A stretch of 64,000 bases of DNA from Parvicella tangerina (GTDB taxonomy: Bacteria; Bacteroidota; Bacteroidia; Flavobacteriales_D; Parvicellaceae): assembly GCF_907165195.1 (NCBI RefSeq), contig NZ_OU015584.1:2385291-2449290 (forward strand), read 5' to 3'. The notes beneath the pieces were generated by a model. That model was not told the origin of the DNA. It searched no databases and saw only the letters and a program-made list of their open reading frames with translations. Shown here in pieces: positions 1 through 64,000 of the stretch (the stretch's first letter is position 1; every line of letters begins with the position of its first letter). A program made the position numbers and the translations under genes.

Positions 1-1
1 C

Positions 2-829
2 ATACCGTACCCCTCAAAGGAAAAGTTAATTAAAGAAGAAAAACAGGAGAAGCCATACTTAATATTTACGATCTATGACAACGACAAAAATCCTGTTCGT
101 AAGATTGAAAAAGACATGATGTATGGAATGAATCGAGTGGTATGGGATTTCCGATACGCACCTTCTACACCAATTCAATTGAAAGAAAAAGAACCAAGTA
201 GGTATGGAGAAAAAACAACGGGTCCTATAGCACTTCCAGGAACTTACTTTGTAAGTCTGGACAAAGTATTTGATGGTGAAGTAACTAGAATGATCGAACC
301 GACAGAATTCTTTTGCAAATGGTTAGAAGAATATGCAATACCAGTTGAGGATAAAGCAGAGATACTAGCCTTTTCTAAGAACGTAGAAAAACTAAGAAAT
401 GCTGCTTCAAGTACAGATCAATACTTCGACTACATCAATAAACGTATCAACTATTTAAAGAAAGGAATATCCGTAGCTCCTGAAGCTCCACTATCCTTGC
501 TATCAGAATTAAAAAAAGCTGAAAAAGTACTAGCAGAGCTAGAGGTTAAATTCTATGGCAATGAGGTTCTAAGTAAACACGAGTTTGAAACTCCGAACAC
601 AATTTACGGTAACGTGGGACTAATCATCTGGAACATGTGGCGCGTCAGGACATCGGTTACTACTACGAACAAAGAACTGTATGCGGAAACAGGTCAGGCA
701 TTGGAAACACTTTTAGTATCACTTGAAAAAATAGACAATGAGGTGAAAGCCGTTGAGGAGAAAATGGATAACTTTGGCGTACCATATACACCTGGAAGAT
801 ACAACATTCCGAATTGGAAAATGGACTAA
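2..829 (+). CDS. Vps10/sortilin-like beta-propeller protein, C-terminal part (5' truncated by window edge)
   Basis: The reading frame is open from base 2, so this is the last 275 residues of a longer protein that starts before the window. The segment GMNRVVWDFRY, followed by GPIALPGTY, is typical of the C-terminal domain of the large (about 1000-residue) bacterial proteins usually annotated as glycosyl hydrolase or WD40/YVTN/BNR-like repeat protein, which carry a sortilin-type propeller upstream. After that beta-rich stretch comes an alpha-helical tail rich in Lys and Glu. The propeller itself is outside the window, so substrate and function cannot be read here. The Crp/Fnr gene begins 1 base after the stop. 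Family assignment is from motif recall and is moderately sure. Confidence 0.65.
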   Translation: MPYPSKEKLIKEEKQEKPYLIFTIYDNDKNPVRKIEKDMMYGMNRVVWDFRYAPSTPIQLKEKEPSRYGEKTTGPIALPGTYFVSLDKVFDGEVTRMIEPTEFFCKWLEEYAIPVEDKAEILAFSKNVEKLRNAASSTDQYFDYINKRINYLKKGISVAPEAPLSLLSELKKAEKVLAELEVKFYGNEVLSKHEFETPNTIYGNVGLIIWNMWRVRTSVTTTNKELYAETGQALETLLVSLEKIDNEVKAVEEKMDNFGVPYTPGRYNIPNWKMD

Positions 830-830
830 G

Positions 831-1463
831 ATGATAGAAGAATTACAACAACAATATGGTTTCTTATTTGAGGAAGCGCTATTAAATGAAATAGCTGACA
901 TAGGAACGATTCGAACAATTTCTGCAGATGGTCACCTGATCGATCCTGGGCAATACATTAAAAGCATTCCATTATTGTTAGAGGGAGTGATCAAAGTTTC
1001 CCGACTGGACGAAGACGGAGATGAATTATTATTGTACTTTATTGAAAGTGGCGACACCTGCGCAATGACGTTAAATTGTTGTATGCAAGGATCGAAAAGT
1101 GAGATTAAAGCTGTAGCAGAGACAGACACCAAACTGTTAATGATTCCTTTGGATAAGATGGAAGAATGGCTCGTAAAATACCGTTCCTGGAGAAATTTTA
1201 TCCTTAATTCTTACCAGTCCAGGCTAAATGAAGTACTTCAAACCGTTGATAGCATTGCTTTCTTAAAAATGGACGAACGTTTACTGCATTACCTGCAGGA
1301 TAAAACAAAAATTGGGCACAGTGAAACCATCCACATCACCCATGAAGAAATTGCCAAAGATTTGCACTCCTCAAGAGTGGTTATCTCAAGACTTTTGAAA
1401 AAATTAGAAAATGAAGGTCAAGTGAAGCTACATAGAAATAGCATTGATGTGATTGACCTCTAG
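831..1463 (+). CDS. Crp/Fnr family transcriptional regulator
   Basis: A 210-residue one-component regulator with an N-terminal cyclic-nucleotide-binding-like beta roll (about residues 20-120) and a C-terminal winged helix (about 150-205). The recognition region EIAKDLHSSRVVISRLLKKL is a classic Crp-type helix-turn-helix. The ATG at 831 was chosen because it lies directly after the upstream stop and gives the normal family length; the frame is open further upstream, inside the preceding gene. An N-terminal four-Cys iron-sulfur motif of Fnr type is not present, although a Cys-Cys pair occurs in the effector domain (LNCCMQGSKSE), a form common in Bacteroidota homologues. It is followed almost immediately by two small membrane-protein genes, which may be cotranscribed. 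The ligand is unknown. Confidence 0.88.
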   Translation: MIEELQQQYGFLFEEALLNEIADIGTIRTISADGHLIDPGQYIKSIPLLLEGVIKVSRLDEDGDELLLYFIESGDTCAMTLNCCMQGSKSEIKAVAETDTKLLMIPLDKMEEWLVKYRSWRNFILNSYQSRLNEVLQTVDSIAFLKMDERLLHYLQDKTKIGHSETIHITHEEIAKDLHSSRVVISRLLKKLENEGQVKLHRNSIDVIDL

Positions 1464-1464
1464 T

Positions 1465-1749
1465 ATGTTTGTAGACAACTCAAATAAAGAAAAAATAACG
1501 GATTGGTTAGCCTTAGAGCGAACCAAAATGGCGAATCAGCGTACGCTTTTGGCCATGATCAGAACTGGTTTTTACTTTTTGGTAATGGGTTTAACGGTAG
1601 TTACGGTGGATGAATTAGGAGGATTACGCCAGTATTATTGGCTTTTCTTTGTAGCTGGAGCGCTATTCGTTATTATAGGAGTGATCCACTACTTTTATAA
1701 TCTGAATAAACTCAATAAGAAATACGAAAGCTCTTTATCTAATGAATAA
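1465..1749 (+). CDS. DUF202 (YidH-like) small membrane protein
   Basis: A 94-residue integral membrane protein of the DUF202/YidH type. The signature WLALERTKMANQRTLLAMIR precedes the first transmembrane segment (roughly residues 36-53), and a second hydrophobic segment follows (about 60-82). The ATG at 1465 is 1 base after the Crp/Fnr stop; a TTG at 1453 in the same frame would overlap that gene by 11 bases and is less likely. The biochemical role of DUF202 proteins is not established. Its 3' end overlaps the next small membrane protein by 8 bases, which suggests translational coupling. Confidence 0.82.
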   Translation: MFVDNSNKEKITDWLALERTKMANQRTLLAMIRTGFYFLVMGLTVVTVDELGGLRQYYWLFFVAGALFVIIGVIHYFYNLNKLNKKYESSLSNE

Positions 1750-1936
1750 AAGCATTTACAAAATAATTATAGGCGCATTTTTCATTGCTGCAGGAATCTA
1801 TGGCTACCTAGCAAAAACGGGAATGCTACAGTTACTAGCTCTTGCTATTGGTGCTTATGGGGTTTACAATATTGGTTGGGGGATTTATCTTAGAAAGAAA
1901 GAGAAAAGAATTAGCGAATCTGAAAGTGAAAACTAA
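1742..1936 (+). CDS. small two-helix membrane protein, unknown function
   Basis: A 64-residue protein with two hydrophobic segments (about residues 5-24 and 28-48) and a charged C-terminal tail (RKKEKRISESESEN). The start codon lies inside the end of the DUF202 gene (8-base overlap), so the two are probably translated together, and with the Crp/Fnr gene they look like a three-gene unit. I do not recognise a named family. The coupled arrangement and the clean amphipathic pattern support it being a real gene. Confidence 0.65.
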   Translation: MNKSIYKIIIGAFFIAAGIYGYLAKTGMLQLLALAIGAYGVYNIGWGIYLRKKEKRISESESEN

Positions 1937-2000
1937 AAATCGGAAAAGCGAAGTTTATTCTGTTTCAAATTTGCTTCTCATTTAGTACTATGACAAAAAA

Positions 2001-2028
2001 AATCCTTGCTCACTTCTGAACAAGGATT
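2001..2028 (-). terminator. intrinsic terminator of the fad operon
   Basis: Inverted repeat AATCCTTG / CAAGGATT with a 12-base loop. Read on the minus strand the hairpin is followed by an uninterrupted run of T (the A-run at 1995-2002 on the plus strand), so it fits as the terminator after fadE. On the plus strand only four T follow, so termination of the upstream small genes here would be weaker. Confidence 0.75.
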
Positions 2029-2063
2029 TTACACACGATATATTGATTTAAGTCAGACTGCTA

Positions 2064-3863
2064 TTAATAACAGTAAGCACCTTTCTCAATCAGTTTAAGC
2101 GCAATTCTTTGTCTTGCTTCTTTCGCGTTGAAAGGCTCATGCTTTGTGAAACGCTTCAATCCCATCATCATCATTCTTAGTTCATCTCCCTCTGTGAAGG
2201 CATTCAATGCGTCTTTACCAGCCTTGTTGATCATATCACACATGTCATAGATCAAAACTCTCATCATATCTAATTGCTCAGTACAAGCATCCTCTCCTTT
2301 GATCGAAACCATTTTTTCTACTCTCAATTGCGTAGATTCTGCAACGTAAATCCATGTTGCCATATCTGCAATATTCATCACAATCTCTTGCTCCTTAACT
2401 AGTTTCTCTTGAATTTTCTGAGCAGCCGTACCTGCAATCATCAATAAAGCCTTCTTAAAATTCTTGATGTACTTTTTCTCTGCGGCAAATAACGTGTCAT
2501 CTGGAGCACCAAAATCAGGAATACTCATCAACTCATTTCCTACAGCCATTGCTGGTCCGATAAGATCAAGCTCTCCTTTCATTGCTTTTCTTAAGATCAT
2601 ACTCACCGTCAACATTCTATTGATCTCGTTCGTACCCTCAAAAATCCTATTGATTCTTGCATCTCTATAAGCTCTTTCAATATTCGTTTCAGCAGAGTAT
2701 CCCATACCTCCATGAATTTGAACACCTTCATCCACTACATAATCCAGCGTATCTGAACCATATACTTTCAGAATAGCACACTCAGGAGCAAATTGCTCAA
2801 TCCCTTTCAATGTTGCCTCTCCTTTATCCATACCACTTTCGACAAGTGCCTGAATAGCTTCATCGATGTTCGCTCCAGCTCTATACGTAGCAGACTCCGT
2901 TGCAAACGTTCTGATACATTGCTCTGCTAACTTATGTCTTATAGCTCCGTACTTCGAAATAGGTCTTCCAAACTGTTCTCTTTCGTTTGCATATTTCACA
3001 GATTCCGTCACAGATTCTTTTGCACCTCCCATTACACCAGCTCCTAACTTAATACGACCAATGTTAAGGATATTCACGGCAATCTTAAATCCTTTACCTC
3101 TCTCGTACAATTGGTTTTCCTTAGGAATTTTAACATCATTAAAGAACACCTGACGAGTAGAAGATCCTTTAATACCCATCTTTTTCTCTTCAGGATTTAA
3201 AGAAACTCCTTCTGTATCCGCCTCTACGATAAATGCTGTTAGATTTTCATCATCATCAATTTTAGCAAAAACCGTTAGCACATCTGCAAAACCTGCATTG
3301 GTAATCCACATTTTTTGTCCGTTGATAATCCAATGATTTCCATCGTCAGATAATTTAGCTGTGGTTTTACCGCTGTTTGCATCTGAACCAGCTGAAGGCT
3401 CTGTTAAGCAATAGGAAGCTTTCCATTCTCCTGAAGCTAACTTAGGAATGTACTTTTTCTTTTGTTCCTCGTTACCGTAGTATAAAATAGGTAACGTTCC
3501 AATCCCCGTGTGCGCACCATACGCAACCGAGAAAGAATGACCAGGTCCTAATGCTTCCGTAGCAAGCAGAGAAGTTGGGAAATCCACCCCCATTCCACCT
3601 AACTCTTCAGGTACTGAAAGACCAAGAAGGCCTAGCTCACCAGCTTTCTCCATTAGTTTAGGCATTAATTCAGGATCACTCATGCTATCAATAGCATCCA
3701 AATGCGGATGAACTTCTGCTTTTAGGAAGTCTTTACACATTTGAGCAATCATTTTTTGCTCTTCCGACCACTGCTCTGGGATAAATATTTCTTGAGCATC
3801 TGTATCTCTGATGATAAACTCACCGCCTTTAATTGCCGACTTTTTTTCTGTTTCTGTTGACAT
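2064..3863 (-). CDS. fadE: acyl-CoA dehydrogenase, FadE type
   Basis: A 599-residue FAD-dependent acyl-CoA dehydrogenase catalysing the first step of beta-oxidation (acyl-CoA to trans-2-enoyl-CoA). The N-terminal helical domain is followed by the flavin-contact motif LTEPSAGSDANSG and WITNAGFADV (about residues 150-195). The helical C-domain carries QIHGGMGYSAETNIER and RIFEGTNEINR, where the Glu of FEGT is the expected catalytic base. About 160 residues beyond the usual 380-400 form an extra helical C-terminal domain, as in the B. subtilis FadE subgroup (about 594 residues). It is the last gene of a marR-fadN-fadA-fadE operon. The 148-base gap to the preceding four-helix-bundle gene is unusually long for this operon and contains short-period degenerate tracts. 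Confidence 0.93.
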   Translation of the reverse strand: MSTETEKKSAIKGGEFIIRDTDAQEIFIPEQWSEEQKMIAQMCKDFLKAEVHPHLDAIDSMSDPELMPKLMEKAGELGLLGLSVPEELGGMGVDFPTSLLATEALGPGHSFSVAYGAHTGIGTLPILYYGNEEQKKKYIPKLASGEWKASYCLTEPSAGSDANSGKTTAKLSDDGNHWIINGQKMWITNAGFADVLTVFAKIDDDENLTAFIVEADTEGVSLNPEEKKMGIKGSSTRQVFFNDVKIPKENQLYERGKGFKIAVNILNIGRIKLGAGVMGGAKESVTESVKYANEREQFGRPISKYGAIRHKLAEQCIRTFATESATYRAGANIDEAIQALVESGMDKGEATLKGIEQFAPECAILKVYGSDTLDYVVDEGVQIHGGMGYSAETNIERAYRDARINRIFEGTNEINRMLTVSMILRKAMKGELDLIGPAMAVGNELMSIPDFGAPDDTLFAAEKKYIKNFKKALLMIAGTAAQKIQEKLVKEQEIVMNIADMATWIYVAESTQLRVEKMVSIKGEDACTEQLDMMRVLIYDMCDMINKAGKDALNAFTEGDELRMMMMGLKRFTKHEPFNAKEARQRIALKLIEKGAYCY

Positions 3864-3870
3864 AGTTTTT

Positions 3871-3904
3871 GTTTTAAGACTTTTGATTCTTGACGTTTGA
3901 CGCT
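3871..3904. repeat. degenerate 7-8-base-period tract upstream of fadE
   Basis: On the minus strand this reads as loosely repeated units of 7-8 bases (GTCAAAC, GTCAAGA, ATCAAAA, GTCTTAA). It lies directly upstream of the fadE start, in the gap left between fadE and the four-helix-bundle gene. The repetition is imperfect and the tract is short, so chance cannot be excluded from this copy alone; comparable tracts flank both four-helix genes. Confidence 0.45.
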
Positions 3905-3983
3905 AGCTTACTTTCTAAGTTTATCTATCAAACCTCGAATCATTTTTTGGTTATTATTCAGTTTAGTATCAAATTTTTATCAA

Positions 3984-4020
3984 TTGATTTAACGACATAC
4001 GATGAATCGATCTAACGATT
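3984..4020. repeat. degenerate TCGTT/AACGA-rich tract at the 3' end of a four-helix-bundle gene
   Basis: The plus strand shows spaced variants of the word AACGA/ATCGA (AACGACATACGA, GAATCGATCTAACGATT). Related words occur in the opposite flank of the same gene at 4384-4413. The tract runs across the stop codon of the four-helix-bundle gene. Confidence 0.45.
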
Positions 4021-4377
4021 TTTTTCATCATGATTTAATTTTTCAATAAAATTCCAGATCATCCTTTGAACTTTATTGTTCAAATCTAGAACTTCATGAT
4101 CATCTTCCAAATAACCACACTTTACTGCTAACAGCAGTTGTGTTTCCATTTCAAAAGATGAACCCATCGCAATTCTTAAAAAACGAATAAAGTCTTTGGT
4201 TGATTTTCGTGAACTTCCTTCTGAAATATTTGAAGGTACAGAAACTGAAGCTCTTCTCAATTGAGAAGTCAAACCATATTTCTCATGATCAGGAAAGTCA
4301 CTACACACTGTATTCACTTGGTGAGCCAACTCCATACTTTCTTTCCATATTTTAAGTTCTCGAAAATTGTGCATCAA
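4012..4377 (-). CDS. four helix bundle protein (S23/IVP-like)
   Basis: A 121-residue protein of the four-helix-bundle family named after 23S rRNA intervening-sequence proteins. Family marks are FRELKIWKESMELAHQVN at the N-terminus, GLTSQLRRASVSVPSNISEG in the middle and FIRFLRIAMGSSFEMETQL after it. It is all helical with no signal peptide. Relatives include Avd, the accessory protein of diversity-generating retroelements, but no reverse transcriptase is present here and no molecular role is established for the free-standing family. It is inserted between fadA and fadE, whose products have no known need for it. A second, clearly diverged member lies between fadN and fadA. The flanks consist of repetitive A+T-rich tracts. 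Confidence 0.9.
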   Translation of the reverse strand: MMHNFRELKIWKESMELAHQVNTVCSDFPDHEKYGLTSQLRRASVSVPSNISEGSSRKSTKDFIRFLRIAMGSSFEMETQLLLAVKCGYLEDDHEVLDLNNKVQRMIWNFIEKLNHDEKNR

Positions 4378-4383
4378 TCAAAG

Positions 4384-4413
4384 AATCGTTTATCGAAAAA
4401 TCGTTTAATCGTA
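4384..4413. repeat. ATCGTTT-repeat tract upstream of a four-helix-bundle gene
   Basis: The plus strand carries ATCGTTTATCG followed after five bases by ATCGTTTAATCG, a near-repeat spanning most of the 36-base gap between this gene and fadA. Similar words recur at the far side of the gene (3984-4020), so the gene is bracketed by the same kind of sequence. Confidence 0.5.
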
Positions 4414-5589
4414 TTAAAGTAATTCAAAGATTCCAGCAGCACCCTGACCTGTTCCTACACACATAGAAACGATTCCGTGCTTTTGGTCTCTCTTCTTCAT
4501 TTCATTCAATAGTTGAACGGTTAATTTCGCTCCTGTACAGCCAAGTGGGTGTCCCAATGCAATTGCTCCTCCGTTAACATTTACCAAGTTAGGATCAATG
4601 CCTAATTCTCTCACACAGGCTACAGCTTGAGAAGCAAATGCTTCATTGATCTCAAACTGTTCGATTTGATTTAGCTCCATCCCCGCTTTCTTAAGTGCTT
4701 TAGGAATTGCATATAGAGGTCCCATACCCATTACTTTTGGTTCAAGTCCTACTACACTGAAATTCACCAACCTCGCAATTGGCTCTACACCTAGCTCTTT
4801 TACCATTTCTTCTGACATCACCATTACGAATGCAGCTCCATCTGATGTTTGAGAAGAGTTACCTGCTGTCACTGTTCCTCCTTGAGCAAATACTGGACGT
4901 AGTTTTCCAAGTCCCTCTAACGTAGAAGCTCTTGGTCCTTCATCTGTATCTACAACGTATTCTCTTTCTTGTCTCTTTTCATTCTCGTCTAAGTAAACCT
5001 CTTTTACTGTAATCGGAACGATATCATCCTTAAACCTTCCTGAGGCATTTGCTGCCAGCGCTTTTTCTTGCGAGCTTAACGCAAACTTATCCTGATCCTC
5101 TCTACTTACATTGTAACGTTTAGCTACTTCTTCCGCTGTCAATCCCATACCCCAGTACCAATCTGGATGTTCTTTTCCAACTTTCGCGTTTGGAACAATT
5201 CTCCAACCACCAAAGGGCATTCCAGACATCACCTCAACTCCACCTGCGATAATACAATCGGCCGAACCTGAAGCAATCTGACTCGCTGCAATCGCAATCG
5301 TTTGAAGTCCTGATGAACAATATCTATTTACTGTCATTCCAGGTACGTTTTCTGAGTTCAGTCCCATCAACGAGATCATTCTACCAATGTTCAACCCTTG
5401 CTCTGCTTCAGGTGTAGCGTTCCCTACTATCACATCGTCAATTCTTTCTGGATCAAGATTTGGAAAATCTTTCATCAAATGTTTGACAACGTCCGCAGCC
5501 AAGTCATCTGGTCTTGTAAATCTGAACAATCCTCTAGGTGCTTTACCTACGGCTGTTCTATATCCTGCTACTATATATGCTGTTTTCAT
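4414..5589 (-). CDS. fadA: acetyl-CoA C-acyltransferase (3-ketoacyl-CoA thiolase)
   Basis: A 391-residue thiolase that cleaves 3-ketoacyl-CoA with CoA to release acetyl-CoA, the last step of beta-oxidation. The nucleophile Cys91 lies in NRYCSSGLQ; the active-site His is in NGGAIALGHPLGCTGA and the second Cys in CVGTGQGAAG near the C-terminus. FEINEAFA is also intact. Length is normal for the family. It sits between the two four-helix-bundle genes and downstream of fadN, reproducing the fadN-fadA-fadE order of B. subtilis if the insertions are ignored. All catalytic residues are present, so it should be active. Confidence 0.95.
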   Translation of the reverse strand: MKTAYIVAGYRTAVGKAPRGLFRFTRPDDLAADVVKHLMKDFPNLDPERIDDVIVGNATPEAEQGLNIGRMISLMGLNSENVPGMTVNRYCSSGLQTIAIAASQIASGSADCIIAGGVEVMSGMPFGGWRIVPNAKVGKEHPDWYWGMGLTAEEVAKRYNVSREDQDKFALSSQEKALAANASGRFKDDIVPITVKEVYLDENEKRQEREYVVDTDEGPRASTLEGLGKLRPVFAQGGTVTAGNSSQTSDGAAFVMVMSEEMVKELGVEPIARLVNFSVVGLEPKVMGMGPLYAIPKALKKAGMELNQIEQFEINEAFASQAVACVRELGIDPNLVNVNGGAIALGHPLGCTGAKLTVQLLNEMKKRDQKHGIVSMCVGTGQGAAGIFELL

Positions 5590-5599
5590 TTTTTGTTTA

Positions 5600-5632
5600 T
5601 TGTACTATGTATGCTGTAAATTGTACTTTGTA
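5600..5632. repeat. TTGTACT-repeat tract between fadA and a four-helix-bundle gene
   Basis: TTGTACTATGTA (5600-5611) recurs as TTGTACTTTGTA (5621-5632), 21 bases apart, with a related ATGCTGTAAA between, giving an underlying period of about 10.5. It lies in the 75-base gap between fadA and the second four-helix-bundle gene. Confidence 0.55.
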
Positions 5633-5664
5633 AAACTCACACCAACATAGTGGTTTGTAATTTA

Positions 5665-6015
5665 TTATTTCAACGTTGTTTGCAATTTATAAAGCATATT
5701 ATTAATCTTATTCAGTAGCTCGAGTAGTTCGGAGATTTCTCCTTCTTTAACAATCCCTATCTCAATAGACACATATAACAAAGACTCCACCTCGCTATTC
5801 GAACCTCTTGCAATTCCTAAAAAATGATAAAACTCTCCCTTGTTATTTCTTCCGGCTCCTTCAGCAATGTTTGCACTCACCGAGACCACAGCTCTTTGAA
5901 GTTGGGAACAAATACCAAACTTTTCTTCAGACGGAAAACTATTGGTCAGCTCATAAACAAGACCTGCCAACTTGATTGCCTCTTTCCAAACGTTTAGTTC
6001 TTTAAAGTTATTCAT
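5665..6015 (-). CDS. four helix bundle protein (S23/IVP-like), second copy
   Basis: A 116-residue member of the same family as the gene at 4012-4377, with the marks FKELNVWKEAIKLAGLVYEL, SQLQRAVVSVSANIAEGAGR and FYHFLGIARGSNSEVESLL. The two copies are clearly diverged in sequence, so this is not a recent local duplication. It is located between fadN and fadA, with 52 bases to fadN and 75 to fadA, both gaps holding short repetitive words. The start ATG is directly before the conserved NNFKEL. Function is unknown. Confidence 0.9.
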   Translation of the reverse strand: MNNFKELNVWKEAIKLAGLVYELTNSFPSEEKFGICSQLQRAVVSVSANIAEGAGRNNKGEFYHFLGIARGSNSEVESLLYVSIEIGIVKEGEISELLELLNKINNMLYKLQTTLK

Positions 6016-6025
6016 TCTTCTGTAT

Positions 6026-6081
6026 TAACGCTTTATACATTTTACGTAAGACGTTTTACATCAAACGTTAATTACGTAAAA
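6026..6081. repeat. ACGTTTTAC-type degenerate tract at the fadN 3' end
   Basis: Overlapping variants of TTTACGT/ACGTAAA occur on the plus strand: TTTTACGTAAGACG, ACGTTTTACATC, AACGTTAATTACGTAAAAC. The tract spans the gap between fadN and the second four-helix-bundle gene and runs about 14 bases into the fadN coding end, so it may have altered the last codons of fadN. Confidence 0.5.
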
Positions 6082-8455
6082 CTTTACCTGTCGTTAAGAT
6101 GCTCTGGATTCTCTCCAATGTTTTCTTTTCAGTACAAAGTTCCAAGAAAGCTCTTCTTTCAAGATCTAGTAAATACTGTTCAGAAACTTCAGTTGGATGA
6201 GAGAGATCACCTCCGCACATTACGTATCCCAACTTCTCTGAGATCAACTTATCGTGCTCTGAAATGTAGTTTCCACTCCACATTGAGTTTGCACCAACAT
6301 ATACGATTCCAAGACCTTCGTTTCCGTAAACCTTAATGTCTTTTCTTTTAGCTGGTTGCTGATATCCTTTATTCGCCATATTCAGACAAACTTGTTTTGC
6401 ATAAGCTAATTGGTGAGCTCGAGATACTACCACCTCATCAATCCCTTCTCTGTAGTAACCTAGTTCAAACGCCTCGTAAGCTGAAGTCGCAACTTTTGCC
6501 TGTCCTACAGTTAGGAATCTATTCCTTAAGTTGTTGATTCTAATATCTCCTTCTTTCAGATCATCGTGGTTTCGTACAGCAAACTCTTTGGTTCCTCCAC
6601 CTCCTGGGATCAATCCAACACCAAATTCAACTAACCCAGTATAGGTTTCCGCATGAGCAATCACTTTGTCTGCGTGAAGAGTCATCTCACATCCACCTCC
6701 TAGTGCGAGGTTATGTGGAGCGACAATTACAGGGATCGAAGAATATCTCAATCTCATCATGGTGTTTTGGAAAGCCCTTATCGCAAAGTCTAACTCATCA
6801 TACTCCTGCTCTACTGCCATCATAAAAATCATTCCGACATTTGCTCCAGCAGAAAAGTTCTCCCCTTCGTTAGAAATCACTACTCCTTTATACTCTTCCT
6901 CTTGCTCAGCAAGATCAATCGCTTTATTAATTCCTTGAAGAACTCCTCCTCCAATGGTATTCATCTTCGTGTGAAATTCAACATTCAAGATGCCATCCCC
7001 CAAGTGAATGATATGAACATCTTGATTTTCCCAAACCGTATTGGTTTCTCTTAAGTTAGCCAAAGAAACTAGTTCTTCCGTTCCTGGAATTACTTTGTAC
7101 TCGCCTGACTCAAGATCGTAGTATTTCTTGTTACCATCTTCCAATTTATAGAAAGAAGTAACACCTTTATCCTTCATGTCATAAACAAACTGGGCTGGTT
7201 TTTTACCCATTTCTTCCATGATAGCGATTACCTTCTCAAATCCAATTGCGTCCCACGTTTCGAATGGTCCCATTTCCCACCCAAATCCGGCTTTCAATGC
7301 TTCATCAATCTTGTACAGTTCATCCGATATTTCAGGAATTCTATTCGTTACATACTGGAATACTCCTGTGAAAACACTTCTGTAAAAATCACCTGCATTA
7401 TCTTTTCCCGAGAAAAGGATTTTTGTTCTTTTCTTAAGATCTGTCTCAAGTTTAGCTGCTTCTAAGGTTGCAAACTTCACTTTTTTCTTTGAACGGTACT
7501 CTAATGTTTCTAAATCCAAAACCAGAATCTCTGATTTACCATTCTCGTCTTTTACTTTCTTGTAAAAACCTTGTTTAGACTTAGATCCTAACCATCCTTT
7601 CTCAACCATTTTTTCTACATAAGAAGGGATCTTGAAGACTTCTCTTCTTTCGTCATTTGGACAGTTATCTTTTACGCCATTAGCCACGTGAACCAACGTA
7701 TCCAAACCAACTACATCACATGTTCTGAAGGTAGCTGATTTTGGTCTACCCATTACAGGTCCTGTTAACTTATCGACTTCCTCAACTGTTAGCCCCATAT
7801 CCGTTACGGTATGGAAAAGATCTTGAATGGCATAAACTCCTACTCTATTTGCAATAAAGGCTGGTGTGTCTTTACATAAAACAGTTGTTTTACCTAGAAC
7901 CTTAGCTCCATAATCCATCACAAAGTCAATGGCAGACTGATCCGTCTTTGGAGTAGGAATAATTTCCAATAATTTCAGATACCTTGGAGGGTTAAAGAAG
8001 TGCGTTCCGAAGAAGTTCTTTTGAAAATCTTCACTTCTTCCTTCTAGCATCATATGGATTGGAATACCTGATGTATTTGATGTAATCAATGTACCTGGCT
8101 TTCTGTGTTTTTCCACGTTTTCGAAAACGATCTTTTTAATATCGAGACGTTCTACAACCACCTCTATTACCCAATCAGCATCGGCAATATCTTTCATGTT
8201 GTCGGTCATATTACCCGTAGTAATACGAGAAGTAAATGATTTACTGTAGATGGGTGAAGGATTTGATTTCAAGGCTGATTTCAGGGCATCATCTACTAAT
8301 TTATTTCTTGCAGCAGGGTCTTTACTGTCTTCTGCCTCTTTTGGCACGATATCCAAAAGCAACACTTCACAGCCAACATTTGCAAAATGGCAAGCAATTC
8401 TTGATCCCATTACACCGGAACCTAAGACTGCTACCTTTCTAATACTTCGCTTCAT
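6068..8455 (-). CDS. fadN: 3-hydroxyacyl-CoA dehydrogenase / enoyl-CoA hydratase, FadN type
   Basis: A 795-residue bifunctional enzyme for the two middle steps of beta-oxidation. The NAD-binding dehydrogenase comes first (VAVLGSGVMGSRIACHFANV near residue 10, then GTHFFNPPRYLKLLEI with the catalytic His). The enoyl-CoA hydratase domain is C-terminal (about residues 480-690), with LALGGGCEMTLHAD and GLVEFGVGLIPGGGGT carrying both expected catalytic Glu. This order is the reverse of E. coli FadB/FadJ and matches B. subtilis FadN (about 789 residues). It lies 17 bases downstream of the MarR gene, so the two are very probably cotranscribed. Catalytic residues are complete. Confidence 0.93.
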   Translation of the reverse strand: MKRSIRKVAVLGSGVMGSRIACHFANVGCEVLLLDIVPKEAEDSKDPAARNKLVDDALKSALKSNPSPIYSKSFTSRITTGNMTDNMKDIADADWVIEVVVERLDIKKIVFENVEKHRKPGTLITSNTSGIPIHMMLEGRSEDFQKNFFGTHFFNPPRYLKLLEIIPTPKTDQSAIDFVMDYGAKVLGKTTVLCKDTPAFIANRVGVYAIQDLFHTVTDMGLTVEEVDKLTGPVMGRPKSATFRTCDVVGLDTLVHVANGVKDNCPNDERREVFKIPSYVEKMVEKGWLGSKSKQGFYKKVKDENGKSEILVLDLETLEYRSKKKVKFATLEAAKLETDLKKRTKILFSGKDNAGDFYRSVFTGVFQYVTNRIPEISDELYKIDEALKAGFGWEMGPFETWDAIGFEKVIAIMEEMGKKPAQFVYDMKDKGVTSFYKLEDGNKKYYDLESGEYKVIPGTEELVSLANLRETNTVWENQDVHIIHLGDGILNVEFHTKMNTIGGGVLQGINKAIDLAEQEEEYKGVVISNEGENFSAGANVGMIFMMAVEQEYDELDFAIRAFQNTMMRLRYSSIPVIVAPHNLALGGGCEMTLHADKVIAHAETYTGLVEFGVGLIPGGGGTKEFAVRNHDDLKEGDIRINNLRNRFLTVGQAKVATSAYEAFELGYYREGIDEVVVSRAHQLAYAKQVCLNMANKGYQQPAKRKDIKVYGNEGLGIVYVGANSMWSGNYISEHDKLISEKLGYVMCGGDLSHPTEVSEQYLLDLERRAFLELCTEKKTLERIQSILTTGKVLRN

Positions 8456-8472
8456 TGTCGTTCTATTTTTTG

Positions 8473-8907
8473 TTAGTTAAAAATTTTATTTTCGTCTATT
8501 ATTTCATTCACTTTAGATAGCACTTCGAATGTAGTTTTTAAATCCTCTTGTGGTATGGCCTCATAAACTTTTTCATTAAAACTTAACACCACCTTCTTCG
8601 CTATATCACGCTTTTCTTTTCCCTTTCTGGTCAAAAACAACTTGACTAATCTTTTGTCCTGATCATCCAACCGCTTTTTGATATAACCATTCTCTTCTAG
8701 TGCTTTGATCATCCTTGTTAGACTGCGTGGCTCCATCCCCATCTTCGGAGCCAACTTGGTACTTGGAGTTCCTTCTTCATCAATACTGAGAAGCGCGTAC
8801 CCCATTGCCATTGACCCTCCAAAATCACTCGCCTTAGCATTATACATCCTTGAGATGTTATACCATGCCCATCGTATATGAAAATCTATCGACTCCTCTG
8901 GTCTCAT
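8473..8907 (-). CDS. MarR family regulator, probable regulator of the fad operon
   Basis: A 144-residue winged-helix regulator. Helix-turn-helix and wing are recognisable in PSTKLAPKMGMEPRSLTRMI followed by KRLDDQDKRLVKLFLTRKG (about residues 55-105), flanked by dimerisation helices at both ends. It is the first gene of the fad operon, and two copies of a palindromic 18-base element lie 43 bases and more upstream of its start. Inference: it represses itself and fadNAE and is released by acyl-CoA or fatty acids, a job done by the TetR-type FadR in Bacillus. The ligand cannot be read from sequence. Confidence 0.88.
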   Translation of the reverse strand: MRPEESIDFHIRWAWYNISRMYNAKASDFGGSMAMGYALLSIDEEGTPSTKLAPKMGMEPRSLTRMIKALEENGYIKKRLDDQDKRLVKLFLTRKGKEKRDIAKKVVLSFNEKVYEAIPQEDLKTTFEVLSKVNEIIDENKIFN

Positions 8908-8949
8908 TTATACCTTTCAAATTGTCCTGACGAATATATAGTTTTTTTG

Positions 8950-8996
8950 TTATGCATGCATACTAAATTACAAAAAAGTTATGCACGCATACTAAA
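8950..8996. promoter_or_regulatory. paired palindromic operators, candidate MarR binding sites
   Basis: The 18-base word TTATGCATGCATACTAAA (8950-8967) recurs as TTATGCACGCATACTAAA (8979-8996) with one difference, 29 bases apart. Each contains a 12-base palindrome: TATGCATGCATA is perfect and TATGCACGCATA deviates only in the central pair. The pair lies between the divergent MarR and histidine-kinase genes. The first copy sits where the -33 region of a minus-strand promoter would fall if TATATTCG (8931-8938, minus, one mismatch from TAnnTTTG) is its -7 element, so binding would block transcription. Confidence 0.72.
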
Positions 8997-9014
8997 ATTG
9001 ATTTGATAGTCAAT

Positions 9015-9049
9015 TTTGTTTTTAAAAATCGAGAATAAACTTATTTTTG
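9015..9049 (+). promoter_or_regulatory. Bacteroidota-type promoter for the histidine kinase gene
   Basis: TTTG at 9015-9018 and TATTTTTG at 9042-9049 match the -33/-7 pair TTG and TAnnTTTG with 23-base spacing, the upper end of the usual range. The G of the -7 element is only 5 bases before the GTG start at 9054, so transcription would begin at about the start codon. Confidence 0.55.
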
Positions 9050-9053
9050 TGAA

Positions 9054-10274
9054 GTGGGGAATGATTTAGTTTTTAATCCAGAGAAAGAGTTAGGTAAGTA
9101 CTTAAAAGAAGTCAAGTATAAACTAGCCCTTCAGTTGTCTATTCTTTTTACGGTGATCTTTTCTCTGCTCACCATTGCCCATATTTTTGAATCCACTGAA
9201 AACCTAATCATGATGGGGTCAGGTTTCGTTATTTGTGGTGTAAGTTTTCTCTACACCTACTTTACTAAAGATCATAAATTAGTGTATTGGACCTTTAGTA
9301 TTCTGGGAGTTAACTTAGTAGGGTTTGCCATGAACTTTCTACCTACTGTGACTCATTTTGGAGATTTTATTTGGATGTTTTCAGCATTGGCCCTGGCCTT
9401 TTACGGACTGCCAAGAAAAATTGCCTTCCTACTACTTGGAATAGCAATCTGTTACATCGGCCTATTTACTTTTTTACACGTTAACGAAAGTATTGAAACT
9501 ATTCAACCCAGAACTACCATACAAAAGGTTTCTCTCTTTGCAGAATTGGTCGCAGGAGTTGGCTCTGGGGTATATATTGTCATCCTAATGACCAGATTTT
9601 ACAAATTCTCAGAAGAATCGATTCTTTCTGCGAATGCAGCACTAAGAAAGCAAAACGAAACCATTAAAGCTCAGGACAAAGAAAAATCTACGCTTGTTAA
9701 AGAGGTGCATCATCGCGTGAAGAATAACTTACAAATCATTTCATCGCTACTGCGCATGCAAAGTAATGAGATTCAAAACGAGGAAGCTGGAAAACACTTT
9801 GAAGAAGCAGTGAACAGAGTTATGACCATGTCGCTTATTCATCAAAAGCTATATCAGGGAGAATCACTTTCTGATATCAAGCTAAAAGAATACTTTGAGG
9901 AATTAACATTTGACCTGATGAAAGTTTATGGTAGCGAAAAAAATATATCCGTAGACTTGGAGCTAGAGATCGATGAAATAGGTCTAAAGTCAATTGTTCC
10001 CATCGGACTACTCTTCAATGAACTATTATCCAATTCTTTCAAACATGCTTTTGTAACTATGAAAAGTGGTAACATAGCTGTAAAGTTCTCTAAAGACGGT
10101 AGTAAATACTCCATGACCTATAAGGATACCGGAAAATGGAAGGATGATAGTAATACAGGCTTTGGTGTCGAACTCATTGACACGCTAACTGAGCAGTTAG
10201 AGGGGTCTTATGAATTGAAACGAGATGAATTCGGCACAACTTATCTCTTTGAATTTCGAAATTTAGATGAGTAA
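9054..10274 (+). CDS. membrane sensor histidine kinase (HisKA_2 type)
   Basis: A 406-residue sensor kinase. About six hydrophobic segments fill residues 20-195, then a short coiled linker leads to the HisKA_2 dimerisation box EVHHRVKNNLQIISSLLRMQ with the phospho-acceptor His at 219 or 220, and a HATPase domain follows (N-box LLFNELLSNSFKHAF, G-box region TGFGVELIDTL). There is no periplasmic domain, so the signal is probably sensed in or at the membrane. No ATG is available near the start; the GTG at 9054 is the first possible start after an in-frame stop at 9036. No response regulator is adjacent. It is divergent from the fad operon and shares the intergenic region holding the MarR-type operators. 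Confidence 0.85.
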   Translation: MGNDLVFNPEKELGKYLKEVKYKLALQLSILFTVIFSLLTIAHIFESTENLIMMGSGFVICGVSFLYTYFTKDHKLVYWTFSILGVNLVGFAMNFLPTVTHFGDFIWMFSALALAFYGLPRKIAFLLLGIAICYIGLFTFLHVNESIETIQPRTTIQKVSLFAELVAGVGSGVYIVILMTRFYKFSEESILSANAALRKQNETIKAQDKEKSTLVKEVHHRVKNNLQIISSLLRMQSNEIQNEEAGKHFEEAVNRVMTMSLIHQKLYQGESLSDIKLKEYFEELTFDLMKVYGSEKNISVDLELEIDEIGLKSIVPIGLLFNELLSNSFKHAFVTMKSGNIAVKFSKDGSKYSMTYKDTGKWKDDSNTGFGVELIDTLTEQLEGSYELKRDEFGTTYLFEFRNLDE

Positions 10275-10343
10275 ACACCTTCAAATACATTAAACTTCTT
10301 GTTAATTTATTTCTACGGATAGTATTTATATCAATAACAATTC

Positions 10344-10351
10344 TACTTTTG
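10344..10351 (+). promoter_or_regulatory. -7 promoter element upstream of typA
   Basis: TACTTTTG matches TAnnTTTG. Its G is 23 bases before the typA ATG, the same distance as the promoter before the S41 protease gene. No TTG is found at the proper -33 distance, so confidence is limited. Confidence 0.4.
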
Positions 10352-10373
10352 CACGCGAATTAATACCATATAT

Positions 10374-12131
10374 ATGTCATCCATCAGAAACATCGCCATT
10401 ATCGCTCACGTAGATCATGGTAAAACGACACTCGTTGACAAGATCATCTATGCTTGTCAAACTTTAGATCCACGAAAAGAATCCAAAGAGCTTATCTTAG
10501 ATAACAACGACCTTGAAAGAGAAAGAGGCATAACTATTTTGTCTAAGAATGTTTCTGTTCAATACAAAGATGTTAAGATCAATATCATCGACACACCAGG
10601 TCACGCTGACTTTGGAGGTGAAGTAGAACGTGTATTAAAAATGGCGGATGGTGTACTTTTATTAGTAGATGCTTTTGAAGGACCTATGCCACAAACCAGA
10701 TTTGTTACAACCAAAGCCATTGAATTAGGCCTAAAACCAATCGTTGTAGTCAATAAGGTTGATAAAGAAAATTGTACTCCTGACCTAGCTCAAGACAATG
10801 TTTTTGATCTTATGTTCAACGTAGGAGCTTCTGAAGAGCAACTCGATTTTGTAACGATGTTCGGGTCTGCAAAAATGGGATGGTTTAGCGATGACTGGAA
10901 AAACCCTACTGACAATATTTTCCCGTTACTGGATGCCGTTTTAGAAAGTATCCCTGAAGCTCCTTATCATGAAGGAACGCCTCAAATGCAGATCACATCA
11001 TTAGACTATTCTGCTTTTACAGGAAGAATTGCTATTGGTAGAGTGTTAAGAGGCGATTTAGAAACCAATAAAGACTATTCGCTTTGCACTAAAGACGGGA
11101 ACAAGAAAGTAAGAATTAAAGAACTTCATACTTTCGTAGGACTTGGTAAGGAGAAAGTTGAAACAGTTCGCAGCGGAGACATTTGTGCAGTAGTTGGAAT
11201 TGAAGGCTTCGAAATTGGAGATACCATTGCTGACCTTGAAAATCCCGAACCTCTAGAAAGGATCAAGGTTGATGAGCCAACGATGAGTATGTTATTTACA
11301 ATTAACAACTCTCCTTTCTTCGGTAAAGAAGGTAAATTTGTTACTTCCCGTCATCTTAGAGATCGTCTTTACAAAGAAACGGAGAAAAACCTTGCATTGC
11401 GAGTTGAAGATACTGCAACCGAAGACAAATTTAATGTATACGGTCGTGGTGTACTCCATTTATCAGTTTTGATTGAAACGATGCGAAGAGAAGGTTATGA
11501 ACTTCAAGTGGGTAAACCTCAAGTAATTATTAAAGAAATTGACGGAGTCAAACATGAACCGATGGAAACATTGGTTATTGATGTTCCTGACGATTACTCT
11601 GGTAAAGCGATCGAATTGGTTACTCAACGAAAAGGTGACCTTTTAGTTATGGAACCTAAGGGAGATCTTCAACACATGGAATTCGACATTCCATCAAGAG
11701 GATTGATTGGATTACGAAATAATATCCTTACCGCAACTGCCGGACAAGCAATCATGACACACCGATTCAGAGAATTTGCTCCGTACAAAGGTGAAATTCC
11801 GTCACGAAATAAAGGGTCGTTGATTTCTATGGAACAAGGTGCTTCAACTGCTTACGCGATTGATAGACTTCAAGACAGAGGAAAGTTCTTTATTGATCCA
11901 GGGGATGTTATTTACAAAGGTCAAGTAGTTGGCGAACATTCAAGAGAAAATGATTTAGAAGTTAATTTGATCAAGGGAAAAAAATTGACCAATATGCGAT
12001 CCTCAGGTGCAGATGATGGAATGAAGATTGCTCCTAAGATCACCTTTTCTCTAGAAGAAGCAATGGAATATATCAGTGAAGATGAATATCTAGAGATCAC
12101 TCCGGTGAGTTTGAGAATGAGAAAAATTTAG
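10374..12131 (+). CDS. typA: translational GTPase TypA/BipA
   Basis: A 585-residue ribosome-associated GTPase. G1 is AHVDHGKTT at residue 11, switch I includes ERERGIT, G3 is [12 protein letters not shown], and G4 is NKVDKE. Then come the beta-barrel domain, the EF-G-like III and V domains ([18 protein letters not shown]) and the TypA-specific C-terminal domain ([20 protein letters not shown]). Length and the C-terminal domain separate it from EF-G, LepA and RF3. It acts in ribosome assembly and stress adaptation in other bacteria. A -7-like element lies 23 bases upstream. The MazG-like gene follows after 12 bases. Confidence 0.96.
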
Positions 12132-12143
12132 TTACTTTGATTC

Positions 12144-12470
12144 ATGACGATCAAAGAAGCTCAAGAAACGGTTGATAATTGGATCAAGACCCATGGGGTT
12201 CGCTACTTCAACGAACTGACCAATATGGCAATGCTTACGGAAGAAGTAGGTGAAGTAGCTCGGATAATAGCCCGAAGATATGGTGAACAATCTGAGAAAG
12301 AATCAGACAAGGATAAGTCTCTCAATGATGAGTTAGCAGATGTTTTGTTCGTACTAATCTGTCTGGCGAACCAAACTGGCATTGATCTCGAAGAAGCTCT
12401 AGAGAAAAATCTTTCAAAGAAGACTCAACGAGACTTGAACAGACATAAAAACAATCCAAAAATCAACTAA
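12144..12470 (+). CDS. MazG-like nucleotide pyrophosphohydrolase
   Basis: A 108-residue all-alpha NTP pyrophosphohydrolase domain. The metal-binding pattern is visible as LTEEVGEVARIIARRYG (ExxE) followed by NDELADVLFVLICLAN (ExxD), with the ligands spaced as in single-domain MazG proteins. Such enzymes hydrolyse non-canonical or excess NTPs to NMP and pyrophosphate; the precise substrate is not evident. It starts 12 bases after typA, and the following GNAT gene starts on the base after its stop, so the three probably form one transcript. Confidence 0.87.
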   Translation: MTIKEAQETVDNWIKTHGVRYFNELTNMAMLTEEVGEVARIIARRYGEQSEKESDKDKSLNDELADVLFVLICLANQTGIDLEEALEKNLSKKTQRDLNRHKNNPKIN

Positions 12471-12968
12471 ATGTTTCAGTTCAATATATGCGAGGTTGAG
12501 CCCGATGATTACGAAGCGGTTCTGGCCATTCTCAATTATGAAATCACGAATAAAACATCTAACTTTTCTTACACACCGCTATCATTGGATGAGATGTCAA
12601 AAGAAATCGAGTCAAAAAAAGAGTTAGGATTTCCTTTTCTGGTAGCAAAGCGCGAAGGTATCGTTTTAGGTTTTGGAACCTATGGCAAATTCAGGCCGAG
12701 AGAAGGATATAAACAGACTATTGAACACTCCATATATGTAAGCGAGGAGGCTCAAGGAAAGAAGGTTGGGAAAGCTCTGTTTCAAGAACTAAGAGTTGAT
12801 GCTGCGACTCAGGGCTACAAAAGTATGATTGCAGTAATTGGCGATGAGAATGACGGAAGTATTCATTTCCACACAAAATTAGGGTTTTCATTTTGCGGAA
12901 GGATTCCAGGCGTAGCCAATAAATTTAATCGAGACCTGAATGTTGTAATTATGCAGTTATTTCTATAA
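12471..12968 (+). CDS. GNAT N-acetyltransferase, phosphinothricin-acetyltransferase-like
   Basis: A 165-residue GNAT enzyme. The acetyl-CoA pyrophosphate loop is VSEEAQGKKVGKALFQEL (about residues 88-105), preceded by the beta-strand IEHSIYV typical of the phosphinothricin/methionine-sulfoximine acetyltransferase subgroup (where the usual motif is EHSVYV). FHTKLGFSFCGRIPGV follows near the C-terminus. Substrates in this subgroup are small amino-acid analogues, but the real substrate here is not known. Its start directly abuts the MazG-like stop, which indicates cotranscription. Confidence 0.85.
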   Translation: MFQFNICEVEPDDYEAVLAILNYEITNKTSNFSYTPLSLDEMSKEIESKKELGFPFLVAKREGIVLGFGTYGKFRPREGYKQTIEHSIYVSEEAQGKKVGKALFQELRVDAATQGYKSMIAVIGDENDGSIHFHTKLGFSFCGRIPGVANKFNRDLNVVIMQLFL

Positions 12969-12976
12969 AAAAGAAA

Positions 12977-13006
12977 TAGGGAAACCCACATCTGCGGATT
13001 CCCCTA
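12977..13006 (+). ncRNA. hairpin at the head of the giant adhesin leader region
   Basis: TAGGGAA (12977-12983) can pair with TTCCCCTA (12999-13006) with one bulged C, and an inner CC/GG pair extends the stem. It has no T-run on the plus strand, so it does not look like a plain terminator of the GNAT gene, although termination cannot be excluded. It is followed by a CTACTAA-repeat and a small ORF. I suggest it is part of a 5' leader or small RNA; no known family is claimed. Confidence 0.4.
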
Positions 13007-13030
13007 ATTCCATCTACTAAACTACTAACT

Positions 13031-13135
13031 ATGAAAAAATCTAACTATTTTCTCATGGACAAAGGTATGTTGTGTATCAACGACTTGCACATATTTTCTT
13101 CACTATTCGTCAGAATAACCAAATTCAACGATTAA
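13031..13135 (+). CDS. possible 34-codon leader ORF
   Basis: ATG at 13031 opens a frame of 34 codons (starts MKKSNYFLMDKGM, ends RITKFND) closed by TAA at 13133-13135. It is preceded by CTACTAAACTACTAACT and begins with Lys-rich codons as many real starts in this genome do. It has no obvious domain or signal peptide. Together with the hairpin before it and the inverted repeat after it, it lies in the 323-base region between the GNAT gene and the giant surface-protein gene. Translation is unproven, and a non-coding leader is equally possible. Confidence 0.3.
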   Translation: MKKSNYFLMDKGMLCINDLHIFSSLFVRITKFND

Positions 13136-13181
13136 TTCCTCCGAACTGCCAACGAGCAAAAAACTTCTTCAATAAGGTCAA

Positions 13182-13227
13182 AAACCTGTTGGTTATTAAC
13201 AATCCTCAACTACTTATCAACAGGTTT
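13182..13227 (+). repeat. perfect 10-bp inverted repeat in the adhesin leader
   Basis: AAACCTGTTG (13182-13191) and CAACAGGTTT (13218-13227) are perfect complements separated by 26 bases. This would form a stem-loop about 65 bases before the start codon of the giant surface protein. Either an RNA switch, an attenuator or a protein-binding site would fit. No T-run follows, so it is not a standard terminator. Confidence 0.45.
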
Positions 13228-13291
13228 GAGCGGATTCTTCTTAAGAAATCCTATTTTAGGCCTAACCAATTGAAAAAACCAATAAAACCTT

Positions 13292-16200
13292 ATGAATAAG
13301 CATGTTCTACTAGGTGTCTTTTTGTGGGCACTATTCTCGTTAAACATCCATGCGCAACAAGTGCAAGGTAAGGATGGAATCATAACGAACCCTGAATCAA
13401 TGCCCTCTACCTTTATGGGAGAAACGGTAAGATTAAGTTCGTTGCCTATTGACACAACATTAAACCTGCCAATAACCAAACAACCTAAAATCGGTTATCA
13501 CGATAAAGATGACTGGATAGTAAATCCGACTGTAAATCCAAATGCACTTCCAAAGAATGGAGACCCGATATTGCAGAAGGATTATAACACTATTCAAAAC
13601 AGAAGTACTCAAGTTGGAAACTGGGCTGGTATTACTACGACCACGAACCCTGGTGACCCGACTGTTGACGTAGGACCAAATCATGTAGTTCAAATGATGA
13701 ACGGCTCATCGGGAGCAAGAGTCCAGATTTGGGATAAATCAGGAAATACTCTAGCTGGGCCTGTCAATTTTTCTACCCTTTCAAGCGGTGGATGGTCAGG
13801 GTTAGGTGACCCTATTGTGCTTTACGATGAACGAGCAGATAGATGGATCTTAACAGAATTCTGTAACGGCTGTAACGATATGTACATTGCCATCTCCACT
13901 ACACCTGATCCTACGGGAACCTATAACACGTTTTCAGTTACAGCAAATTCCTTTCCTGATTATCCAAAGTATTCCATTTGGGACAACTCCTATTTGATCA
14001 CAGCCAATGAAGGTACGACAACCTCGTCTGTTTATATTTTGGACAGAACAGCCATGCTCGCTGGAGGAGCACCTAATGCTCAACGTTTCACCGTTCCAAG
14101 ATTTGGAACGATTGGATTTCAAGCTACTACGCCAGTAAGTTTATTGGGAACTGCTCCTTCTGGTAGTCCTGCGATGTTAATGAGAATGAGAGATGACGCA
14201 TGGACAGGTTCAGCGTCTGATGCTCTTGAGATTTGGGAACTAGACATTGATTGGTCAAATCCAGGCGCAGCAACATTATCTCAAACTTATACTTTGCCCG
14301 TTTCTCCTTTTGAATCTGAGCTTTGCGGTTTTACTTCCTTCTCATGTATTCCGCAACCTGGAGGGAATGACCTGGACCCACTTAGGGAGTTATTAATGAA
14401 TCGGATCATGTACAGAAACTTTGGTTCTTACGAAGCACTAGTATGTGCTCATGTTACTGATGTGGATGGTACAGATCATGCTGGAATTAGATGGTACGAA
14501 CTTCGAAACACGGGAAGTGGATGGACAATATATCAGGAGGGGACCTATTCACCAGATGCCGAGAATAGATGGATGCCAACTATTGGTTTATCTGCTTCAG
14601 GTAACATTGGTCTTGCGTATAACGTTTCCAGCACCTCTACTCATCCTGAAATAAGATATACAGGAAGAAAAGAATGTGACCCTTTGGGTGTGATGACGGA
14701 AACAGAAGTTCAACTTGTAGATGGTACATCCAACAACAATTCGAATAGATGGGGAGATTATAATCAAATGGGAGTTGACCCTTCTGACGGAGAAACATTT
14801 TGGTTTACAGCTATGTATAATCCCAACGCTCAAGCCAGAACCAGGGTTGGTGCCTTTACAATTGACCCCTGTAATCCTCAAGTACAATTTGACAATAGTA
14901 CTTATAGCGTTAATGAATCTGATGCAAATACCGCTAATGGCTGTCTCGATTATTATACGCTTGATGTTCCTATCTCTATTGGTATTGACCCTTCTCAACC
15001 AGCAGATATTACGGTCAATGTAAGCGGGGGATCAGCCACTCAAAATGTGGACTATTCAATTTCTAATGCGAATTTAACACTTGACGGAAGTACCTTAACA
15101 GGAAGCGTTCAAGTATTGATTTATAACGACAATAATACTGAAGGAGACGAAACCATAATCCTAGACTACACATTGAATGCCAATGGTGGAGACGCTACAA
15201 CTGGAACGATCAATCAGACTGTTACAATAACGATTGTCGATGACGATTTGGATCCACTTAGTATGCCTGGTGTTACTACTACTATTTACTCAGAAGACTT
15301 CGAAAGTGGGTTTGGAGGTGTTACAACAACGAACGTTTCTGGAGCTACTGCTTTTCAATTAGGAAATACTGGAACAACTCCAAATGGAGCCTACAATATT
15401 CCTACAGATAACACTACCCAATTTGCATGGATAGATGATGATGATTGCAACTGTAACATGAACGAAGTATACTTATATTTACCTTCGCAAGATCTTTCCA
15501 ATTACTTATCGGCCAATATCACCTTTGATTCGTACTTTGAGGATAATACCTACGGTGGTAACAATGAAAATGCAGATTTAGTTGTCTCTACAGATGGAGG
15601 TGCTACGTTTACAACTATCGCTCCTTTAGTAGCATCTGGAATTGACGTCAGTTGGACTCAGCAATCGTTTGACGTTTCAGCGTACGTTGGCAATTCTGAC
15701 GTTATTTTTGCTATTCAGTATTCCGATGCTGGAGGATGGTTATACGGATGTTCCGTTGATAATTTTGAGTTAACAGGGGTGCAACCTATTGATATTCAAA
15801 CAGCAGTGAATACAGGTTCTGGTCAAACAGCGAATCTTGGCCCTAATGAAACTGTTCATTTCTACGATCCAACCTCTGGAGATGTGATGATGTCCATAGT
15901 GAATACATCTTCATTTGATTATGGATGTGTAACTGTCGAGGTGGATAGAGATGGTACAACTCCAACTGCATTGGAATTCGCTTCAGCTACAGTTTCAGAC
16001 TATCTGCACGGTAAAACCTATACAGTAGCTCCTACAAACAATAATCCGTCTGGTACGTTTGATGTCACCTTATACTATAAAGAAGCCGAAGTGTCGGCCT
16101 GGGAGACGATTACAGGGAATAACAGGAATAATTTAGAAATCGTAAAAGTTGCTGGTAACAATGCTATAAATGACGTTACTCCAGCAAATTACACTTCTTA

Positions 16201-19200
16201 CACGATTGACAATATCTCAGCAACGCTTGGTTCTTTCTATAGTGACGTAACACTTACAGCCTCATTCACCAATGGGTTTAGCGGTTTCGGAGCTGGTATT
16301 TACAACGTTACTACCGTAACCGTAACACATACTGCATCTGGAGTTGACCCGCAGTGTAACGGGGCTTCTGATGGAAGTATCACCTTCACACCTTCAGGAG
16401 GAACTGGTCCTTACGAATTCTCCGTAGATGGAGGAGCTACCTGGACTTCTTCAAACCCTGTCACAGGTCTGGCAGGTGGAACCTACTCAACAGTAGTTCG
16501 TGATGCTGGACTGAATCAATCAACACCCGTTTCAATAACGCTTACTGATCCCGCTGCAATAAACATGAGCTCCTCTGCAACCAATCCTAACTGTTCTTCT
16601 GGAACTGGATCAATCACTGTCACAGCTTCGGGAGGAACAGGAACGCTGCAGTACAGTATTGATGGTGGATCTACCTTCCAAGCAGGAGGATCATTTACTG
16701 GACTAGCATCTGGGACATATAACATCGTAGTAGAGGATGTAAACGGTTGTCAGGCTACTGGTTCTGAATCAATCGCTATCCCTACTGCAATAAACATGAG
16801 CTCTTCTGCAACCAGCCCTAACTGTTCTTCAGGAACTGGATCAATCACTGTCACAGCTTCGGGAGGAACAGGATCGCTGCAGTACAGTATTGATGGTGGA
16901 TCTACCTTCCAAGCGGGAGGATCATTTACAGGACTAGCATCTGGCACATATAACATCGTAGTAGAGGACGCAAACAATTGTCAGGCTACTGGTTCTGAAT
17001 CAATTACTATCCCTACTGCAGTTACTGTTTCGTCTTCATCAACAGTAGAGAATTGCGGAAACAATGATGGAAGTATAACTATCTCTGCAAGCGGTGGCAC
17101 AGGAGCTATACAATATAGTATTAATGGAGGATCTTCATTTTTACCTGCAAATACTTTTAACTCTCTAGCCAGTGGTACTTACAATATCGTTGTTGAGGAT
17201 GCAAACGGCTGTCAAGCATCAACTACAGAAACTATCGGATTAAATACAGGACCAACAATAACATCGGTTTCTGATACTGACCCTACTTGTTTTGGGGGTA
17301 ATAATGGCTCCATTACATTCTCTGCTGCTGGAGTGGGAACACTACAGTACAGTATCAACGGTGGATCAAGCTGGCAACCATCAAACAATTTCACAGGTCT
17401 TTCCTCTGGAACGTACAATCTTCTTATTCAAGACGGAGCAGGGTGTCAACTAAATGTAGGTACGCTCACGCTTAATGATCCGAGTCAAATTACCTATACG
17501 GCTTCGTCTACAAATGAGATTTGTGGTAACGGAGATGGAACCTTAACACTAACAGCTGCCGGAGGTTCGGGGAGCTTACAGTATAGTATTGATGGTGGAA
17601 CATCATTCCAGTCTGGAAACTCCTTTAGCAGTCTGTCAGCGGGTAATTATAATATCGTGATACAGGATGCTTTAGGTTGTCAAACTTCTGGAACTGAGAA
17701 TATCGGATCAACTGGAGGTCCTACTATATCTAATGAAACAAGTACAGATATCACTTGTAGCGGATCAACAGATGGTACGATCACCATTACTGCTTCTGGA
17801 ACTGGAACATTGATGTATAGCATCGATGGTGGATCAAGCTTCTCAGCCACAAGTACGTTTACAGGCCTCCCAACAGGGGCTTATGATATCGTTGTGCAAG
17901 ATGGCAATAGTTGTGTGACGAACGGCTCTACGATTACATTATCCTCTCCTTCAGCAGTAACTTACACAGCCACGGTGACAGATGCTTCTTGTGGTGGAAG
18001 TGATGGAGAAATTGTTCTCGCTGGTTCAGGAGGTGATGGATCATATCAGTATAGTATCAATGGAGGATCCACATTTCAATCAGGAGGTACTTTCTCTGGT
18101 TTGTCAACAGGATCTTATAATATCGTTGTGCAAGATGGATCTTTGTGTGAAGGAATAGGTACGACATCTGTTGGATCTACAAGTGGTCCTTCTATTTCTA
18201 ATGAATCAAGTACTGATGTGAGTTGTAACGGTGCGGCCGATGGTTCAATTAACATCTCTGCGACAGGAGTTGCTCCCCTTGAATACAGTATTGACGGAGG
18301 TAGCAATTATTCAACGACCAGTTCATTCACAGGACTATCCGGAGGAAACTACTCTGTTACTGTAAGAGATGGTAATGGCTGCGTGACCAATGGTAGTATA
18401 ATCAACATAAATGAAGATGCTGCGATCACCTATGTTGCCAACATTTCGGATGCAACGTGTGGGAATAATAATGGAACGATTACCATAACCGCTTCTGGTG
18501 GTGTTGGGTCATACCAATACAGTATTGATGGAGGTAGTTCATTTCAGTCTTCAGGAATATTTTCTGGTATAGGAAGCAACTCCTACAACATTGTTGTTGA
18601 AGATGGCAACTCATGCCAGACTACGGGTATTGAAACGGTGAATAACGTTGGAGGACCATCTATTACAAGTGAAACGGCAACTGATATTAGTTGTAACGGA
18701 GCTAACGATGGTACTATCTCAGTTGTGGCAACTGGTACAGCTACATTAGAATATAGTATCGATGGCGGAACAACTTTCGGAACTTCAAGTCTATTTTCAG
18801 GGCTCAGTGCAGGCACCTACAACGTTGTTGTTAGAGACGGTAACAGCTGTACAACATCTGGTACAACACTGACCATTTCTAACCCCGCTTCCATTATTTA
18901 TTCAGCATCTGTTTCTGATGCATCGTGTGGAAGTAGTAACGGAAGCATCACCATTTCCGCATCTGGAGGAACAGGATCTCTTCAATACAGTATTGACGGA
19001 GGCAGTTCATTCCAATCAGGAGGAAACTTTTCTGGATTAGGCACGGGCACATACAATATTGTTGTAGAAGACGCTAATGGTTGTCAAATAAATGGAACTG
19101 AATCTGTAGGTTCTACTAGTGGTCCATCAATTACGAATGAGGTATTTACAGATATCACCTGTAATGGAGATGATGACGGAACTATTACGATATCAGCCTC

Positions 19201-21001
19201 TGGGTCTGGAACGCTCAATTATAGCATTAATGGAGGATCAACATTTGTAAGTTCAGGAGTGTTTACTAACCTATCCTCTGGAACATACAACATCGTGGTT
19301 CGAGACGGAAATGGCTGTGTTACTAATGGCAGTACGATCAATATTTCTGAGCCGTCCGTCATCAGCTTCACAACTAATATTACAGATGCCACGTGTGGTG
19401 TAAATGATGGGGAGATCATTATAACGGCTGCTGGCGGCACGGGAAGCTATCAGTACAGTATTGATGGAGGTAGTAATTTCCAAACAGGAAATACATTTAG
19501 TGGAATTGGTACAGGAACCTATAGTGTAATCGTTGAAGATGCTAATGGGTGTCAGCAAACAAGTACAGCAGTTGTAAACTCGGTACCTGGTCCTTCCATC
19601 GTTTCATCAGCGGCAAACGATATTAGTTGTTTTGGTTTAACTGATGGAAACATTACCATTGTGGCAACAGGTATTTCGCCTCTTTCATATAGTATTGATG
19701 GTGTTAACTATCAATCTTCAGGAACTTTCACGAATCTGGACAATGGGACGTTTGTAGTGAATATTCAGGATGGAAATGGATGCGTTACGAACACGACTAA
19801 TTTAACCATTGGAGAGCCTTCTGCCATAGCAATCAGCAGCTCAACTACAGATGCGACATGTGGTAATAGTGATGGTGCAATAGCACTAACAGCTACAGGG
19901 GGGACAGGATCACTTCAATATAGTATTGATGGTGGAAATAACTTCCAACCAAACGGCAACTTTAACGCTATTATGGCAGGGACTTACAACATTGTTGTAG
20001 AGGACGCAAACTCCTGTCAATCCACAAGTTCAGTGACCGTAATTAATGCAGATGGACCTATTCTATCGAGTATTAGCACGTCAGATGAAACATGCTTTGG
20101 CGCTAATGACGGAAGTCTAACTGTATTAGCAACAGGAACTCCACCTATTACATACTCCTTTAATGGAGGAGCCTACCAAAGCTCTGGAACTTACACGGGT
20201 AGTACAGGTAATATAGACATTGATATTCAAGATGGAAATGGTTGTATACTCTCCACTTCTGGGACAATCAATGCTGCAACAGCCATCAGTCTAATTGCAG
20301 ATTCACAAAATGCAACGTGCGGCATGAACAATGGTTCTGCGGTTGTTACAGCATCTGGAGGAACTGGAGTTTACAGCTATTTATGGAATGACGATTTAGC
20401 TCAAACGAATAACGTTGCTACAAACTTAACCGCTGGGGCCTATCAAGTCGTAGTGACAGATGGAAACGGTTGTGAAGATTCTACATCTGTCGTTATTTCA
20501 AGTAACAGTACAATGACTGTAAATGTCGATGTCACACATGAATCTTGTCCAGGCGAAGAAGATGGAATAATCGCAACTGAAGTAACAGGTGGTCAAGCAC
20601 CTTATGTTTATAATTGGTCAAATGGAGACAGCACTGCTGTGATAGAGAACCTTGCCGTGGGTGATTATACTCTGACGGTTTCTGATGATGACGATTGTAT
20701 TGTTACTCTTATCATTCCAATAGAGAACGAAGGAGGAGATTGCATCCATATTCCTACAGCAATTTCACCAAATGGTGATGGTGCAAACGAAACTTGGGTT
20801 ATTGGAGGTCTGGAAGATCACCCCAATGCAACTGTTGAGATTTACAACAGGTGGGGATCACTGTTATTCTCAAGCAATGATTACCAAAACGATTGGGATG
20901 GAACCTATAATGGCGAAAATGTAAGCGCAGGAGTCTACTACTATGTAATAAAGTTAGACGAAGAAACAACTTATACAGGATCAATAACCGTGATTAGATA
21001 A
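13292..21001 (+). CDS. giant T9SS-secreted surface protein with 19 SprB-like repeats
   Basis: A 2569-residue exported protein. Signal peptide at residues 1-21 (ending NIHAQ). Residues about 100-525 form a propeller-like domain (VGPNHVVQMMN, later NRWGDYNQMGVDP). A Calx-beta-like domain covers about 531-651 (ending TITIVDDD) and a jelly-roll segment with YSEDFESGFGG covers about 666-832. From about residue 1017 to 2482 there are 19 SprB-like repeats of 71-80 residues (pattern CxGxxDGxI, LxYSIDGG, GTYxIVVxDxNGC). The last 83 residues are a gliding-motility-associated type B sorting domain (IPTAISPNGDG, YNRWG, GVYYYVIKL). SprB-family proteins are mobile adhesins exported by T9SS. The PorP/SprF gene follows after 18 bases, as in sprB-sprF loci. 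Confidence 0.93.
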   Translation: MNKHVLLGVFLWALFSLNIHAQQVQGKDGIITNPESMPSTFMGETVRLSSLPIDTTLNLPITKQPKIGYHDKDDWIVNPTVNPNALPKNGDPILQKDYNTIQNRSTQVGNWAGITTTTNPGDPTVDVGPNHVVQMMNGSSGARVQIWDKSGNTLAGPVNFSTLSSGGWSGLGDPIVLYDERADRWILTEFCNGCNDMYIAISTTPDPTGTYNTFSVTANSFPDYPKYSIWDNSYLITANEGTTTSSVYILDRTAMLAGGAPNAQRFTVPRFGTIGFQATTPVSLLGTAPSGSPAMLMRMRDDAWTGSASDALEIWELDIDWSNPGAATLSQTYTLPVSPFESELCGFTSFSCIPQPGGNDLDPLRELLMNRIMYRNFGSYEALVCAHVTDVDGTDHAGIRWYELRNTGSGWTIYQEGTYSPDAENRWMPTIGLSASGNIGLAYNVSSTSTHPEIRYTGRKECDPLGVMTETEVQLVDGTSNNNSNRWGDYNQMGVDPSDGETFWFTAMYNPNAQARTRVGAFTIDPCNPQVQFDNSTYSVNESDANTANGCLDYYTLDVPISIGIDPSQPADITVNVSGGSATQNVDYSISNANLTLDGSTLTGSVQVLIYNDNNTEGDETIILDYTLNANGGDATTGTINQTVTITIVDDDLDPLSMPGVTTTIYSEDFESGFGGVTTTNVSGATAFQLGNTGTTPNGAYNIPTDNTTQFAWIDDDDCNCNMNEVYLYLPSQDLSNYLSANITFDSYFEDNTYGGNNENADLVVSTDGGATFTTIAPLVASGIDVSWTQQSFDVSAYVGNSDVIFAIQYSDAGGWLYGCSVDNFELTGVQPIDIQTAVNTGSGQTANLGPNETVHFYDPTSGDVMMSIVNTSSFDYGCVTVEVDRDGTTPTALEFASATVSDYLHGKTYTVAPTNNNPSGTFDVTLYYKEAEVSAWETITGNNRNNLEIVKVAGNNAINDVTPANYTSYTIDNISATLGSFYSDVTLTASFTNGFSGFGAGIYNVTTVTVTHTASGVDPQCNGASDGSITFTPSGGTGPYEFSVDGGATWTSSNPVTGLAGGTYSTVVRDAGLNQSTPVSITLTDPAAINMSSSATNPNCSSGTGSITVTASGGTGTLQYSIDGGSTFQAGGSFTGLASGTYNIVVEDVNGCQATGSESIAIPTAINMSSSATSPNCSSGTGSITVTASGGTGSLQYSIDGGSTFQAGGSFTGLASGTYNIVVEDANNCQATGSESITIPTAVTVSSSSTVENCGNNDGSITISASGGTGAIQYSINGGSSFLPANTFNSLASGTYNIVVEDANGCQASTTETIGLNTGPTITSVSDTDPTCFGGNNGSITFSAAGVGTLQYSINGGSSWQPSNNFTGLSSGTYNLLIQDGAGCQLNVGTLTLNDPSQITYTASSTNEICGNGDGTLTLTAAGGSGSLQYSIDGGTSFQSGNSFSSLSAGNYNIVIQDALGCQTSGTENIGSTGGPTISNETSTDITCSGSTDGTITITASGTGTLMYSIDGGSSFSATSTFTGLPTGAYDIVVQDGNSCVTNGSTITLSSPSAVTYTATVTDASCGGSDGEIVLAGSGGDGSYQYSINGGSTFQSGGTFSGLSTGSYNIVVQDGSLCEGIGTTSVGSTSGPSISNESSTDVSCNGAADGSINISATGVAPLEYSIDGGSNYSTTSSFTGLSGGNYSVTVRDGNGCVTNGSIININEDAAITYVANISDATCGNNNGTITITASGGVGSYQYSIDGGSSFQSSGIFSGIGSNSYNIVVEDGNSCQTTGIETVNNVGGPSITSETATDISCNGANDGTISVVATGTATLEYSIDGGTTFGTSSLFSGLSAGTYNVVVRDGNSCTTSGTTLTISNPASIIYSASVSDASCGSSNGSITISASGGTGSLQYSIDGGSSFQSGGNFSGLGTGTYNIVVEDANGCQINGTESVGSTSGPSITNEVFTDITCNGDDDGTITISASGSGTLNYSINGGSTFVSSGVFTNLSSGTYNIVVRDGNGCVTNGSTINISEPSVISFTTNITDATCGVNDGEIIITAAGGTGSYQYSIDGGSNFQTGNTFSGIGTGTYSVIVEDANGCQQTSTAVVNSVPGPSIVSSAANDISCFGLTDGNITIVATGISPLSYSIDGVNYQSSGTFTNLDNGTFVVNIQDGNGCVTNTTNLTIGEPSAIAISSSTTDATCGNSDGAIALTATGGTGSLQYSIDGGNNFQPNGNFNAIMAGTYNIVVEDANSCQSTSSVTVINADGPILSSISTSDETCFGANDGSLTVLATGTPPITYSFNGGAYQSSGTYTGSTGNIDIDIQDGNGCILSTSGTINAATAISLIADSQNATCGMNNGSAVVTASGGTGVYSYLWNDDLAQTNNVATNLTAGAYQVVVTDGNGCEDSTSVVISSNSTMTVNVDVTHESCPGEEDGIIATEVTGGQAPYVYNWSNGDSTAVIENLAVGDYTLTVSDDDDCIVTLIIPIENEGGDCIHIPTAISPNGDGANETWVIGGLEDHPNATVEIYNRWGSLLFSSNDYQNDWDGTYNGENVSAGVYYYVIKLDEETTYTGSITVIR
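16561..17022 (+). repeat. tandem 231-bp duplication of one SprB repeat
   Basis: Two adjacent copies of 231 bases (77 codons), 16561-16791 and 16792-17022, are nearly identical at DNA level and share codon choices over long stretches. All other SprB repeats here differ strongly at synonymous sites. This marks a recent duplication inside the array, and the pair is a likely site for copy-number change or assembly collapse. Confidence 0.85.
17252..20056 (+). repeat. higher-order repeat: six two-module SprB units of 156 residues
   Basis: The Pro codon of the recurring GP(S/T)I junction occurs at 17252, 17720, 18188, 18656, 19124, 19592 and 20057, that is five intervals of exactly 468 bases and one of 465. 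Each unit has two different SprB modules. Module A: CxGxxDGxI, short ATG loop, ends DGNGCVTNG. Module B: CGxxDGxI, GGTGSxQYSIDGG, ends EDANGCQ. Units are diverged in sequence while length is kept. Confidence 0.85.
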
Positions 21002-21019
21002 CCTAATATTTATAAGATT

Positions 21020-21937
21020 ATGAAGAAGTTTATTTATACAACAATTGCTTTAGGGTTATCTTATTTATCCTTTGGGCAACAACTAACTTTCAACAGTCAA
21101 TACATGTTAAACCCCTATTTAATCAACCCAGCTGCGGCAGGGACTAACGAGAAAGTAAATATCGCTACAAGTTTTAGACAGCAGTGGGCAGGTTTTAATG
21201 ATGCTCCACGAACACAAATGATTGCGTTTAATATGCTTGCAGGTGATAATATGGGTGTTGGCGGAACGATTTATAACGATGTTACTGGTCCGTTGAGAAA
21301 TATCGGATTAACTGGCTCTTACGCCTATCACCTGGATATCAATAATGATAGTAAAATTTCGTTTGGGCTGTCGTTGAGTCTTACTCAGCATGTTTTGGAC
21401 GCCAATTCATTCGTCTTGAACGATGAAGTTGATGCCACACTCAATTCAGGAAATATGAAATCGTTGAACCCTGATGCTGCATTTGGTGTGCAATATTTTG
21501 GGGAGAAATTTCACATTGGAATAGCTGCCCCTCAATTAATTGAGAATAAATACAAATTCGGCAACGATTTCGAAGAGATCAACAGGCATGTTCGGCATTA
21601 TTATTTGACGGGTGCTTATCGTTTTGAGATCAATAATGAACTTGAAATTGAACCTTCTAACCTACTTAAGTACACTCCTGCAGCACCGTTCCAGTTTGAC
21701 ATCAATGCGAGACTGATTTACAGTAAAGCTATGTGGGTTGGATTATCTTACAGAGACAGAGCCTCTATGGTTGCAATGGTTGGAATGGAAAGAGGTCAGT
21801 TCAAAATTGGTTATTCTTATGATTATGTGGTAAGTAACATTCGTAACTATTCAGGAGGAACACATGAGCTATATTTGTCATTTGTGATTAAACAAGGATC
21901 TTCGAGATCTAGTTTTGGTCACGGAAGCGTACAATAA
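21020..21937 (+). CDS. PorP/SprF family T9SS outer-membrane protein
   Basis: A 305-residue protein with a signal peptide (ending LSFGQ) and the PorP/SprF hallmark near the N-terminus, QYMLNPYLINPAAAGT, followed by RQQWAGFNDAPRTQM. The rest is alternating beta-strand pattern consistent with an outer-membrane barrel, ending in short aromatic strands (HELYLSFVIK). SprF is needed for surface exposure of SprB in Flavobacterium, and PorP-like proteins dock on type B sorting-domain cargo. The 18-base distance to the giant adhesin strongly suggests this is its dedicated partner. Function by analogy; the family is well recognised. Confidence 0.93.
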   Translation: MKKFIYTTIALGLSYLSFGQQLTFNSQYMLNPYLINPAAAGTNEKVNIATSFRQQWAGFNDAPRTQMIAFNMLAGDNMGVGGTIYNDVTGPLRNIGLTGSYAYHLDINNDSKISFGLSLSLTQHVLDANSFVLNDEVDATLNSGNMKSLNPDAAFGVQYFGEKFHIGIAAPQLIENKYKFGNDFEEINRHVRHYYLTGAYRFEINNELEIEPSNLLKYTPAAPFQFDINARLIYSKAMWVGLSYRDRASMVAMVGMERGQFKIGYSYDYVVSNIRNYSGGTHELYLSFVIKQGSSRSSFGHGSVQ

Positions 21938-21949
21938 AAACAGCTACTT

Positions 21950-22330
21950 ATGGGATGGTTCAAAAAATCTACTTCTTCGGATGAAAGACAATCGATAAAC
22001 TGGAGGGTTTTGAAAGATATGGAAGGTTTAGACATGTATAATGATTTGTCTTTCGAAACACCTGTGGTCTTTTTTAAGCACTCTACAAGATGCTCGATCA
22101 GTTCGATGGCTAAAGATAGGTTGGAGAGAGATTGGGCTTATGAGAAGGAAGAGGTTATACCTGTTTATCTTGATTTAATCACCTACAGAGATATCTCAAA
22201 TAAGCTTTCAGAATTGTATGGTATCGATCATGAATCACCTCAGATTCTATTGGTGAAAAATGGCAAGTGCATACACACCTCATCGCACAGTTCAATTGAT
22301 CCCAAAAAGCTCTCTTTACACATTGGTTAA
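21950..22330 (+). CDS. ytxJ: bacillithiol system redox-active protein YtxJ
   Basis: A 126-residue thioredoxin-fold protein of the YtxJ (DUF2847) family. The redox motif is KHSTRCSISSMAKDRL, with a single active-site Cys (TRCSIS), which fits a monothiol bacilliredoxin-like role. The remaining fold marks are PVYLDLITYRDISN and ESPQILLVKNGKC. There is no signal peptide, so it acts in the cytosol. The family is found in bacteria that make bacillithiol, so the organism probably makes this thiol. It follows the PorP/SprF gene by 12 bases and may share its transcript without functional relation. Confidence 0.87.
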   Translation: MGWFKKSTSSDERQSINWRVLKDMEGLDMYNDLSFETPVVFFKHSTRCSISSMAKDRLERDWAYEKEEVIPVYLDLITYRDISNKLSELYGIDHESPQILLVKNGKCIHTSSHSSIDPKKLSLHIG

Positions 22331-22391
22331 ACTCACATTTTCTCGTTCATAAAGAAGCGGCTCATGCTACAAATAAAGCAAACCTATCCCC

Positions 22392-22399
22392 TATTTTTG
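22392..22399 (+). promoter_or_regulatory. -7 promoter element before the CotH gene
   Basis: TATTTTTG matches TAnnTTTG with its G 5 bases before the ATG at 22404, implying a leaderless transcript. No TTG stands at the -33 position, so this could be chance. Confidence 0.35.
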
Positions 22400-22403
22400 A
22401 TAG

Positions 22404-24311
22404 ATGCGCTATTTGTTGTTCATACTATCACTTTCCTATTTATCAATTCTAGGTCAAGTAAATCCTGACTTATTTAATGATCGATATCCTGAGTCTGGCA
22501 TGTATGCCACTGAATTGAAGATTGTTCCCAAAGAAGGCGAAAAAGTTTACTACTCTACAACTGGCTCTTTGGAAACTGATGATATTCATTGGATCTCCTC
22601 TGAATTAATTGTTGACGATACAAAATCTTATTTATTTCGAATAAAATCAGATGAAATAGACACGATTATCCATCGTTCTTATCATTTTGACTATTACTCT
22701 AAACTCCCCATCATTAGTATTTCGATTAACCCCGAAGATCTTTGGAACGATACAACTGGAATATACGTCAAAGGCAAATACGCTTATTGGAGTGACTCAA
22801 CCGGTCATTGGGAGAATTGCAATTACCAGAAAAAATGGGAAAAAGAAGTTTTCGCCACCTATATAGACACCAATAATACAGTTGGATTTTCGCAACGATG
22901 TGGACTTAAGTTGTTTGGAGAAAGCACAAGAAGGCAGCCAGACAAATCCATGAAACTAATTGCACGAGGTGAATATGGTAACAATCGTTTTTCCTATCCT
23001 ATTTTCTCTCAAAAACCGATGCAAGAGTACAAGCAACTTGCCATCCGAACCTCAGGAAATGATTACAACGGTAGTCGTTTTAAAGACGTACTCAGTGCTC
23101 ATTTAGCAAGAAATATCGGTATAGATTATATGGCCTTTCAGCCCGCAAATCTTTTTGTTAATGGGGAATACTGGGGTGTTTACAACCTGAGGGAGAAAGT
23201 AAATGAACACTTTATTGCTGGTAACTACGAGGTTGATGACGACAGTGTGAACATAATAATGGGTAGATGGGTTCGTCAAGAGGGAAGCAGCGAAGATTAT
23301 ATGAAGATGTATTATTGGTTTGAATCTCTTGACACCATGGATCATGAAGCTTTTGAGATTGCAAAGCAATTCCTGGACCTGAGAAATTACATCAATTTTA
23401 GGGTGTTTCAGATTTACATTAACAACAAGGATTCGAGAGGAAACATTAGATACTTCAATATCTCTGGTGCTCAACCACAATTTAAAATGATCCTTTATGA
23501 TACGGATTTGGGTTATGGCAAGTACAGTTGGAATTTTCTGGAAGGATGTATGTCGAGAACACTCACTGGATGGTACAACCCAACCTGGAGCACCATGTAC
23601 TTAACAAAGTTAATGCAACATCCAGAATTCAAAAATGACTTCGTGACTCAGTTTGCTCATCTTATGAATACCGTTTTTGAAAGGGATAGCATGCTCGCCT
23701 CGATTGAGTATCTCGAGAATATCTATAAAGATGAACTTCCCAAGTCTTCATCGGACAGACCAGCACATTTGAAAAAAGTAATTTTCCCCACTGAAAAATG
23801 GATGGATGATGTGAACTCTCTGAAGTCCTACGCAAAACTCCGTCCGAAAGTCATGTGGACTCATTTGCAGGAAGTGCTTAATCTTGATGACACTTATTGG
23901 TTAACGTTCGTCAATGATTCAAGCAGCTCAGGAGGAATGATCAGTATTAATGATAACTATCCTTTGGCGTTGAATTTTAAAGGAAGGTACTTTAAGAATA
24001 TTCCGTTAACAATTAAAGCCATTCCCGATTCAGGCTACCACTTCATCGGATGGAATGACAATGACACAAACTCATCCTATCAGCTGTTGACGGATAAGGA
24101 TACCATCATGCTTTATCCAAAATTTGAGAAGAATAAACTACCAGCTACGGCAAGTGAAAAGCCTATTGAAGTCTCAAATAAGAACACAGCAATTCAAGGG
24201 GATTATTTCACTCAATTTATCTCTGAATATGAGGTTCTCTTGACATGGATTAGTCTTATCATAATGGCGGTAGGAATATTACTCTTAGTACTCTATTTCA
24301 TTTTGAAATAA
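22404..24311 (+). CDS. CotH kinase family secreted protein with C-terminal membrane anchor
   Basis: A 635-residue exported protein. After a signal peptide (ending LSILGQ) comes a chitobiase-like beta domain (VYYSTTGSLETDDIHWIS, about residues 45-90). The CotH kinase domain follows, with LKLFGESTRRQPDKSMKL, NGEYWGVYNLREKVNEHF and the metal-binding ILYDTDLGYG (about residues 165-480). Then an InlB-B-repeat-like domain appears (HFIGWNDNDT, PKFEKN) and finally a single transmembrane helix at about 613-634. CotH proteins are atypical secreted kinases that phosphorylate spore-coat or surface proteins in other bacteria. Here there is no T9SS sorting domain; the C-terminal helix would hold it in the inner membrane facing the periplasm. 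The target is unknown. Confidence 0.88.
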   Translation: MRYLLFILSLSYLSILGQVNPDLFNDRYPESGMYATELKIVPKEGEKVYYSTTGSLETDDIHWISSELIVDDTKSYLFRIKSDEIDTIIHRSYHFDYYSKLPIISISINPEDLWNDTTGIYVKGKYAYWSDSTGHWENCNYQKKWEKEVFATYIDTNNTVGFSQRCGLKLFGESTRRQPDKSMKLIARGEYGNNRFSYPIFSQKPMQEYKQLAIRTSGNDYNGSRFKDVLSAHLARNIGIDYMAFQPANLFVNGEYWGVYNLREKVNEHFIAGNYEVDDDSVNIIMGRWVRQEGSSEDYMKMYYWFESLDTMDHEAFEIAKQFLDLRNYINFRVFQIYINNKDSRGNIRYFNISGAQPQFKMILYDTDLGYGKYSWNFLEGCMSRTLTGWYNPTWSTMYLTKLMQHPEFKNDFVTQFAHLMNTVFERDSMLASIEYLENIYKDELPKSSSDRPAHLKKVIFPTEKWMDDVNSLKSYAKLRPKVMWTHLQEVLNLDDTYWLTFVNDSSSSGGMISINDNYPLALNFKGRYFKNIPLTIKAIPDSGYHFIGWNDNDTNSSYQLLTDKDTIMLYPKFEKNKLPATASEKPIEVSNKNTAIQGDYFTQFISEYEVLLTWISLIIMAVGILLLVLYFILK

Positions 24312-24421
24312 AACTCTACCCTTTACCATTAAATTTGAGCAACTGAACCTGCTAAATCCTTTACTGGTCAATTCATGTGATCAATCCCCATTATTTAGCA
24401 TAATTGTTGCTTATTAATTTT

Positions 24422-24429
24422 TAAGTTTG
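24422..24429 (+). promoter_or_regulatory. -7 promoter element before the outer-membrane barrel gene
   Basis: TAAGTTTG matches TAnnTTTG, with two overlapping TTG candidates 12 and 15 bases upstream (slightly closer than usual). The start codon at 24449 is 20 bases downstream of the G. Confidence 0.4.
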
Positions 24430-24448
24430 AATAATTAAATCCTATAAA

Positions 24449-25075
24449 ATGAAAAAAATCAAAACTATTTTCGCAGCAGTTGCAATAGCTTTTGCTGCCG
24501 TATCGACTTCTCAAGCTCAGGTAGTTGAGGAAGGAACAATTTTAGTGGATGCCTATTATGGCTTTCCAAATCTCTACACAACAACAATTAAACAAGCCTA
24601 TGCATCTAGTAGTGGCAGTAGCAATGTAAAAGTCGGAGGAATCGGTCCCGTTGGAGGTAAAATAGAATATCTGTTGGCAGATAGAATAGGTCTAGGTCTT
24701 GATGTGAATTATACGAACACCTTTGTGTCTTATGATGAAATGGGGGTTGATTCGACATCAGGAAATACAACTAACTACAACTATGAGGTATCCAGATCTG
24801 TATTAAGAATTTTTCCTAGAATTAACTTTCACTTTGGAAACAGCGATGTTTTTGACGGTTACGCTGGTGTAGGTGCTGGATACCGAATGGCGTCATGGAA
24901 GTTTGAAAGTAATGATCCAGACTTTGGTGATCAATCTGTAGATGGATTAATCCCTGTTTCATTTAGAGCCTTTGTGGGAGGTAGATACTTCTTTACAGAT
25001 GCCTTGGGTCTTAACTTTGAAATTGGTCTAGGTGGTGGCGCTCTTCTTCAAGGAGGGTTATCGTTAAAATTATAA
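24449..25075 (+). CDS. outer-membrane beta-barrel protein
   Basis: A 208-residue protein with a typical signal peptide (ending STSQAQ) and a barrel-like pattern of short amphipathic strands: GGKIEYLLADRIGLGLDVNY, LRIFPRINFHFG, GYAGVGAGYRMASW, RAFVGGRYFFTDALGLNFEI. It ends in a hydrophobic strand (GGLSLKL), consistent with BAM recognition. It belongs broadly with the OmpW/OmpX-like porin-family proteins of Bacteroidota. No substrate or pore function can be assigned. A small secreted protein follows after 4 bases, probably on the same transcript, and a strong terminator follows that. Confidence 0.82.
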   Translation: MKKIKTIFAAVAIAFAAVSTSQAQVVEEGTILVDAYYGFPNLYTTTIKQAYASSSGSSNVKVGGIGPVGGKIEYLLADRIGLGLDVNYTNTFVSYDEMGVDSTSGNTTNYNYEVSRSVLRIFPRINFHFGNSDVFDGYAGVGAGYRMASWKFESNDPDFGDQSVDGLIPVSFRAFVGGRYFFTDALGLNFEIGLGGGALLQGGLSLKL

Positions 25076-25079
25076 TTGC

Positions 25080-25439
25080 ATGAATAAATTTATCCTCACC
25101 GCATTTTTTTTGCCATTTGCTTTTTCGGTCTCTTTTGCTCAAGAGTACGTTTTAACAGTATATGTTAAGTATGGTTTTAAAAAATCTCAAATCATACCTG
25201 AAGTTCAGGTTAACTTGGGAGAAGAGGACATCAATCACCCTTTGTTTGGAAAGCTAAAGAACTCTGGAGAAGAGTGCGTAGCTGTGAAACCAAATGGAAC
25301 ATCAGAAGAAATCATTTGTAATGAGGTAGATTTATTTGAGTATCTGCTCTCTAATAGTTGGATACTTGTAAGCAGCGCTGAAGTAAAAGTTTTATCCAAT
25401 TCATATACGCAGTATATTTTTAAATATGATCATCAGTAA
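25080..25439 (+). CDS. small secreted protein, unknown function
   Basis: A 119-residue protein with a signal peptide (ending SVSFAQ) and no recognised domain. The mature part is about 99 residues, predicted to be mostly beta, with two Cys (EECVAV and IICNEV) that could form a disulfide in the periplasm. It begins 4 bases after the barrel gene and is followed by a strong intrinsic terminator, so the two genes form a two-gene operon. A role linked to the barrel protein is only an inference from this arrangement. Confidence 0.7.
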   Translation: MNKFILTAFFLPFAFSVSFAQEYVLTVYVKYGFKKSQIIPEVQVNLGEEDINHPLFGKLKNSGEECVAVKPNGTSEEIICNEVDLFEYLLSNSWILVSSAEVKVLSNSYTQYIFKYDHQ

Positions 25440-25463
25440 AATGATCAATTCCTAATATTTCTA

Positions 25464-25497
25464 AGCTACCTACTTGTTGAGTAGGTAGCTTTTTTTA
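25464..25497 (+). terminator. strong intrinsic terminator
   Basis: Perfect 11-bp stem AGCTACCTACT / AGTAGGTAGCT with a 5-base loop (TGTTG), followed by TTTTTTT. It ends the barrel/secreted-protein operon. On the opposite strand the hairpin also lies right after the stop of the CoA-transferase gene but lacks a T-run. Confidence 0.92.
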
Positions 25498-26781
25498 TTG
25501 AAAGTAACTTTTACTTAAAAACTCATGATTAGCTCTTTCAATCTCTTCACGGTGATCAGGATGAGCAATTTCTAACAAGGCTTTTGCACGTTGCTCAATA
25601 GTTTTACCGTATAGGTTTGCTACTCCATACTCAGTTACTACGTAGTGTACATGAGCTCTAGTAGTCACTATGCCAGCGCCTTGTTTTAGGAAAGGAACTA
25701 ATCTACTAATACCCTTCTTTGTTGTAGAGGGCAGCGCAATAATCGCCTTTCCTCCTTCACTCAATGAGGCTCCACGAATGAAGTCCATTTGCCCTCCAAC
25801 ACCCGAATACATTCTTGCTCCTATTGAATCCGCACATACTTGTCCAGTAAGATCAATTTCAATAGCGGAATTAATAGCTACCATTTTTTTATTTTGACTT
25901 ATGTTAGCCACATCGTTCACGATGTCTGAAGAGCTCATCTCAATAAACGGATTGTCATCTACATAATCATATAGACGCTTACTTCCCATCAAAAAAGTAG
26001 CTAACGCTCTTCCTGGGTTAATGGCGGTGGCATTACAATTCACCACATCTTTAAGGATCAAGTCAATCACCCCGTCTGAAAACATCTCTGAGTGAATACC
26101 TAACCCTTTGTGGTTAAACAATTTTGAAAGTACCGCATTGGGAATATTACCGATTCCCATCTGTAGTGTACTGCCATCCTCAATCAATCCTGCTACATGC
26201 TCTCCTATTTTATTTTCAACTGAAGAAGGCTCACCCAATAAAATTTCAGGAAGTTCTTCCTCATGTTCTATAAACGAGTCTAGCTCTGAAACATGAATAA
26301 TTCCATCTCCGTGCACTCTCGGCATTTTAGGATTGATCTGAGCCACAACATGTTTTGCATTTTCAATGGCGGCTAGTGTAGCCTCTACAGAAACGCCCAG
26401 CGAACAATACCCGTGCTTATCTGGCGGAGACACTTGGATAAATGCTACGTCTAATGGCAGAATACCACGTTTAAAAAGAAGTGGTAGCTCACTCAAGAAA
26501 ACAGGCGTATATGACCCGTTGCCGGCAGCTAGTGTATGTCTAACGTTCTTACCAATAAAGAAAGAATTGACATGGAAGCTATCAATATATTCTGGATTTG
26601 CATAAGGAGCTTCTCCTTCTACATGCAAGTGACAAACTTCTACATTACGCAATTCATCATGTCGATTGGCTAAAGCTCTCATCAACTCTTGTGGAGCTGC
26701 AGCTGCGGCATGAATGTAAACACGGTCGTTATTCTTAACCACTTTTACGGCCTCTTTCGCACTAATCGATTGATACTTCAT
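25495..26781 (-). CDS. acetyl-CoA hydrolase/CoA-transferase family protein
   Basis: A 428-residue class I CoA-transferase of the 4-hydroxybutyrate/acetate CoA-transferase type. N-terminal and C-terminal NagB-like domains are visible. The covalent-intermediate Glu is expected in GIHSEMFSDG, and an oxyanion/Gly-rich loop is present in the C-terminal half (SGVGGQMDFIRGA). YVVTEYGVANLYGKTIEQRA near the C-terminus is diagnostic of the family. Exact acyl substrate is not certain: acetate, propionate, butyrate or 4-hydroxybutyrate are possible. It is monocistronic, with a TATTTTTG element on the minus strand at 26804-26811, 23 bases before the start. Confidence 0.88.
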   Translation of the reverse strand: MKYQSISAKEAVKVVKNNDRVYIHAAAAAPQELMRALANRHDELRNVEVCHLHVEGEAPYANPEYIDSFHVNSFFIGKNVRHTLAAGNGSYTPVFLSELPLLFKRGILPLDVAFIQVSPPDKHGYCSLGVSVEATLAAIENAKHVVAQINPKMPRVHGDGIIHVSELDSFIEHEEELPEILLGEPSSVENKIGEHVAGLIEDGSTLQMGIGNIPNAVLSKLFNHKGLGIHSEMFSDGVIDLILKDVVNCNATAINPGRALATFLMGSKRLYDYVDDNPFIEMSSSDIVNDVANISQNKKMVAINSAIEIDLTGQVCADSIGARMYSGVGGQMDFIRGASLSEGGKAIIALPSTTKKGISRLVPFLKQGAGIVTTRAHVHYVVTEYGVANLYGKTIEQRAKALLEIAHPDHREEIERANHEFLSKSYFQ

Positions 26782-26880
26782 AACAAGCGTTCATTACTTT
26801 CTTCAAAAATAAGAGGATTTTTCGCAATCTTTAAATGGTGGTTACATTAACTTAGTATTAATCAAAAACATCATGCATAA

Positions 26881-27714
26881 ATGAACGGATTAGAAAAATT
26901 CCTTGCCTACGAATTAATAGGCTTTAAAGATTATAAACTTCAAGTAATTGATATTGTCATCATTTTACTCATTTATGCTGCAACAAGATTCATACTGTGG
27001 AGTATAAAAAAGGCACTGTCAAGAAAAGAAAGAAGTAAGAACTTCAGCGAAGGAAACCTATACGCAGTTTTCCAACTGATCAAGTACGTGGTTTGGGTTA
27101 TTGCCATTGCGCTAATGCTCGAGACGATCGGCATTAAAATAACGATTCTACTTGCGGGATCTGCCGCTCTTTTAGTGGGAATTGGAATGGGTCTACAGCA
27201 AACCTTTAACGATTTTATTTCAGGAATTATCCTTTTGTTCGAAAGGTCAGTTAAGGTCGGGGATATCCTAGAGGTTGATGGAGATGTTATTAAAGTAGTT
27301 GAAATTGGGATGCGGACTTCGGTTGGTTTGAATCGAAACGAAATTATCATCACCATTCCCAATTCGATGATTACTACAAACAAAGTCATCAACTGGAGTA
27401 ATCAAGCCCAGAAAACACTGTTTAAAGTCAATGTTGGGGTGGCTTATGGATCTGATGTAGATAAAGTAATAGAGATCATAGAACAGAGCGCGAAAGAACA
27501 TCCTGATGTCATGGAATTGAATCAAGTTGAAGGAAGGTTTGTTGAGTTTGGGAATTCATCGCTAGATTTTCAAGTCTTATTCTTTAGTGAGAATCTTTTT
27601 GGGATTGAAAAGGTAAAGAGCGACATCAGAAAAACGATTAACAGGAAGTTTATAGAAAACAATATCTCTATTCCATTTCCGCAGATGGATGTGCATATAA
27701 AAAACACCAAATAA
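26881..27714 (+). CDS. small-conductance mechanosensitive channel (MscS family)
   Basis: A 277-residue MscS-type channel. Three transmembrane helices cover about residues 20-40, 60-80 and 88-115, the last being the pore helix with the Gly/Ala-rich pattern LAGSAALLVGIGMGLQQTFND. The beta domain follows (SVKVGDILEVDGDVIKVVEIGMRT, then ITIPNSMITTNKVINWS), and then the alpha/beta cytoplasmic vestibule. Length and order are normal for a minimal MscS. It relieves turgor upon osmotic downshock in the inner membrane. It is followed by a bidirectional terminator shared with the converging M16 protease operon. Confidence 0.93.
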   Translation: MNGLEKFLAYELIGFKDYKLQVIDIVIILLIYAATRFILWSIKKALSRKERSKNFSEGNLYAVFQLIKYVVWVIAIALMLETIGIKITILLAGSAALLVGIGMGLQQTFNDFISGIILLFERSVKVGDILEVDGDVIKVVEIGMRTSVGLNRNEIIITIPNSMITTNKVINWSNQAQKTLFKVNVGVAYGSDVDKVIEIIEQSAKEHPDVMELNQVEGRFVEFGNSSLDFQVLFFSENLFGIEKVKSDIRKTINRKFIENNISIPFPQMDVHIKNTK

Positions 27715-27744
27715 AAAAGCCTCCACAGGACTGCAGAGGCTTTT
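27715..27744. terminator. bidirectional intrinsic terminator
   Basis: AAAAGCCTC (27715-27723) pairs with GAGGCTTTT (27736-27744) around a 12-base loop, giving T-runs on both strands. It separates the converging MscS gene and M16 protease operon. Confidence 0.88.
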
Positions 27745-27764
27745 CTCATCTTGATCGACTTAAA

Positions 27765-29888
27765 TTACGGTTCGAATTCAAACTCAGACTTACTAATTTT
27801 TGAATTTACCTTGATCTCTTTCACATCCATTTCTAACACTTGCTCTCCAAAATTCTGGATCATCTTGTGTGGATATAGAATTCCATCTACTTCCTGATAA
27901 TCCTGAAACTCACTGGTTACTGTCATCTCTCCCGTTTCTGGAGATTCAGTTGTACTCATAGAATACACCTTTAATTTAGATTCTACATCGTAATACTCAT
28001 TCTCTACATTTCCCATTGGGTCGGTTACCTCTATCATGTAAGCATCCTTGCCATTTACCTCTTCGATACTCTTCAGATTCAATTTGTAACCAAGTTCATC
28101 GTATTTTGTCTCAAGGTGCATCGTTGACGAATACTTCTGTTCTTCTAATTCATCCCCTTCATAAGCTTGATTACCCTGCATTCCTGAAGAACCTCCTTCT
28201 GAGCCATTAAAAACGGACTTCTGAACAGTCATTCCGCTCATGTTCATTTCAGAAAGCATCATGTTCGGTGCCTTTCGTTTAATGGTAATTTCTAATTTCA
28301 TCCCTTGCATCTCCGTCTCACTCACCATCGTAATATCTTTTACCTTTTTCAACTTCTTTTCTGCTTTTTTCATCGATGAAGACTGCGTATATGCCAGAAC
28401 ATAATCCTCGATTACTTGATCAGCTGTTAAACCTTCAGGTAATTTCTTCTTCTCTCCTGATTTTACGTTTCCATTATAATCATAAAACTCAATCTTACCA
28501 TCTGTATCAAATTGTTTTAAATTGTCCACAACATCTCTACTCCCCACAACCAAGATGATACAGTTTTCAGGATGGATATAATTCTTTGCAGCAGCTTGAA
28601 CATCTTCCATCGTTACTGCTTGCAATCTTGACAAATAATTCTGATAGTAATCCGCTGGAAGATCATACTTCTCAATATTTAAAGCAAATCGCGCAACAGT
28701 TTGGTCACTCTCTAAGGAAAGTGCAAAATTACCATTGTTGTAATTGATATTTCTCGAAAGTTCATCTTCAGTTACTTTCGTTTCAATCATCTCCTTCATC
28801 TCTCCCAGAATCTCATTCACCGCACTATCGGTAACTTCATTCCTTACTGAGGCTCCAGCGCTAAAATACCCAATATATCTGTCAGCACTTGCTCTTCCTC
28901 CAGCTCCGTAGGTGTAACCGTGCTCCTCTCTCAAGTTCATATTCAATCTAGAAGAAAAAGCTCCTCCAAAAATTCCATTCATGATCTTGATAGCCGCATC
29001 ATCTTCACTACCTACTTTCAAGTCTAAAGGATAAGTTACTTTAATCACACTTTGCACAGCTCCAGGCTTTTCTACAAACGCAACTCGAACTCCAGCAACG
29101 GAGGCATCAGCTTCGTACTTCTGACCGGGAACTTCTCTTTTCTCCCATGAACCAAAGTATTGGGTTGCCTTTTCCTTTGCTACTTCTGGAGTAATATCAC
29201 CAACAATTACTAAGTAAGAAATGTTTGGTCTGAAATAGTCCTGATAATATTTCTTGCAATCAGCAATCGTGATATTATTCACATGTTCAGCGGTTTGAAC
29301 CTCTCCATACGGATGATTCTTTCCATATAACAGCACATCTTGTACCCTTCCAGCAATTGCTTCTGGATTCGTAGATAGTGATTTAAGGTTGGATAGTGCA
29401 CGTTTTTTTGCCTTGTCCAATTCTTCCTGCGGAAAAGCTGGTTTTAAGAGCATTTCGCTCATAATTCCCATTACTTTATCTGCATGTTTAGAAAGTGAAG
29501 AAGCAAACACTCCAGAAGATGTAGCCGTTACACTTGCTCCAATGAAGTCAATCTCCTCATCCATCTCTGCCTTTGTCTTCTCAGTAGTTCCTGCATTAAG
29601 CATCTCTCCAGTCATCTCTCCTACTCCAACTTTTTCACCTTCCATGATCAGCGGCTTGTCTATTGCCAACTGAATAGACACCTTTGGTAATTTATGATTT
29701 TCAACCACAAAAACTTTAAGACCATTTTCTAATGTAAAAGTCTCTGGTGAACCTATATTTATCTTAGGAGCGGGACCTGGTTCTGGTGCTGTTGAACGAT
29801 CAATCTCCTGACCAATTGCAGCTAAACTAACCAGCGAAAGAGTAGCTACGGTATATATATTCTTAAATGTTCTCATCTTATTCTCCAT
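27765..29888 (-). CDS. M16 family peptidase-like protein, catalytically degenerate subunit
   Basis: A 707-residue exported member of the insulinase/processing-peptidase family with a signal peptide (ending LAAIGQ). The M16 N-domain is clear (FTLENGLKVFVVENHKLPKV) but the zinc motif HxxEH is replaced by EMTGE in GVGEMTGEMLNAGT, so it should not cut peptides alone. The second M16 domain includes the R/Y-type substrate-binding segment REEHGYTYGAGG. An extra region of about 190 residues with a lipoprotein-like fold follows. It starts within the end of the upstream M16 gene (11-base overlap) or, from the second Met codon at 29876, 1 base before that gene's stop. It is the partner of that active subunit. 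Confidence 0.9.
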   Translation of the reverse strand: MENKMRTFKNIYTVATLSLVSLAAIGQEIDRSTAPEPGPAPKINIGSPETFTLENGLKVFVVENHKLPKVSIQLAIDKPLIMEGEKVGVGEMTGEMLNAGTTEKTKAEMDEEIDFIGASVTATSSGVFASSLSKHADKVMGIMSEMLLKPAFPQEELDKAKKRALSNLKSLSTNPEAIAGRVQDVLLYGKNHPYGEVQTAEHVNNITIADCKKYYQDYFRPNISYLVIVGDITPEVAKEKATQYFGSWEKREVPGQKYEADASVAGVRVAFVEKPGAVQSVIKVTYPLDLKVGSEDDAAIKIMNGIFGGAFSSRLNMNLREEHGYTYGAGGRASADRYIGYFSAGASVRNEVTDSAVNEILGEMKEMIETKVTEDELSRNINYNNGNFALSLESDQTVARFALNIEKYDLPADYYQNYLSRLQAVTMEDVQAAAKNYIHPENCIILVVGSRDVVDNLKQFDTDGKIEFYDYNGNVKSGEKKKLPEGLTADQVIEDYVLAYTQSSSMKKAEKKLKKVKDITMVSETEMQGMKLEITIKRKAPNMMLSEMNMSGMTVQKSVFNGSEGGSSGMQGNQAYEGDELEEQKYSSTMHLETKYDELGYKLNLKSIEEVNGKDAYMIEVTDPMGNVENEYYDVESKLKVYSMSTTESPETGEMTVTSEFQDYQEVDGILYPHKMIQNFGEQVLEMDVKEIKVNSKISKSEFEFEP

Positions 29889-31194
29889 CTTTTGGTAAGT
29901 AATACAATACTACACGGTTGTCTTTTACCATGTATTTTTTAGCTACTCGCTGAATATCTTCTCTCGTCACAGCCATATATTTTTCCAACTCCGTGTTAAT
30001 AAGGTTGGCATCTCCGAAATACATGTGGTAATTGGCTAAGTTCTCAGCAATACCAATCATTGAGTTGAAATTGTAGATAAAATCATTTTCTACCATATTT
30101 CGAATCTTCTCAAACTCTTTCTCTGTGATTAGTTCTTTCTTCAGCTTATCAAACTCTTCATTGACTTCTGATTCCAATTGAGCAGGATCTACATCCGCGT
30201 TTGCAATCCCAAAGACAAAAGAAATCCCTGGATCTTCTGTATTAAAAGGAAAGTTACCCACAAACATTGCCGATTGAGTCTCCTCAACACATCGTTTATT
30301 CAACCTAGAACTACCACCATCTGAAACTACTTTAGCCAACATTTCTAAGGCATAAAAATCAGGTGTCCCTTGTTCTGGGATTCGATACACCTGTATAACA
30401 CCTGGTAACTGAATGTTATCATAAACGGTGTCTCTAACCTCACCTCCTAATGGCGGTTCAACAGCAGTAACTTCTGGTACTTCATTTTCTCCTTTCGGAA
30501 TCGGTCCAAAGTAAGCCTCTATCATTTTTTTGGTCTCCTCAATATTGATATCACCTGCGATAGACAACACCGCATTTTGAGGCACATAATACGTGTGATA
30601 GAATTCAATAAACTCGTCCAATGTAGCTGCATCTAAATGCTCCATTTCTCCAATGGTCGTCCATTTATATGGGTGAACTTTATAAGCTCTCTTTGCAGAT
30701 TCAGCAAGAATACTTCCATAAGGCTGGTTGTCAATTCTTAAACGCTTTTCTTCCTTAACAACTTCATTTTGCGTATCCACTCCATCCTGATCAATTTTTG
30801 CATGCATCAATCTTTCAGACTCTAACCAAAGACCTAACTCTAGTTGATTAGAAGGCAAGATCTCATAATAGAATGTTCTGTCATTCGTAGTGTTGGCATT
30901 GTTTCTACCGCCAGCATTTTCGATGTACTTAAAGAAAGTTCCTCTTTCAATATTCTCGCTTCCTTCAAACAGTAGGTGTTCAAAAAAGTGAGCAAAACCA
31001 GTTCTCTCTGGATTCTCATTCTTAGAACCAACATGGTACATTACGGACACTCCTACTATTGGTGTGGAATGATCTTCGTGTAGAATGACATGCATACCAT
31101 TATCCAAATCATACTCTACAAAGTCGATTTTAGGTTGCTGAGCCACAGCCACTGAAGCTGAAACTAGTAACCCCGACAATAAATAACTCTTCAT
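29878..31194 (-). CDS. M16 family zinc peptidase, active subunit
   Basis: A 438-residue exported protease with a signal peptide (ending VAVAQQ). The inverted zinc motif is intact: HFFEHLLFEGSENIERG gives HxxEH, and the downstream Glu is expected in NEVVKEEKRLRIDNQPYG. Length equals one M16 N+C domain pair. It is followed, with overlap, by a second M16 gene that lacks zinc ligands, the usual arrangement of heterodimeric bacterial M16 proteases in which one subunit cuts and the other binds substrate. Acts in the periplasm; substrates are unknown. Confidence 0.93.
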   Translation of the reverse strand: MKSYLLSGLLVSASVAVAQQPKIDFVEYDLDNGMHVILHEDHSTPIVGVSVMYHVGSKNENPERTGFAHFFEHLLFEGSENIERGTFFKYIENAGGRNNANTTNDRTFYYEILPSNQLELGLWLESERLMHAKIDQDGVDTQNEVVKEEKRLRIDNQPYGSILAESAKRAYKVHPYKWTTIGEMEHLDAATLDEFIEFYHTYYVPQNAVLSIAGDINIEETKKMIEAYFGPIPKGENEVPEVTAVEPPLGGEVRDTVYDNIQLPGVIQVYRIPEQGTPDFYALEMLAKVVSDGGSSRLNKRCVEETQSAMFVGNFPFNTEDPGISFVFGIANADVDPAQLESEVNEEFDKLKKELITEKEFEKIRNMVENDFIYNFNSMIGIAENLANYHMYFGDANLINTELEKYMAVTREDIQRVAKKYMVKDNRVVLYYLPKDGE

Positions 31195-31344
31195 ACGCTT
31201 ATTTTGATTTTACAAAATTGAATCACGAATGTACGAACTCTCAACCAAATAATAACTACTGTGCTACATCAGTGGTCGCAGAAAAGGTTAAGTGGAGGTT
31301 TATTTGGTTAACCCAAAAAATAAGAGATAAATAAATATGATTAG

Positions 31345-31372
31345 GCAGAAAACTCTTGATTAGGTTTTCTGC
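31345..31372. terminator. hairpin overlapping the 3' end of the gene at 31360
   Basis: GCAGAAAAC (31345-31353) pairs perfectly with GTTTTCTGC (31364-31372). One arm is inside the last codons of the minus-strand gene. The T-rich tail that would make a terminator is on the plus strand (TTCTTTTTCTT), while on the minus strand the run is interrupted. It may act as a weak or bidirectional terminator. Confidence 0.4.
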
Positions 31373-32622
31373 TTCTTTTTCTTAGCAGCTGGAAATAACA
31401 GATTGTTCAGAATCAATCGATACCCAGGGGAATTCGGATACAAATTTAAATCTGTTGGAGGATCATTCACGTAGTGCTTATAATCTTCTGGATCATGGCC
31501 ACCATAGAATGTCCATTGCCCTTTACCGTATTCTCCGTGAATGTAACGTGCAGTGCCTAGCGCTTTATTATCGCCCATAATCAACACACTAGACTTGATA
31601 TACTTGGTATAGAAATCTGTTGTCTGACCGAAAAAGCCGTTAATAATCTGGGTATGGTTCTGACATAACATAGTCGGCACAATGTCCCACTTTGCGCTGA
31701 ACTCGAATAAGGTAAACTTATCCTGACTCTCTGGGATCTTGTTATGAACCTTGGTAGCATCAATACTGGAAAACTCATACTCCATAGGGTTCTTGCTCAA
31801 AATAAAATCCTTAAAAGCCAACGTTCGGGTAAAATCTAACTTACTCTGGGCTGCAGGATCTGCAGAGTCGCCATCGAACATATACTCACAGATATCCGTC
31901 CCTTCCGCAGCAAGCGAAATATCATAACTATCCGTACCTGAACACATGGTAAATAAAAAACCTCCACCTGCTGTGAATTCTTCTATTTTCTTTGCTACAC
32001 CTAGTTTTAGTTCAGACACTTTTGAATAACCTAATTCTGCAGCTGTTTGTTCTGCTTCCAACTGTTGCTCTTTATACCAATTTGCATTACGGTACTGTCC
32101 ATAAAAACGACCGTATTGACCTGTAAAATCTTCATGGTGCAGATGCAACCAATCGTATTTCGGCAAATCTCCACCAATGACTTCCCGGTCATAAACCTCA
32201 TCGTAAGGAATCTCAGCATACGTCAAAACAAGCGTCACAGCATCATCCCACGGCTGCTTTCCTTTCGGTGTGTAAACGGCTACTTTTGGAGCTTTTTCCA
32301 ACTTAACAACCTCTTGATTGACTTCTGGATCAGCAATTTGAGATTTAATCTGAGCTGCCTGAACATTCGCTATCACCTCATAGCTAACGCCTCTTAAAAT
32401 TAATTCTTCCTCTATGGTACTGTAATGCTGAACAAGGAAACTCCCTCCTCTATAATTCAATAGCCAGTCTACAGAAATATCATTTTGTAAAATCCAATAT
32501 GCCACACCGTAGGCTTTTAGATGATTCTTCTGTTTATCAGCATCCATGGGTATGAGAATATAGCTTGCCTGAACAAGCGACACCATTAGTAATAAAACGA
32601 TAGATGTGATGATTCTTTTCAT
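31360..32622 (-). CDS. secreted conserved protein usually labelled asparagine synthetase B
   Basis: A 420-residue exported protein with a signal peptide (ending LVQASY) and a Lys-rich C-terminus (AAKKKKQKT). From memory, near relatives in Bacteroidota carry the database name asparagine synthetase B. The sequence does not support that activity: there is no N-terminal Cys2 for glutamine hydrolysis, no SGGxDS ATP-binding loop, and the protein is exported. What is seen is a flavodoxin/class I glutamine-amidotransferase-like layout with GGGFLFTMCSGTDSYDI near residue 220, followed by YGKGQWTFYGGHDPEDY near residue 375, resembling ThuA/GATase-like proteins. Function is unknown. It appears monocistronic. 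Confidence 0.72.
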   Translation of the reverse strand: MKRIITSIVLLLMVSLVQASYILIPMDADKQKNHLKAYGVAYWILQNDISVDWLLNYRGGSFLVQHYSTIEEELILRGVSYEVIANVQAAQIKSQIADPEVNQEVVKLEKAPKVAVYTPKGKQPWDDAVTLVLTYAEIPYDEVYDREVIGGDLPKYDWLHLHHEDFTGQYGRFYGQYRNANWYKEQQLEAEQTAAELGYSKVSELKLGVAKKIEEFTAGGGFLFTMCSGTDSYDISLAAEGTDICEYMFDGDSADPAAQSKLDFTRTLAFKDFILSKNPMEYEFSSIDATKVHNKIPESQDKFTLFEFSAKWDIVPTMLCQNHTQIINGFFGQTTDFYTKYIKSSVLIMGDNKALGTARYIHGEYGKGQWTFYGGHDPEDYKHYVNDPPTDLNLYPNSPGYRLILNNLLFPAAKKKKQKT

Positions 32623-32787
32623 GTTAGGTAAAGGTACAAATATTATGCTAAGGAAGCTAAATTGTGATCCCTATACTTCCTTTTGAGATATTGAAGCTTC
32701 TATTCAAGTTTTTTCTTCTTAAGGAGTTAAAGAGGTTTTCTTCTTGTCTTCTTAATTGAAATCACGAGTAGGTATTTCAAACAATGT

Positions 32788-32795
32788 TATATTTG
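32788..32795 (+). promoter_or_regulatory. -7 promoter element before the lipoprotein gene
   Basis: TATATTTG matches TAnnTTTG, 18 bases before the ATG at 32813. It supports that ATG rather than the upstream in-frame TTG at 32756, which would lie before the promoter. No TTG is found at 17-23 bases. Confidence 0.4.
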
Positions 32796-32812
32796 TGGCT
32801 ATATTAAAGATC

Positions 32813-33283
32813 ATGAAAACAATTCTATTTTTTGGACTCTTGACGCTTGCGTTTATCAGTTGTGAAGGAGATGTCAAGACACCCAATGAAACTTCAGAGT
32901 CTGCTTCAGATGAAGTCTTAAGCAAAGACTCTTTGGGTGATGAAACTGGCGATATTTATGCTCAAGACTGGGAACAGTTTAAACAAGCCGTAATTTATAA
33001 GGATAAAGATGCTGTTTTGTTTTTTGTGGCAAAAAATGACCAGAGTCTTAGAGACATTCTAGAACTTTCCTACGATTACATTTTTGATGATCAAATGATA
33101 GAGAATATCGAAGAGATGAATTATCAAGATCTTCCAGTATCAAATGAAAATAGTTCCTGGCGAGAATTGAGCACTTACTATTTTGGTGAGGTTGATGGTG
33201 AAATTTACGAATCGGGAACATTTTTATATTTTGAAGAACGACCAGAAGGATTAAGAATTGTAAACTATTTAGCAGCAGGATAA
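32813..33283 (+). CDS. small lipoprotein, unknown function
   Basis: A 156-residue lipoprotein. The lipobox is visible in the signal peptide (LAFISC, Cys at residue 17), followed by an acidic Ser/Thr-rich linker ([13 protein letters not shown]) that is usual for surface- or periplasm-tethered proteins in Bacteroidota. The mature domain of about 110 residues ([19 protein letters not shown], ending [10 protein letters not shown]) resembles small NTF2-like cone domains in pattern, but I do not recognise a named family. The ATG at 32813 is chosen for the signal peptide and the promoter-like element before it. pgk starts 2 bases after its stop, so the two are probably cotranscribed. Confidence 0.72.
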
Positions 33284-33285
33284 TT

Positions 33286-34479
33286 ATGCAAACCATTTCA
33301 ACTTACGACTTTTCGAATAAAAGAGCATTGCTTAGAGTGGACTTCAACGTTCCGTTGAACAAAGAAACGCTTGAGGTTACGGATAGAACGAGAATTAAGG
33401 CCGCTGTGCCAACGATCCATAAAATTCTTCAGGCAGGGGGAAGTGTGGTGCTAATGTCTCACCTAGGAAGACCGAAAGACGCTTTTGACGAAAAACTATC
33501 ACTAAAGAATATCGTCAAGGCAGTTTCTGAAGAATTAGATCATGAAGTAACATTTGCAGGTGACTGCATCAGCGAAGAGGCTTTTGCCATTACCGCTAGC
33601 CTTGCTCCGGGAAGTGTTGTAATACTGGATAACTTACGCTTTCACGCTGAAGAAAAAAAGGGAGATCTTGGGTTCGCTGAAAAACTCGCTAAACATGGAG
33701 ACGTTTACGTGAATGATGCCTTCGGTACAGCGCATAGAGCACATGCTTCAACTGCTGTTATTGCCGATTTCTTTCCAAATGATAAAATGTTTGGTCTATT
33801 AATTGAAAAAGAGATCGAATCCGTAGATCAAGTGTTGAATAGTGGATTAAAACCCCTAACCGCAATTGTTGGTGGTGCGAAGGTTTCTTCCAAGATCACC
33901 ATCATAGAACAGCTTTTAAACAAAGTGGACCACCTCATTATTGGTGGAGGAATGGCCTACACATTTGTAAAAGCAAAAGGAGGACAGATAGGTAACTCAC
34001 TTGTTGAAGATGACTTTATAGCAACAGCTCAAAAAATATATGAATTAGCAGAAGAAAAAGGCGTTCAACTTCATATTCCTATTGACACTTTGGTTGCTGA
34101 TGACTTTAATAACGATGCGAATACAAAAACATGTCCGATCGATGAGATCCCTGATGGGTGGATGGGACTAGACATTGGTGATCAGACGATGCAATCTTTT
34201 GTAGAGGTCGTCCTAAATTCTAAACTAATTTTATGGAATGGCCCCATGGGGGTGTTTGAAATGCCAACATTTCAAAAAGGAACTGTAGCTATAGCAAAAG
34301 CAGTTGCTTCTGCTACGTCAAATGGTGCTTTTAGTCTTGTGGGTGGCGGTGATAGCGTTGCAGCTGTTAACCAGTTCAACCTAGCAGACAAAGTAAGTCA
34401 TGTGAGTACTGGTGGAGGTGCCATGTTAGAGTATTTGGAAGGCGTGGACTTACCAGGAATTGCGGCAATCAGAAAATAA
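33286..34479 (+). CDS. pgk: phosphoglycerate kinase
   Basis: A 397-residue glycolytic enzyme transferring the phosphate of 1,3-bisphosphoglycerate to ADP. N-domain substrate residues lie in [11 protein letters not shown] and [12 protein letters not shown]; the [14 protein letters not shown] loop is intact. C-domain nucleotide-binding segments are [24 protein letters not shown] and [10 protein letters not shown], with the last Gly-rich [13 protein letters not shown]. All are canonical, so the protein should be active. It follows a lipoprotein gene by 2 bases and is followed by a phosphoribosyltransferase gene after 4 bases. Confidence 0.97.
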
Positions 34480-34483
34480 TCTT

Positions 34484-34990
34484 ATGGCAGAAAAAACTCT
34501 CATTATTGGAAACGAAAAAGTTCATCAGAAAATTGAGCGAATTGCGTATGAAATCGTAGAGCATAATTTCGATGAAAAAGAATTAGTTTTAGTTGGTATT
34601 GCTAAAAGAGGTTATTTGTTTGCTGAGTTAGTGTTTAATGAGGTCAAAAAAATAGGTAAACAGGACGTTTCTCTAGAATCCATTGCTTTAGATAAAGATA
34701 ATGTCTTCGATGCAAACGGAATAAATTACTCTGGAGAACTGAATGCTCTCAACGGCAAAACAGTAATCGTAATTGATGATGTGCTGAACTCAGGTGTCAC
34801 GCTAATGTATGCCGTTCGACATCTACTGGGCGCACAAATCAAAAAAATGAACACGGCTGTTTTGGTTGACAGAAGACACAGAAACTTCCCTATTCGTGCA
34901 GATTTTGCAGGACTGACTCTCAGCACGACTTTACAAGAACATATTGCTGTTGAGTTCACTAATGAAGAAGTAAACGTATATTTGGTTTAA
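34484..34990 (+). CDS. phosphoribosyltransferase family protein (PyrR-like)
   Basis: A 168-residue type I phosphoribosyltransferase. The PRPP-binding loop is VIVIDDVLNSGVTLMYAV (about residues 95-112), and the N-terminal hood contains LVGIAKRGYLFAE. The C-terminal segment RHRNFPIRADFAGLTLST resembles PyrR/uracil-type members, but a specific base cannot be assigned, and a regulatory role of PyrR kind is only possible. The ATG at 34484 gives the usual start; a longer in-frame version begins inside pgk. Located 4 bases after pgk. Confidence 0.85.
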   Translation: MAEKTLIIGNEKVHQKIERIAYEIVEHNFDEKELVLVGIAKRGYLFAELVFNEVKKIGKQDVSLESIALDKDNVFDANGINYSGELNALNGKTVIVIDDVLNSGVTLMYAVRHLLGAQIKKMNTAVLVDRRHRNFPIRADFAGLTLSTTLQEHIAVEFTNEEVNVYLV

Positions 34991-35000
34991 AACCAGTCAT

Positions 35001-35756
35001 TTGATCAAGATCAGTGCGGCCATAATCACTTACAACGAAGAGCAGAATATCCAAAGATGCATCGAATCGTTGTTACCAGTTGTTGATGAAATCGTTGTTG
35101 TGGATTCTTTGTCTGAAGACCGAACAGTGGAGATAGCGGAATCTCTAGGAGCCAAAGTAATACTTCAGAAGTTTCTGGGCCATATTCAACAAAAGAACCT
35201 GGCCATTGAGCAAACAAGTCATCCCTATGTGCTTTCACTAGATGCAGATGAGGCTCTATCTGAAACATTACAACAATCCATTCTGCAAGTAAAAGAAAAC
35301 TGGGAAGGTGAAGGATATTGCTTCAACAGGCTTACCAATTATTGTGGAAAGTGGATCAAAACTTGTGGTTGGTATCCTGACGTAAAACTTCGACTTTTTA
35401 AGAAGGGAAAGGGAGAATGGCAGGGGCTTAACCCTCATGATGAATTCAAGCTCTTTAAGTCTAAACCTCAACACCTTAAAGGAGATCTTCTTCACTACTC
35501 TTTTTACACGGTGGAACAACATTTAAAGCAAATTGATTACTTCTCAACTATTGGAGCAAAAGCCCTCCACGAAAAAGGGGCAAAAGGAAGTCTAATCAAG
35601 CAATACCTCAACCCAGTTGCCATGTTCTTTAAAAGTTATTTGCTTAAAGGAGGTATCTTTGATGGAAAGTACGGATTTTTAATCAGCTGGTATTCAGCTG
35701 GAGAGAAATACCAAAAATACAATAAGTTAAGAGCATTGAATAATTCGAAGGCATGA
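35001..35756 (+). CDS. family 2 glycosyltransferase (WaaE/KdtX-like)
   Basis: A 251-residue GT-A fold glycosyltransferase. ISAAIITYNEEQNIQRCIES at the N-terminus is the GT2 nucleotide-binding motif, and SLDADEALS carries the DxD metal site. The region GWYPDVKLRLFKKGKGEWQG is typical of the WaaE/KdtX group that adds a beta-glucose or heptose to lipopolysaccharide core. No ATG exists near the start; TTG at 35001 gives the correct N-terminus with a hydrophobic first strand. The ATG of the next glycosyltransferase overlaps its stop (ATGA), so the two are coupled and probably build the same envelope glycan. Confidence 0.88.
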   Translation: MIKISAAIITYNEEQNIQRCIESLLPVVDEIVVVDSLSEDRTVEIAESLGAKVILQKFLGHIQQKNLAIEQTSHPYVLSLDADEALSETLQQSILQVKENWEGEGYCFNRLTNYCGKWIKTCGWYPDVKLRLFKKGKGEWQGLNPHDEFKLFKSKPQHLKGDLLHYSFYTVEQHLKQIDYFSTIGAKALHEKGAKGSLIKQYLNPVAMFFKSYLLKGGIFDGKYGFLISWYSAGEKYQKYNKLRALNNSKA

Positions 35757-36853
35757 AGATCTTACACCTCAGTTCAGAAAAAACCTGGAGAGGAGGCGAA
35801 CAACAAATTGCATACCTAATTCAGGAGCAAATGTTGGCCGGTGAGTCCGTAATGGTTGCCTGTAAAAGAGATTCTGTATTCGAAAAGTACTGCATGGATA
35901 ATCGCATTCCCTATCAAGCTTTAAGTTTTTCAAACAGTTTTGATATGGCCACGGCTACGGGCATCAAAAAGTTACACAAAGCGCACCACTTTGACATTAT
36001 TCACCTTCATAGCAGTCGCAGTCATTCCCTAGCTATTTTGGCTACGAAGTTCGGTCTCAAGGCTAACCTCATATTAAGTAGAAGAGTTGATTTTCCAAGT
36101 AGTGGGAATGCATTAAGTAATTACAAGTATAATCATCCGCAGATCAAGAAAATCATCTGCGTTTCTGAAAAAGTTAAAGAGATTATTGGTCAAACGATTA
36201 GGGACAAAAACAAATTATGTGTTGTTTATGATGGTATCGATTTGAAACGATTTGAGGGTAGTGAAAAGAGAAATATTTTACACGAAGAATTTGGACTCTC
36301 TCCTGAGACAAAAATCGTGGCAAATATCTCAGCGTTAGCGGGCCACAAAGACTATATCACCTTTGTCAATACTGTTGCTGCTTTCAAGAAAAAACACGAT
36401 TTACCCGTGAAGTTTTTCATTATTGGAGAAGGTGACCAAAGAACATCAATTGAGGAGCATATTAACGCCACAAAAACCTCAGGTGTAATTATCATGACTG
36501 GATTTAGAGATGACGTGCCTGACATTTTTCCAGAGATAGACGTATTTCTGATGACTTCTAAAGAAGAAGGACTAGGGTCTACTAATTTAGATGCATTTGC
36601 AAATCGAATACCCGTTGTGGCCACAGCTGGAGGTGGAATTCCTGAAGTTGTAAAACATGAAAAAACCGGATTGCTTGCACCAGTTCAAGCTTCAGAGATT
36701 CTGGCCGAACACCTGTTTAGAATGTTGACAGATAACGAACTTCAGACCAAAGTTACCCAAAATGCATACAAGGTTTTGAACGAGTCCTTTACGAAAGAGG
36801 TGATGGCAAAGAAAACCATGGAATGGTATAAATCTGTTATATCTGAAACCTAA
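35753..36853 (+). CDS. family 4 glycosyltransferase
   Basis: A 366-residue GT-B fold glycosyltransferase. N-domain: SSEKTWRGGEQQIAYLI with the Gly-rich loop. C-domain: the donor-binding segments IGEGDQRTSIEE, VFLMTSKEEGLGSTNLDAFA and VVATAGGGIPEVV, with the EX7E pattern of GT4 partly retained (EEGLGSTNLD). It overlaps the GT2 stop by 4 bases (ATGA), so the two enzymes are translationally coupled and likely act in lipopolysaccharide or capsule synthesis. Donor and acceptor sugars are not known. Confidence 0.9.
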   Translation: MKILHLSSEKTWRGGEQQIAYLIQEQMLAGESVMVACKRDSVFEKYCMDNRIPYQALSFSNSFDMATATGIKKLHKAHHFDIIHLHSSRSHSLAILATKFGLKANLILSRRVDFPSSGNALSNYKYNHPQIKKIICVSEKVKEIIGQTIRDKNKLCVVYDGIDLKRFEGSEKRNILHEEFGLSPETKIVANISALAGHKDYITFVNTVAAFKKKHDLPVKFFIIGEGDQRTSIEEHINATKTSGVIIMTGFRDDVPDIFPEIDVFLMTSKEEGLGSTNLDAFANRIPVVATAGGGIPEVVKHEKTGLLAPVQASEILAEHLFRMLTDNELQTKVTQNAYKVLNESFTKEVMAKKTMEWYKSVISET

Positions 36854-36917
36854 TCCACCTATCTCAGTAGAAAGGATTATATTTAACCCTGAACCAAACA
36901 CCTTGCAACGTGTATTA

Positions 36918-37994
36918 ATGAGCAAAAGAAATCTTATGAAGATCATTAATAGCATAACACTTACCTTCTTCCTGCCCATCTTAATGTGGGGGCAAAATAC
37001 GAGTCCTTCAGTTTCTGGAGAGGTCGCCCAACCCCAACCGATTGAAAGTAACTTTTCAAATTATTTTGCAAAGCGCAGTGCATATATCGACAAGGACACC
37101 AAACAGATATCAACTTCTGAACAAGAGAAACTTGATGATATTGTGGCTCAAGGAGCACAGATCAATCAAGATTCCTATCAGTACAATTATATGGAGTATG
37201 TGAATAGAGGTCGATCTATTGATGCTTTCAATTTCCTTCAAAAAGCCGAAGCTGCGTATCCCGACAATGCCGAATTGTATGATGACTTCGTTTATCACTA
37301 TGAACTGACAGGAAATGAAAATCAGAAAAAAGTGTATTGTAAAAAGTTGGATGAAAGCAATACGATACCAGCAGCAATCATGGAGTACAATTATAACGTT
37401 TTGATGTCTCTTGATAACAAAGCCATATTACTTACAAATGGAAGTGATGATACTTTCCCTTTGTTCATTTGGCAATCGATCAAAGGAGTAAGAAATGATG
37501 TAACGGTGATCAACTTAGACATGTTGACTGAATCCGCTTACGTCAATCAAAAAGCGAAGGAAGGGAACCTAAAGATCAAGCTGCAATCCTCTCCACTTGA
37601 GACGATGGCATATATACTTGACCACAATAATAACAAGAACATCTATGTTGGTCATACTATTAGCCAGCAACTTTTAAAAGACTACAAAGATGAGCTTTAT
37701 CTCTCTGGTTTAACCTACCAGCACTCAAAGCAACCTATAGAAAATGTAGAAGAAGCGGTAGATCGGTTTGAGAATGACTTTATACTCGATGAACTAGAGC
37801 ATTCTCAAGGGAATACAAAGGTTGACCAATTAAACTTCAATTATATCCTTCCACTAATCACCTTCATTGAATATTACAAATCTGTTGGTGAACAAGAAAA
37901 GCTGGAAGAGACAAAGAAATTGGCAATAAAAATAGCTAGAAGAGTAGGTAAAGAGTCCTACATACTAAAGTACTTATCTGATAAAGGGTTATAG
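36918..37994 (+). CDS. secreted helical (TPR-like) protein, unknown function
   Basis: A 358-residue protein with an N-terminal signal peptide (ending LMWGQN); ATG at 36918 and ATG at 36936 are both possible starts. The central part resembles TPR-like helices (AYPDNAELYDDFVYHYELTG). The segment NKAILLTNGSDDTFPLFIWQ, then VTVINLDML, matches the pattern seen in the C-terminal half of DUF2723-type Bacteroidota membrane proteins, here without the membrane part. No enzyme motif is evident. It lies just before an ECF sigma/anti-sigma pair (17 bases to the sigma start), so it may belong to that unit. Confidence 0.72.
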   Translation: MSKRNLMKIINSITLTFFLPILMWGQNTSPSVSGEVAQPQPIESNFSNYFAKRSAYIDKDTKQISTSEQEKLDDIVAQGAQINQDSYQYNYMEYVNRGRSIDAFNFLQKAEAAYPDNAELYDDFVYHYELTGNENQKKVYCKKLDESNTIPAAIMEYNYNVLMSLDNKAILLTNGSDDTFPLFIWQSIKGVRNDVTVINLDMLTESAYVNQKAKEGNLKIKLQSSPLETMAYILDHNNNKNIYVGHTISQQLLKDYKDELYLSGLTYQHSKQPIENVEEAVDRFENDFILDELEHSQGNTKVDQLNFNYILPLITFIEYYKSVGEQEKLEETKKLAIKIARRVGKESYILKYLSDKGL

Positions 37995-38011
37995 CCACTT
38001 TGGTGGTATTC

Positions 38012-38641
38012 ATGAAAGTAGTTGGTCAAAAATATAAGGTTTACTCAGACGAAGATTTAATGGCAGAGGTCATTAAAGGAAATGATCGTGCTTTCTCCGA
38101 AATTTACGACCGCTACAGCAGAGCTATGCTCAATTACTTCTATAAAATGCTTTGGCAGGATAGAGAATTGGCTGAAGATTTCATGCAAGAACTCTTCACT
38201 AAAATTATTCACAAGCCTAACCTGTTTAACGTTAATCGTTCATTCAAGACCTGGATCTACAGTATTGCCAATAACATGTGTAAGAACGAATATCGCAAGC
38301 AGGAGGTCAGAAAAGGGACTTCAAACAATCTAAATGAAAACATTAGTGTAGCTAACGATACTCCCGCTCCGGATAAAAAACATGATCAAGGAGTTTTCAA
38401 CGATCGACTCAAAGAAGAGCTAAACAATCTTTCTGACAATCATAAAAACACTTTTATTTTACGATTTAAACATGACCTAAGCATCAAAGAGATCGCAGAA
38501 ATAATGGAGACTTCAGAGGGGACGGTTAAGTCTAGAATTTTCTACACGCTAAAAAAATTGAGTGAAAACTTAAAAGAATTTAAACCAATTGGCGCTTCGG
38601 TTGTACTGATGATCATAACCGCCATAAAAAACCTTTTTTAA
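38012..38641 (+). CDS. ECF sigma factor
   Basis: A 209-residue sigma-70 family factor with only regions 2 and 4. Region 2: FSEIYDRYSRAMLNYFYKML, DRELAEDFMQELFTKII, SFKTWIYSIANNMCKNEYRK. Region 4: LSIKEIAEIMETSEGTVKSR, a helix-turn-helix for the -35-like element. The C-terminus has an unusual extra hydrophobic tail (SVVLMIITAIKNLF), which could touch the membrane. The ATG at 38012 was chosen over a TTG at 38000. The next gene starts 3 bases downstream and encodes a single-pass membrane protein with the look of an anti-sigma factor. Confidence 0.9.
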   Translation: MKVVGQKYKVYSDEDLMAEVIKGNDRAFSEIYDRYSRAMLNYFYKMLWQDRELAEDFMQELFTKIIHKPNLFNVNRSFKTWIYSIANNMCKNEYRKQEVRKGTSNNLNENISVANDTPAPDKKHDQGVFNDRLKEELNNLSDNHKNTFILRFKHDLSIKEIAEIMETSEGTVKSRIFYTLKKLSENLKEFKPIGASVVLMIITAIKNLF

Positions 38642-38644
38642 GGG

Positions 38645-39679
38645 ATGGATGAAAAGAACCGACATATCGACAAAATACTATTAAGTAAGTCTTATGAAGA
38701 GCTAACCGCTGAAGAATTTTTGGTGATTAAAGATGAGATCAGTTCAGAAAGTGAATATAATGATCTTCGGGCAATGCTAATGGCATCAGTTCGAGAGATC
38801 AATGCTGCTCAAGACATTGAACCTAGAGCTACCACGAAAAGCTTTCTGATGAAAGAGTTTGGCAAGGTTCATCCAGCAACAAGAACAAATGCTGGTACTG
38901 GGGGTTTGGGTTTTCTTTTTCCTAGGGACAAGGCTTTTTACCAAAAACCAGGCTATCAGCTCATTGCCATTGCAGCCGTTGTCATATTGATCATTACGAT
39001 ATTCCCTAAAATTACAGGAGACATCTCTAATAAAGGAGAGATTGCTCAGCATAACGTTGAAGAACCTACGACCACAAAAAAAGATGACGTCAACAAACCT
39101 AAAGAAGATGTTAAGAAACAATTGGATGAAACAGTAGAAAAAGATCTGGCCAATCAGCAAGAACAAACCACTGATCAAATGATAGCAACAGGAAACAAGG
39201 AGCAAAAAGAAACTTCAAGCCCACTTGTTGTCCAAGATGAAGAAGTACTGAAAGACAAGGTAGCTGATGTCAAAAATATTGATCATATTGCTCAACTTGA
39301 GGAAGAAGTTGCTGCACCTGCCATGGAGGCTCCTGCAGAAGACGCTTATGTTACTGATGAACTGAGTGATTTTACTCAAGAGACAACAGTAGTAGCAGGA
39401 TCAAACACGGTTACTACTAATGATAGTAGCAGCGATTTAGATGACTATTATGATTACAATATGAATAACTCAGCAGGTGAAACTGGCGGTGCTGAACTTG
39501 CAGTTGTTGAAGAATCAGCCGAAGTTGATCAAGTCATGTCAAAAACAGAAGTTGTTGCTAAATCTCCTTCAAAAGAGAGGTCAAATGCGAAACTAGATAC
39601 CCCTGTCCCTGCAGTTAAAAAAGTTAAAACACTTGCTGAAAATGCTGAGTTGATTGACCTTTTCTATACCGCAATGTAA
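38645..39679 (+). CDS. single-pass membrane protein, probable anti-sigma factor
   Basis: A 344-residue protein with a cytosolic N-terminal helical region (about 1-95), one transmembrane helix at about 101-118 (LIAIAAVVILIITIFP) and a long acidic, low-complexity extracytoplasmic part rich in Glu, Asp, Lys and Thr. This topology is common in anti-sigma factors next to ECF sigma genes, but no ZAS zinc motif is visible in the N-terminal part. The position 3 bases after the sigma gene supports the role; sequence similarity alone does not prove it. Confidence 0.65.
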   Translation: MDEKNRHIDKILLSKSYEELTAEEFLVIKDEISSESEYNDLRAMLMASVREINAAQDIEPRATTKSFLMKEFGKVHPATRTNAGTGGLGFLFPRDKAFYQKPGYQLIAIAAVVILIITIFPKITGDISNKGEIAQHNVEEPTTTKKDDVNKPKEDVKKQLDETVEKDLANQQEQTTDQMIATGNKEQKETSSPLVVQDEEVLKDKVADVKNIDHIAQLEEEVAAPAMEAPAEDAYVTDELSDFTQETTVVAGSNTVTTNDSSSDLDDYYDYNMNNSAGETGGAELAVVEESAEVDQVMSKTEVVAKSPSKERSNAKLDTPVPAVKKVKTLAENAELIDLFYTAM

Positions 39680-39757
39680 TTTTATGTGAAATTGATTATC
39701 ACGAAAAAAGAATCGATCACGCTAATTTCGTCAATCAGGGGGTAATTTACCAGAAAA

Positions 39758-42547
39758 ATGAAGGTTTATCGTACCAAAAAAAATAGGTACTTTTGTTTAG
39801 CTGTGCGTTACAGATTATACATATTTCTAATTCTGGCTCTACCCTATTTTAATGGATCATCCCAGAACATTACTAAGATCAATGATCTGAAGTACAAAGT
39901 TCAAATAGAGGTTAATGTCAATAAAAAAGCAGAGCAGCTGCTATTACTGTCTAAACTTTATGAAGGGTATGACAATGAGGAAGCCATGAAATATGCGCTC
40001 GAAAGTTTAACGCTTTCAAAAGGTCTTCATTACAACAAAGGAAAGATAAGTGCTTACTACCAAATTGGTCAATTAGAAAAACTCAGTGAGAACTATAATA
40101 AAGCGATAAACAGTTTTGAATTAGCCAATGAGATCAGTGAGTCTTACGGTGATCAAAAAGGAGTTGCCATCGGAACGATATATATCGGAGATGTTCATTT
40201 AAGTAAACAAGATTTTGAAAGTGCCAGGATCTATTATCAGTATGCCCTTGACATTGGAGAAAAGGTAAAAAGTCTTCAGGTTCAGGCCATGGCAAATGAC
40301 GGCTTTGGGAAAATAAGTGAGCAACAAGAGAAGCTATACCTTGCTCAACAGTACTTTGTGTTGGCCAAAGAACATATTCAAAGCTCCAGCGAACTTAACA
40401 CCAAAGGAATGATCTTTTCCAACTCCGGACGCATTGAAGCAAAGCTTGGTAATACTGAGAATGCAATTAAAGATTATCAGGTGGCCCTAAAGAGCTTTGA
40501 GCAGGTCAAAAACAAAGAAAAACAAGCTATTGTATGTTTTGAATTGGGCGCCTTATACCAATTGACTACAGAAAAGGATGAATCAATAGTTTATTATAAG
40601 ACAGGACTTGGTCTTGCTCAAGAAACGGGCATGGAAGACCTTATCAAATCTGGTTATCAAACCATTGCCGAGACCTATGAGAAGAACGGACAATTTGAAG
40701 AAGCTTACGAGTATCTCAAGTATTTTTCTGCAATAAAGGACACTAAGGAAATCACAGAATTAGAGTCTCAATTAGAGCTTGAGATGAAGAATAATGAGAT
40801 CGAACTTATTAAAAAGGAAAAAGCCCTTGAAAAGGAATTACACGATGAAGCGATCAAGAACGAACGTTTTTATAGTACGATAGGATTAGTAGTTCTTCTT
40901 GTCATCTTTGGACTAGCGATTTTCTTGTTTATTTCTTTAAAACAGCGTGATAAGATTAATGCGAAATTGATCAAAGCAAAAGACGAAGCGAATCAATCCA
41001 GACAAGAGAAGGAGGATTTCTTTGCCTACACCAGTCATGAGATCAGAACACCACTTAATGCAGTAGTGGGTATGGCAAAGCTTTTAGGAGAAACTGACCT
41101 TAACGAATCTCAACAGAAGTATTTAAAAACAATCACGGGAAGTGCTCAGAATATTTTATTTCTAGTTAATGATGTACTTGACCTTACAAAAATCGAAAAA
41201 GGAGGTATTGAATTTGAATCCATTAAGTTTTCACTTCATGAAATCATTGATCAGATTATTCAATCGCTCTCATTTAAGAAGTTCGAGAAGGAGGTAGATA
41301 TTGTTGCCAACATTCACCCAAATGTCCCAAAAGTAATCATTGGCGACCCAATTCGTTTCAATCAAATCTTATTGAACCTGGCAGACAATGCCTTAAAGTT
41401 CACAAAACAAGGAGAAGTCACGATAACGCTAAGGGTAACGGATCGATATGAAGATAAAGTACGACTATTTGTTAGTGTTGATGACACGGGGATTGGAATT
41501 CAACCAGAAAAACTTGACTCCATTTTTAATTCCTATCAACAAGAGCATATAAGTACCACAAGACAGTACGGTGGAACAGGACTCGGACTGGCCATTTCTA
41601 AATTGCTGATCGAAAAAATGGGAGGTGAGATCAAAGTAAAGAGTAAACCCGGAGTTGGAACTAGTTTCTACTTTGACCTATGGATTAGTACTACAAGTGA
41701 AGATGCTGAAAACCTAGAAACTAATCAATCCACAGAAACTGATAAACTTCAAAATTTGAATGTTTTAGTGGTAGATGACAACCAACTTAACCGAGAAATC
41801 TTTTTTGATCTGGTTGAAGACAAACACAACAATGTGTTGGTAGACCTCGCAAAACACGGTGAAGAAGCTATTGAAAAGCTAAAAGCTAAGGATTATGACC
41901 TTATATTAATGGATATTCAGATGCCCGTTATGAATGGCTATGAGGCTGCAAAAGCAATCCGCAATCACAAGGAACTGGATGAGACAAAACGGGACATTCC
42001 AATAATAGCAATGACCGCGCACGTTTTGGAGGGAGTTGCAGAAAAATGTCTTGCTGCGGGTATGAATGATTCCATCTCAAAACCTGTCAACTTAACTGTA
42101 CTCCATCAGAAAATTCGAACACTAGTTAAAAAAGAAGGCATATTTGGTCCAGATAAGCGACTTGTCCGATCTGGTACGCCTTCTTCCAATGAAGTTAATG
42201 GTTCCAGAATCAATCTGGAAAACCTCGAGGCAATTACTGGAGGAAAGCCTGAAAAAATTGAACGCTACATTAAAATATTTCTCAAGAATATTCCAGCAGA
42301 CCTAGATAAGCTAAAGCAAGAGTTTGATCAGGAAGACTATGAAAACATCAAAAAAACAGCTCATAAAATAAAAGGGAACCTCGCTTATATGGGGGTCACC
42401 TCAATTCAAGATAATATTCTGTACTTGGAAGGTTTAGACACTGAAAATATCAACGTAAATGAAATTAATTCCAACCTAAACATGGTGGAAAAAGAAATTG
42501 TGTTAATTTTGGAAGAGTTACGAACCCTAAATGCAAACCCAACATGA
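39758..42547 (+). CDS. TPR hybrid sensor histidine kinase with REC and Hpt domains
   Basis: A 929-residue hybrid kinase. An N-terminal hydrophobic segment is followed by 6-7 TPR-like units in the periplasm (about residues 55-330, e.g. GKISAYYQIGQLEKLSENYN), a coiled stretch and a transmembrane helix (about 372-395). In the cytosol there is HisKA with TSHEIRTPLNAV (His427), a HATPase (N-box LLNLADNALKF, G-box YGGTGLGLAISKLL), a receiver domain (NVLVVDDNQLNREI, phospho-acceptor Asp719 in LMDIQMPVMNGY) and a C-terminal Hpt domain (TAHKIKGNLAYMG, His869). The full phosphorelay is in one chain. The next gene, a LytTR regulator, overlaps its stop by 4 bases and is the obvious output partner. Confidence 0.94.
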   Translation: MKVYRTKKNRYFCLAVRYRLYIFLILALPYFNGSSQNITKINDLKYKVQIEVNVNKKAEQLLLLSKLYEGYDNEEAMKYALESLTLSKGLHYNKGKISAYYQIGQLEKLSENYNKAINSFELANEISESYGDQKGVAIGTIYIGDVHLSKQDFESARIYYQYALDIGEKVKSLQVQAMANDGFGKISEQQEKLYLAQQYFVLAKEHIQSSSELNTKGMIFSNSGRIEAKLGNTENAIKDYQVALKSFEQVKNKEKQAIVCFELGALYQLTTEKDESIVYYKTGLGLAQETGMEDLIKSGYQTIAETYEKNGQFEEAYEYLKYFSAIKDTKEITELESQLELEMKNNEIELIKKEKALEKELHDEAIKNERFYSTIGLVVLLVIFGLAIFLFISLKQRDKINAKLIKAKDEANQSRQEKEDFFAYTSHEIRTPLNAVVGMAKLLGETDLNESQQKYLKTITGSAQNILFLVNDVLDLTKIEKGGIEFESIKFSLHEIIDQIIQSLSFKKFEKEVDIVANIHPNVPKVIIGDPIRFNQILLNLADNALKFTKQGEVTITLRVTDRYEDKVRLFVSVDDTGIGIQPEKLDSIFNSYQQEHISTTRQYGGTGLGLAISKLLIEKMGGEIKVKSKPGVGTSFYFDLWISTTSEDAENLETNQSTETDKLQNLNVLVVDDNQLNREIFFDLVEDKHNNVLVDLAKHGEEAIEKLKAKDYDLILMDIQMPVMNGYEAAKAIRNHKELDETKRDIPIIAMTAHVLEGVAEKCLAAGMNDSISKPVNLTVLHQKIRTLVKKEGIFGPDKRLVRSGTPSSNEVNGSRINLENLEAITGGKPEKIERYIKIFLKNIPADLDKLKQEFDQEDYENIKKTAHKIKGNLAYMGVTSIQDNILYLEGLDTENINVNEINSNLNMVEKEIVLILEELRTLNANPT

Positions 42548-43239
42548 TGAGATGTATAGTAGTTGATGATGATGAATTGTCGAGAAGTGTGATTGAAGAT
42601 TTAATCAACGAAACCGATTCTTTAGAATTAATTAAATCATGTGAAGATGCGGTAGAGGCTTTCAAAGTAATCAAAGAAGAGCACATTGATTTGGTTTTCT
42701 TGGATATTGAAATGCCAAAAATGGATGGTCTTGAAATGTTGAGAACATTGAGCCCACTTCCTCAAGTTATTCTGGTAACTGCTCATGAGAAATATGCTGT
42801 GGAATCTTACGAATATGATGTAACGGACTTTCTTCACAAGCCCATCTCTCTTGCAAGGTTCATGAAAGCTGTGGATAAAGCCTACAACCGTTTTGAGAAC
42901 AATAGAGCAGACATTACGTCACAGGACAAGACAATCTTTATTAAAGCTGATTCAAGATTAGTTCAAATTAATACAGAAGATATCCTCTACATCGAAGCTC
43001 TCGGAAACTACATGAGAATATTCACAACTGGCGAACAAAAATATACGATCCTATCTACGATGAAAGATATCATCAGTAAACTCTCATCTGATGACTTTGT
43101 AAGAGTACACCGATCATTTATCGTTCGCCTTGATAAGATTAAAACGATTGAAGATAATTACATTGTTATCAACAATAAGCAGATCAACATTGGCAAAGCT
43201 TACAAGGATGACCTTACGCAAAAGCTGAATCTCCTTTAA
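42544..43239 (+). CDS. LytTR family response regulator
   Basis: A 231-residue regulator with an N-terminal receiver domain (CIVVDDDELSRSVIEDLI; acceptor Asp54 in VFLDIEMPKMDGLEML; Lys in FLHKPISL) and a C-terminal LytTR DNA-binding domain (ILYIEALGNYMRIFT, DDFVRVHRSFIVRLDKI). The start overlaps the stop of the hybrid kinase gene (ATGA), so the pair is translationally coupled, and the kinase's Hpt domain can phosphorylate Asp54. LytTR regulators bind direct-repeat promoter sites; target genes are not visible here. Confidence 0.94.
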   Translation: MMRCIVVDDDELSRSVIEDLINETDSLELIKSCEDAVEAFKVIKEEHIDLVFLDIEMPKMDGLEMLRTLSPLPQVILVTAHEKYAVESYEYDVTDFLHKPISLARFMKAVDKAYNRFENNRADITSQDKTIFIKADSRLVQINTEDILYIEALGNYMRIFTTGEQKYTILSTMKDIISKLSSDDFVRVHRSFIVRLDKIKTIEDNYIVINNKQINIGKAYKDDLTQKLNLL

Positions 43240-43344
43240 ATTTAGTTTTTTCAACTCTTTACAATAAGATAACGTACATTCATCAAAAGGAAAACAAAGC
43301 TGTTACTTTTTTGAAGACCTTTGTAATCAGAAAAACGCAATAGC

Positions 43345-43542
43345 ATGCAAAGAATTTTACTTACCCTTATTATTTCCCTTTTTAGCATTGCAACATTTGC
43401 ACAGGAGCCAAATATCGCGGCCATTGTAGATGAAAAAACCAGAGAAGTTGATGTGATCTTCGTTTCCAAGATCTTGGTCATGCTCTTTCTTGGGATCATT
43501 GCATTTCTGAGTTATTTGAAGTTCAGGAAGACCGAACCCTGA
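43345..43542 (+). CDS. small single-pass membrane protein, unknown function
   Basis: A 65-residue protein with a signal-peptide-like start (LLTLIISLFSIATFAQ), a short acidic segment (ARG/VDEKTREVDV region) and one hydrophobic helix (VSKILVMLFLGIIAFLSYL), followed by a basic tail. It could be a processed small inner-membrane protein. Its stop is directly adjacent to the stop of the converging T9SS-cargo gene with no base between. No family is recognised. Small size keeps the call moderate. Confidence 0.55.
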   Translation: MQRILLTLIISLFSIATFAQEPNIAAIVDEKTREVDVIFVSKILVMLFLGIIAFLSYLKFRKTEP

Positions 43543-45600
43543 TCATTTAACCAAAGTAATTGACCCCCAGTAGTCATACTCCTTCCCTGCCCCATCAAAA
43601 AAGGTCACTTGATAGATATATACTCCTAGCTGAACTTGACTTCCTTTATATCGCCCAGTCCATGCTTGATCGGGAGAAGAAGTTTCAAAAATCACCTGAC
43701 CCAAACGATTGTAAACTCGACATTCATAACTGTTGACATCTATTAAGTTAACAACTGGTTTCCATAGGTTATTTACTCCCCCTACCACCATAGCATTTGG
43801 AATGTAAACCAACGTCTTTTGGGAAGCACAAGCTTCATTGCTTAACGAAGTCTCTTCAAGCCCATAAACATTAACGGATTCAACAGCCTTAACGTAATAG
43901 CAAAAATACCCATCTGCTTCTGTACCTATTAAATTAGAAATATCATCTTCATAATAAAGTTGATTAGGACTCAGCACAGCAATTGGTGAAGGATCATACT
44001 CGCCATTTACACTGCGATACAACTCATAGTAAAGTAAATTACCATTCCAGTTTTTATAACTATTCCACTGAACGAGATTAACCATCGTATGCGGATCAGC
44101 ATTTACGGATAAGTGAATACTTCTAGCATCATTTGAGGTCAAAATGACGTTTTCGCAACTATCTCTAACGGTGTAGCGATACCAGTAATAATCATCAGAA
44201 GGATTAACTTCAAGATCTTCATAAACCATGGCTGTGCTCACATCGCTCTCGGTATAAACAGACTGGTAATTGGTTCCATCTTCACTTCGAAATAATTCAA
44301 TTTCAGTAGTTGTACCTGAGATATCAGGATGTATTTTCACCACTACTACCTCATCCTCAACCGTAACAGATTGGATATAGGCAAAGTCAGGTGAATTAGG
44401 CTGACGAGCATTACGACAGGCCACATTTGAAATCGCTGTATCAAGGCCATTCCCACTCACTGCTTCTATGATGTAGCAATAATTACCTCCATAATCTACA
44501 ACTTCTGAAAACAACGTATCCCCACTAGTTATGGTATGGATTAAACTATATGCTGTTCCTTCATCAGAACGATAAATATTGTAATGCCCTAATCCGCTAT
44601 TCCAATTTCTGTAGCTATTCCACTTCAACGTAATTTGATGATCACATACCGAATAAGTGCTCTTTAAGAAAATACTAATATGTGGAGTTCCCAACGGACT
44701 CGTATTCGGTGCTGGAGGGTTTCCATTCCAACAACTATCAAAAGCTGCAATACCGTAAGTCTCAGCTATCAGGTCTGCATTGGAGTTAACATTTAGATAA
44801 GTTGTGTTATTGTAACCATATACCGTGTCTATAATTGACCAAACACCTCCAATGTTCTGCATAATGATGTAGGCAGCCGCATCTGGAGATGAACTAGAGT
44901 ACCAGTTCAACAAAGCATTCCCAGATGTTGTATCAACCGTAACACTTGACATCACAGGTGATGCGGGAGGTATCAAATCCTGAAAAAGATCCCCATCTAT
45001 ATTACTGAGGCTTTGACATCCTTCTGAATTGTTCAATGCTACCTGATAGTTAAAATTAGCACTACAAATCGAAATCGTGTCCCTGTAATAGTTATTGTCT
45101 GAGATAAGTACAGAGTCATACAAGATCCAAGCACCGCTATTCACCTGACGGTAAATGTAATAGTAATCACCATTGCTAGAATCTATGGTATCGTCCAAAT
45201 CAGACCATTGAAGAATAGCAGTACCATCACTTGGGTTATTTACTCCAAGAAATATAGTTGAAAGCGTATCAGCTGCAGGTAACTCTACATTCGACATTCC
45301 GCTGTTGACCACAACGGTGATGAAATAATCAACACTTGACACGTTCGCATTAGCACCTGCATGAACAAACACTGAAGACATCAAATTAGTTACTGACCCT
45401 TCCTGTACAAAGGCCCCAGAGGCATTAGAGTAAATATTATACTGCACAAAATTTCCAGATACACCCGTTGCTGGAGTCCAATTGATCGTGACATTACCAT
45501 TATTTGCGACACTCAAGCAATTGATGTCGGGAGACTGGGCTACCAAAAAGTTACCCATCCAGACCCAAAACAATATGTTGATATAAAACGCTTTTATCAT
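43543..45600 (-). CDS. T9SS-secreted protein with fibronectin-III-like domains and type B sorting domain
   Basis: A 685-residue exported protein with a signal peptide (ending NFLVAQ), several tandem fibronectin type III-like beta domains (e.g. VQYNIYSN, GHYNIYRSDEG, LLYYELYRSVNGEY; each with recurrent NxxW/YYxIYR words) and a C-terminal gliding-motility-associated sorting domain (VYIPNAMVVGGVNNLW, CRVYNRLGQVIFETSS, GVYIYQVTF, GSITLVK). This type B domain directs export by T9SS and attachment through PorP-like partners. No enzyme motif is seen. A promoter with both elements lies 23 bases and more upstream. It may be a surface adhesin or matrix protein. Confidence 0.9.
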   Translation of the reverse strand: MIKAFYINILFWVWMGNFLVAQSPDINCLSVANNGNVTINWTPATGVSGNFVQYNIYSNASGAFVQEGSVTNLMSSVFVHAGANANVSSVDYFITVVVNSGMSNVELPAADTLSTIFLGVNNPSDGTAILQWSDLDDTIDSSNGDYYYIYRQVNSGAWILYDSVLISDNNYYRDTISICSANFNYQVALNNSEGCQSLSNIDGDLFQDLIPPASPVMSSVTVDTTSGNALLNWYSSSSPDAAAYIIMQNIGGVWSIIDTVYGYNNTTYLNVNSNADLIAETYGIAAFDSCWNGNPPAPNTSPLGTPHISIFLKSTYSVCDHQITLKWNSYRNWNSGLGHYNIYRSDEGTAYSLIHTITSGDTLFSEVVDYGGNYCYIIEAVSGNGLDTAISNVACRNARQPNSPDFAYIQSVTVEDEVVVVKIHPDISGTTTEIELFRSEDGTNYQSVYTESDVSTAMVYEDLEVNPSDDYYWYRYTVRDSCENVILTSNDARSIHLSVNADPHTMVNLVQWNSYKNWNGNLLYYELYRSVNGEYDPSPIAVLSPNQLYYEDDISNLIGTEADGYFCYYVKAVESVNVYGLEETSLSNEACASQKTLVYIPNAMVVGGVNNLWKPVVNLIDVNSYECRVYNRLGQVIFETSSPDQAWTGRYKGSQVQLGVYIYQVTFFDGAGKEYDYWGSITLVK

Positions 45601-45622
45601 AATATGCAGAGCATATTAACGG

Positions 45623-45654
45623 CAAAGCTACAATAAAGTTGCCCTAATCGTCAA
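45623..45654 (-). promoter_or_regulatory. promoter of the T9SS cargo gene at 43543
   Basis: On the minus strand TTG (45654-45652) and TAGCTTTG (45630-45623) match the TTG and TAnnTTTG elements with 21-base spacing. The -33 part lies within the last codons of cinA. The G of the -7 element is 23 bases before the start codon. Confidence 0.62.
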
Positions 45655-46882
45655 GCATTTTCCGAAGCTCATTGAGCGCATAGATTGCCGACATGTGGAT
45701 ATTTCGCTCACGACTTTTCCCAAAAAGGAAGGTAAACGTTCTAATTTCATCATTTGAACCCACTGCAATGCAAACCGTACCGACAGGCTTATCAGGTGTT
45801 CCTCCCGTGGGACCAGCTATTCCAGAAATAGCTATGGTGTAGTCAGTGCCAAACGCTTTCAACCCTCCCTTAACCATCTCTTCAACAACAGGCTCACTAA
45901 CGGCACCATATTCTTCAAGCGTCTCCTTTTTCACGCCTAAAATTCTCATTTTTAGCTCATTGGAATACGTCACCATACTCCCCTCATAATAAGCAGAACT
46001 TCCAGATACAGAGGTTAAGAGGTGTGATAAGTACCCTCCAGTACAACTTTCACATATCCCCAGCGTTTTCTCCTTTGCCAATAGTTTAATTCCAACGATT
46101 TCTGAAAGTTGATCTTTGTTATAGCCAAAGATGTACTGAGGTATTAGCTCTTCCAGTTTATCTGCGTAAGAATGAACCTTGTCTTTTACATCTTTCTCAC
46201 TTGAGCCAAAACCAGATATTCTTAACTTAACAATGCCAGGCGAAGGTAAATAAGCCAGTTTTAACCCTTCAGCACGAAGTTCATTTTCCCACTCTTTAAT
46301 CTCCTCAGCTAGGTAAGACTCTCCTACTCCAATGGTTTTTACCGTGTAATGATAAATTCCCCCGTCACTTTTGGCCTTTAATCTAGGTAAAATCTCATGG
46401 ATCATTAAATACCTCATCTCATAAGGAACACCAGGCATACTTACGTAGATTACACCATCTTTTTGAAACCACATTCCACTGGCTGTTCCTCTCGTATTAA
46501 TCAACACCTCACACTTTTCTGGCAGCAAGGCTTGATCTCTGTTTACCTGAAGCATCTCTCTTCCTTTCGATTTGAAATACTCTTCAATGCCTTCTAGAAC
46601 CTCTTCGTTCAAAATCAGTTCTGAATCAAAATATTCGCACAAGGTATGTTTTGTAATATCGTCCTTGGTTGGTCCCAAACCTCCAGTTATTAGAATAACC
46701 TGAGCATCTTTCGAAGCACTTTCTAACTCCTCTAGTATCGCTTCTCTAGTGTCTGCTATTGCTATGGATGATACAACCTTAATCCCCAATAAATCCAATT
46801 GCTCCCCCATCCATGCAGCATTTGTGTTGATAGTTTGTCCGATCAATAACTCATCTCCAATGTTGACAATCTTAGCTCTCAT
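45644..46882 (-). CDS. cinA: competence/damage-inducible protein CinA
   Basis: A 412-residue protein with the two CinA domains: an N-terminal MoCF/MogA-like domain (IVNIGDELLIGQTINTNAAW, ITGGLGPTKDDITK, SMPGVPYEMRYLM) and a C-terminal nicotinamide-mononucleotide deamidase (PncC) domain (LGICESCTGGYLSHLLTS, AISGIAGPTGGTPDKPVGTV). The N-terminal domain of some CinA proteins is an ADP-ribose pyrophosphatase, so the enzyme may recycle pyridine nucleotides. Length is normal. It is upstream of the T9SS cargo gene on the same strand, but that gene has its own promoter. Confidence 0.95.
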   Translation of the reverse strand: MRAKIVNIGDELLIGQTINTNAAWMGEQLDLLGIKVVSSIAIADTREAILEELESASKDAQVILITGGLGPTKDDITKHTLCEYFDSELILNEEVLEGIEEYFKSKGREMLQVNRDQALLPEKCEVLINTRGTASGMWFQKDGVIYVSMPGVPYEMRYLMIHEILPRLKAKSDGGIYHYTVKTIGVGESYLAEEIKEWENELRAEGLKLAYLPSPGIVKLRISGFGSSEKDVKDKVHSYADKLEELIPQYIFGYNKDQLSEIVGIKLLAKEKTLGICESCTGGYLSHLLTSVSGSSAYYEGSMVTYSNELKMRILGVKKETLEEYGAVSEPVVEEMVKGGLKAFGTDYTIAISGIAGPTGGTPDKPVGTVCIAVGSNDEIRTFTFLFGKSRERNIHMSAIYALNELRKMLDD

Positions 46883-46972
46883 AATGTGATTTATCTTTTG
46901 CTAAGTTATCCTTTTTGAGTAACATTGAACTCCAATCTTTTTTAATAATTATTAACTATTATTCACTGAAAA

Positions 46973-47476
46973 ATGGCGTCAGAATTGAATCCCGAGCACA
47001 TCGCGTACATTCAAAAGAACTTTACCAATAGTGTTAAATTCAGAATGGCCATGTTCAACATGTTGCCTATGGGATGGTTGAGCGGTATGAAAGTTACGGA
47101 ATTAAATGATCAGCAATGTTCGGTTACAGTACCTTATAAGAGATGGAATAAAAACCCCTTTCGGTCTACCTTTTGGGCCGTACTTGGAATGGCAGCGGAA
47201 ATGAGTTCAGGGGCTTTATTAGTAATGTATACGCACAAACAAAAACCTTCCGTTGCCATGCTGGTTGCTGACTGCAAGGGGGAGTTTCACAAAAAGGCTA
47301 CTGATGTAACCACGTTTACCTGTAAGGATGCAGCAAAGATCAAAGCAGCAATTTTGGAAACCATGGAAACAGGAGAAGGGGTTTTGATCCCTTGTCAAAT
47401 GGAGGGACACAATCAAGCTGGAGAATTGGTTGCTAAGTTCTCATTTACCTGGAGTGTTAAGGCCAGAAGTAAATAA
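46973..47476 (+). CDS. DUF4442 hot-dog fold protein
   Basis: A 167-residue protein of the DUF4442 family, related to PaaI-type thioesterases (hot-dog fold). The conserved block NPFRSTFWAVLGMAAEMSSG (about residues 61-80) corresponds to the central helix of that fold, and VTVPYKRWNKNPF precedes it. There is no signal peptide. Activity is not demonstrated for this family; acyl-CoA hydrolysis is possible. Transcribed divergently from cinA. Confidence 0.82.
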   Translation: MASELNPEHIAYIQKNFTNSVKFRMAMFNMLPMGWLSGMKVTELNDQQCSVTVPYKRWNKNPFRSTFWAVLGMAAEMSSGALLVMYTHKQKPSVAMLVADCKGEFHKKATDVTTFTCKDAAKIKAAILETMETGEGVLIPCQMEGHNQAGELVAKFSFTWSVKARSK

Positions 47477-47550
47477 GTGTACCCTTTTCTTATCTTAGCA
47501 TTGTACTAAATGAATTAATACAACTTACCTTGAAAGGACAACCGGGCAGA

Positions 47551-48087
47551 ATGACTGAAAAGCAACTTATCGAAGCAGCAAAACATAATCCTGCTCGGTT
47601 TGCTCCTTTATATAACAAGTACTACAAGCCTATATTTATCTATATTTTCAAAAAACTGAAAGACGAAGAGTTGACGGGAGATATTACTTCAAGAGTATTC
47701 CTAAAAGCACTATTGAACATTCATAAGTATGAGGACCGGGGATTTCCTTTCTCTAGTTGGCTTTATAAAATTGCTGGAAATGAAGTGAATATGCACTTCA
47801 GAAAGGCGAATAAAAAACAACAAGTTGAACTGAACGAAAAAGACCTCAAGGTCTTAATGGGTGAAGTGTCTTTGGATACCGAGAGAGAAGAACAACTTGA
47901 ATTAGTACTTGACGCTCTAAATCAACTACCTTTGGAAGTGACAGAATTGATCGACCTCCGCTTTTTTGAGCAAAGGTCATTCAAGGAAATGGGTGATATT
48001 TTAGGTACAACTGAAGGAAATGCAAAAATTAAAACGTACCGCGCGCTAGATAAATTGAAAAAACTACTACCTGACAACAACGCATGA
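47551..48087 (+). CDS. ECF sigma factor (second)
   Basis: A 178-residue sigma-70 family factor. Region 2: FAPLYNKYYKPIFIYIFKKL, DITSRVFLKALLNIHKY, FSSWLYKIAGNEVNMHFRK. Region 4: LRFFEQRSFKEMGDILGTTE followed by NAKIKTYRALDKLKKLL. ATG at 47551 was chosen; a TTG at 47530 in frame is possible. A small membrane protein gene overlaps its stop by 4 bases (ATGA), as expected of a coupled regulator. Confidence 0.9.
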   Translation: MTEKQLIEAAKHNPARFAPLYNKYYKPIFIYIFKKLKDEELTGDITSRVFLKALLNIHKYEDRGFPFSSWLYKIAGNEVNMHFRKANKKQQVELNEKDLKVLMGEVSLDTEREEQLELVLDALNQLPLEVTELIDLRFFEQRSFKEMGDILGTTEGNAKIKTYRALDKLKKLLPDNNA

Positions 48088-48389
48088 AAGAGTACAAGTT
48101 AAATAGAGACAAAAAGGAAACAACTACTCCGAGTGACGAAGTGATTGATAAATACAAAAACTTCGATAATATTCGTGCGCAGTATAATGATGTCATTAAA
48201 CGGCCTAATAAACCTCTTTATAAAAACAGGAAACTGTTCTTACTGCTTCTCTTAATTGCTGTAGTGGCATGGATCGTAGCAATAGCTATTGACGAGGAAC
48301 AAAAAAACGAGGAGAAAGAGAAAGAAAAAACCGAAGCTTTCATCGAAGATTACACTAATTTCTCAAGTTCATCATCAGGTTCAATATGA
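48084..48389 (+). CDS. small single-pass membrane protein, candidate anti-sigma partner
   Basis: A 101-residue protein with a charged cytosolic N-terminal part (about 1-50), one transmembrane helix (LFLLLLLIAVVAWIVAIAI) and a very short, highly charged outer tail (DEEQKNEEKEKEKTEAF). It is translationally coupled to the ECF sigma gene (4-base overlap). The part outside the membrane is too small for a sensory domain, so if it is an anti-sigma factor it must sense through the membrane or another protein. Its last 40 bases overlap, on the opposite strand, the 3' end of the cation-efflux gene. Confidence 0.65.
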   Translation: MKEYKLNRDKKETTTPSDEVIDKYKNFDNIRAQYNDVIKRPNKPLYKNRKLFLLLLLIAVVAWIVAIAIDEEQKNEEKEKEKTEAFIEDYTNFSSSSSGSI

Positions 48390-49240
48390 ACCAAAACATC
48401 CCTGACCATGTCTAAGTCTGAAAATATCTGTCCTTTTACTTCATGAGCAATAGTGTGTCCTGACTTCACTGAAATACTGCCATCGACAATCACATGGAGA
48501 TCAACGAAATAACCACTCCCTACTTTTCTTATTCTACACTTTTCTGTACCCAGAACTCCTTTTATTTTTTCTGAGCTCAATCTTATTTTTACCTCAAGCT
48601 CTTCATGCAAGTGTTCGTCCATCATTTCTCCAAAAGCAGGTCGAAAAAGTTTATAGGCGTTATAAACGATAAAAACTGAAGCTAGCAACGCAGCCCAGTC
48701 ATCAGCATTTTCAAACCCTTTTCCGAATATTAAAGCTATCGAAATTCCCAGAAAGGCCATTAATGAAGTTATTGCATCACTTCTATGATGCCATGCCTCT
48801 GCTTGCAGAGATGTACTGTTTAGCTGCTTTCCTTTTCTTCTTACATATTGAAAAGAAAGTTCTTTAAAGACAATAATAACTCCTAAAACAATAAGTGTAA
48901 ATGGAGCTGGAATATTATGAGGGTTCTGAATGTGCTCTATACTTTTGAAAGCAATAACTCCAGCCGATATCATCAAAAACATGACGATCACAAAGGTTAA
49001 TAGCGGCTCTAAGCGACCATGTCCGTAAGGATGATTATCATCCGCTGGTCGATTAACATAGGACATTCCAAAAATCAAGAATAAAGACGCAAAAACATCG
49101 GTTGAACTTTCAATTGCATCCGCCATTAAAGCATAAGAGTCTCCTAGATATCCAGAGACGCCCTTGATTACAACTAACAGTACATTCAACAACAATCCCA
49201 GCAATACTGTTCTTACTGCTGTATTCTTAGTTGTTTTCAA
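48350..49240 (-). CDS. cation diffusion facilitator (CDF) transporter
   Basis: A 296-residue divalent metal efflux protein. Six transmembrane segments are expected; the metal-binding sites are ALMADAIESSTDVFASLF in helix 2 (Asp and Asp) and EAWHHRSDAITSL in helix 5 (His and Asp). The cytosolic C-terminal domain (residues about 210-290, with VDLHVIVDGSISVKSGH and VLVHIEPDDELE) follows. Zn, Fe, Co or Mn are usual substrates; the helix-2 Asp pair departs from the HxxxD of Zn-selective members. It is 6 bases downstream of the reductase gene and its stop end overlaps the converging small membrane protein gene by 40 bases. Confidence 0.92.
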   Translation of the reverse strand: MKTTKNTAVRTVLLGLLLNVLLVVIKGVSGYLGDSYALMADAIESSTDVFASLFLIFGMSYVNRPADDNHPYGHGRLEPLLTFVIVMFLMISAGVIAFKSIEHIQNPHNIPAPFTLIVLGVIIVFKELSFQYVRRKGKQLNSTSLQAEAWHHRSDAITSLMAFLGISIALIFGKGFENADDWAALLASVFIVYNAYKLFRPAFGEMMDEHLHEELEVKIRLSSEKIKGVLGTEKCRIRKVGSGYFVDLHVIVDGSISVKSGHTIAHEVKGQIFSDLDMVRDVLVHIEPDDELEKLV

Positions 49241-49246
49241 TTTAAT

Positions 49247-50311
49247 TTAAAACTCATCGTAGTTTACAACAACTTTTTGAGTAACTGGGTGCGATGTGCA
49301 GGTTAAGATATAGCCTTGAGCCACTTCTTCATCAGTTAGTGCATAATTGGCCTCCATCACCGCTTTACCTTCAGTCACCTTCGCTTTACAGGTACAACAT
49401 ACTGCACCTTTACACGAAAATGGAACATCCACTCCTTCTTCAATAGCGGTCTCCAGAATTGATTCACCATCCGTATCCAGTGTAAACTCAAACTCTTCAT
49501 CGTCATAAATCACAGTGATCTGTGCCTCCCCATGAAAATCTGAGGCCTCTTCTACTCGAGTACTCTTGCTCTCCATCAAGACAGGAGTGGTAAACAGTTC
49601 AAAATGAATCTTTGACTTATCGATTCCAATCGACTCTAACCCTTTAGTCGCAGCAATGATCATTTCTTCTGGTCCACATAAGAAAAACCCTTGAGCACCC
49701 TCCAATTGATTGTGAGTAATCAATGATCTTGCTTTGCCTTCATTTATTCTTCCGTTCGTTAACGCACTACCAGAATCCTCTCTTGAATAGATTAGCGTTG
49801 TTTTGATATTTTTAGTTCCTAATTCTTCTAGCGCAGACTTAAAGATAACATGGTTACTATCCTTATTACCGTAAAAAATATGGAAAGTACTATTCGGTTC
49901 TTTTTCAACCACATCCTTGGCCATTGATAAAATTGGAGTTATTCCACTACCAGCAACAAAAGCAACGTAAGTGTGATGATGCAAACCATCCGTTTTCAGC
50001 GTAAAATTACCCTCTGGAGGAAGCACCTTAACAACATCGCCAACCTTCAAATTTCTATTGATGTGTGTAGAAACTTTTCCACCCTCCACTTCCTTCACTG
50101 CAACTTTCAAGACTTCCTCTGAAGGTGAAGAACAAAGTGAGTATGACCTTCTTTCTTCGGAACCTCCAATCTCAAAAGCCAATGTCAAGTACTGACCGGC
50201 TGTAAACTGATACTCACTTTTAAGATCTGAAGGAATTTCAAACCCAACGGCAACAGCTTCTGGGGTTTCTCTCGTTACTTCTACAACTTTTAAATTATGA
50301 AAATGACTCAT
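49247..50311 (-). CDS. PaaE-like ferredoxin reductase with 2Fe-2S domain
   Basis: A 354-residue flavoprotein reductase. FAD binding: RRSYSLCSSP (RxYS). NAD(P) binding: VAGSGITPILSMAKDV and the terminal FLCGPEEMI. A plant-type 2Fe-2S ferredoxin domain at about 265-354 carries SCKGAVCCTCKAKV and the final Cys in ILTCTSHP (CxxxxCxxC...C). The order FNR-NAD-ferredoxin is that of PaaE, the reductase of phenylacetyl-CoA epoxidase, but the other paa genes are absent from the window, so it may serve another oxygenase. A longer in-frame form (start at 50380) would include a non-conserved N-terminus; ATG at 50311 fits the family, and TACATTTG lies 26 bases upstream (50337-50344, minus). Confidence 0.9.
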   Translation of the reverse strand: MSHFHNLKVVEVTRETPEAVAVGFEIPSDLKSEYQFTAGQYLTLAFEIGGSEERRSYSLCSSPSEEVLKVAVKEVEGGKVSTHINRNLKVGDVVKVLPPEGNFTLKTDGLHHHTYVAFVAGSGITPILSMAKDVVEKEPNSTFHIFYGNKDSNHVIFKSALEELGTKNIKTTLIYSREDSGSALTNGRINEGKARSLITHNQLEGAQGFFLCGPEEMIIAATKGLESIGIDKSKIHFELFTTPVLMESKSTRVEEASDFHGEAQITVIYDDEEFEFTLDTDGESILETAIEEGVDVPFSCKGAVCCTCKAKVTEGKAVMEANYALTDEEVAQGYILTCTSHPVTQKVVVNYDEF

Positions 50312-50391
50312 TATGCTCTTTCTTTTTATAGGTTTGCAAATGTACCATTTAGAAACAAATTTTGGAAGTGTTTGTTTCAAAACCCTCGTCT

Positions 50392-51288
50392 ATGATCTGG
50401 AAGCGGCTATTTAACTGGAAATTTTGGAGATGGGTCCTCCTTTCATTTGTTCTTTTGCTATTTATTTTTCTACATTTTCTTGCGCCATCTTTAATCGTGA
50501 GCAAAAGAGCATCAAGAACAGGCTATCCTTCTGTAACCGATTATAGTCTGAATGTTGACACGCTCATCTTGGAATCTCACGATGGTCACAAACTTTATGG
50601 ACTGTGGTGCGATGCGAACACTCCAGAAGTGCAGGGAACTATTTTAATGATTCATGGCATTGGCAGCTGTAAAGATCATTTCATCCCCAAAGCTCAATGG
50701 CTTGCAAATAACGGCTTTAACAGCGTTCTGGTAGACCTTCGTGGGCATGGCATGAGCGAGGGCGAATATATTACGTACGGGTTCAATGAAGTGCCTGACC
50801 TAAAACTTTTTCTAGACTGCATGACACTGCACCATCATGCTAATAATATAGGTGTTTGGGGTCAGTCCTTGGGCGGGGCTATTGGTTTACAACTCATGGC
50901 TGCGGATGACCGAGTTAAGTTTGGTATCATAGAAAGCACCTACTGCACCTTTGATGAGGTGGTTCACGATTATAGTTATCGGATGTTCGGAGTTCCCCTT
51001 GGCTGGTTAAATGACTATGTGATTTGGCGAGCACAAAGTGTTGCTCAATTTGACAAAACCAACATTAATCCAGAAGAAGCCTGCAAAAAAGTACATCAAC
51101 CCATTTTGCTTGTCCACGGAACCGCTGATGATCGAATTGATATTACTTACGGTAAACGTAATTTCAATGCTCTTGCATCCGAGAATAAAGAATTCGTTCA
51201 AATTGAAGGTGCAAATCATGTTAATGTATGGGAGGTTGGAGGAGAGACCTACAACAAGAAATGCCTAGAGTTTTTGAATAATCCTTAA
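50392..51288 (+). CDS. alpha/beta hydrolase with N-terminal membrane anchor
   Basis: A 298-residue alpha/beta hydrolase. A hydrophobic helix at about residues 12-32 (VLLSFVLLLFIFLHFLAP) anchors it to the membrane. The fold shows the oxyanion region MIHGIGSCKDHF, VDLRGHGMSEGE, the nucleophile elbow GQSLGGAIG (Ser), the acid LLVHGTADDRID (Asp), and the His in GANHVNVW. The catalytic triad is complete. Substrate unknown. ATG at 50392 was chosen over an upstream in-frame GTG, because it precedes the membrane helix directly. The gene is divergent from the reductase gene. Confidence 0.88.
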   Translation: MIWKRLFNWKFWRWVLLSFVLLLFIFLHFLAPSLIVSKRASRTGYPSVTDYSLNVDTLILESHDGHKLYGLWCDANTPEVQGTILMIHGIGSCKDHFIPKAQWLANNGFNSVLVDLRGHGMSEGEYITYGFNEVPDLKLFLDCMTLHHHANNIGVWGQSLGGAIGLQLMAADDRVKFGIIESTYCTFDEVVHDYSYRMFGVPLGWLNDYVIWRAQSVAQFDKTNINPEEACKKVHQPILLVHGTADDRIDITYGKRNFNALASENKEFVQIEGANHVNVWEVGGETYNKKCLEFLNNP

Positions 51289-51303
51289 GTTCAATTAAAT
51301 TTG
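51273..51303 (+). promoter_or_regulatory. promoter of the S41 peptidase operon
   Basis: TTTG at 51273-51276 and TAAATTTG at 51296-51303 match the Bacteroidota consensus with 19-base spacing. The G is 23 bases before the TTG start at 51326. This is the best promoter match in the window, partly inside the end of the hydrolase gene. Confidence 0.72.
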
Positions 51304-51325
51304 TGTCTTATCAATCATTCATCAG

Positions 51326-53422
51326 TTGAAAAAGACATTTTTGATTATGCTCTTCCTGACGCCTGCTCTTAGCTTGATCGGTCAGGAAATAAAAAGTTCA
51401 TCTTCTCAGGAGTTCAGTTCTCGTTTAGACAACCTAATTTATACGCTTAATAGGTGGCACGTCTCTCCTATTGAAAATGGCGACACCCTGTCTAATCGAG
51501 TATATCAACTCTTTATTAGAGAGTTCGACCCTTATTTATTGTTTTTAACTGAGGAGTCTTCAGATATTCTCAAAAACTATCAGTATGACCTGGACGATCA
51601 GATCGAGAAAGGTGATTACATTTTTATTGACACTTGCGCTTCTATTGCACTGAACGGTATCAAAAGAATACAAGAGGAATGGTTTGATGATATTGATGTA
51701 GATTTTGTGCTATCGTATGCAGATACAGCGAAGTTTAACAGAAGTAGAGAAGACCGTATTGCTGGTGATCTAGTTGGTTTAGAAAATCGATTCAAAAAAT
51801 GGATTACCTATCAGATTCTAGTAAGCACCTATAGCAACTTCCCAGATTTAAACCTGGCTGACAATGATAGTGTTTCTAATGCTCTAAGTTATTCGATATC
51901 ACAAGAAAAGTCCTTTTTAACCTGTATGTTTGAGGATCTTGGTTTTCCCGATAAAACGACTATAAAAGCTGGTTTAGAAGACCTCTTTCTTAACGCTGTT
52001 GCGCAAGCTTTTGACCCGCATAGTAACTTTTATTCTAAGGATCAAAAAAATGACCTTGAAACGATGCTTTCCCCTTCAGAAGATAGCTTTGGTATCACGT
52101 TATACGATGAGAATAATTCAATCAAGGTGAATTCTATTCACCAGCGAAGTGATGCATGGCGATCGAATTTGATAAATGTTGATGATGTCATAAAACAAGC
52201 TAAAGACCAGAATGGAGAAGCGTTAATCGACAACTGTACATCTGCTTATGAATTGGAAGAACTATTATCCTCCACTAGTGTTTCTTCTGTTACGTTATCT
52301 GTAATAAAACCTAGTGGCAAGGAAATAACTGTTGAACTTATCAAAGAGACGCTATCCTCAGAAGAGAATAGTCTGGTTGCTTATGTTCTAAAGGGAAAAA
52401 CATCGATCGGGTATATCTCTCTTCCTTCTTTCTATACTTCATGGGAGTCAGATCAAGTGGACGGTTGTGCAAATGATGTTGCCAAGGAAATTCTTAAACT
52501 CCGGGAGGATAGTATTTCTGGGTTGATCCTAGACCTTCGAAATAACGGTGGAGGATCCGTAGTAGAAGCCCTCGATCTTGCTGGTATATTTATTGACATA
52601 GGTCCATTAGGTATCATGAAAAGTGCAACAGGTAAGCCTAAGCTGATGAAAGACTTCAATCGAGGTGCAGCCTACACTGATCCGTTGATCATTCTAATCA
52701 ATGGAGCTTCGGCTTCAGCCTCAGAGATCGTTGCAGGAGCACTCAAATATCATCAAAGAGCGGTAATCGTAGGATCCGACAGTTATGGCAAGGCAACGAG
52801 TCAAGTCGTCATCCCAACAGACTCCACCTTATGGTTTGACTACATGCAATCAACTGATGATTTTGTAAAAGTGACCACAAGTAACATCTACCAACCTGAC
52901 TTGAGTTCTCATCAATTATACGGAGTACAACCAGACATCAAAATACCTAGTCCGTGGGAAAGTTTTTACACTAAAGAAGCGGACGAATTCTTTCCTTTGG
53001 TACCTGATAAAATTTCCAAGAATGTGTACTTCACACCAAGCTTAACATTACCTATCGAACAACTTCAGGAAAAATCAAACAATAGAATCAAAAATGACGC
53101 TTTATTTACGCGTATTAAAACCATAGATGACTCTCTGTACAGTGAGATGAATGATCCTTTCTCAGTCGCCATTAATCTGAATACAATCTATTCTCGAAAC
53201 CTCAATAAAGACAGTAATTACGATAAGCTTTTGGACGATTTGGAGCTCTCCCATGCTGAATTCTCATTTGAAATATCAACCTTCTATGAATCCATCTCAA
53301 ACATGGATAAAACATTCAACAAAAATGCAACACGATTAAAATATGAAATGGAAAAAGACCCGGTTTTAAATGAAACTTTTTTAATTTTAACCGATCTAAT
53401 TGAACTAAAAACCACAAAATGA
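51326..53422 (+). CDS. S41 family carboxy-terminal processing peptidase
   Basis: A 698-residue exported protease of the Prc/Tsp type. Signal peptide ends LSLIGQ. A long helical N-terminal region (about 25-230) precedes a PDZ domain (about 240-335, VSSVTLSVIKPSGKE) and the S41 protease core: LILDLRNNGGGSVVEAL, the nucleophile Ser in INGASASASEIVAGAL and the catalytic Lys in GSDSYGKATSQ. Afterwards a helical C-terminal extension. No ATG is present at the start; TTG at 51326 gives an ideal signal peptide, and the first ATG (51347) would cut it in half. The next gene overlaps by 4 bases. Confidence 0.9.
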   Translation: MKKTFLIMLFLTPALSLIGQEIKSSSSQEFSSRLDNLIYTLNRWHVSPIENGDTLSNRVYQLFIREFDPYLLFLTEESSDILKNYQYDLDDQIEKGDYIFIDTCASIALNGIKRIQEEWFDDIDVDFVLSYADTAKFNRSREDRIAGDLVGLENRFKKWITYQILVSTYSNFPDLNLADNDSVSNALSYSISQEKSFLTCMFEDLGFPDKTTIKAGLEDLFLNAVAQAFDPHSNFYSKDQKNDLETMLSPSEDSFGITLYDENNSIKVNSIHQRSDAWRSNLINVDDVIKQAKDQNGEALIDNCTSAYELEELLSSTSVSSVTLSVIKPSGKEITVELIKETLSSEENSLVAYVLKGKTSIGYISLPSFYTSWESDQVDGCANDVAKEILKLREDSISGLILDLRNNGGGSVVEALDLAGIFIDIGPLGIMKSATGKPKLMKDFNRGAAYTDPLIILINGASASASEIVAGALKYHQRAVIVGSDSYGKATSQVVIPTDSTLWFDYMQSTDDFVKVTTSNIYQPDLSSHQLYGVQPDIKIPSPWESFYTKEADEFFPLVPDKISKNVYFTPSLTLPIEQLQEKSNNRIKNDALFTRIKTIDDSLYSEMNDPFSVAINLNTIYSRNLNKDSNYDKLLDDLELSHAEFSFEISTFYESISNMDKTFNKNATRLKYEMEKDPVLNETFLILTDLIELKTTK

Positions 53423-54462
53423 AAACACTTTTAAACAAAAAAATACGCCTTACTTTTTTATTCCTGTTACTTTGCTCCGCTTCCGTATTTGGGCAAGAGT
53501 TTAGTAATCCAGTTGAATATATGAACTTTATTGGTGAACAGTACGCTCAGCTCACAGAGGACCAATGGGCCTACACTCGAGCCATTGCCAATGACAAAAA
53601 AGCAAAGAAAATAGAGTCCAAAAGACAAGACCTATTAAACTCCAACAAATCTGCTCAGGCAAAAATAAAAAAGATGCCAGCATACAATGGGAACACTGAA
53701 TATAGGGATTCTGTAGTAGCATTTTTACAACTGAATTATGACGTATTGAATAACGACTATGCCAAGATTGTAGATATGGAAGAGATCGCAGAGCAGTCCT
53801 ACGATTTGATGGAGGCCTACCTTCTTGCGCAGGAAGTGGCGAGTGAGAAACTAAAAAGTGCAGGTGAAATGCTTTCAGAAACCGAAAAGAAATTTGCTGC
53901 AGACAATGATATTACACTGCAGGAGGGCGAAAAAAGCAAAAATGCAAAAAGACTGGAAAAAGCGAACAAAGTCTACAAGTATTATAATGAGATCTATTTG
54001 ATCTTTTTTAAGTGTTACAAACAAGAAGCTTACCTGCTAGATGCAGTGAATACTGGAGACGTAAATGCAATGGAACAAAACAAAAATGCGCTATTGACCT
54101 ATGCAAATGAAGGACTTGACAAACTCAAGAAACTTAAGGCATTTGAAGGCGATAACTCTTTAATCGAGGCAGGCAAAGAAATCCTAGACTTTTACAAGGA
54201 TGAAGCAGAAAATGAACTTGGAGATATTGTGGACTTCTTTGTAAAAAAGGAGAAATTCGAAACGATTAATGAAGCCTTTGAAGCAAAGAAAAAAAATAAG
54301 CGTACGCAGGAAGATGTTGACAATTTTAATCAGGCTGTAAATGACTATAACGCTGCGACAGAAGCTTATAATAAAGCGAACGAAATACTGAATAAATCGA
54401 GAGGGAAAAAGTTGGATAACTGGAACAATACCGCCACTAAGTTCACCAAGAAAAATGTTTAA
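53419..54462 (+). CDS. secreted coiled-coil protein, unknown function
   Basis: A 347-residue protein with a signal peptide (ending ASVFGQ) and an almost wholly helical, charged mature part with coiled-coil character (e.g. ASEKLKSAGEMLSETEKKFA, then DVDNFNQAVNDYNAATEAY). It has no Cys and no recognised domain, so it may form elongated bundles in the periplasm. It overlaps the S41 protease stop by 4 bases (ATGA) and is therefore translationally coupled; it could be a substrate or a cofactor of that protease. A strong terminator ends the operon. Confidence 0.75.
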   Translation: MKTLLNKKIRLTFLFLLLCSASVFGQEFSNPVEYMNFIGEQYAQLTEDQWAYTRAIANDKKAKKIESKRQDLLNSNKSAQAKIKKMPAYNGNTEYRDSVVAFLQLNYDVLNNDYAKIVDMEEIAEQSYDLMEAYLLAQEVASEKLKSAGEMLSETEKKFAADNDITLQEGEKSKNAKRLEKANKVYKYYNEIYLIFFKCYKQEAYLLDAVNTGDVNAMEQNKNALLTYANEGLDKLKKLKAFEGDNSLIEAGKEILDFYKDEAENELGDIVDFFVKKEKFETINEAFEAKKKNKRTQEDVDNFNQAVNDYNAATEAYNKANEILNKSRGKKLDNWNNTATKFTKKNV

Positions 54463-54490
54463 CCTCACCTAACTCATAATAATTATCTTT

Positions 54491-54516
54491 AAGTCTTCCT
54501 CGGAAGACTTTTTTTT
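54491..54516 (+). terminator. strong intrinsic terminator abutting the next start codon
   Basis: AAGTCTTCC (54491-54499) and GGAAGACTT (54502-54510) are perfectly complementary (effective loop CTCG), and T continues to 54516. The ATG of the RibD-C reductase gene follows at 54520. Confidence 0.9.
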
Positions 54517-54519
54517 ATC

Positions 54520-55077
54520 ATGACAAAAAGCAACAAAGTATTCATAGCTACAAGTTTAGATGGCTACATAGCTGATTCAAAAGGCAATATCGATTGGCTA
54601 CATTCTTTTCCCAATTCTAAAGAGAGTAGTGATATGGGCTATGGTGAATTCATGAATTCTGTGGATGCATTGATTATGGGACGAACGACATTTGAAACAG
54701 TAGCTGGTTTTGATATTCCATGGCCGTATGAAAAACCTGTTTATGTTTTAAGTAGTCAACTTAAAGAGGTTCCAAATGAACTAAAAGGCAAGGTTGAATT
54801 GGTGACTGGAACTCTTCAGGAGATCCTCCATCAAATCTATACTGACGGATACCATCATCTTTACATTGATGGCGGAAAAACTATTCAGAGCTTTTTACGA
54901 GAAGCATTGATAGATGAAATTACAATAACCGTACTTCCCATCCTACTGGGACGAGGTATTCCACTTTTTGGTGAATTAGACGAACCTCAACGATATGCAT
55001 GTGTTCATTCCAGAGTGTTTGACAACGGTGTGGTTCAAAATCAATTTGTAAAAACGGATTCATCTGAAAAAGCATAA
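54520..55077 (+). CDS. dihydrofolate reductase-like protein (RibD C-terminal family)
   Basis: A 185-residue NADPH-dependent reductase of the DHFR/RibD-C fold. Family marks: KVFIATSLDGYIADSKGNID at the N-terminus, ALIMGRTTFETVAGF, HHLYIDGGKTIQSFLREALI and VLPILLGRGIPLFG. Stand-alone members are often called dihydrofolate reductase family or YyaP/YwjB; the substrate is generally unknown and true DHFR activity is not implied. The start ATG lies 3 bases after the T-run of a strong terminator, so no separate promoter or ribosome site fits in between. Confidence 0.88.
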   Translation: MTKSNKVFIATSLDGYIADSKGNIDWLHSFPNSKESSDMGYGEFMNSVDALIMGRTTFETVAGFDIPWPYEKPVYVLSSQLKEVPNELKGKVELVTGTLQEILHQIYTDGYHHLYIDGGKTIQSFLREALIDEITITVLPILLGRGIPLFGELDEPQRYACVHSRVFDNGVVQNQFVKTDSSEKA

Positions 55078-55081
55078 ACAC

Positions 55082-55089
55082 TACCTTTG
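55082..55089 (+). promoter_or_regulatory. -7 promoter element before rluF
   Basis: TACCTTTG matches TAnnTTTG; its G is 10 bases before the ATG at 55099. No -33 TTG at the usual distance. Confidence 0.4.
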
Positions 55090-55098
55090 TTCCAGAAC

Positions 55099-55821
55099 AT
55101 GAATGAAACACGGATCAATAAATTTTTGAGTGAAGCCGGCTACTGCTCAAGAAGAAAAGCTGATAAACTGATTGAAGAAGGACGCGTTACCATCAATGGA
55201 AAAATCCCTCCAATGGGGGAAAAAATCAAGGAAGGAGATGAAGTGCATGTGGATGGGAAACTAATCTCGAGACCTAAAGAAGAATTTGTATACCTGGCGC
55301 TCAACAAACCTGTTGGCATTGTCTGTACGACTGATACTCGGGTTGAAAAGGATAATATCATTGATTTCATGAACTACCCCAAACGAATATTCCCCATAGG
55401 TCGTTTGGATAAACCCAGTGAGGGACTGATTCTTTTAACCAATGATGGCGACATTGTCAATAAAATACTCAGAGCTCGTAACAATCACGAGAAAGAATAC
55501 ATTGTAACCGTAAACAAGCCCATCACTAAAGATTTCATTCATAAGATGTCTAACGGTGTTCCTATACTTGATACCGTCACCAACAAATGCTTCGTAGAAC
55601 AGATCAATCGTACTACCTTTAAGATTATTCTAACCCAGGGACTGAATCGTCAAATCAGAAGAATGTGTGAATATCTTGACTACAGGGTAGTTAAACTAAA
55701 GCGAGTAAGGATCATGAATATTCACTTAGATATTCCTGTTGGTGAATATCGTGAACTGACTTCCAATGAAATGCATGAGTTGAATCAACTTCTAAGCGAA
55801 TCCAAAAAGACCTTTGAATAA
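55099..55821 (+). CDS. rluF: 23S rRNA pseudouridine synthase, RluF type
   Basis: A 240-residue pseudouridine synthase. N-terminal S4 RNA-binding domain ([20 protein letters not shown], about 5-65), then the RsuA/RluB-E-F catalytic domain with the catalytic Asp in [20 protein letters not shown] and [19 protein letters not shown]. The latter, with the RRMCEYLG-like motif, is close to RluF, which modifies U2604 of 23S rRNA in E. coli; RluB/E functions cannot be ruled out. ATG at 55099 was chosen because it immediately precedes the S4 domain. A small hydrophobic ORF overlaps its end. Confidence 0.92.
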
Positions 55822-56041
55822 CTTGGGAATACTATCCTTCATATCTATCATTCCTCTTTTGCTTCTGATTTATGATGGTTACAAAAATGGAAACGTTCTC
55901 AAAGGATTGAAGTTGATCCTAATCTTTTTACTCACTGCAGGACTTGGCGCAATTTTGATACAACTATACGAAATGCTATTCGCAGTATGCATTCCCTCTC
56001 TACTTCTTGCCTTTGTCCTCTTTACTAAAAAGAGAGCATAA
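55814..56041 (+). CDS. possible small hydrophobic protein
   Basis: A 75-codon frame beginning with TTG at 55814 (8-base overlap with rluF). The product is nearly all hydrophobic, with two or three potential membrane helices ([52 protein letters not shown]) and a basic C-terminus (TKKRA). No ATG start and no recognised family; the clean hydrophobic pattern and the basic end are the only evidence. It could be chance. Confidence 0.4.
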
Positions 56042-56117
56042 ATACAAATCAATACCTCTTACTTGAAAAACTGAGTTCTAAAAAAACACAGCACTAATCT
56101 GGACTATTTAGATCACG

Positions 56118-57332
56118 CTAGTACTTTGCAAACTGCTTAACACTTCTTGCACCATTCTCAACGTTGGTTATACTCACCCAATAGGTCCCTTTGGCCAATT
56201 CAGCAACGGCTAATTGTGTTAGTTGTCCAGAAAGCATTTTTTTAGTCATCACCTGTCCTAAAGCATCAAAAACCACAATTTCGTAAGTTGAATGATTCCC
56301 CAAATCGATATTGATGATATCGTTGGCAGGGTTTGGATAGAGTTCGAAATTTTGAGCAATACTTTCAGTAATTCCAGCAGGTTGATTACAGATCAACGGA
56401 TATAGAAATTCCAGCGATCGATTCAAAATTGAATCCGTTCCCGCTTGCGTCTGAAAATAGCTTACATGTCCAGTGCTGTTCGGTATGGTGATGAGTTCAT
56501 TCTGCAGACCGACATTATCTGCCTGGATTTTCATTTCTCCTGATCCCTGCAGCTGAATAATAGGAAAAGAGAAGATTACTGCATCTCCGGTGCCATAAGG
56601 CACTGTACCATCTTGATCATCGTGAACAGAAAAAAGAGGTGGGTCATTCGCATCAATGTAACTCGCCCATTTCAAGGCACCAGAATAGTTTAAAACTCCT
56701 GCAACCTCATCTCCATATTGCGTATTCGTTGAACTATTACCTGTCCACCCTCCATTGTTATCCAGTATGGTTTGGATGTAAGGCTGAATGGAATTGGTTT
56801 CTTGCAACAACCCGACATGATCTGCTACGATACCTCCGGCAGAGATTCCACCAACAAAAATAAGGTTGGTATCCACTTTGTAATTATTGACAGTCGCTGC
56901 ATCTTCTCTAAAAAACCTCACTGCTGCTTTCATATCAGAAACAGCCTTAATGACCACATCCGTCATAGTCACTGAATCAGGAATACCGAAAACATCATAC
57001 AATCTGTAATCAATGGAAGCAGCCGCATATCCTCGTGAAGCATAAAAAGCACAAAGGTTATGCATATCTTCTCTTGTTCCGCCTACGAAACTTCCACCAA
57101 AAGCTAAGATTACCAGTGGTCTGTTTACTGCCTGATCACCTTGAGGTTCAAAAAAGTCAAGAAATAAATCTTGATTTGCTCCTCCAACCGTAGTGCCATT
57201 ACCGTATTGAATAGCAAGCGTGGTGTCTGGAACAAAAACTTCATTTAAATAACGTGAACCATCACAAGTAGGATGTTGCCCCAAAAACGAAAGAGAAAAT
57301 AGTGCTAAAACAAATACTGCTATATATTTCAT
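56118..57332 (-). CDS. secreted esterase (alpha/beta hydrolase) with T9SS type A sorting domain
   Basis: A 404-residue exported protein. Signal peptide ends LSFLGQ. The alpha/beta-hydrolase domain has the oxyanion loop VILAFGGSFVGGTRED, the nucleophile GGISAGG (Ser), and VHDDQDGTVPYGTGD (Asp) with a His in NSTGHVSYF, so the catalytic triad looks complete. It is in the carboxylesterase/acetyl-xylan-esterase-like group with YRLYD. The last about 75 residues are a T9SS type A domain (FELYPNPANDIINID, VVFDALGQVMTKK, KGTYWVSITN), so it is exported and held at the surface or released. Real substrate is unknown. Confidence 0.9.
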   Translation of the reverse strand: MKYIAVFVLALFSLSFLGQHPTCDGSRYLNEVFVPDTTLAIQYGNGTTVGGANQDLFLDFFEPQGDQAVNRPLVILAFGGSFVGGTREDMHNLCAFYASRGYAAASIDYRLYDVFGIPDSVTMTDVVIKAVSDMKAAVRFFREDAATVNNYKVDTNLIFVGGISAGGIVADHVGLLQETNSIQPYIQTILDNNGGWTGNSSTNTQYGDEVAGVLNYSGALKWASYIDANDPPLFSVHDDQDGTVPYGTGDAVIFSFPIIQLQGSGEMKIQADNVGLQNELITIPNSTGHVSYFQTQAGTDSILNRSLEFLYPLICNQPAGITESIAQNFELYPNPANDIINIDLGNHSTYEIVVFDALGQVMTKKMLSGQLTQLAVAELAKGTYWVSITNVENGARSVKQFAKY

Positions 57333-57406
57333 AAATCATGATTTTAGTTGTTATGATTTTATGAATATAGCAATAATTTTCAACAACAAGGTTTAACAAA
57401 GAGATA

Positions 57407-58261
57407 CTAAATCCTTCTCAAGACTTTATGTAGGGGAACTTCTTGCTCTATGATATTTGCTTGTTTTAGCATATACATTACATTTCGAAGCATTTTTGTA
57501 CTCACGTTATCATTCGTTGCCCATTCTGTGGAATAAAACCACTGTTCCACATCTTCCAACTTTTGATCATACCGCTTACTCACCAATTCAATTGCATTAG
57601 ACGCATTCATGAACTGATCACAATTGAAATGAATAATGCTCATTACACGCTTCAAGACTTCTGGGCGCTCTTCTATCAACCGATCAGTCGCTGCAATGGC
57701 AAAGCAAGACCAAGGAGTTACAAACTCTCCTACCCTCTTCAAAACACCTTTATCTACCCAAGGCTTAGTAGTATACTTTTCCCAGTAGAATACATCAGTT
57801 TCATGTTTTTCAAGTGTTTCTAAGGCTCCATCAAGATTCTTTATAACCACAAATTGTTCTTCTTTGATCTTTTTCTTGTTTAATGTTGCATCCACTATTG
57901 GGATCAAATGACTTCCTGAACCAAAACGACTTATCGCATACTGTTTATCATAAGTTTCGCCATAATACTGGATTGGATTTGTAACATGCGTATGAACTCC
58001 CCAGATCAATGGCGTATTGACATACATTCCAACTACCTTACTGGGACTTCCTTTGATAATATCTGCAACAATTCCCTCGGTAAGTAACAAACAGACATCA
58101 ACTTCATCATTTCTCAATGCTCTGGTCATCGCTCCAGTTCCTCCTGAGTAATTGATCCAATCTACATCAATTCCTTCTTTTTCAAAATGCTTGTTCTCTT
58201 TTGCTAAATGCCATGGGAGATTAAAATGCTCAGGCACACCGCCAACTCTGATTTTTTCCAC
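57407..58261 (-). CDS. cytosolic NMT1/THI5-like substrate-binding protein (Ca3427-like)
   Basis: A 284-residue periplasmic-binding-protein type II fold related to NMT1/THI5 and the fungal Ca3427 group. Sequence marks: VGGVPEHFNLPWHLAKENKH, INYSGGTGAMTRALRNDEVD and LLTEGIVADIIKG. It has no signal peptide: the chain starts directly with the first beta strand. No ABC transporter genes are next to it, so it is not an obvious uptake component; a cytosolic pyrimidine-binding or enzymatic role is possible. Family assigned with good confidence; function is open. Confidence 0.8.
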   Translation of the reverse strand: MEKIRVGGVPEHFNLPWHLAKENKHFEKEGIDVDWINYSGGTGAMTRALRNDEVDVCLLLTEGIVADIIKGSPSKVVGMYVNTPLIWGVHTHVTNPIQYYGETYDKQYAISRFGSGSHLIPIVDATLNKKKIKEEQFVVIKNLDGALETLEKHETDVFYWEKYTTKPWVDKGVLKRVGEFVTPWSCFAIAATDRLIEERPEVLKRVMSIIHFNCDQFMNASNAIELVSKRYDQKLEDVEQWFYSTEWATNDNVSTKMLRNVMYMLKQANIIEQEVPLHKVLRRI

Positions 58262-58398
58262 TATTATTCCATTTGGTTGTTAACCAAAATTACAATTATC
58301 TTACCGCATATGTGGATTAATCCGTAAAATGTGAAAAAATATTTGGAAGATTCCTCCGTTTTCTTTTTATCTTAGACAAAGATTGCAACAACTAAACT

Positions 58399-59205
58399 AT
58401 GAGCAGAAATTTTCTTGTACCTCACGATTTTACACCTGTTGGTGATATGGCATTAAAGCAAGCTATCTACCTGGCGAAAGCTACTGACGCCACCGTATCT
58501 CTTTTGCATGTTGTTAAAAATGACAAACTAAAAGCCGAAGCCGAAGTCAAACTAAAAAAGATCAAAGCAAAAACAGTAGAAGATCACCCAAACATTAAGG
58601 TCAAACTTTATGCCGTAGCAGGTGACATTTTTACGGATATTGGAAAAACAGCCGAAGCACTTAAATCTAGTGTCATCATAATGGGAACACATGGTGCTAA
58701 GGGAATGCAAAAGGTATTTGGAAGTTTTGCAATGAAGGTTATTACCTCTACCAGCGTTCCTTTTATGGTAGTCCAAAATGATTCTGTGATCAAAAAGATG
58801 GAACGAATTGTTTTTCCGCTAGGTATTCAGGCAGAAACGCTACAAATTATGGGGTTCTGCTCCAATCTGGCAAAAGCTTTTGGTGCAGAGGTTCATCTTG
58901 TTGCTGAGAAACAGACCGATGCACGATTTGCCAACAAGACAAAAATCAACTTTCAGGTTGTTGGAAAGCAAATGAAGGCGAATGATGTGAAAGTTAAAAT
59001 GGAATACCTCGATGGTAGTGGAAGTTTTCTCAAGAAGATTCTGGATTACACACAACAGGTTAAAGGTGATATGATTGCTGTTTCCTATTATAATGAATCA
59101 ATGATCCCAGCTTTTGATCGTTTTGCTCAGAATATCATTACTAATGAACTAAATATTCCTTCACTGATCATTAATTCCAAGTCAGTGAGCTCTCCTTATT
59201 TCTAG
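58399..59205 (+). CDS. universal stress protein family protein
   Basis: A 268-residue tandem UspA-like protein. The first domain is typical: FLVPHDFTPVGDMALKQAIY, ATVSLLHVV, and the nucleotide-binding GTHGAKGMQKVFGSFAM followed by SVPFMVV (about 1-140). The second domain (about 145-265) is diverged, with QIMGFCSNLAKAFGAEVHLV and no clear G-x2-G-x9-G(S/T) loop, so only the first may bind ATP. Located upstream of an amino-acid permease gene on the same strand with 165 bases between, where a hairpin occurs. Confidence 0.88.
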   Translation: MSRNFLVPHDFTPVGDMALKQAIYLAKATDATVSLLHVVKNDKLKAEAEVKLKKIKAKTVEDHPNIKVKLYAVAGDIFTDIGKTAEALKSSVIIMGTHGAKGMQKVFGSFAMKVITSTSVPFMVVQNDSVIKKMERIVFPLGIQAETLQIMGFCSNLAKAFGAEVHLVAEKQTDARFANKTKINFQVVGKQMKANDVKVKMEYLDGSGSFLKKILDYTQQVKGDMIAVSYYNESMIPAFDRFAQNIITNELNIPSLIINSKSVSSPYF

Positions 59206-59216
59206 GAAAATTACTT

Positions 59217-59239
59217 TTGCTTTTCACCTGAGTGAAAGG
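59217..59239 (+). terminator. hairpin after the universal stress protein gene
   Basis: TTTTCAC pairs with GTGAAA (TTTCAC, loop CTGA, GTGAAA; 59222-59237), extendable by two more pairs. A T-rich run (AATTTTG) follows only after six bases, so it is a weak terminator candidate at best. TACTTTTG (59212-59219) overlaps it and would fit a -7 element for the permease gene. Confidence 0.35.
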
Positions 59240-59370
59240 TGTCAAATTTTGTTAAATCCAGCCAGAAACCTTAATTGGCTTCAAGATTTGCTACATTTGA
59301 AAGTAGGGTAATTATTGCTATAAATTACTTTAACAGTGGTTTATGCCATTTATTAGACTCTTTTTTCAGT

Positions 59371-61143
59371 ATGGAAGCAAAAAGTGAACATAAAAAGCTA
59401 AATCAACTAGCATCTACTGCTATATGCGGAAATGACATCAGTTCTTCCGTCCTTTATGTATCGGCTCTAGCTATTGCTTTTGCTGGACAATATGCATGGA
59501 TAACCTTACTCATTGTTTCATTAGTATTGTTTTTCTTCAGAAGAATCTACGGTGAAGTTGTAGGTGCATTACCACTTAACGGAGGAGCCTACAATGCCTT
59601 ACTAAACACTACAAGTAAAGCCACAGCTTCGTTTGCGGCAACACTAACGATTTTGTCATATATGGCAACTGCTGTGATATCCGCTAACGAGGCCGTCCAT
59701 TATCTACACCATATTTTTGACGGACTTCCAATTATCATTGCTACCATAGGTTTATTGGGAATCTTTGCTGCATTAGTCATTGCTGGGATCTCTGAATCAG
59801 CAAAAGTTGCTATTGGCATCTTTCTTTTTCACTTAACCTCTCTCTTGATACTCAGTGGTTTTATCATCTTTTACCTGACTCAAACAGGAATAGACACCTT
59901 ATACAACAACTGGCATTTGCCGCTATCTGACAATCAAAGTATTGTGACAGCCATTTTCTTTGGATTTGCAGCTTCAATGCTTGGCGTTTCTGGATTTGAA
60001 AGTTCAGCCAACTTTGTGGAAGAGCAGAAAAAAGGTGTTTTTCCAAAAACACTCAGAAATATGTGGATTGTAGTGAGTGTTATCAATCCTTTAATGGCTC
60101 TTTTTGCACTATCTTTATTCAGTGTTCCCGTACTTCAGGGTCCAGATTATCAGAACACCTTACTGGTTCAGATGGGCGAACATGTGGGAGGACAAAGTAT
60201 TGCCTATTTAATTGCCGTTGATGCATTTCTCGTTCTTAGCGGAGCTGTACTGACCAGTTTTGTAGGCGTATCAGGACTACTAGAGCGAATGACTCTTGAT
60301 CGAATCATGCCCCCCTACTTCCTGAAGAAAAATAAAAAAAATAGTTCTTACCGAATTATCATCATGTTCTTCATTCTTTGTGTTTCTGTTCTGCTAATCA
60401 CACAAGGACAAGTAAATCTATTGGCTGGGGTATACACCATCTCCTTCTTGTCTGTAATGACGTTATTTGGAATTGGTAATATTCTATTAAAAGTAAGGCG
60501 AGGAATGTTACCCAGGCCTGAAAAAGCCTCTTGGGTAGCTTTAATATTTGCTATCATAGCTGTAGTTACAGCTCTCATTGGAAACATCTTAATGCCTCCA
60601 GAAAATGGACTTCCAAGCAATTTCACCGTATTTCTGTATTACTTTATTCCATCCATGCTATTTATTGTGATCATGCTCAATAGAACCAGTTTATTGAAGG
60701 TATTACTGAATGTGACCAATTCAATTTTTAATTCTATCAGAAAAAGAGTAACGAGCATTGACAGAAGCATTCAGAAAACGATTGATAAAATCAATTCTCA
60801 AGAGTTTGTCTTTTTTACGAAAGGTGATGACATCGCTACGCTCAATAAAGTAATGCTTTACATCAGCAAAAATGAACATACTAAAAAGATGAAAATCGTT
60901 ACAGTGATTAATGATGAAGTGGAACTACCCAAAGATATGTCACAAGAGATTGATTTCCTAGACCGTGAATATCCAGAGATAGACATCGAGTTTATTTCTG
61001 AGAAAGGTGAATTCACTCCAGAGCTTGTTCAAGAATACTCAGAGAGATGGAACATCCCTGTCAACTTCATGTTTATTGGATCTCCAAGTGATAAGTTCCC
61101 CTATAGAATTGAGGAATTGGGAGGTGTACGGTTGATCATATAA
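59371..61143 (+). CDS. APC family amino acid/polyamine permease
   Basis: A 590-residue membrane transporter with about 12 hydrophobic segments (residues 25-460) and a cytosolic C-terminal region of about 130 residues with a Lys- and Glu-rich, alpha/beta pattern (KKMKIVTVINDEVELPKDMS), which looks like a divergent regulatory domain. TM1 contains the unwound segment of APC carriers (ICGNDISSSVLYVSALA), and GVSGFESSANFVEEQK is the family's conserved TM6 region. ATG at 59371 is used; the frame is open for 32 more codons with a TTG start at 59275, less likely. The substrate is not known. A universal stress protein gene precedes it. Confidence 0.88.
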   Translation: MEAKSEHKKLNQLASTAICGNDISSSVLYVSALAIAFAGQYAWITLLIVSLVLFFFRRIYGEVVGALPLNGGAYNALLNTTSKATASFAATLTILSYMATAVISANEAVHYLHHIFDGLPIIIATIGLLGIFAALVIAGISESAKVAIGIFLFHLTSLLILSGFIIFYLTQTGIDTLYNNWHLPLSDNQSIVTAIFFGFAASMLGVSGFESSANFVEEQKKGVFPKTLRNMWIVVSVINPLMALFALSLFSVPVLQGPDYQNTLLVQMGEHVGGQSIAYLIAVDAFLVLSGAVLTSFVGVSGLLERMTLDRIMPPYFLKKNKKNSSYRIIIMFFILCVSVLLITQGQVNLLAGVYTISFLSVMTLFGIGNILLKVRRGMLPRPEKASWVALIFAIIAVVTALIGNILMPPENGLPSNFTVFLYYFIPSMLFIVIMLNRTSLLKVLLNVTNSIFNSIRKRVTSIDRSIQKTIDKINSQEFVFFTKGDDIATLNKVMLYISKNEHTKKMKIVTVINDEVELPKDMSQEIDFLDREYPEIDIEFISEKGEFTPELVQEYSERWNIPVNFMFIGSPSDKFPYRIEELGGVRLII

Positions 61144-61162
61144 CCCCTATCGATTAACTTTG
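61132..61162 (+). promoter_or_regulatory. promoter of the BtuF-like gene
   Basis: TTG at 61132-61134 and TAACTTTG at 61155-61162 fit the Bacteroidota promoter with 20-base spacing. The ATG at 61169 is only 7 bases after the -7 element, so the mRNA should have a leader of about 0-4 bases. Confidence 0.68.
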
Positions 61163-61168
61163 TTCATA

Positions 61169-61963
61169 ATGACTTATCCAGTTTCAATAAACGATCAGAT
61201 GAACAGAGAGCTGAAGATCTACTCAGCACCTCAACGCATCATCTCTCTAGTTCCATCCATAACAGAATTACTTTATGATCTCGGGCTTAAGGAAGAAGTT
61301 ATCGGCCTAACCAAATTTTGCATCCATCCTAAATCATGGTGCAGCACAAAAACAAAGGTCGGAGGAACTAAAAAGCTAAAAACAGAGCAAATTAAAACAC
61401 TTCAACCAGACCTTATTATCGGAAATAAAGAAGAGAATACTCCTGAAGACATTTTTGAGCTTGAAAAAAAGTTCAACGTACTAATGACAGATGTGAATAG
61501 CTTTGAAGATGCTTTAGAGATGATCAAACTCCTTGGCATTGCATGCGACAGAACATTGGCGAGTTCAAGTTTAATCTCTCGGCTGCAGCAATTGAAAGTA
61601 GAAAATGACTCTTCCGAGAACAGAAGTGCTATTTACCTCATTTGGAATGATCCAATCTACGCAGTTGGCCGACAAACATTTATTAACGATATGATGCGCC
61701 TGGCTGGTTTCAAAAATCTAATCAAAACAGACAGATACCCTGAAATAACTGTTGAAGATATTCAGAATCTTAATCCTGAACTACTACTTCTTTCAACAGA
61801 GCCTTTTCCCTTCGGAAACAAGCATTTATCAAAATTTAAAACTAATTTAAAAAATACTCACACCATCATTGTAGATGGGGAAATGTTTAGCTGGTATGGA
61901 TCAAGACTACTTCAGTCCTTTGAATATTTCAACCAATTAAAAACAGACTTGGAACCAAAATGA
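61169..61963 (+). CDS. BtuF-like helical-backbone metal receptor without signal peptide
   Basis: A 264-residue protein of the periplasmic-binding class with a long backbone helix (BtuF/FepB type). Marks: RIISLVPSITELLYDLGLKE near the N-terminus, KVGGTKKLKTEQIKTLQPDL and LLSTEPFPFG, with IYAVGRQTFINDMMRLAGF in the C-lobe. There is no signal peptide or lipobox, so it is likely cytosolic, unlike canonical BtuF. No TonB-dependent receptor or ABC genes flank it. Corrinoid, heme or siderophore ligands are possible. The start ATG is 7 bases after a promoter -7 element. Confidence 0.8.
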   Translation: MTYPVSINDQMNRELKIYSAPQRIISLVPSITELLYDLGLKEEVIGLTKFCIHPKSWCSTKTKVGGTKKLKTEQIKTLQPDLIIGNKEENTPEDIFELEKKFNVLMTDVNSFEDALEMIKLLGIACDRTLASSSLISRLQQLKVENDSSENRSAIYLIWNDPIYAVGRQTFINDMMRLAGFKNLIKTDRYPEITVEDIQNLNPELLLLSTEPFPFGNKHLSKFKTNLKNTHTIIVDGEMFSWYGSRLLQSFEYFNQLKTDLEPK

Positions 61964-61964
61964 T

Positions 61965-61972
61965 TACCTTTG
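61965..61972 (+). promoter_or_regulatory. -7 promoter element before the dihydroorotase-like gene
   Basis: TACCTTTG matches TAnnTTTG. It lies 31 bases before the ATG at 62003 and 10 before the ATG at 61982. No clear -33 element. Confidence 0.4.
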
Positions 61973-62002
61973 TCTTTTGGAATGCAATCAACTCCAAAAA
62001 AC

Positions 62003-63259
62003 ATGAATCTACTGATCAAGTCCGCCACGGTAATCGACCCCAACTCTCCTTACAACAATCAAACAAAAGACATCCTTATCCTTAACGGAACGGTTGAAAA
62101 AATTGGAGACAACCTCTCGGATGAGTCATGCGAGGTGATCACAAATAATAACCTCCATATCTCACCAGGGCTAGTTGACATGAGAAGCAACCTCAGAACA
62201 CCTGGCTATGAGCAGCACGAAAACTTTGAAGCGGCACTAAAATCAGCTGAAGCAGGTGGCTTCACAGAAATCTGCGTAATGCCTAGCACTCTTCCCGCGT
62301 TAGACAACAGCAGCATGGTTTCGCAACTTATCGAAAGAAGTAAAAAGCACAAGGTAACAGTTCACCCTATCGGAGCGATTAGCCAACAACTTGAAGGGAA
62401 GGAATTGGCAGAGATGTTCGACATGAAACAAGCTGGAGCCGTTGCTTTTTCTGATGACAAAAACCCAATCAAAGATGCTAACCTCATGTCGAGAGGGCTG
62501 TTATATGCTAAAAATTTTGACGGTTTAATCATGTCTTTTCCTAATGAAACTTCTATTTCTGGACACGGACAGGTTCATGAAGGCAAAATAAGCACTACAT
62601 TAGGTCTTGAAGGAATTCCCGCTCTTGCAGAGGAAATAAACGCATCGAGAGACCTGTTTTTGGCAAACTACAATGAAGCTAGGATACATTTAGGCCCAAT
62701 ATCATGCAGCAACTCCGTGAGTATGATCGCAGAAGCTAAGTCAGAAGGAATAAAAGCAACTAGTGACATCGCTGCTCACCAACTATGGTTTACAGATGCA
62801 GATTGCACCAGTTTTGATTCTAATTACAAAGTAAACCCTCCATTTCGCAGTCAAGAACATATCGATGACCTTATTGAAGGACTAAAGTCGGGAGCAATCG
62901 ATGTGATCACCTCTGATCATTCACCCTGGGACGAAGAAGAGAAACAAAAAGAATTTGAGTTAGCAAAATTCGGAATCACTTCACTCCAAACAACTTTTAG
63001 CGCTTCTTTAACTAAACTAACAAAAGAGATTGGTTTACAATCGATTATTCAAAAACTATCAATCAACCCAAGAACTATTCTTCAGCTTGATATCCCAATT
63101 GTAAAGGAAGGGTTTAATGCAAATTTTGTACTGTTCGATCCAACAGAAACGTGGACATTAAAAAAAGAAGATATTCTTTCAAAGAACAAAAACACACCTT
63201 TTATTGGGACCACGTTTACAGGAAAGGTCATAAGAACTATTCACAACAGAATGGATTAG
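62003..63259 (+). CDS. inactive dihydroorotase homologue (PyrC'-like)
   Basis: A 418-residue amidohydrolase-fold protein most similar to type I dihydroorotases: LISPGLVD region, GGFTEICVMPSTLP, GHGQVHEGKISTTLG, SDHSPWDEEEKQKEF. The metal ligands are mostly gone: the DxHxHxRxPG motif reads DMRSNLRTPG (both His lost), the VHCED His is Phe (SFPNE) and the HxxHxS His is Pro (HLGPIS). Only the Asp of TSDHSPW and other non-ligand features remain. It cannot bind the binuclear Zn site. In Pseudomonas such an inactive PyrC' is a structural subunit of aspartate transcarbamoylase, a probable role here. Start 62003 was preferred (MNLLIKSATVIDP); ATG 61982 is possible. Confidence 0.88.
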   Translation: MNLLIKSATVIDPNSPYNNQTKDILILNGTVEKIGDNLSDESCEVITNNNLHISPGLVDMRSNLRTPGYEQHENFEAALKSAEAGGFTEICVMPSTLPALDNSSMVSQLIERSKKHKVTVHPIGAISQQLEGKELAEMFDMKQAGAVAFSDDKNPIKDANLMSRGLLYAKNFDGLIMSFPNETSISGHGQVHEGKISTTLGLEGIPALAEEINASRDLFLANYNEARIHLGPISCSNSVSMIAEAKSEGIKATSDIAAHQLWFTDADCTSFDSNYKVNPPFRSQEHIDDLIEGLKSGAIDVITSDHSPWDEEEKQKEFELAKFGITSLQTTFSASLTKLTKEIGLQSIIQKLSINPRTILQLDIPIVKEGFNANFVLFDPTETWTLKKEDILSKNKNTPFIGTTFTGKVIRTIHNRMD

Positions 63260-63984
63260 TTGAGAATTAACTCTTCAAATTGAAAGCGTCTACCACTAAA
63301 CGCATTCAAATCAACCGCCCCATTAATTCCTGGCACACTACCCTTGGCAGTATATTGCCAGAAATCCCACATTCTTCCCGCAAGATCAGGTTGGCTAATA
63401 ATATTTCTGACCCAAAACAAGCATTTTTCAAAATCCTTTACGTTCAAGTATTTCTCATAGAAAGCCTCGTTGCAGTAAATAATTGGATAGACGTTATAAT
63501 GTTCAAGCAATCTATCTAAAAACAATTTGAAATTGGCACGAAACTTCTGCACAGGAATTGAAGTATTGCAGTTGTTATCAAACTCAAGATCAATCGCTGG
63601 AGGTAAGTCTCCCTTAAGATCCCCGACTACATCGATAAAATGATTCACCTGAACAATTGGATCCGTGCAAAAACTGTAATAGTGATACACTCCGACCGTC
63701 AACCCTGCTTTTCTTGCATCCTTGTAATATGAATTAAAACGAGTATCTTTCCAGTCTCCTCCCTCTGTAGACTTCATAATCACAAAATCCCAGCCATCCA
63801 TCTTCACTTGCTCAAAATCAATCTCACCTTGATGATGTGATACATCAATACCTTGAACGGGGTAAATGATCTTACTTGGATAATTCATTCGAATAACACC
63901 ATAAACCACTAACAAATAACCGATCAATGCAATCAGGCTAACCCCGAAAGAAATCGCAATGAACCACCGCAGGAGCGACTTCAT
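63256..63984 (-). CDS. membrane-anchored GH25 lysozyme
   Basis: A 242-residue glycoside hydrolase family 25 protein (N,O-diacetylmuramidase). An N-terminal hydrophobic helix (about 8-30, FIAISFGVSLIALIGYLLVV) anchors it, and the catalytic domain starts at GIDVSHHQGEIDF (catalytic Asp). PAIDLEFDNN (DxE pair) and FVIMKSTEGGDW are typical. It would face the periplasm and act on peptidoglycan. Its stop codon overlaps the end of the converging dihydroorotase-like gene by 4 bases. Confidence 0.92.
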   Translation of the reverse strand: MKSLLRWFIAISFGVSLIALIGYLLVVYGVIRMNYPSKIIYPVQGIDVSHHQGEIDFEQVKMDGWDFVIMKSTEGGDWKDTRFNSYYKDARKAGLTVGVYHYYSFCTDPIVQVNHFIDVVGDLKGDLPPAIDLEFDNNCNTSIPVQKFRANFKLFLDRLLEHYNVYPIIYCNEAFYEKYLNVKDFEKCLFWVRNIISQPDLAGRMWDFWQYTAKGSVPGINGAVDLNAFSGRRFQFEELILN

Positions 63985-64000
63985 AGTTAGCCTCTACTTA

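Follow-up and report, generated by a model that had tools for sequence, protein, structure and literature searches.

Each of the two four-helix-bundle genes inserted in the fad operon of Parvicella tangerina, together with its two flanking tracts, probably constitutes one small mobile element that resembles the IVSs of rRNA but lives in operon messages. From the upstream stop to the downstream start, such an element measures about 430-490 bp; its upstream arm is G-rich and about 4-5 heptamers long, its downstream arm is complementary to the first, and the IVP/S23 ORF lies between the two. S23/IVP proteins form a common family without known function, and IVSs pass for curiosities of rRNA. In our best reading, the operon elements tie this family to the unexplained heptanucleotide repeats by a shared anatomy, which predicts an interaction between the protein and the repeats.

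The window, i.e. the whole 64-kb stretch of DNA that was analysed, carries marR, fadN, fadA and fadE in this order on the minus strand (Table 1). This agrees with the original prediction, which had also correctly placed one four-helix-bundle gene after fadN and one after fadA. Both belong to the 23S_rRNA_IVP (S23) family, PF05635, with 123.6 and 123.5 bits for a curated cut-off of 33.8. PF05635 is the sole match in the two ORFs, and neither a transposase nor a recognisable nuclease was detected in the element. Short-period tracts do exist at the flanks of these genes, as had been claimed, but the period across the family is 7 and the two flanks of one gene tend to be complementary arms. The tract downstream of gene B is the sole period-7 tract of the window with a score of at least 9.5. 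The expectation that the other operon junctions are free of tracts also holds, as the marR-fadN gap (17 nt) contains none. One tract had been said to enter the fadN stop region; it does reach the stop, but FadN is unaltered, its C-terminus being LRN* in 29 of the 29 loci read, filled or empty.

Table 1. Features of the fad operon of P. tangerina and of its IVP elements (positions in the window)
Feature	Position	Strand	Basis
Host gene marR	8473..8907	(-)	
Host gene fadN	6068..8455	(-)	profile match; C-terminus intact
Upstream arm region of element B, fadN stop to IVP start, ACGTAAA-type words	6016..6067	(-)	TRF row 6040-6082, score 47
IVP gene B (116 aa, PF05635), fadN-fadA junction	5665..6015	(-)	E 5.4e-36
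Downstream arm region of element B, GTAC/TTGTACT-type words	5590..5664	(-)	period-7 tract 5583-5632
Host gene fadA	4414..5589	(-)	profile match
Upstream arm of element A, ACGATTAAACGATT words	4375..4413	(-)	TRF row 4384-4417, score 31; arm complementarity p 0.0115
IVP gene A (120 aa, PF05635), fadA-fadE junction	4012..4374	(-)	E 4.9e-36
Downstream arm of element A, ATCG words, overlaps IVP ORF end	3977..4022	(-)	arm alignment; sequence
Older IVP gene remnant, about 22 C-terminal codons and stop	3908..3976	(-)	similarity to ssb-site paralogue
Probable downstream arm of older element, GTC-type words, ends at fadE start region	3871..3907	(-)	sequence; period-7 score 7.0, weak
Host gene fadE	2064..3863	(-)	profile match

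In addition, the fadA-fadE junction retains the remnant of an older IVP gene. This remnant shows 76% over 17 residues with the C-terminus of the ssb-site paralogue of IVP, and the match has an E of 6e-7 against a 148-nt stretch (28.5 bits vs. at most 25.0 bits in 200 shuffles). The tract at about 3880-3907 follows this second IVP C-terminus and is not an arm of the intact IVP gene.

We then considered the family beyond the two window genes. Nine genes of the P. tangerina genome exceed the PF05635 cut-off; all of them lie between protein genes and none inside a 23S rRNA gene. IVP B is related to the protein of PDB entry 2gsc (E 2.4e-19). Among the IVP stretches listed in other contigs, 585 out of 589 were confirmed (at least 585 in all), and the 80 most similar to IVP-B were used; owing to this selection, the set leans to fad operons. 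The 32 viral-contig loci were excluded from all counts, and no IVP match was found in phage records. A gene was called intact when its reading frame stayed open for at least 300 nt after the predicted start, a definition that a frameshifted copy such as L021, a broken IVP copy, can pass. In 140 out of 156 cases, the IVP gene has the same direction as both of its neighbours. From these 140 co-directional intact elements, 120 entered the period-7 test, 127 the RNAduplex analysis and 69 the arm-swap test. The protein of IVP elements is under purifying selection (median dN/dS of 0.11; 40 of the 66 pairs usable). IVP copies recur beside metabolic gene pairs, and they also occur in plasmid transfer, CRISPR and integrase loci. 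No Rfam match was obtained in 11 other IVP loci, picked for their odd neighbours.

The flanks of IVP genes display a sharp periodicity. In 108 intergenic regions flanking IVP genes, a lag of 7 nt is in large excess (z 30), followed by its multiples 14 (z 22), 21 (z 15) and 28 (z 5), while all other lags from 2 to 27 have an observed/expected ratio of at most 1.03. Comparison with shuffled sequences, a check proposed with the original prediction, showed the flanks to be more repetitive across the family, period 7 exceeding the shuffles in 158 of 240 IVP flanks. Tracts with a score of at least 9 contain a median of 4.57 units (IQR 4.3-5.2). At 12 plasmid loci of the cyanobacterial set (out of 23 matches), such tracts were found upstream in 10 and downstream in 6. 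Moreover, the heptamer tracts are polar, with G exceeding C in 51 of 54 upstream tracts and C exceeding G in 42 of 45 downstream ones. The positions of the heptamer are unequally conserved (above the null in 67 of 94 tracts). A "contact triplet" within the heptamer was also considered and rejected, a contiguous triplet not being favoured (39 of 94 tracts).

The two flanks of one IVP gene tend to be reverse complements of each other, and we therefore regard them as arms rather than as independent repeats. Among 69 diverged elements, own arms score 43.1 vs. 26.5 for swapped arms (permutation sd 0.77); the best of 5000 permutations reached 29.8, and own arms ranked first in 23 of the 69 rows. The similarity of the flanks in direct orientation also exceeds permutation in these 69 elements, but less so (34.2 vs. 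29.6, sd 0.72), and thus we make no claim that the similarity is inverted only. A duplex z below -3 was obtained for 36 of 70 IVP genes, taken from the best 80 of at least 585 confirmed IVP stretches, vs. 15 of 214 control genes. As the stem ends given by RNAduplex extended into coding sequence, a stricter aligner was used instead. Under this stricter rule, 33 of 69 elements have no clear stem; in the 36 that do, the stem begins a median of 1 nt past the stop codon of the upstream gene and leaves 10 nt to the start of the following one. For one plasmid insert, the predicted fold includes about 34 closing pairs around the ORF (z -8.2).

Each insertion had been supposed to come with its own repeat type. 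This is roughly right: the words differ between elements and match within one. Sharing of arms is partial between IVPs of at least 55% identity at different sites (51.7 vs. 40.1). Among the nine genome copies of P. tangerina, the arm test gave p < 0.03 in six. Tested singly, the window arms gave p 0.0115 for element A and p 0.37, not significant, for element B. The hemB-hemL arms were not significant either (p 0.29), and the value of 0.63 at the miaB locus does not represent a fair test, since the tested interval fell short of the inverted repeat of this locus, located over 90 nt before the ATG. In 12 Flavobacterium orthologs, 81.7% of the positions are paired vs. 32.0-43.3% when the arms are slid by 1-3 columns. 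Covariation in these 12 showed no excess over shuffles, with one pair changed on both sides. The downstream arm is almost invariant among Flavobacterium orthologs.

Mobility was part of the original prediction, and the comparison with relatives supports it. Not all relatives keep the IVP genes at the same place; presence and absence are scattered at the same junctions, and most relatives lacking the gene have a normal operon spacing there. Cyanobacterial plasmids about 98% identical provide an exact empty site, at which the filled copy gains 428 bp with a 5-bp overlap, GTAAT, a candidate duplication that includes the host stop codon (compared with two empty records). Empty alleles were read at another six sites, which were too diverged or ambiguous to call a duplication; it is clean at one of the seven. 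Filled sites occur in Trichormus variabilis ATCC 29413 (plasmid C) and Picosynechococcus PCC 7003, and empty ones in Tolypothrix PCC 7712 and Picosynechococcus PCC 7002. ORF-less and decayed copies also exist, and a decayed copy and the IVP remnant in the window likewise speak for insertion and mobility. In the loci read, the arms enclose no second ORF.

From this anatomy, a mechanism can be proposed. The host operon would transcribe the IVP ORF. The arms would pair in the mRNA and loop out about 480 nt, ORF included, which would bring the upstream stop and downstream start back to about 10 nt apart. By analogy with rRNA IVSs, RNase III may cut the stem. An insertion into a busy operon would thereby do almost no harm. 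The IVP protein, of which a crystallised relative is pentameric, is likely to recognise the heptamer arms and to work for the element. Weighing against the proposal, neither a nuclease nor a transposase is recognisable in the element to account for its movement, and some copies in cyanobacteria run antisense to the operon, an orientation in which transcription from the host cannot yield the IVP protein. The direct-orientation similarity of the flanks, the 33 elements lacking a clear stem, the arms of element B, the covariation result and the single clean duplication also count against it. More speculatively, and with considerable doubt, IVP might be the protein that bacterial heptanucleotide repeats have so far lacked as a partner, namely a pentameric ring in which each subunit reads one 7-nt unit, about five in all, on a single strand of RNA or DNA. 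The IVSs of rRNA, the IVP elements of mRNA and heptamer hairpins without an ORF might then form one superfamily of mobile stem-loops across phyla, whose shape would let them fold out of the host message and so disappear from it.

A DNA-level element is a less probable reading, in which the arms are subterminal sites where IVP and a partner recombinase bind the DNA, and RNA pairing is incidental. The exact insertion with its 5-bp overlap and the antisense copies would suit DNA transposition, and the arms are inverted at both ends, like transposon ends; yet arm sequence is not fixed between copies while it matches within a copy, and neither of the two proteins scanned is a transposase. The sense bias and the G/C polarity favour the message, although selection for expression could produce the bias. 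It is rather unlikely that IVP is a host regulator that binds the mRNA arms, tunes the surrounding operon and is retained for host benefit. The low dN/dS, the almost invariant downstream arm in Flavobacterium and the repeated location beside metabolic gene pairs would fit such a role, but not the scattered presence at the same junctions or broken copies such as L021; moreover, plasmid transfer, CRISPR and integrase loci share no common pathway.

Slippage, put forward at first as an alternative to mobility, finds no support as the main mechanism, the tracts being polar, complementary arms; it may at most be how arms gain or lose 7-nt units. That slippage creates heptamer tracts in loose intergenic DNA, which IVP genes merely adjoin, is very improbable. 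Perfect arrays in genome G054 and in cyanobacteria do show unit-wise expansion, heptamer hairpins without IVP exist, and 34 of 220 control intergenic regions score at least 9. Against this, 119 of 266 IVP flanks reach that threshold, vs. 2 tracts per 399 kb in genomes of the same order scored IVP-free and 1 per 188 kb in ten other IVP-bearing genomes (random 20-kb samples, with a threshold of 12 instead of 9). The matching of arms within an element and their polarity likewise speak against passive repeats. The counts were 0 tracts in 80 kb for P. tangerina and 38 in 80 kb for G054. In Flavobacterium, 2 tracts per 200 kb were counted vs. 6 per 164 kb away from IVP genes; several of the latter stretches had been picked near IVP matches, and one genome scored IVP-free, L250, carries an IVP by tblastn. 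The own-order and Flavobacterium samples gave no firm link between genome-wide IVP presence and solo heptamer arrays.

Several known systems resemble the IVS-like operon element. ORF-less IVS versions are known in rRNA, and cyanobacterial STRRs are tandem heptanucleotide repeats in intergenic DNA. In the part of PMC4990558 used here, the 23S rRNA IVSs of Coxiella and Leptospira likewise hold an S23/IVP ORF looped by complementary terminal arms; that of Coxiella has a stem of 28 bp, carries heptamers in tandem ahead of its S23 ORF and is excised by RNase III. The total size, about 430 nt, is likewise shared. Excision is demonstrated there for rRNA IVSs and would extend to operon elements only by analogy. 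The host also differs, being a 23S rRNA helix instead of the intergenic space of operons. Heptanucleotide repeats of cyanobacteria and Bacteroidota, such as the TAACTGA repeats, are likewise tandem 7-nt intergenic units, without an accepted binder or route of spread, but are described as direct repeats without an IVP gene, unlike the arms reported here (MacGregor 2015, PMC4679880, in part); a term search in the portion of that paper at hand returned no four helix, S23, intervening or IVP. The Avd accessory proteins of diversity-generating retroelements have a related four-helix-bundle fold (PMC10053308, in part). Neither a reverse transcriptase nor a template repeat was found beside the IVP copies whose neighbours were read. 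MITEs and small insertion sequences are also small and mobile, have inverted ends and occur in internally deleted forms. IVP elements share these features, but have no transposase, and their terminal sequence is not fixed between copies. In the literature, covered mostly at the level of titles and the beginning of abstracts and largely outside subscription journals and preprints, we recognised no report of IVP elements in operon mRNA. Finally, the present elements suggest that IVP genes inside CRISPR operons may have inserted there in passing, rather than being components of these systems.

On its minus strand the window carries marR, fadN, fadA and fadE, and profile matches place one PF05635 gene at the fadN-fadA junction (element B) and one at the fadA-fadE junction (element A). 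PF05635 is the 23S rRNA-intervening sequence protein (IVP), also annotated as S23 or "four helix bundle protein". As originally noted, degenerate repeats are present in the flanks of both genes. The element B protein matches the solved protein XCC0516 (2gsc; E = 2.4e-19), and the Xanthomonas S23p is described as a homopentamer of four-helix bundles (PMC4990558). The 3.98-Mb P. tangerina genome contains nine PF05635 genes, while an identical search found no match in 14 control genomes. All nine are located between two genes of their own direction (see table; host-gene names outside the fad operon were assigned from translations by our reading). A wider collection comprised 171 distinct elements, of which 156 were scored intact with both neighbours. 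The IVP gene is co-directional with both neighbours in 140 of these (remaining classes: 7, 5 and 4), against 138 of 250 other gene triplets from the same loci.

Sites of IVP genes and positions of other features
Feature	Site or locus	Coordinates	Remark
Genome IVP copy	sdhA-sdhB
Genome IVP copy	fadN-fadA		element B
Genome IVP copy	fadA-fadE		element A
Genome IVP copy	hemB-hemL
Genome IVP copy	cysD-cysN
Genome IVP copy	between two CoA-transferase subunits
Genome IVP copy	between two ssb-like genes
Genome IVP copy	miaB-sigma-54 regulator
Genome IVP copy	SRPBCC-like gene-thiolase
Site with empty allele	traM gene
Site with empty allele	nrdA/B		element antisense
Site with empty allele	between hypothetical genes
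Site with empty allele	integrase site
Site with empty allele	cas10-cmr3
Site with empty allele	within last codons of host gene
Dense heptamer arrays	genome G054, L283	7000-19000
Dense heptamer arrays	genome G054, L284	1389-1803 and 12450-16850
Annotated start of gene after IVP	L307	2361-2413	in downstream arm
Repeated 231-bp unit	window	16554-17020	two units, 94% alike

Read as its reverse complement, the upstream flank of an IVP gene tends to match the downstream flank of the same gene. When 100-nt flanks were compared with dinucleotide shuffles, 41 of 70 IVP genes had a duplex z below -2, against 28 of 214 control genes, and 21 of 70 against 5 of 214 were below -4. The cleanest test was an arm swap among 69 representative elements (IVP identity under 60%; 5000 permutations): own arms scored 43.1 on average vs. 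26.5 for permuted arms (sd 0.77; best permutation 29.8) and ranked top in 23 of 69 rows, with about one expected. The direct orientation also showed some excess (34.2 vs. 29.6, sd 0.72). Element B taken alone did not pass the arm test. A clear stem was found in 36 of the 69 elements, starting at a median of 1 nt past the upstream stop codon and ending 10 nt short of the following start. The stem thus leaves out about 10.5 of roughly 490 nt, close to the spacing of an empty junction. In one plasmid insert, about 34 closing pairs surround the ORF in the predicted fold (z = -8.2). At one locus (L066), the IVP flanks resemble direct repeats that are almost identical, in contrast to the inverted arms seen as a rule; a duplex energy of -110.6 kcal/mol was computed for the upstream flank with the reversed downstream flank.

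The arms have a period of seven. Autocorrelation over 108 intergenic regions flanking IVP genes peaked at lags 7, 14, 21 and 28 (z = 30, 22, 15 and 5), with a weaker lag-7 peak in control intergenic regions of the same loci (z = 12). Period 7 exceeded 20 shuffles in 158 of 240 flanks and period 8 in 50, while periods 4-6 and 9-12 did so in only 4 to 16 (about 11 expected). Among tracts scoring at least 9, the median length is 4.57 units; such scores also occur in 34 of 220 control regions, many of which, judged by eye, represent heptamer hairpins with no IVP gene. G exceeds C in 51 of 54 upstream tracts and C exceeds G in 42 of 45 downstream tracts; the same comparison in control co-directional regions gave 53 and 84. 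Heptamer arrays distant from IVP genes are rare in most genomes' samples but dense in one genome, G054 (38 tracts in an 80-kb sample, all of them farther than 400 nt from any IVP gene), and the presence of IVP alone therefore does not set their number. These dense arrays are built of numerous different heptamer words, which have complementary partners.

Presence and absence were compared at 30 fadA loci (our own and 29 relatives), with fadN readable in 29 and lengths taken from the stop codon up to and including the start codon. The fadN-fadA junction measures 428-620 nt in the 8 loci with an IVP gene; among the 21 without, 20 measure 9-41 nt. The end of FadN is the same in all 29 loci. The remaining junction (L044), at 116 nt without an IVP match, exceeds the other IVP-free ones and may be a remnant. 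Within the genus, both junctions are occupied in L017, L018 has one copy and a 135-nt hairpin region without ORF at fadA-fadE, and L021 has two copies with fragmented matches. Past the stop of the element A gene, about 22 codons of a second IVP C-terminus are followed by more GTC-type words. This C-terminus is closest to the ssb-site paralogue (76% over 17 residues, E = 6e-7 for a 148-nt stretch; 28.5 bits vs. a maximum of 25.0 among 200 shuffles). We therefore infer that the junction was struck at least twice, or that most of an older element gave way to a newer one.

The sharpest case of insertion comes from Trichormus variabilis plasmid C, where an operon carries an element: six listed records at 97.5-98.0% identity align over a stretch that is 428 bases shorter. 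Three of these were examined in sequence; computed against two of the three, GTAAT (5 bp, host stop codon included) is common to the empty sequence and both filled ends, an overlap that suggests a staggered cut. At the same site, heptamers remain in a Nostoc record (C052), together with what looks by eye like the beginning of an IVP gene. Six more sites with an empty allele were examined in sequence and did not yield a clear duplication; at the traM site, Nostoc ATCC 53789 has a heptamer hairpin without ORF (z = -6.4). Anatomy, polarity, insertion and decay of the elements are documented. On cyanobacterial plasmids, IVP genes also occur inside CRISPR operons (L309, L315 at cas6-cas4 and L317 at cas10-cmr3); as related operons (L334) are without the gene, "CRISPR-linked IVP" may mean insertion. 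In L307, the gene following IVP has its annotated start within the downstream arm of the element, whereas in relatives this gene begins later.

Of 60 genomes searched in the order, 27 carry IVP genes, our own among them, as do 135 of 150 sampled Flavobacterium genomes (one IVP query, E = 1e-10). Seven named genomes have 2 to 10 copies each, and the gene occurs in 23 plasmid records, 21 of them cyanobacterial. The loci that supplied the 70 IVP genes of the duplex comparison were selected by likeness to the element B protein. Among 12 plasmid loci examined, 10 have an upstream and 6 a downstream heptamer tract, often with perfect units; in cyanobacteria, such repeats go by the name STRR. Among 12 Flavobacterium orthologs at fadN-fadA, the median dN/dS of IVP is 0.11 (40 of 66 pairs usable), the downstream arm is invariant in most columns and 81.7% of the stem is paired. 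Constraint is seen on both protein and sequence; covariation within the stem is not in excess, and does not prove pairing in this family.

The IVP ORF would be transcribed from the host operon, and the arms would pair in the mRNA, restoring the stop-start spacing; RNase III might cut the stem, and the IVP protein may recognise the arms. As for movement, no nuclease was identified within the element, and an Avd-like association with a second enzyme is speculative. For the Coxiella rRNA intervening sequence, three tandem heptamers ahead of the S23 ORF are described, together with a stem of 28 bp and excision by RNase III (PMC4990558). TAACTGA heptamers are reported from Beggiatoaceae, cyanobacteria and Bacteroidetes, their transmission mechanism being described there as not evident (MacGregor 2015, PMC4679880). 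In Flavobacterium columnare, the predicted phage regions tabulated for both strains (PMC5524665) include a four helix bundle gene flanked by those for guanylate kinase and nicotinate-nucleotide adenylyltransferase; this gene shares the between-genes habit of IVP elements. Elsewhere in the window, the two 231-bp units may, at a guess, correspond to domains repeated within a large surface protein.
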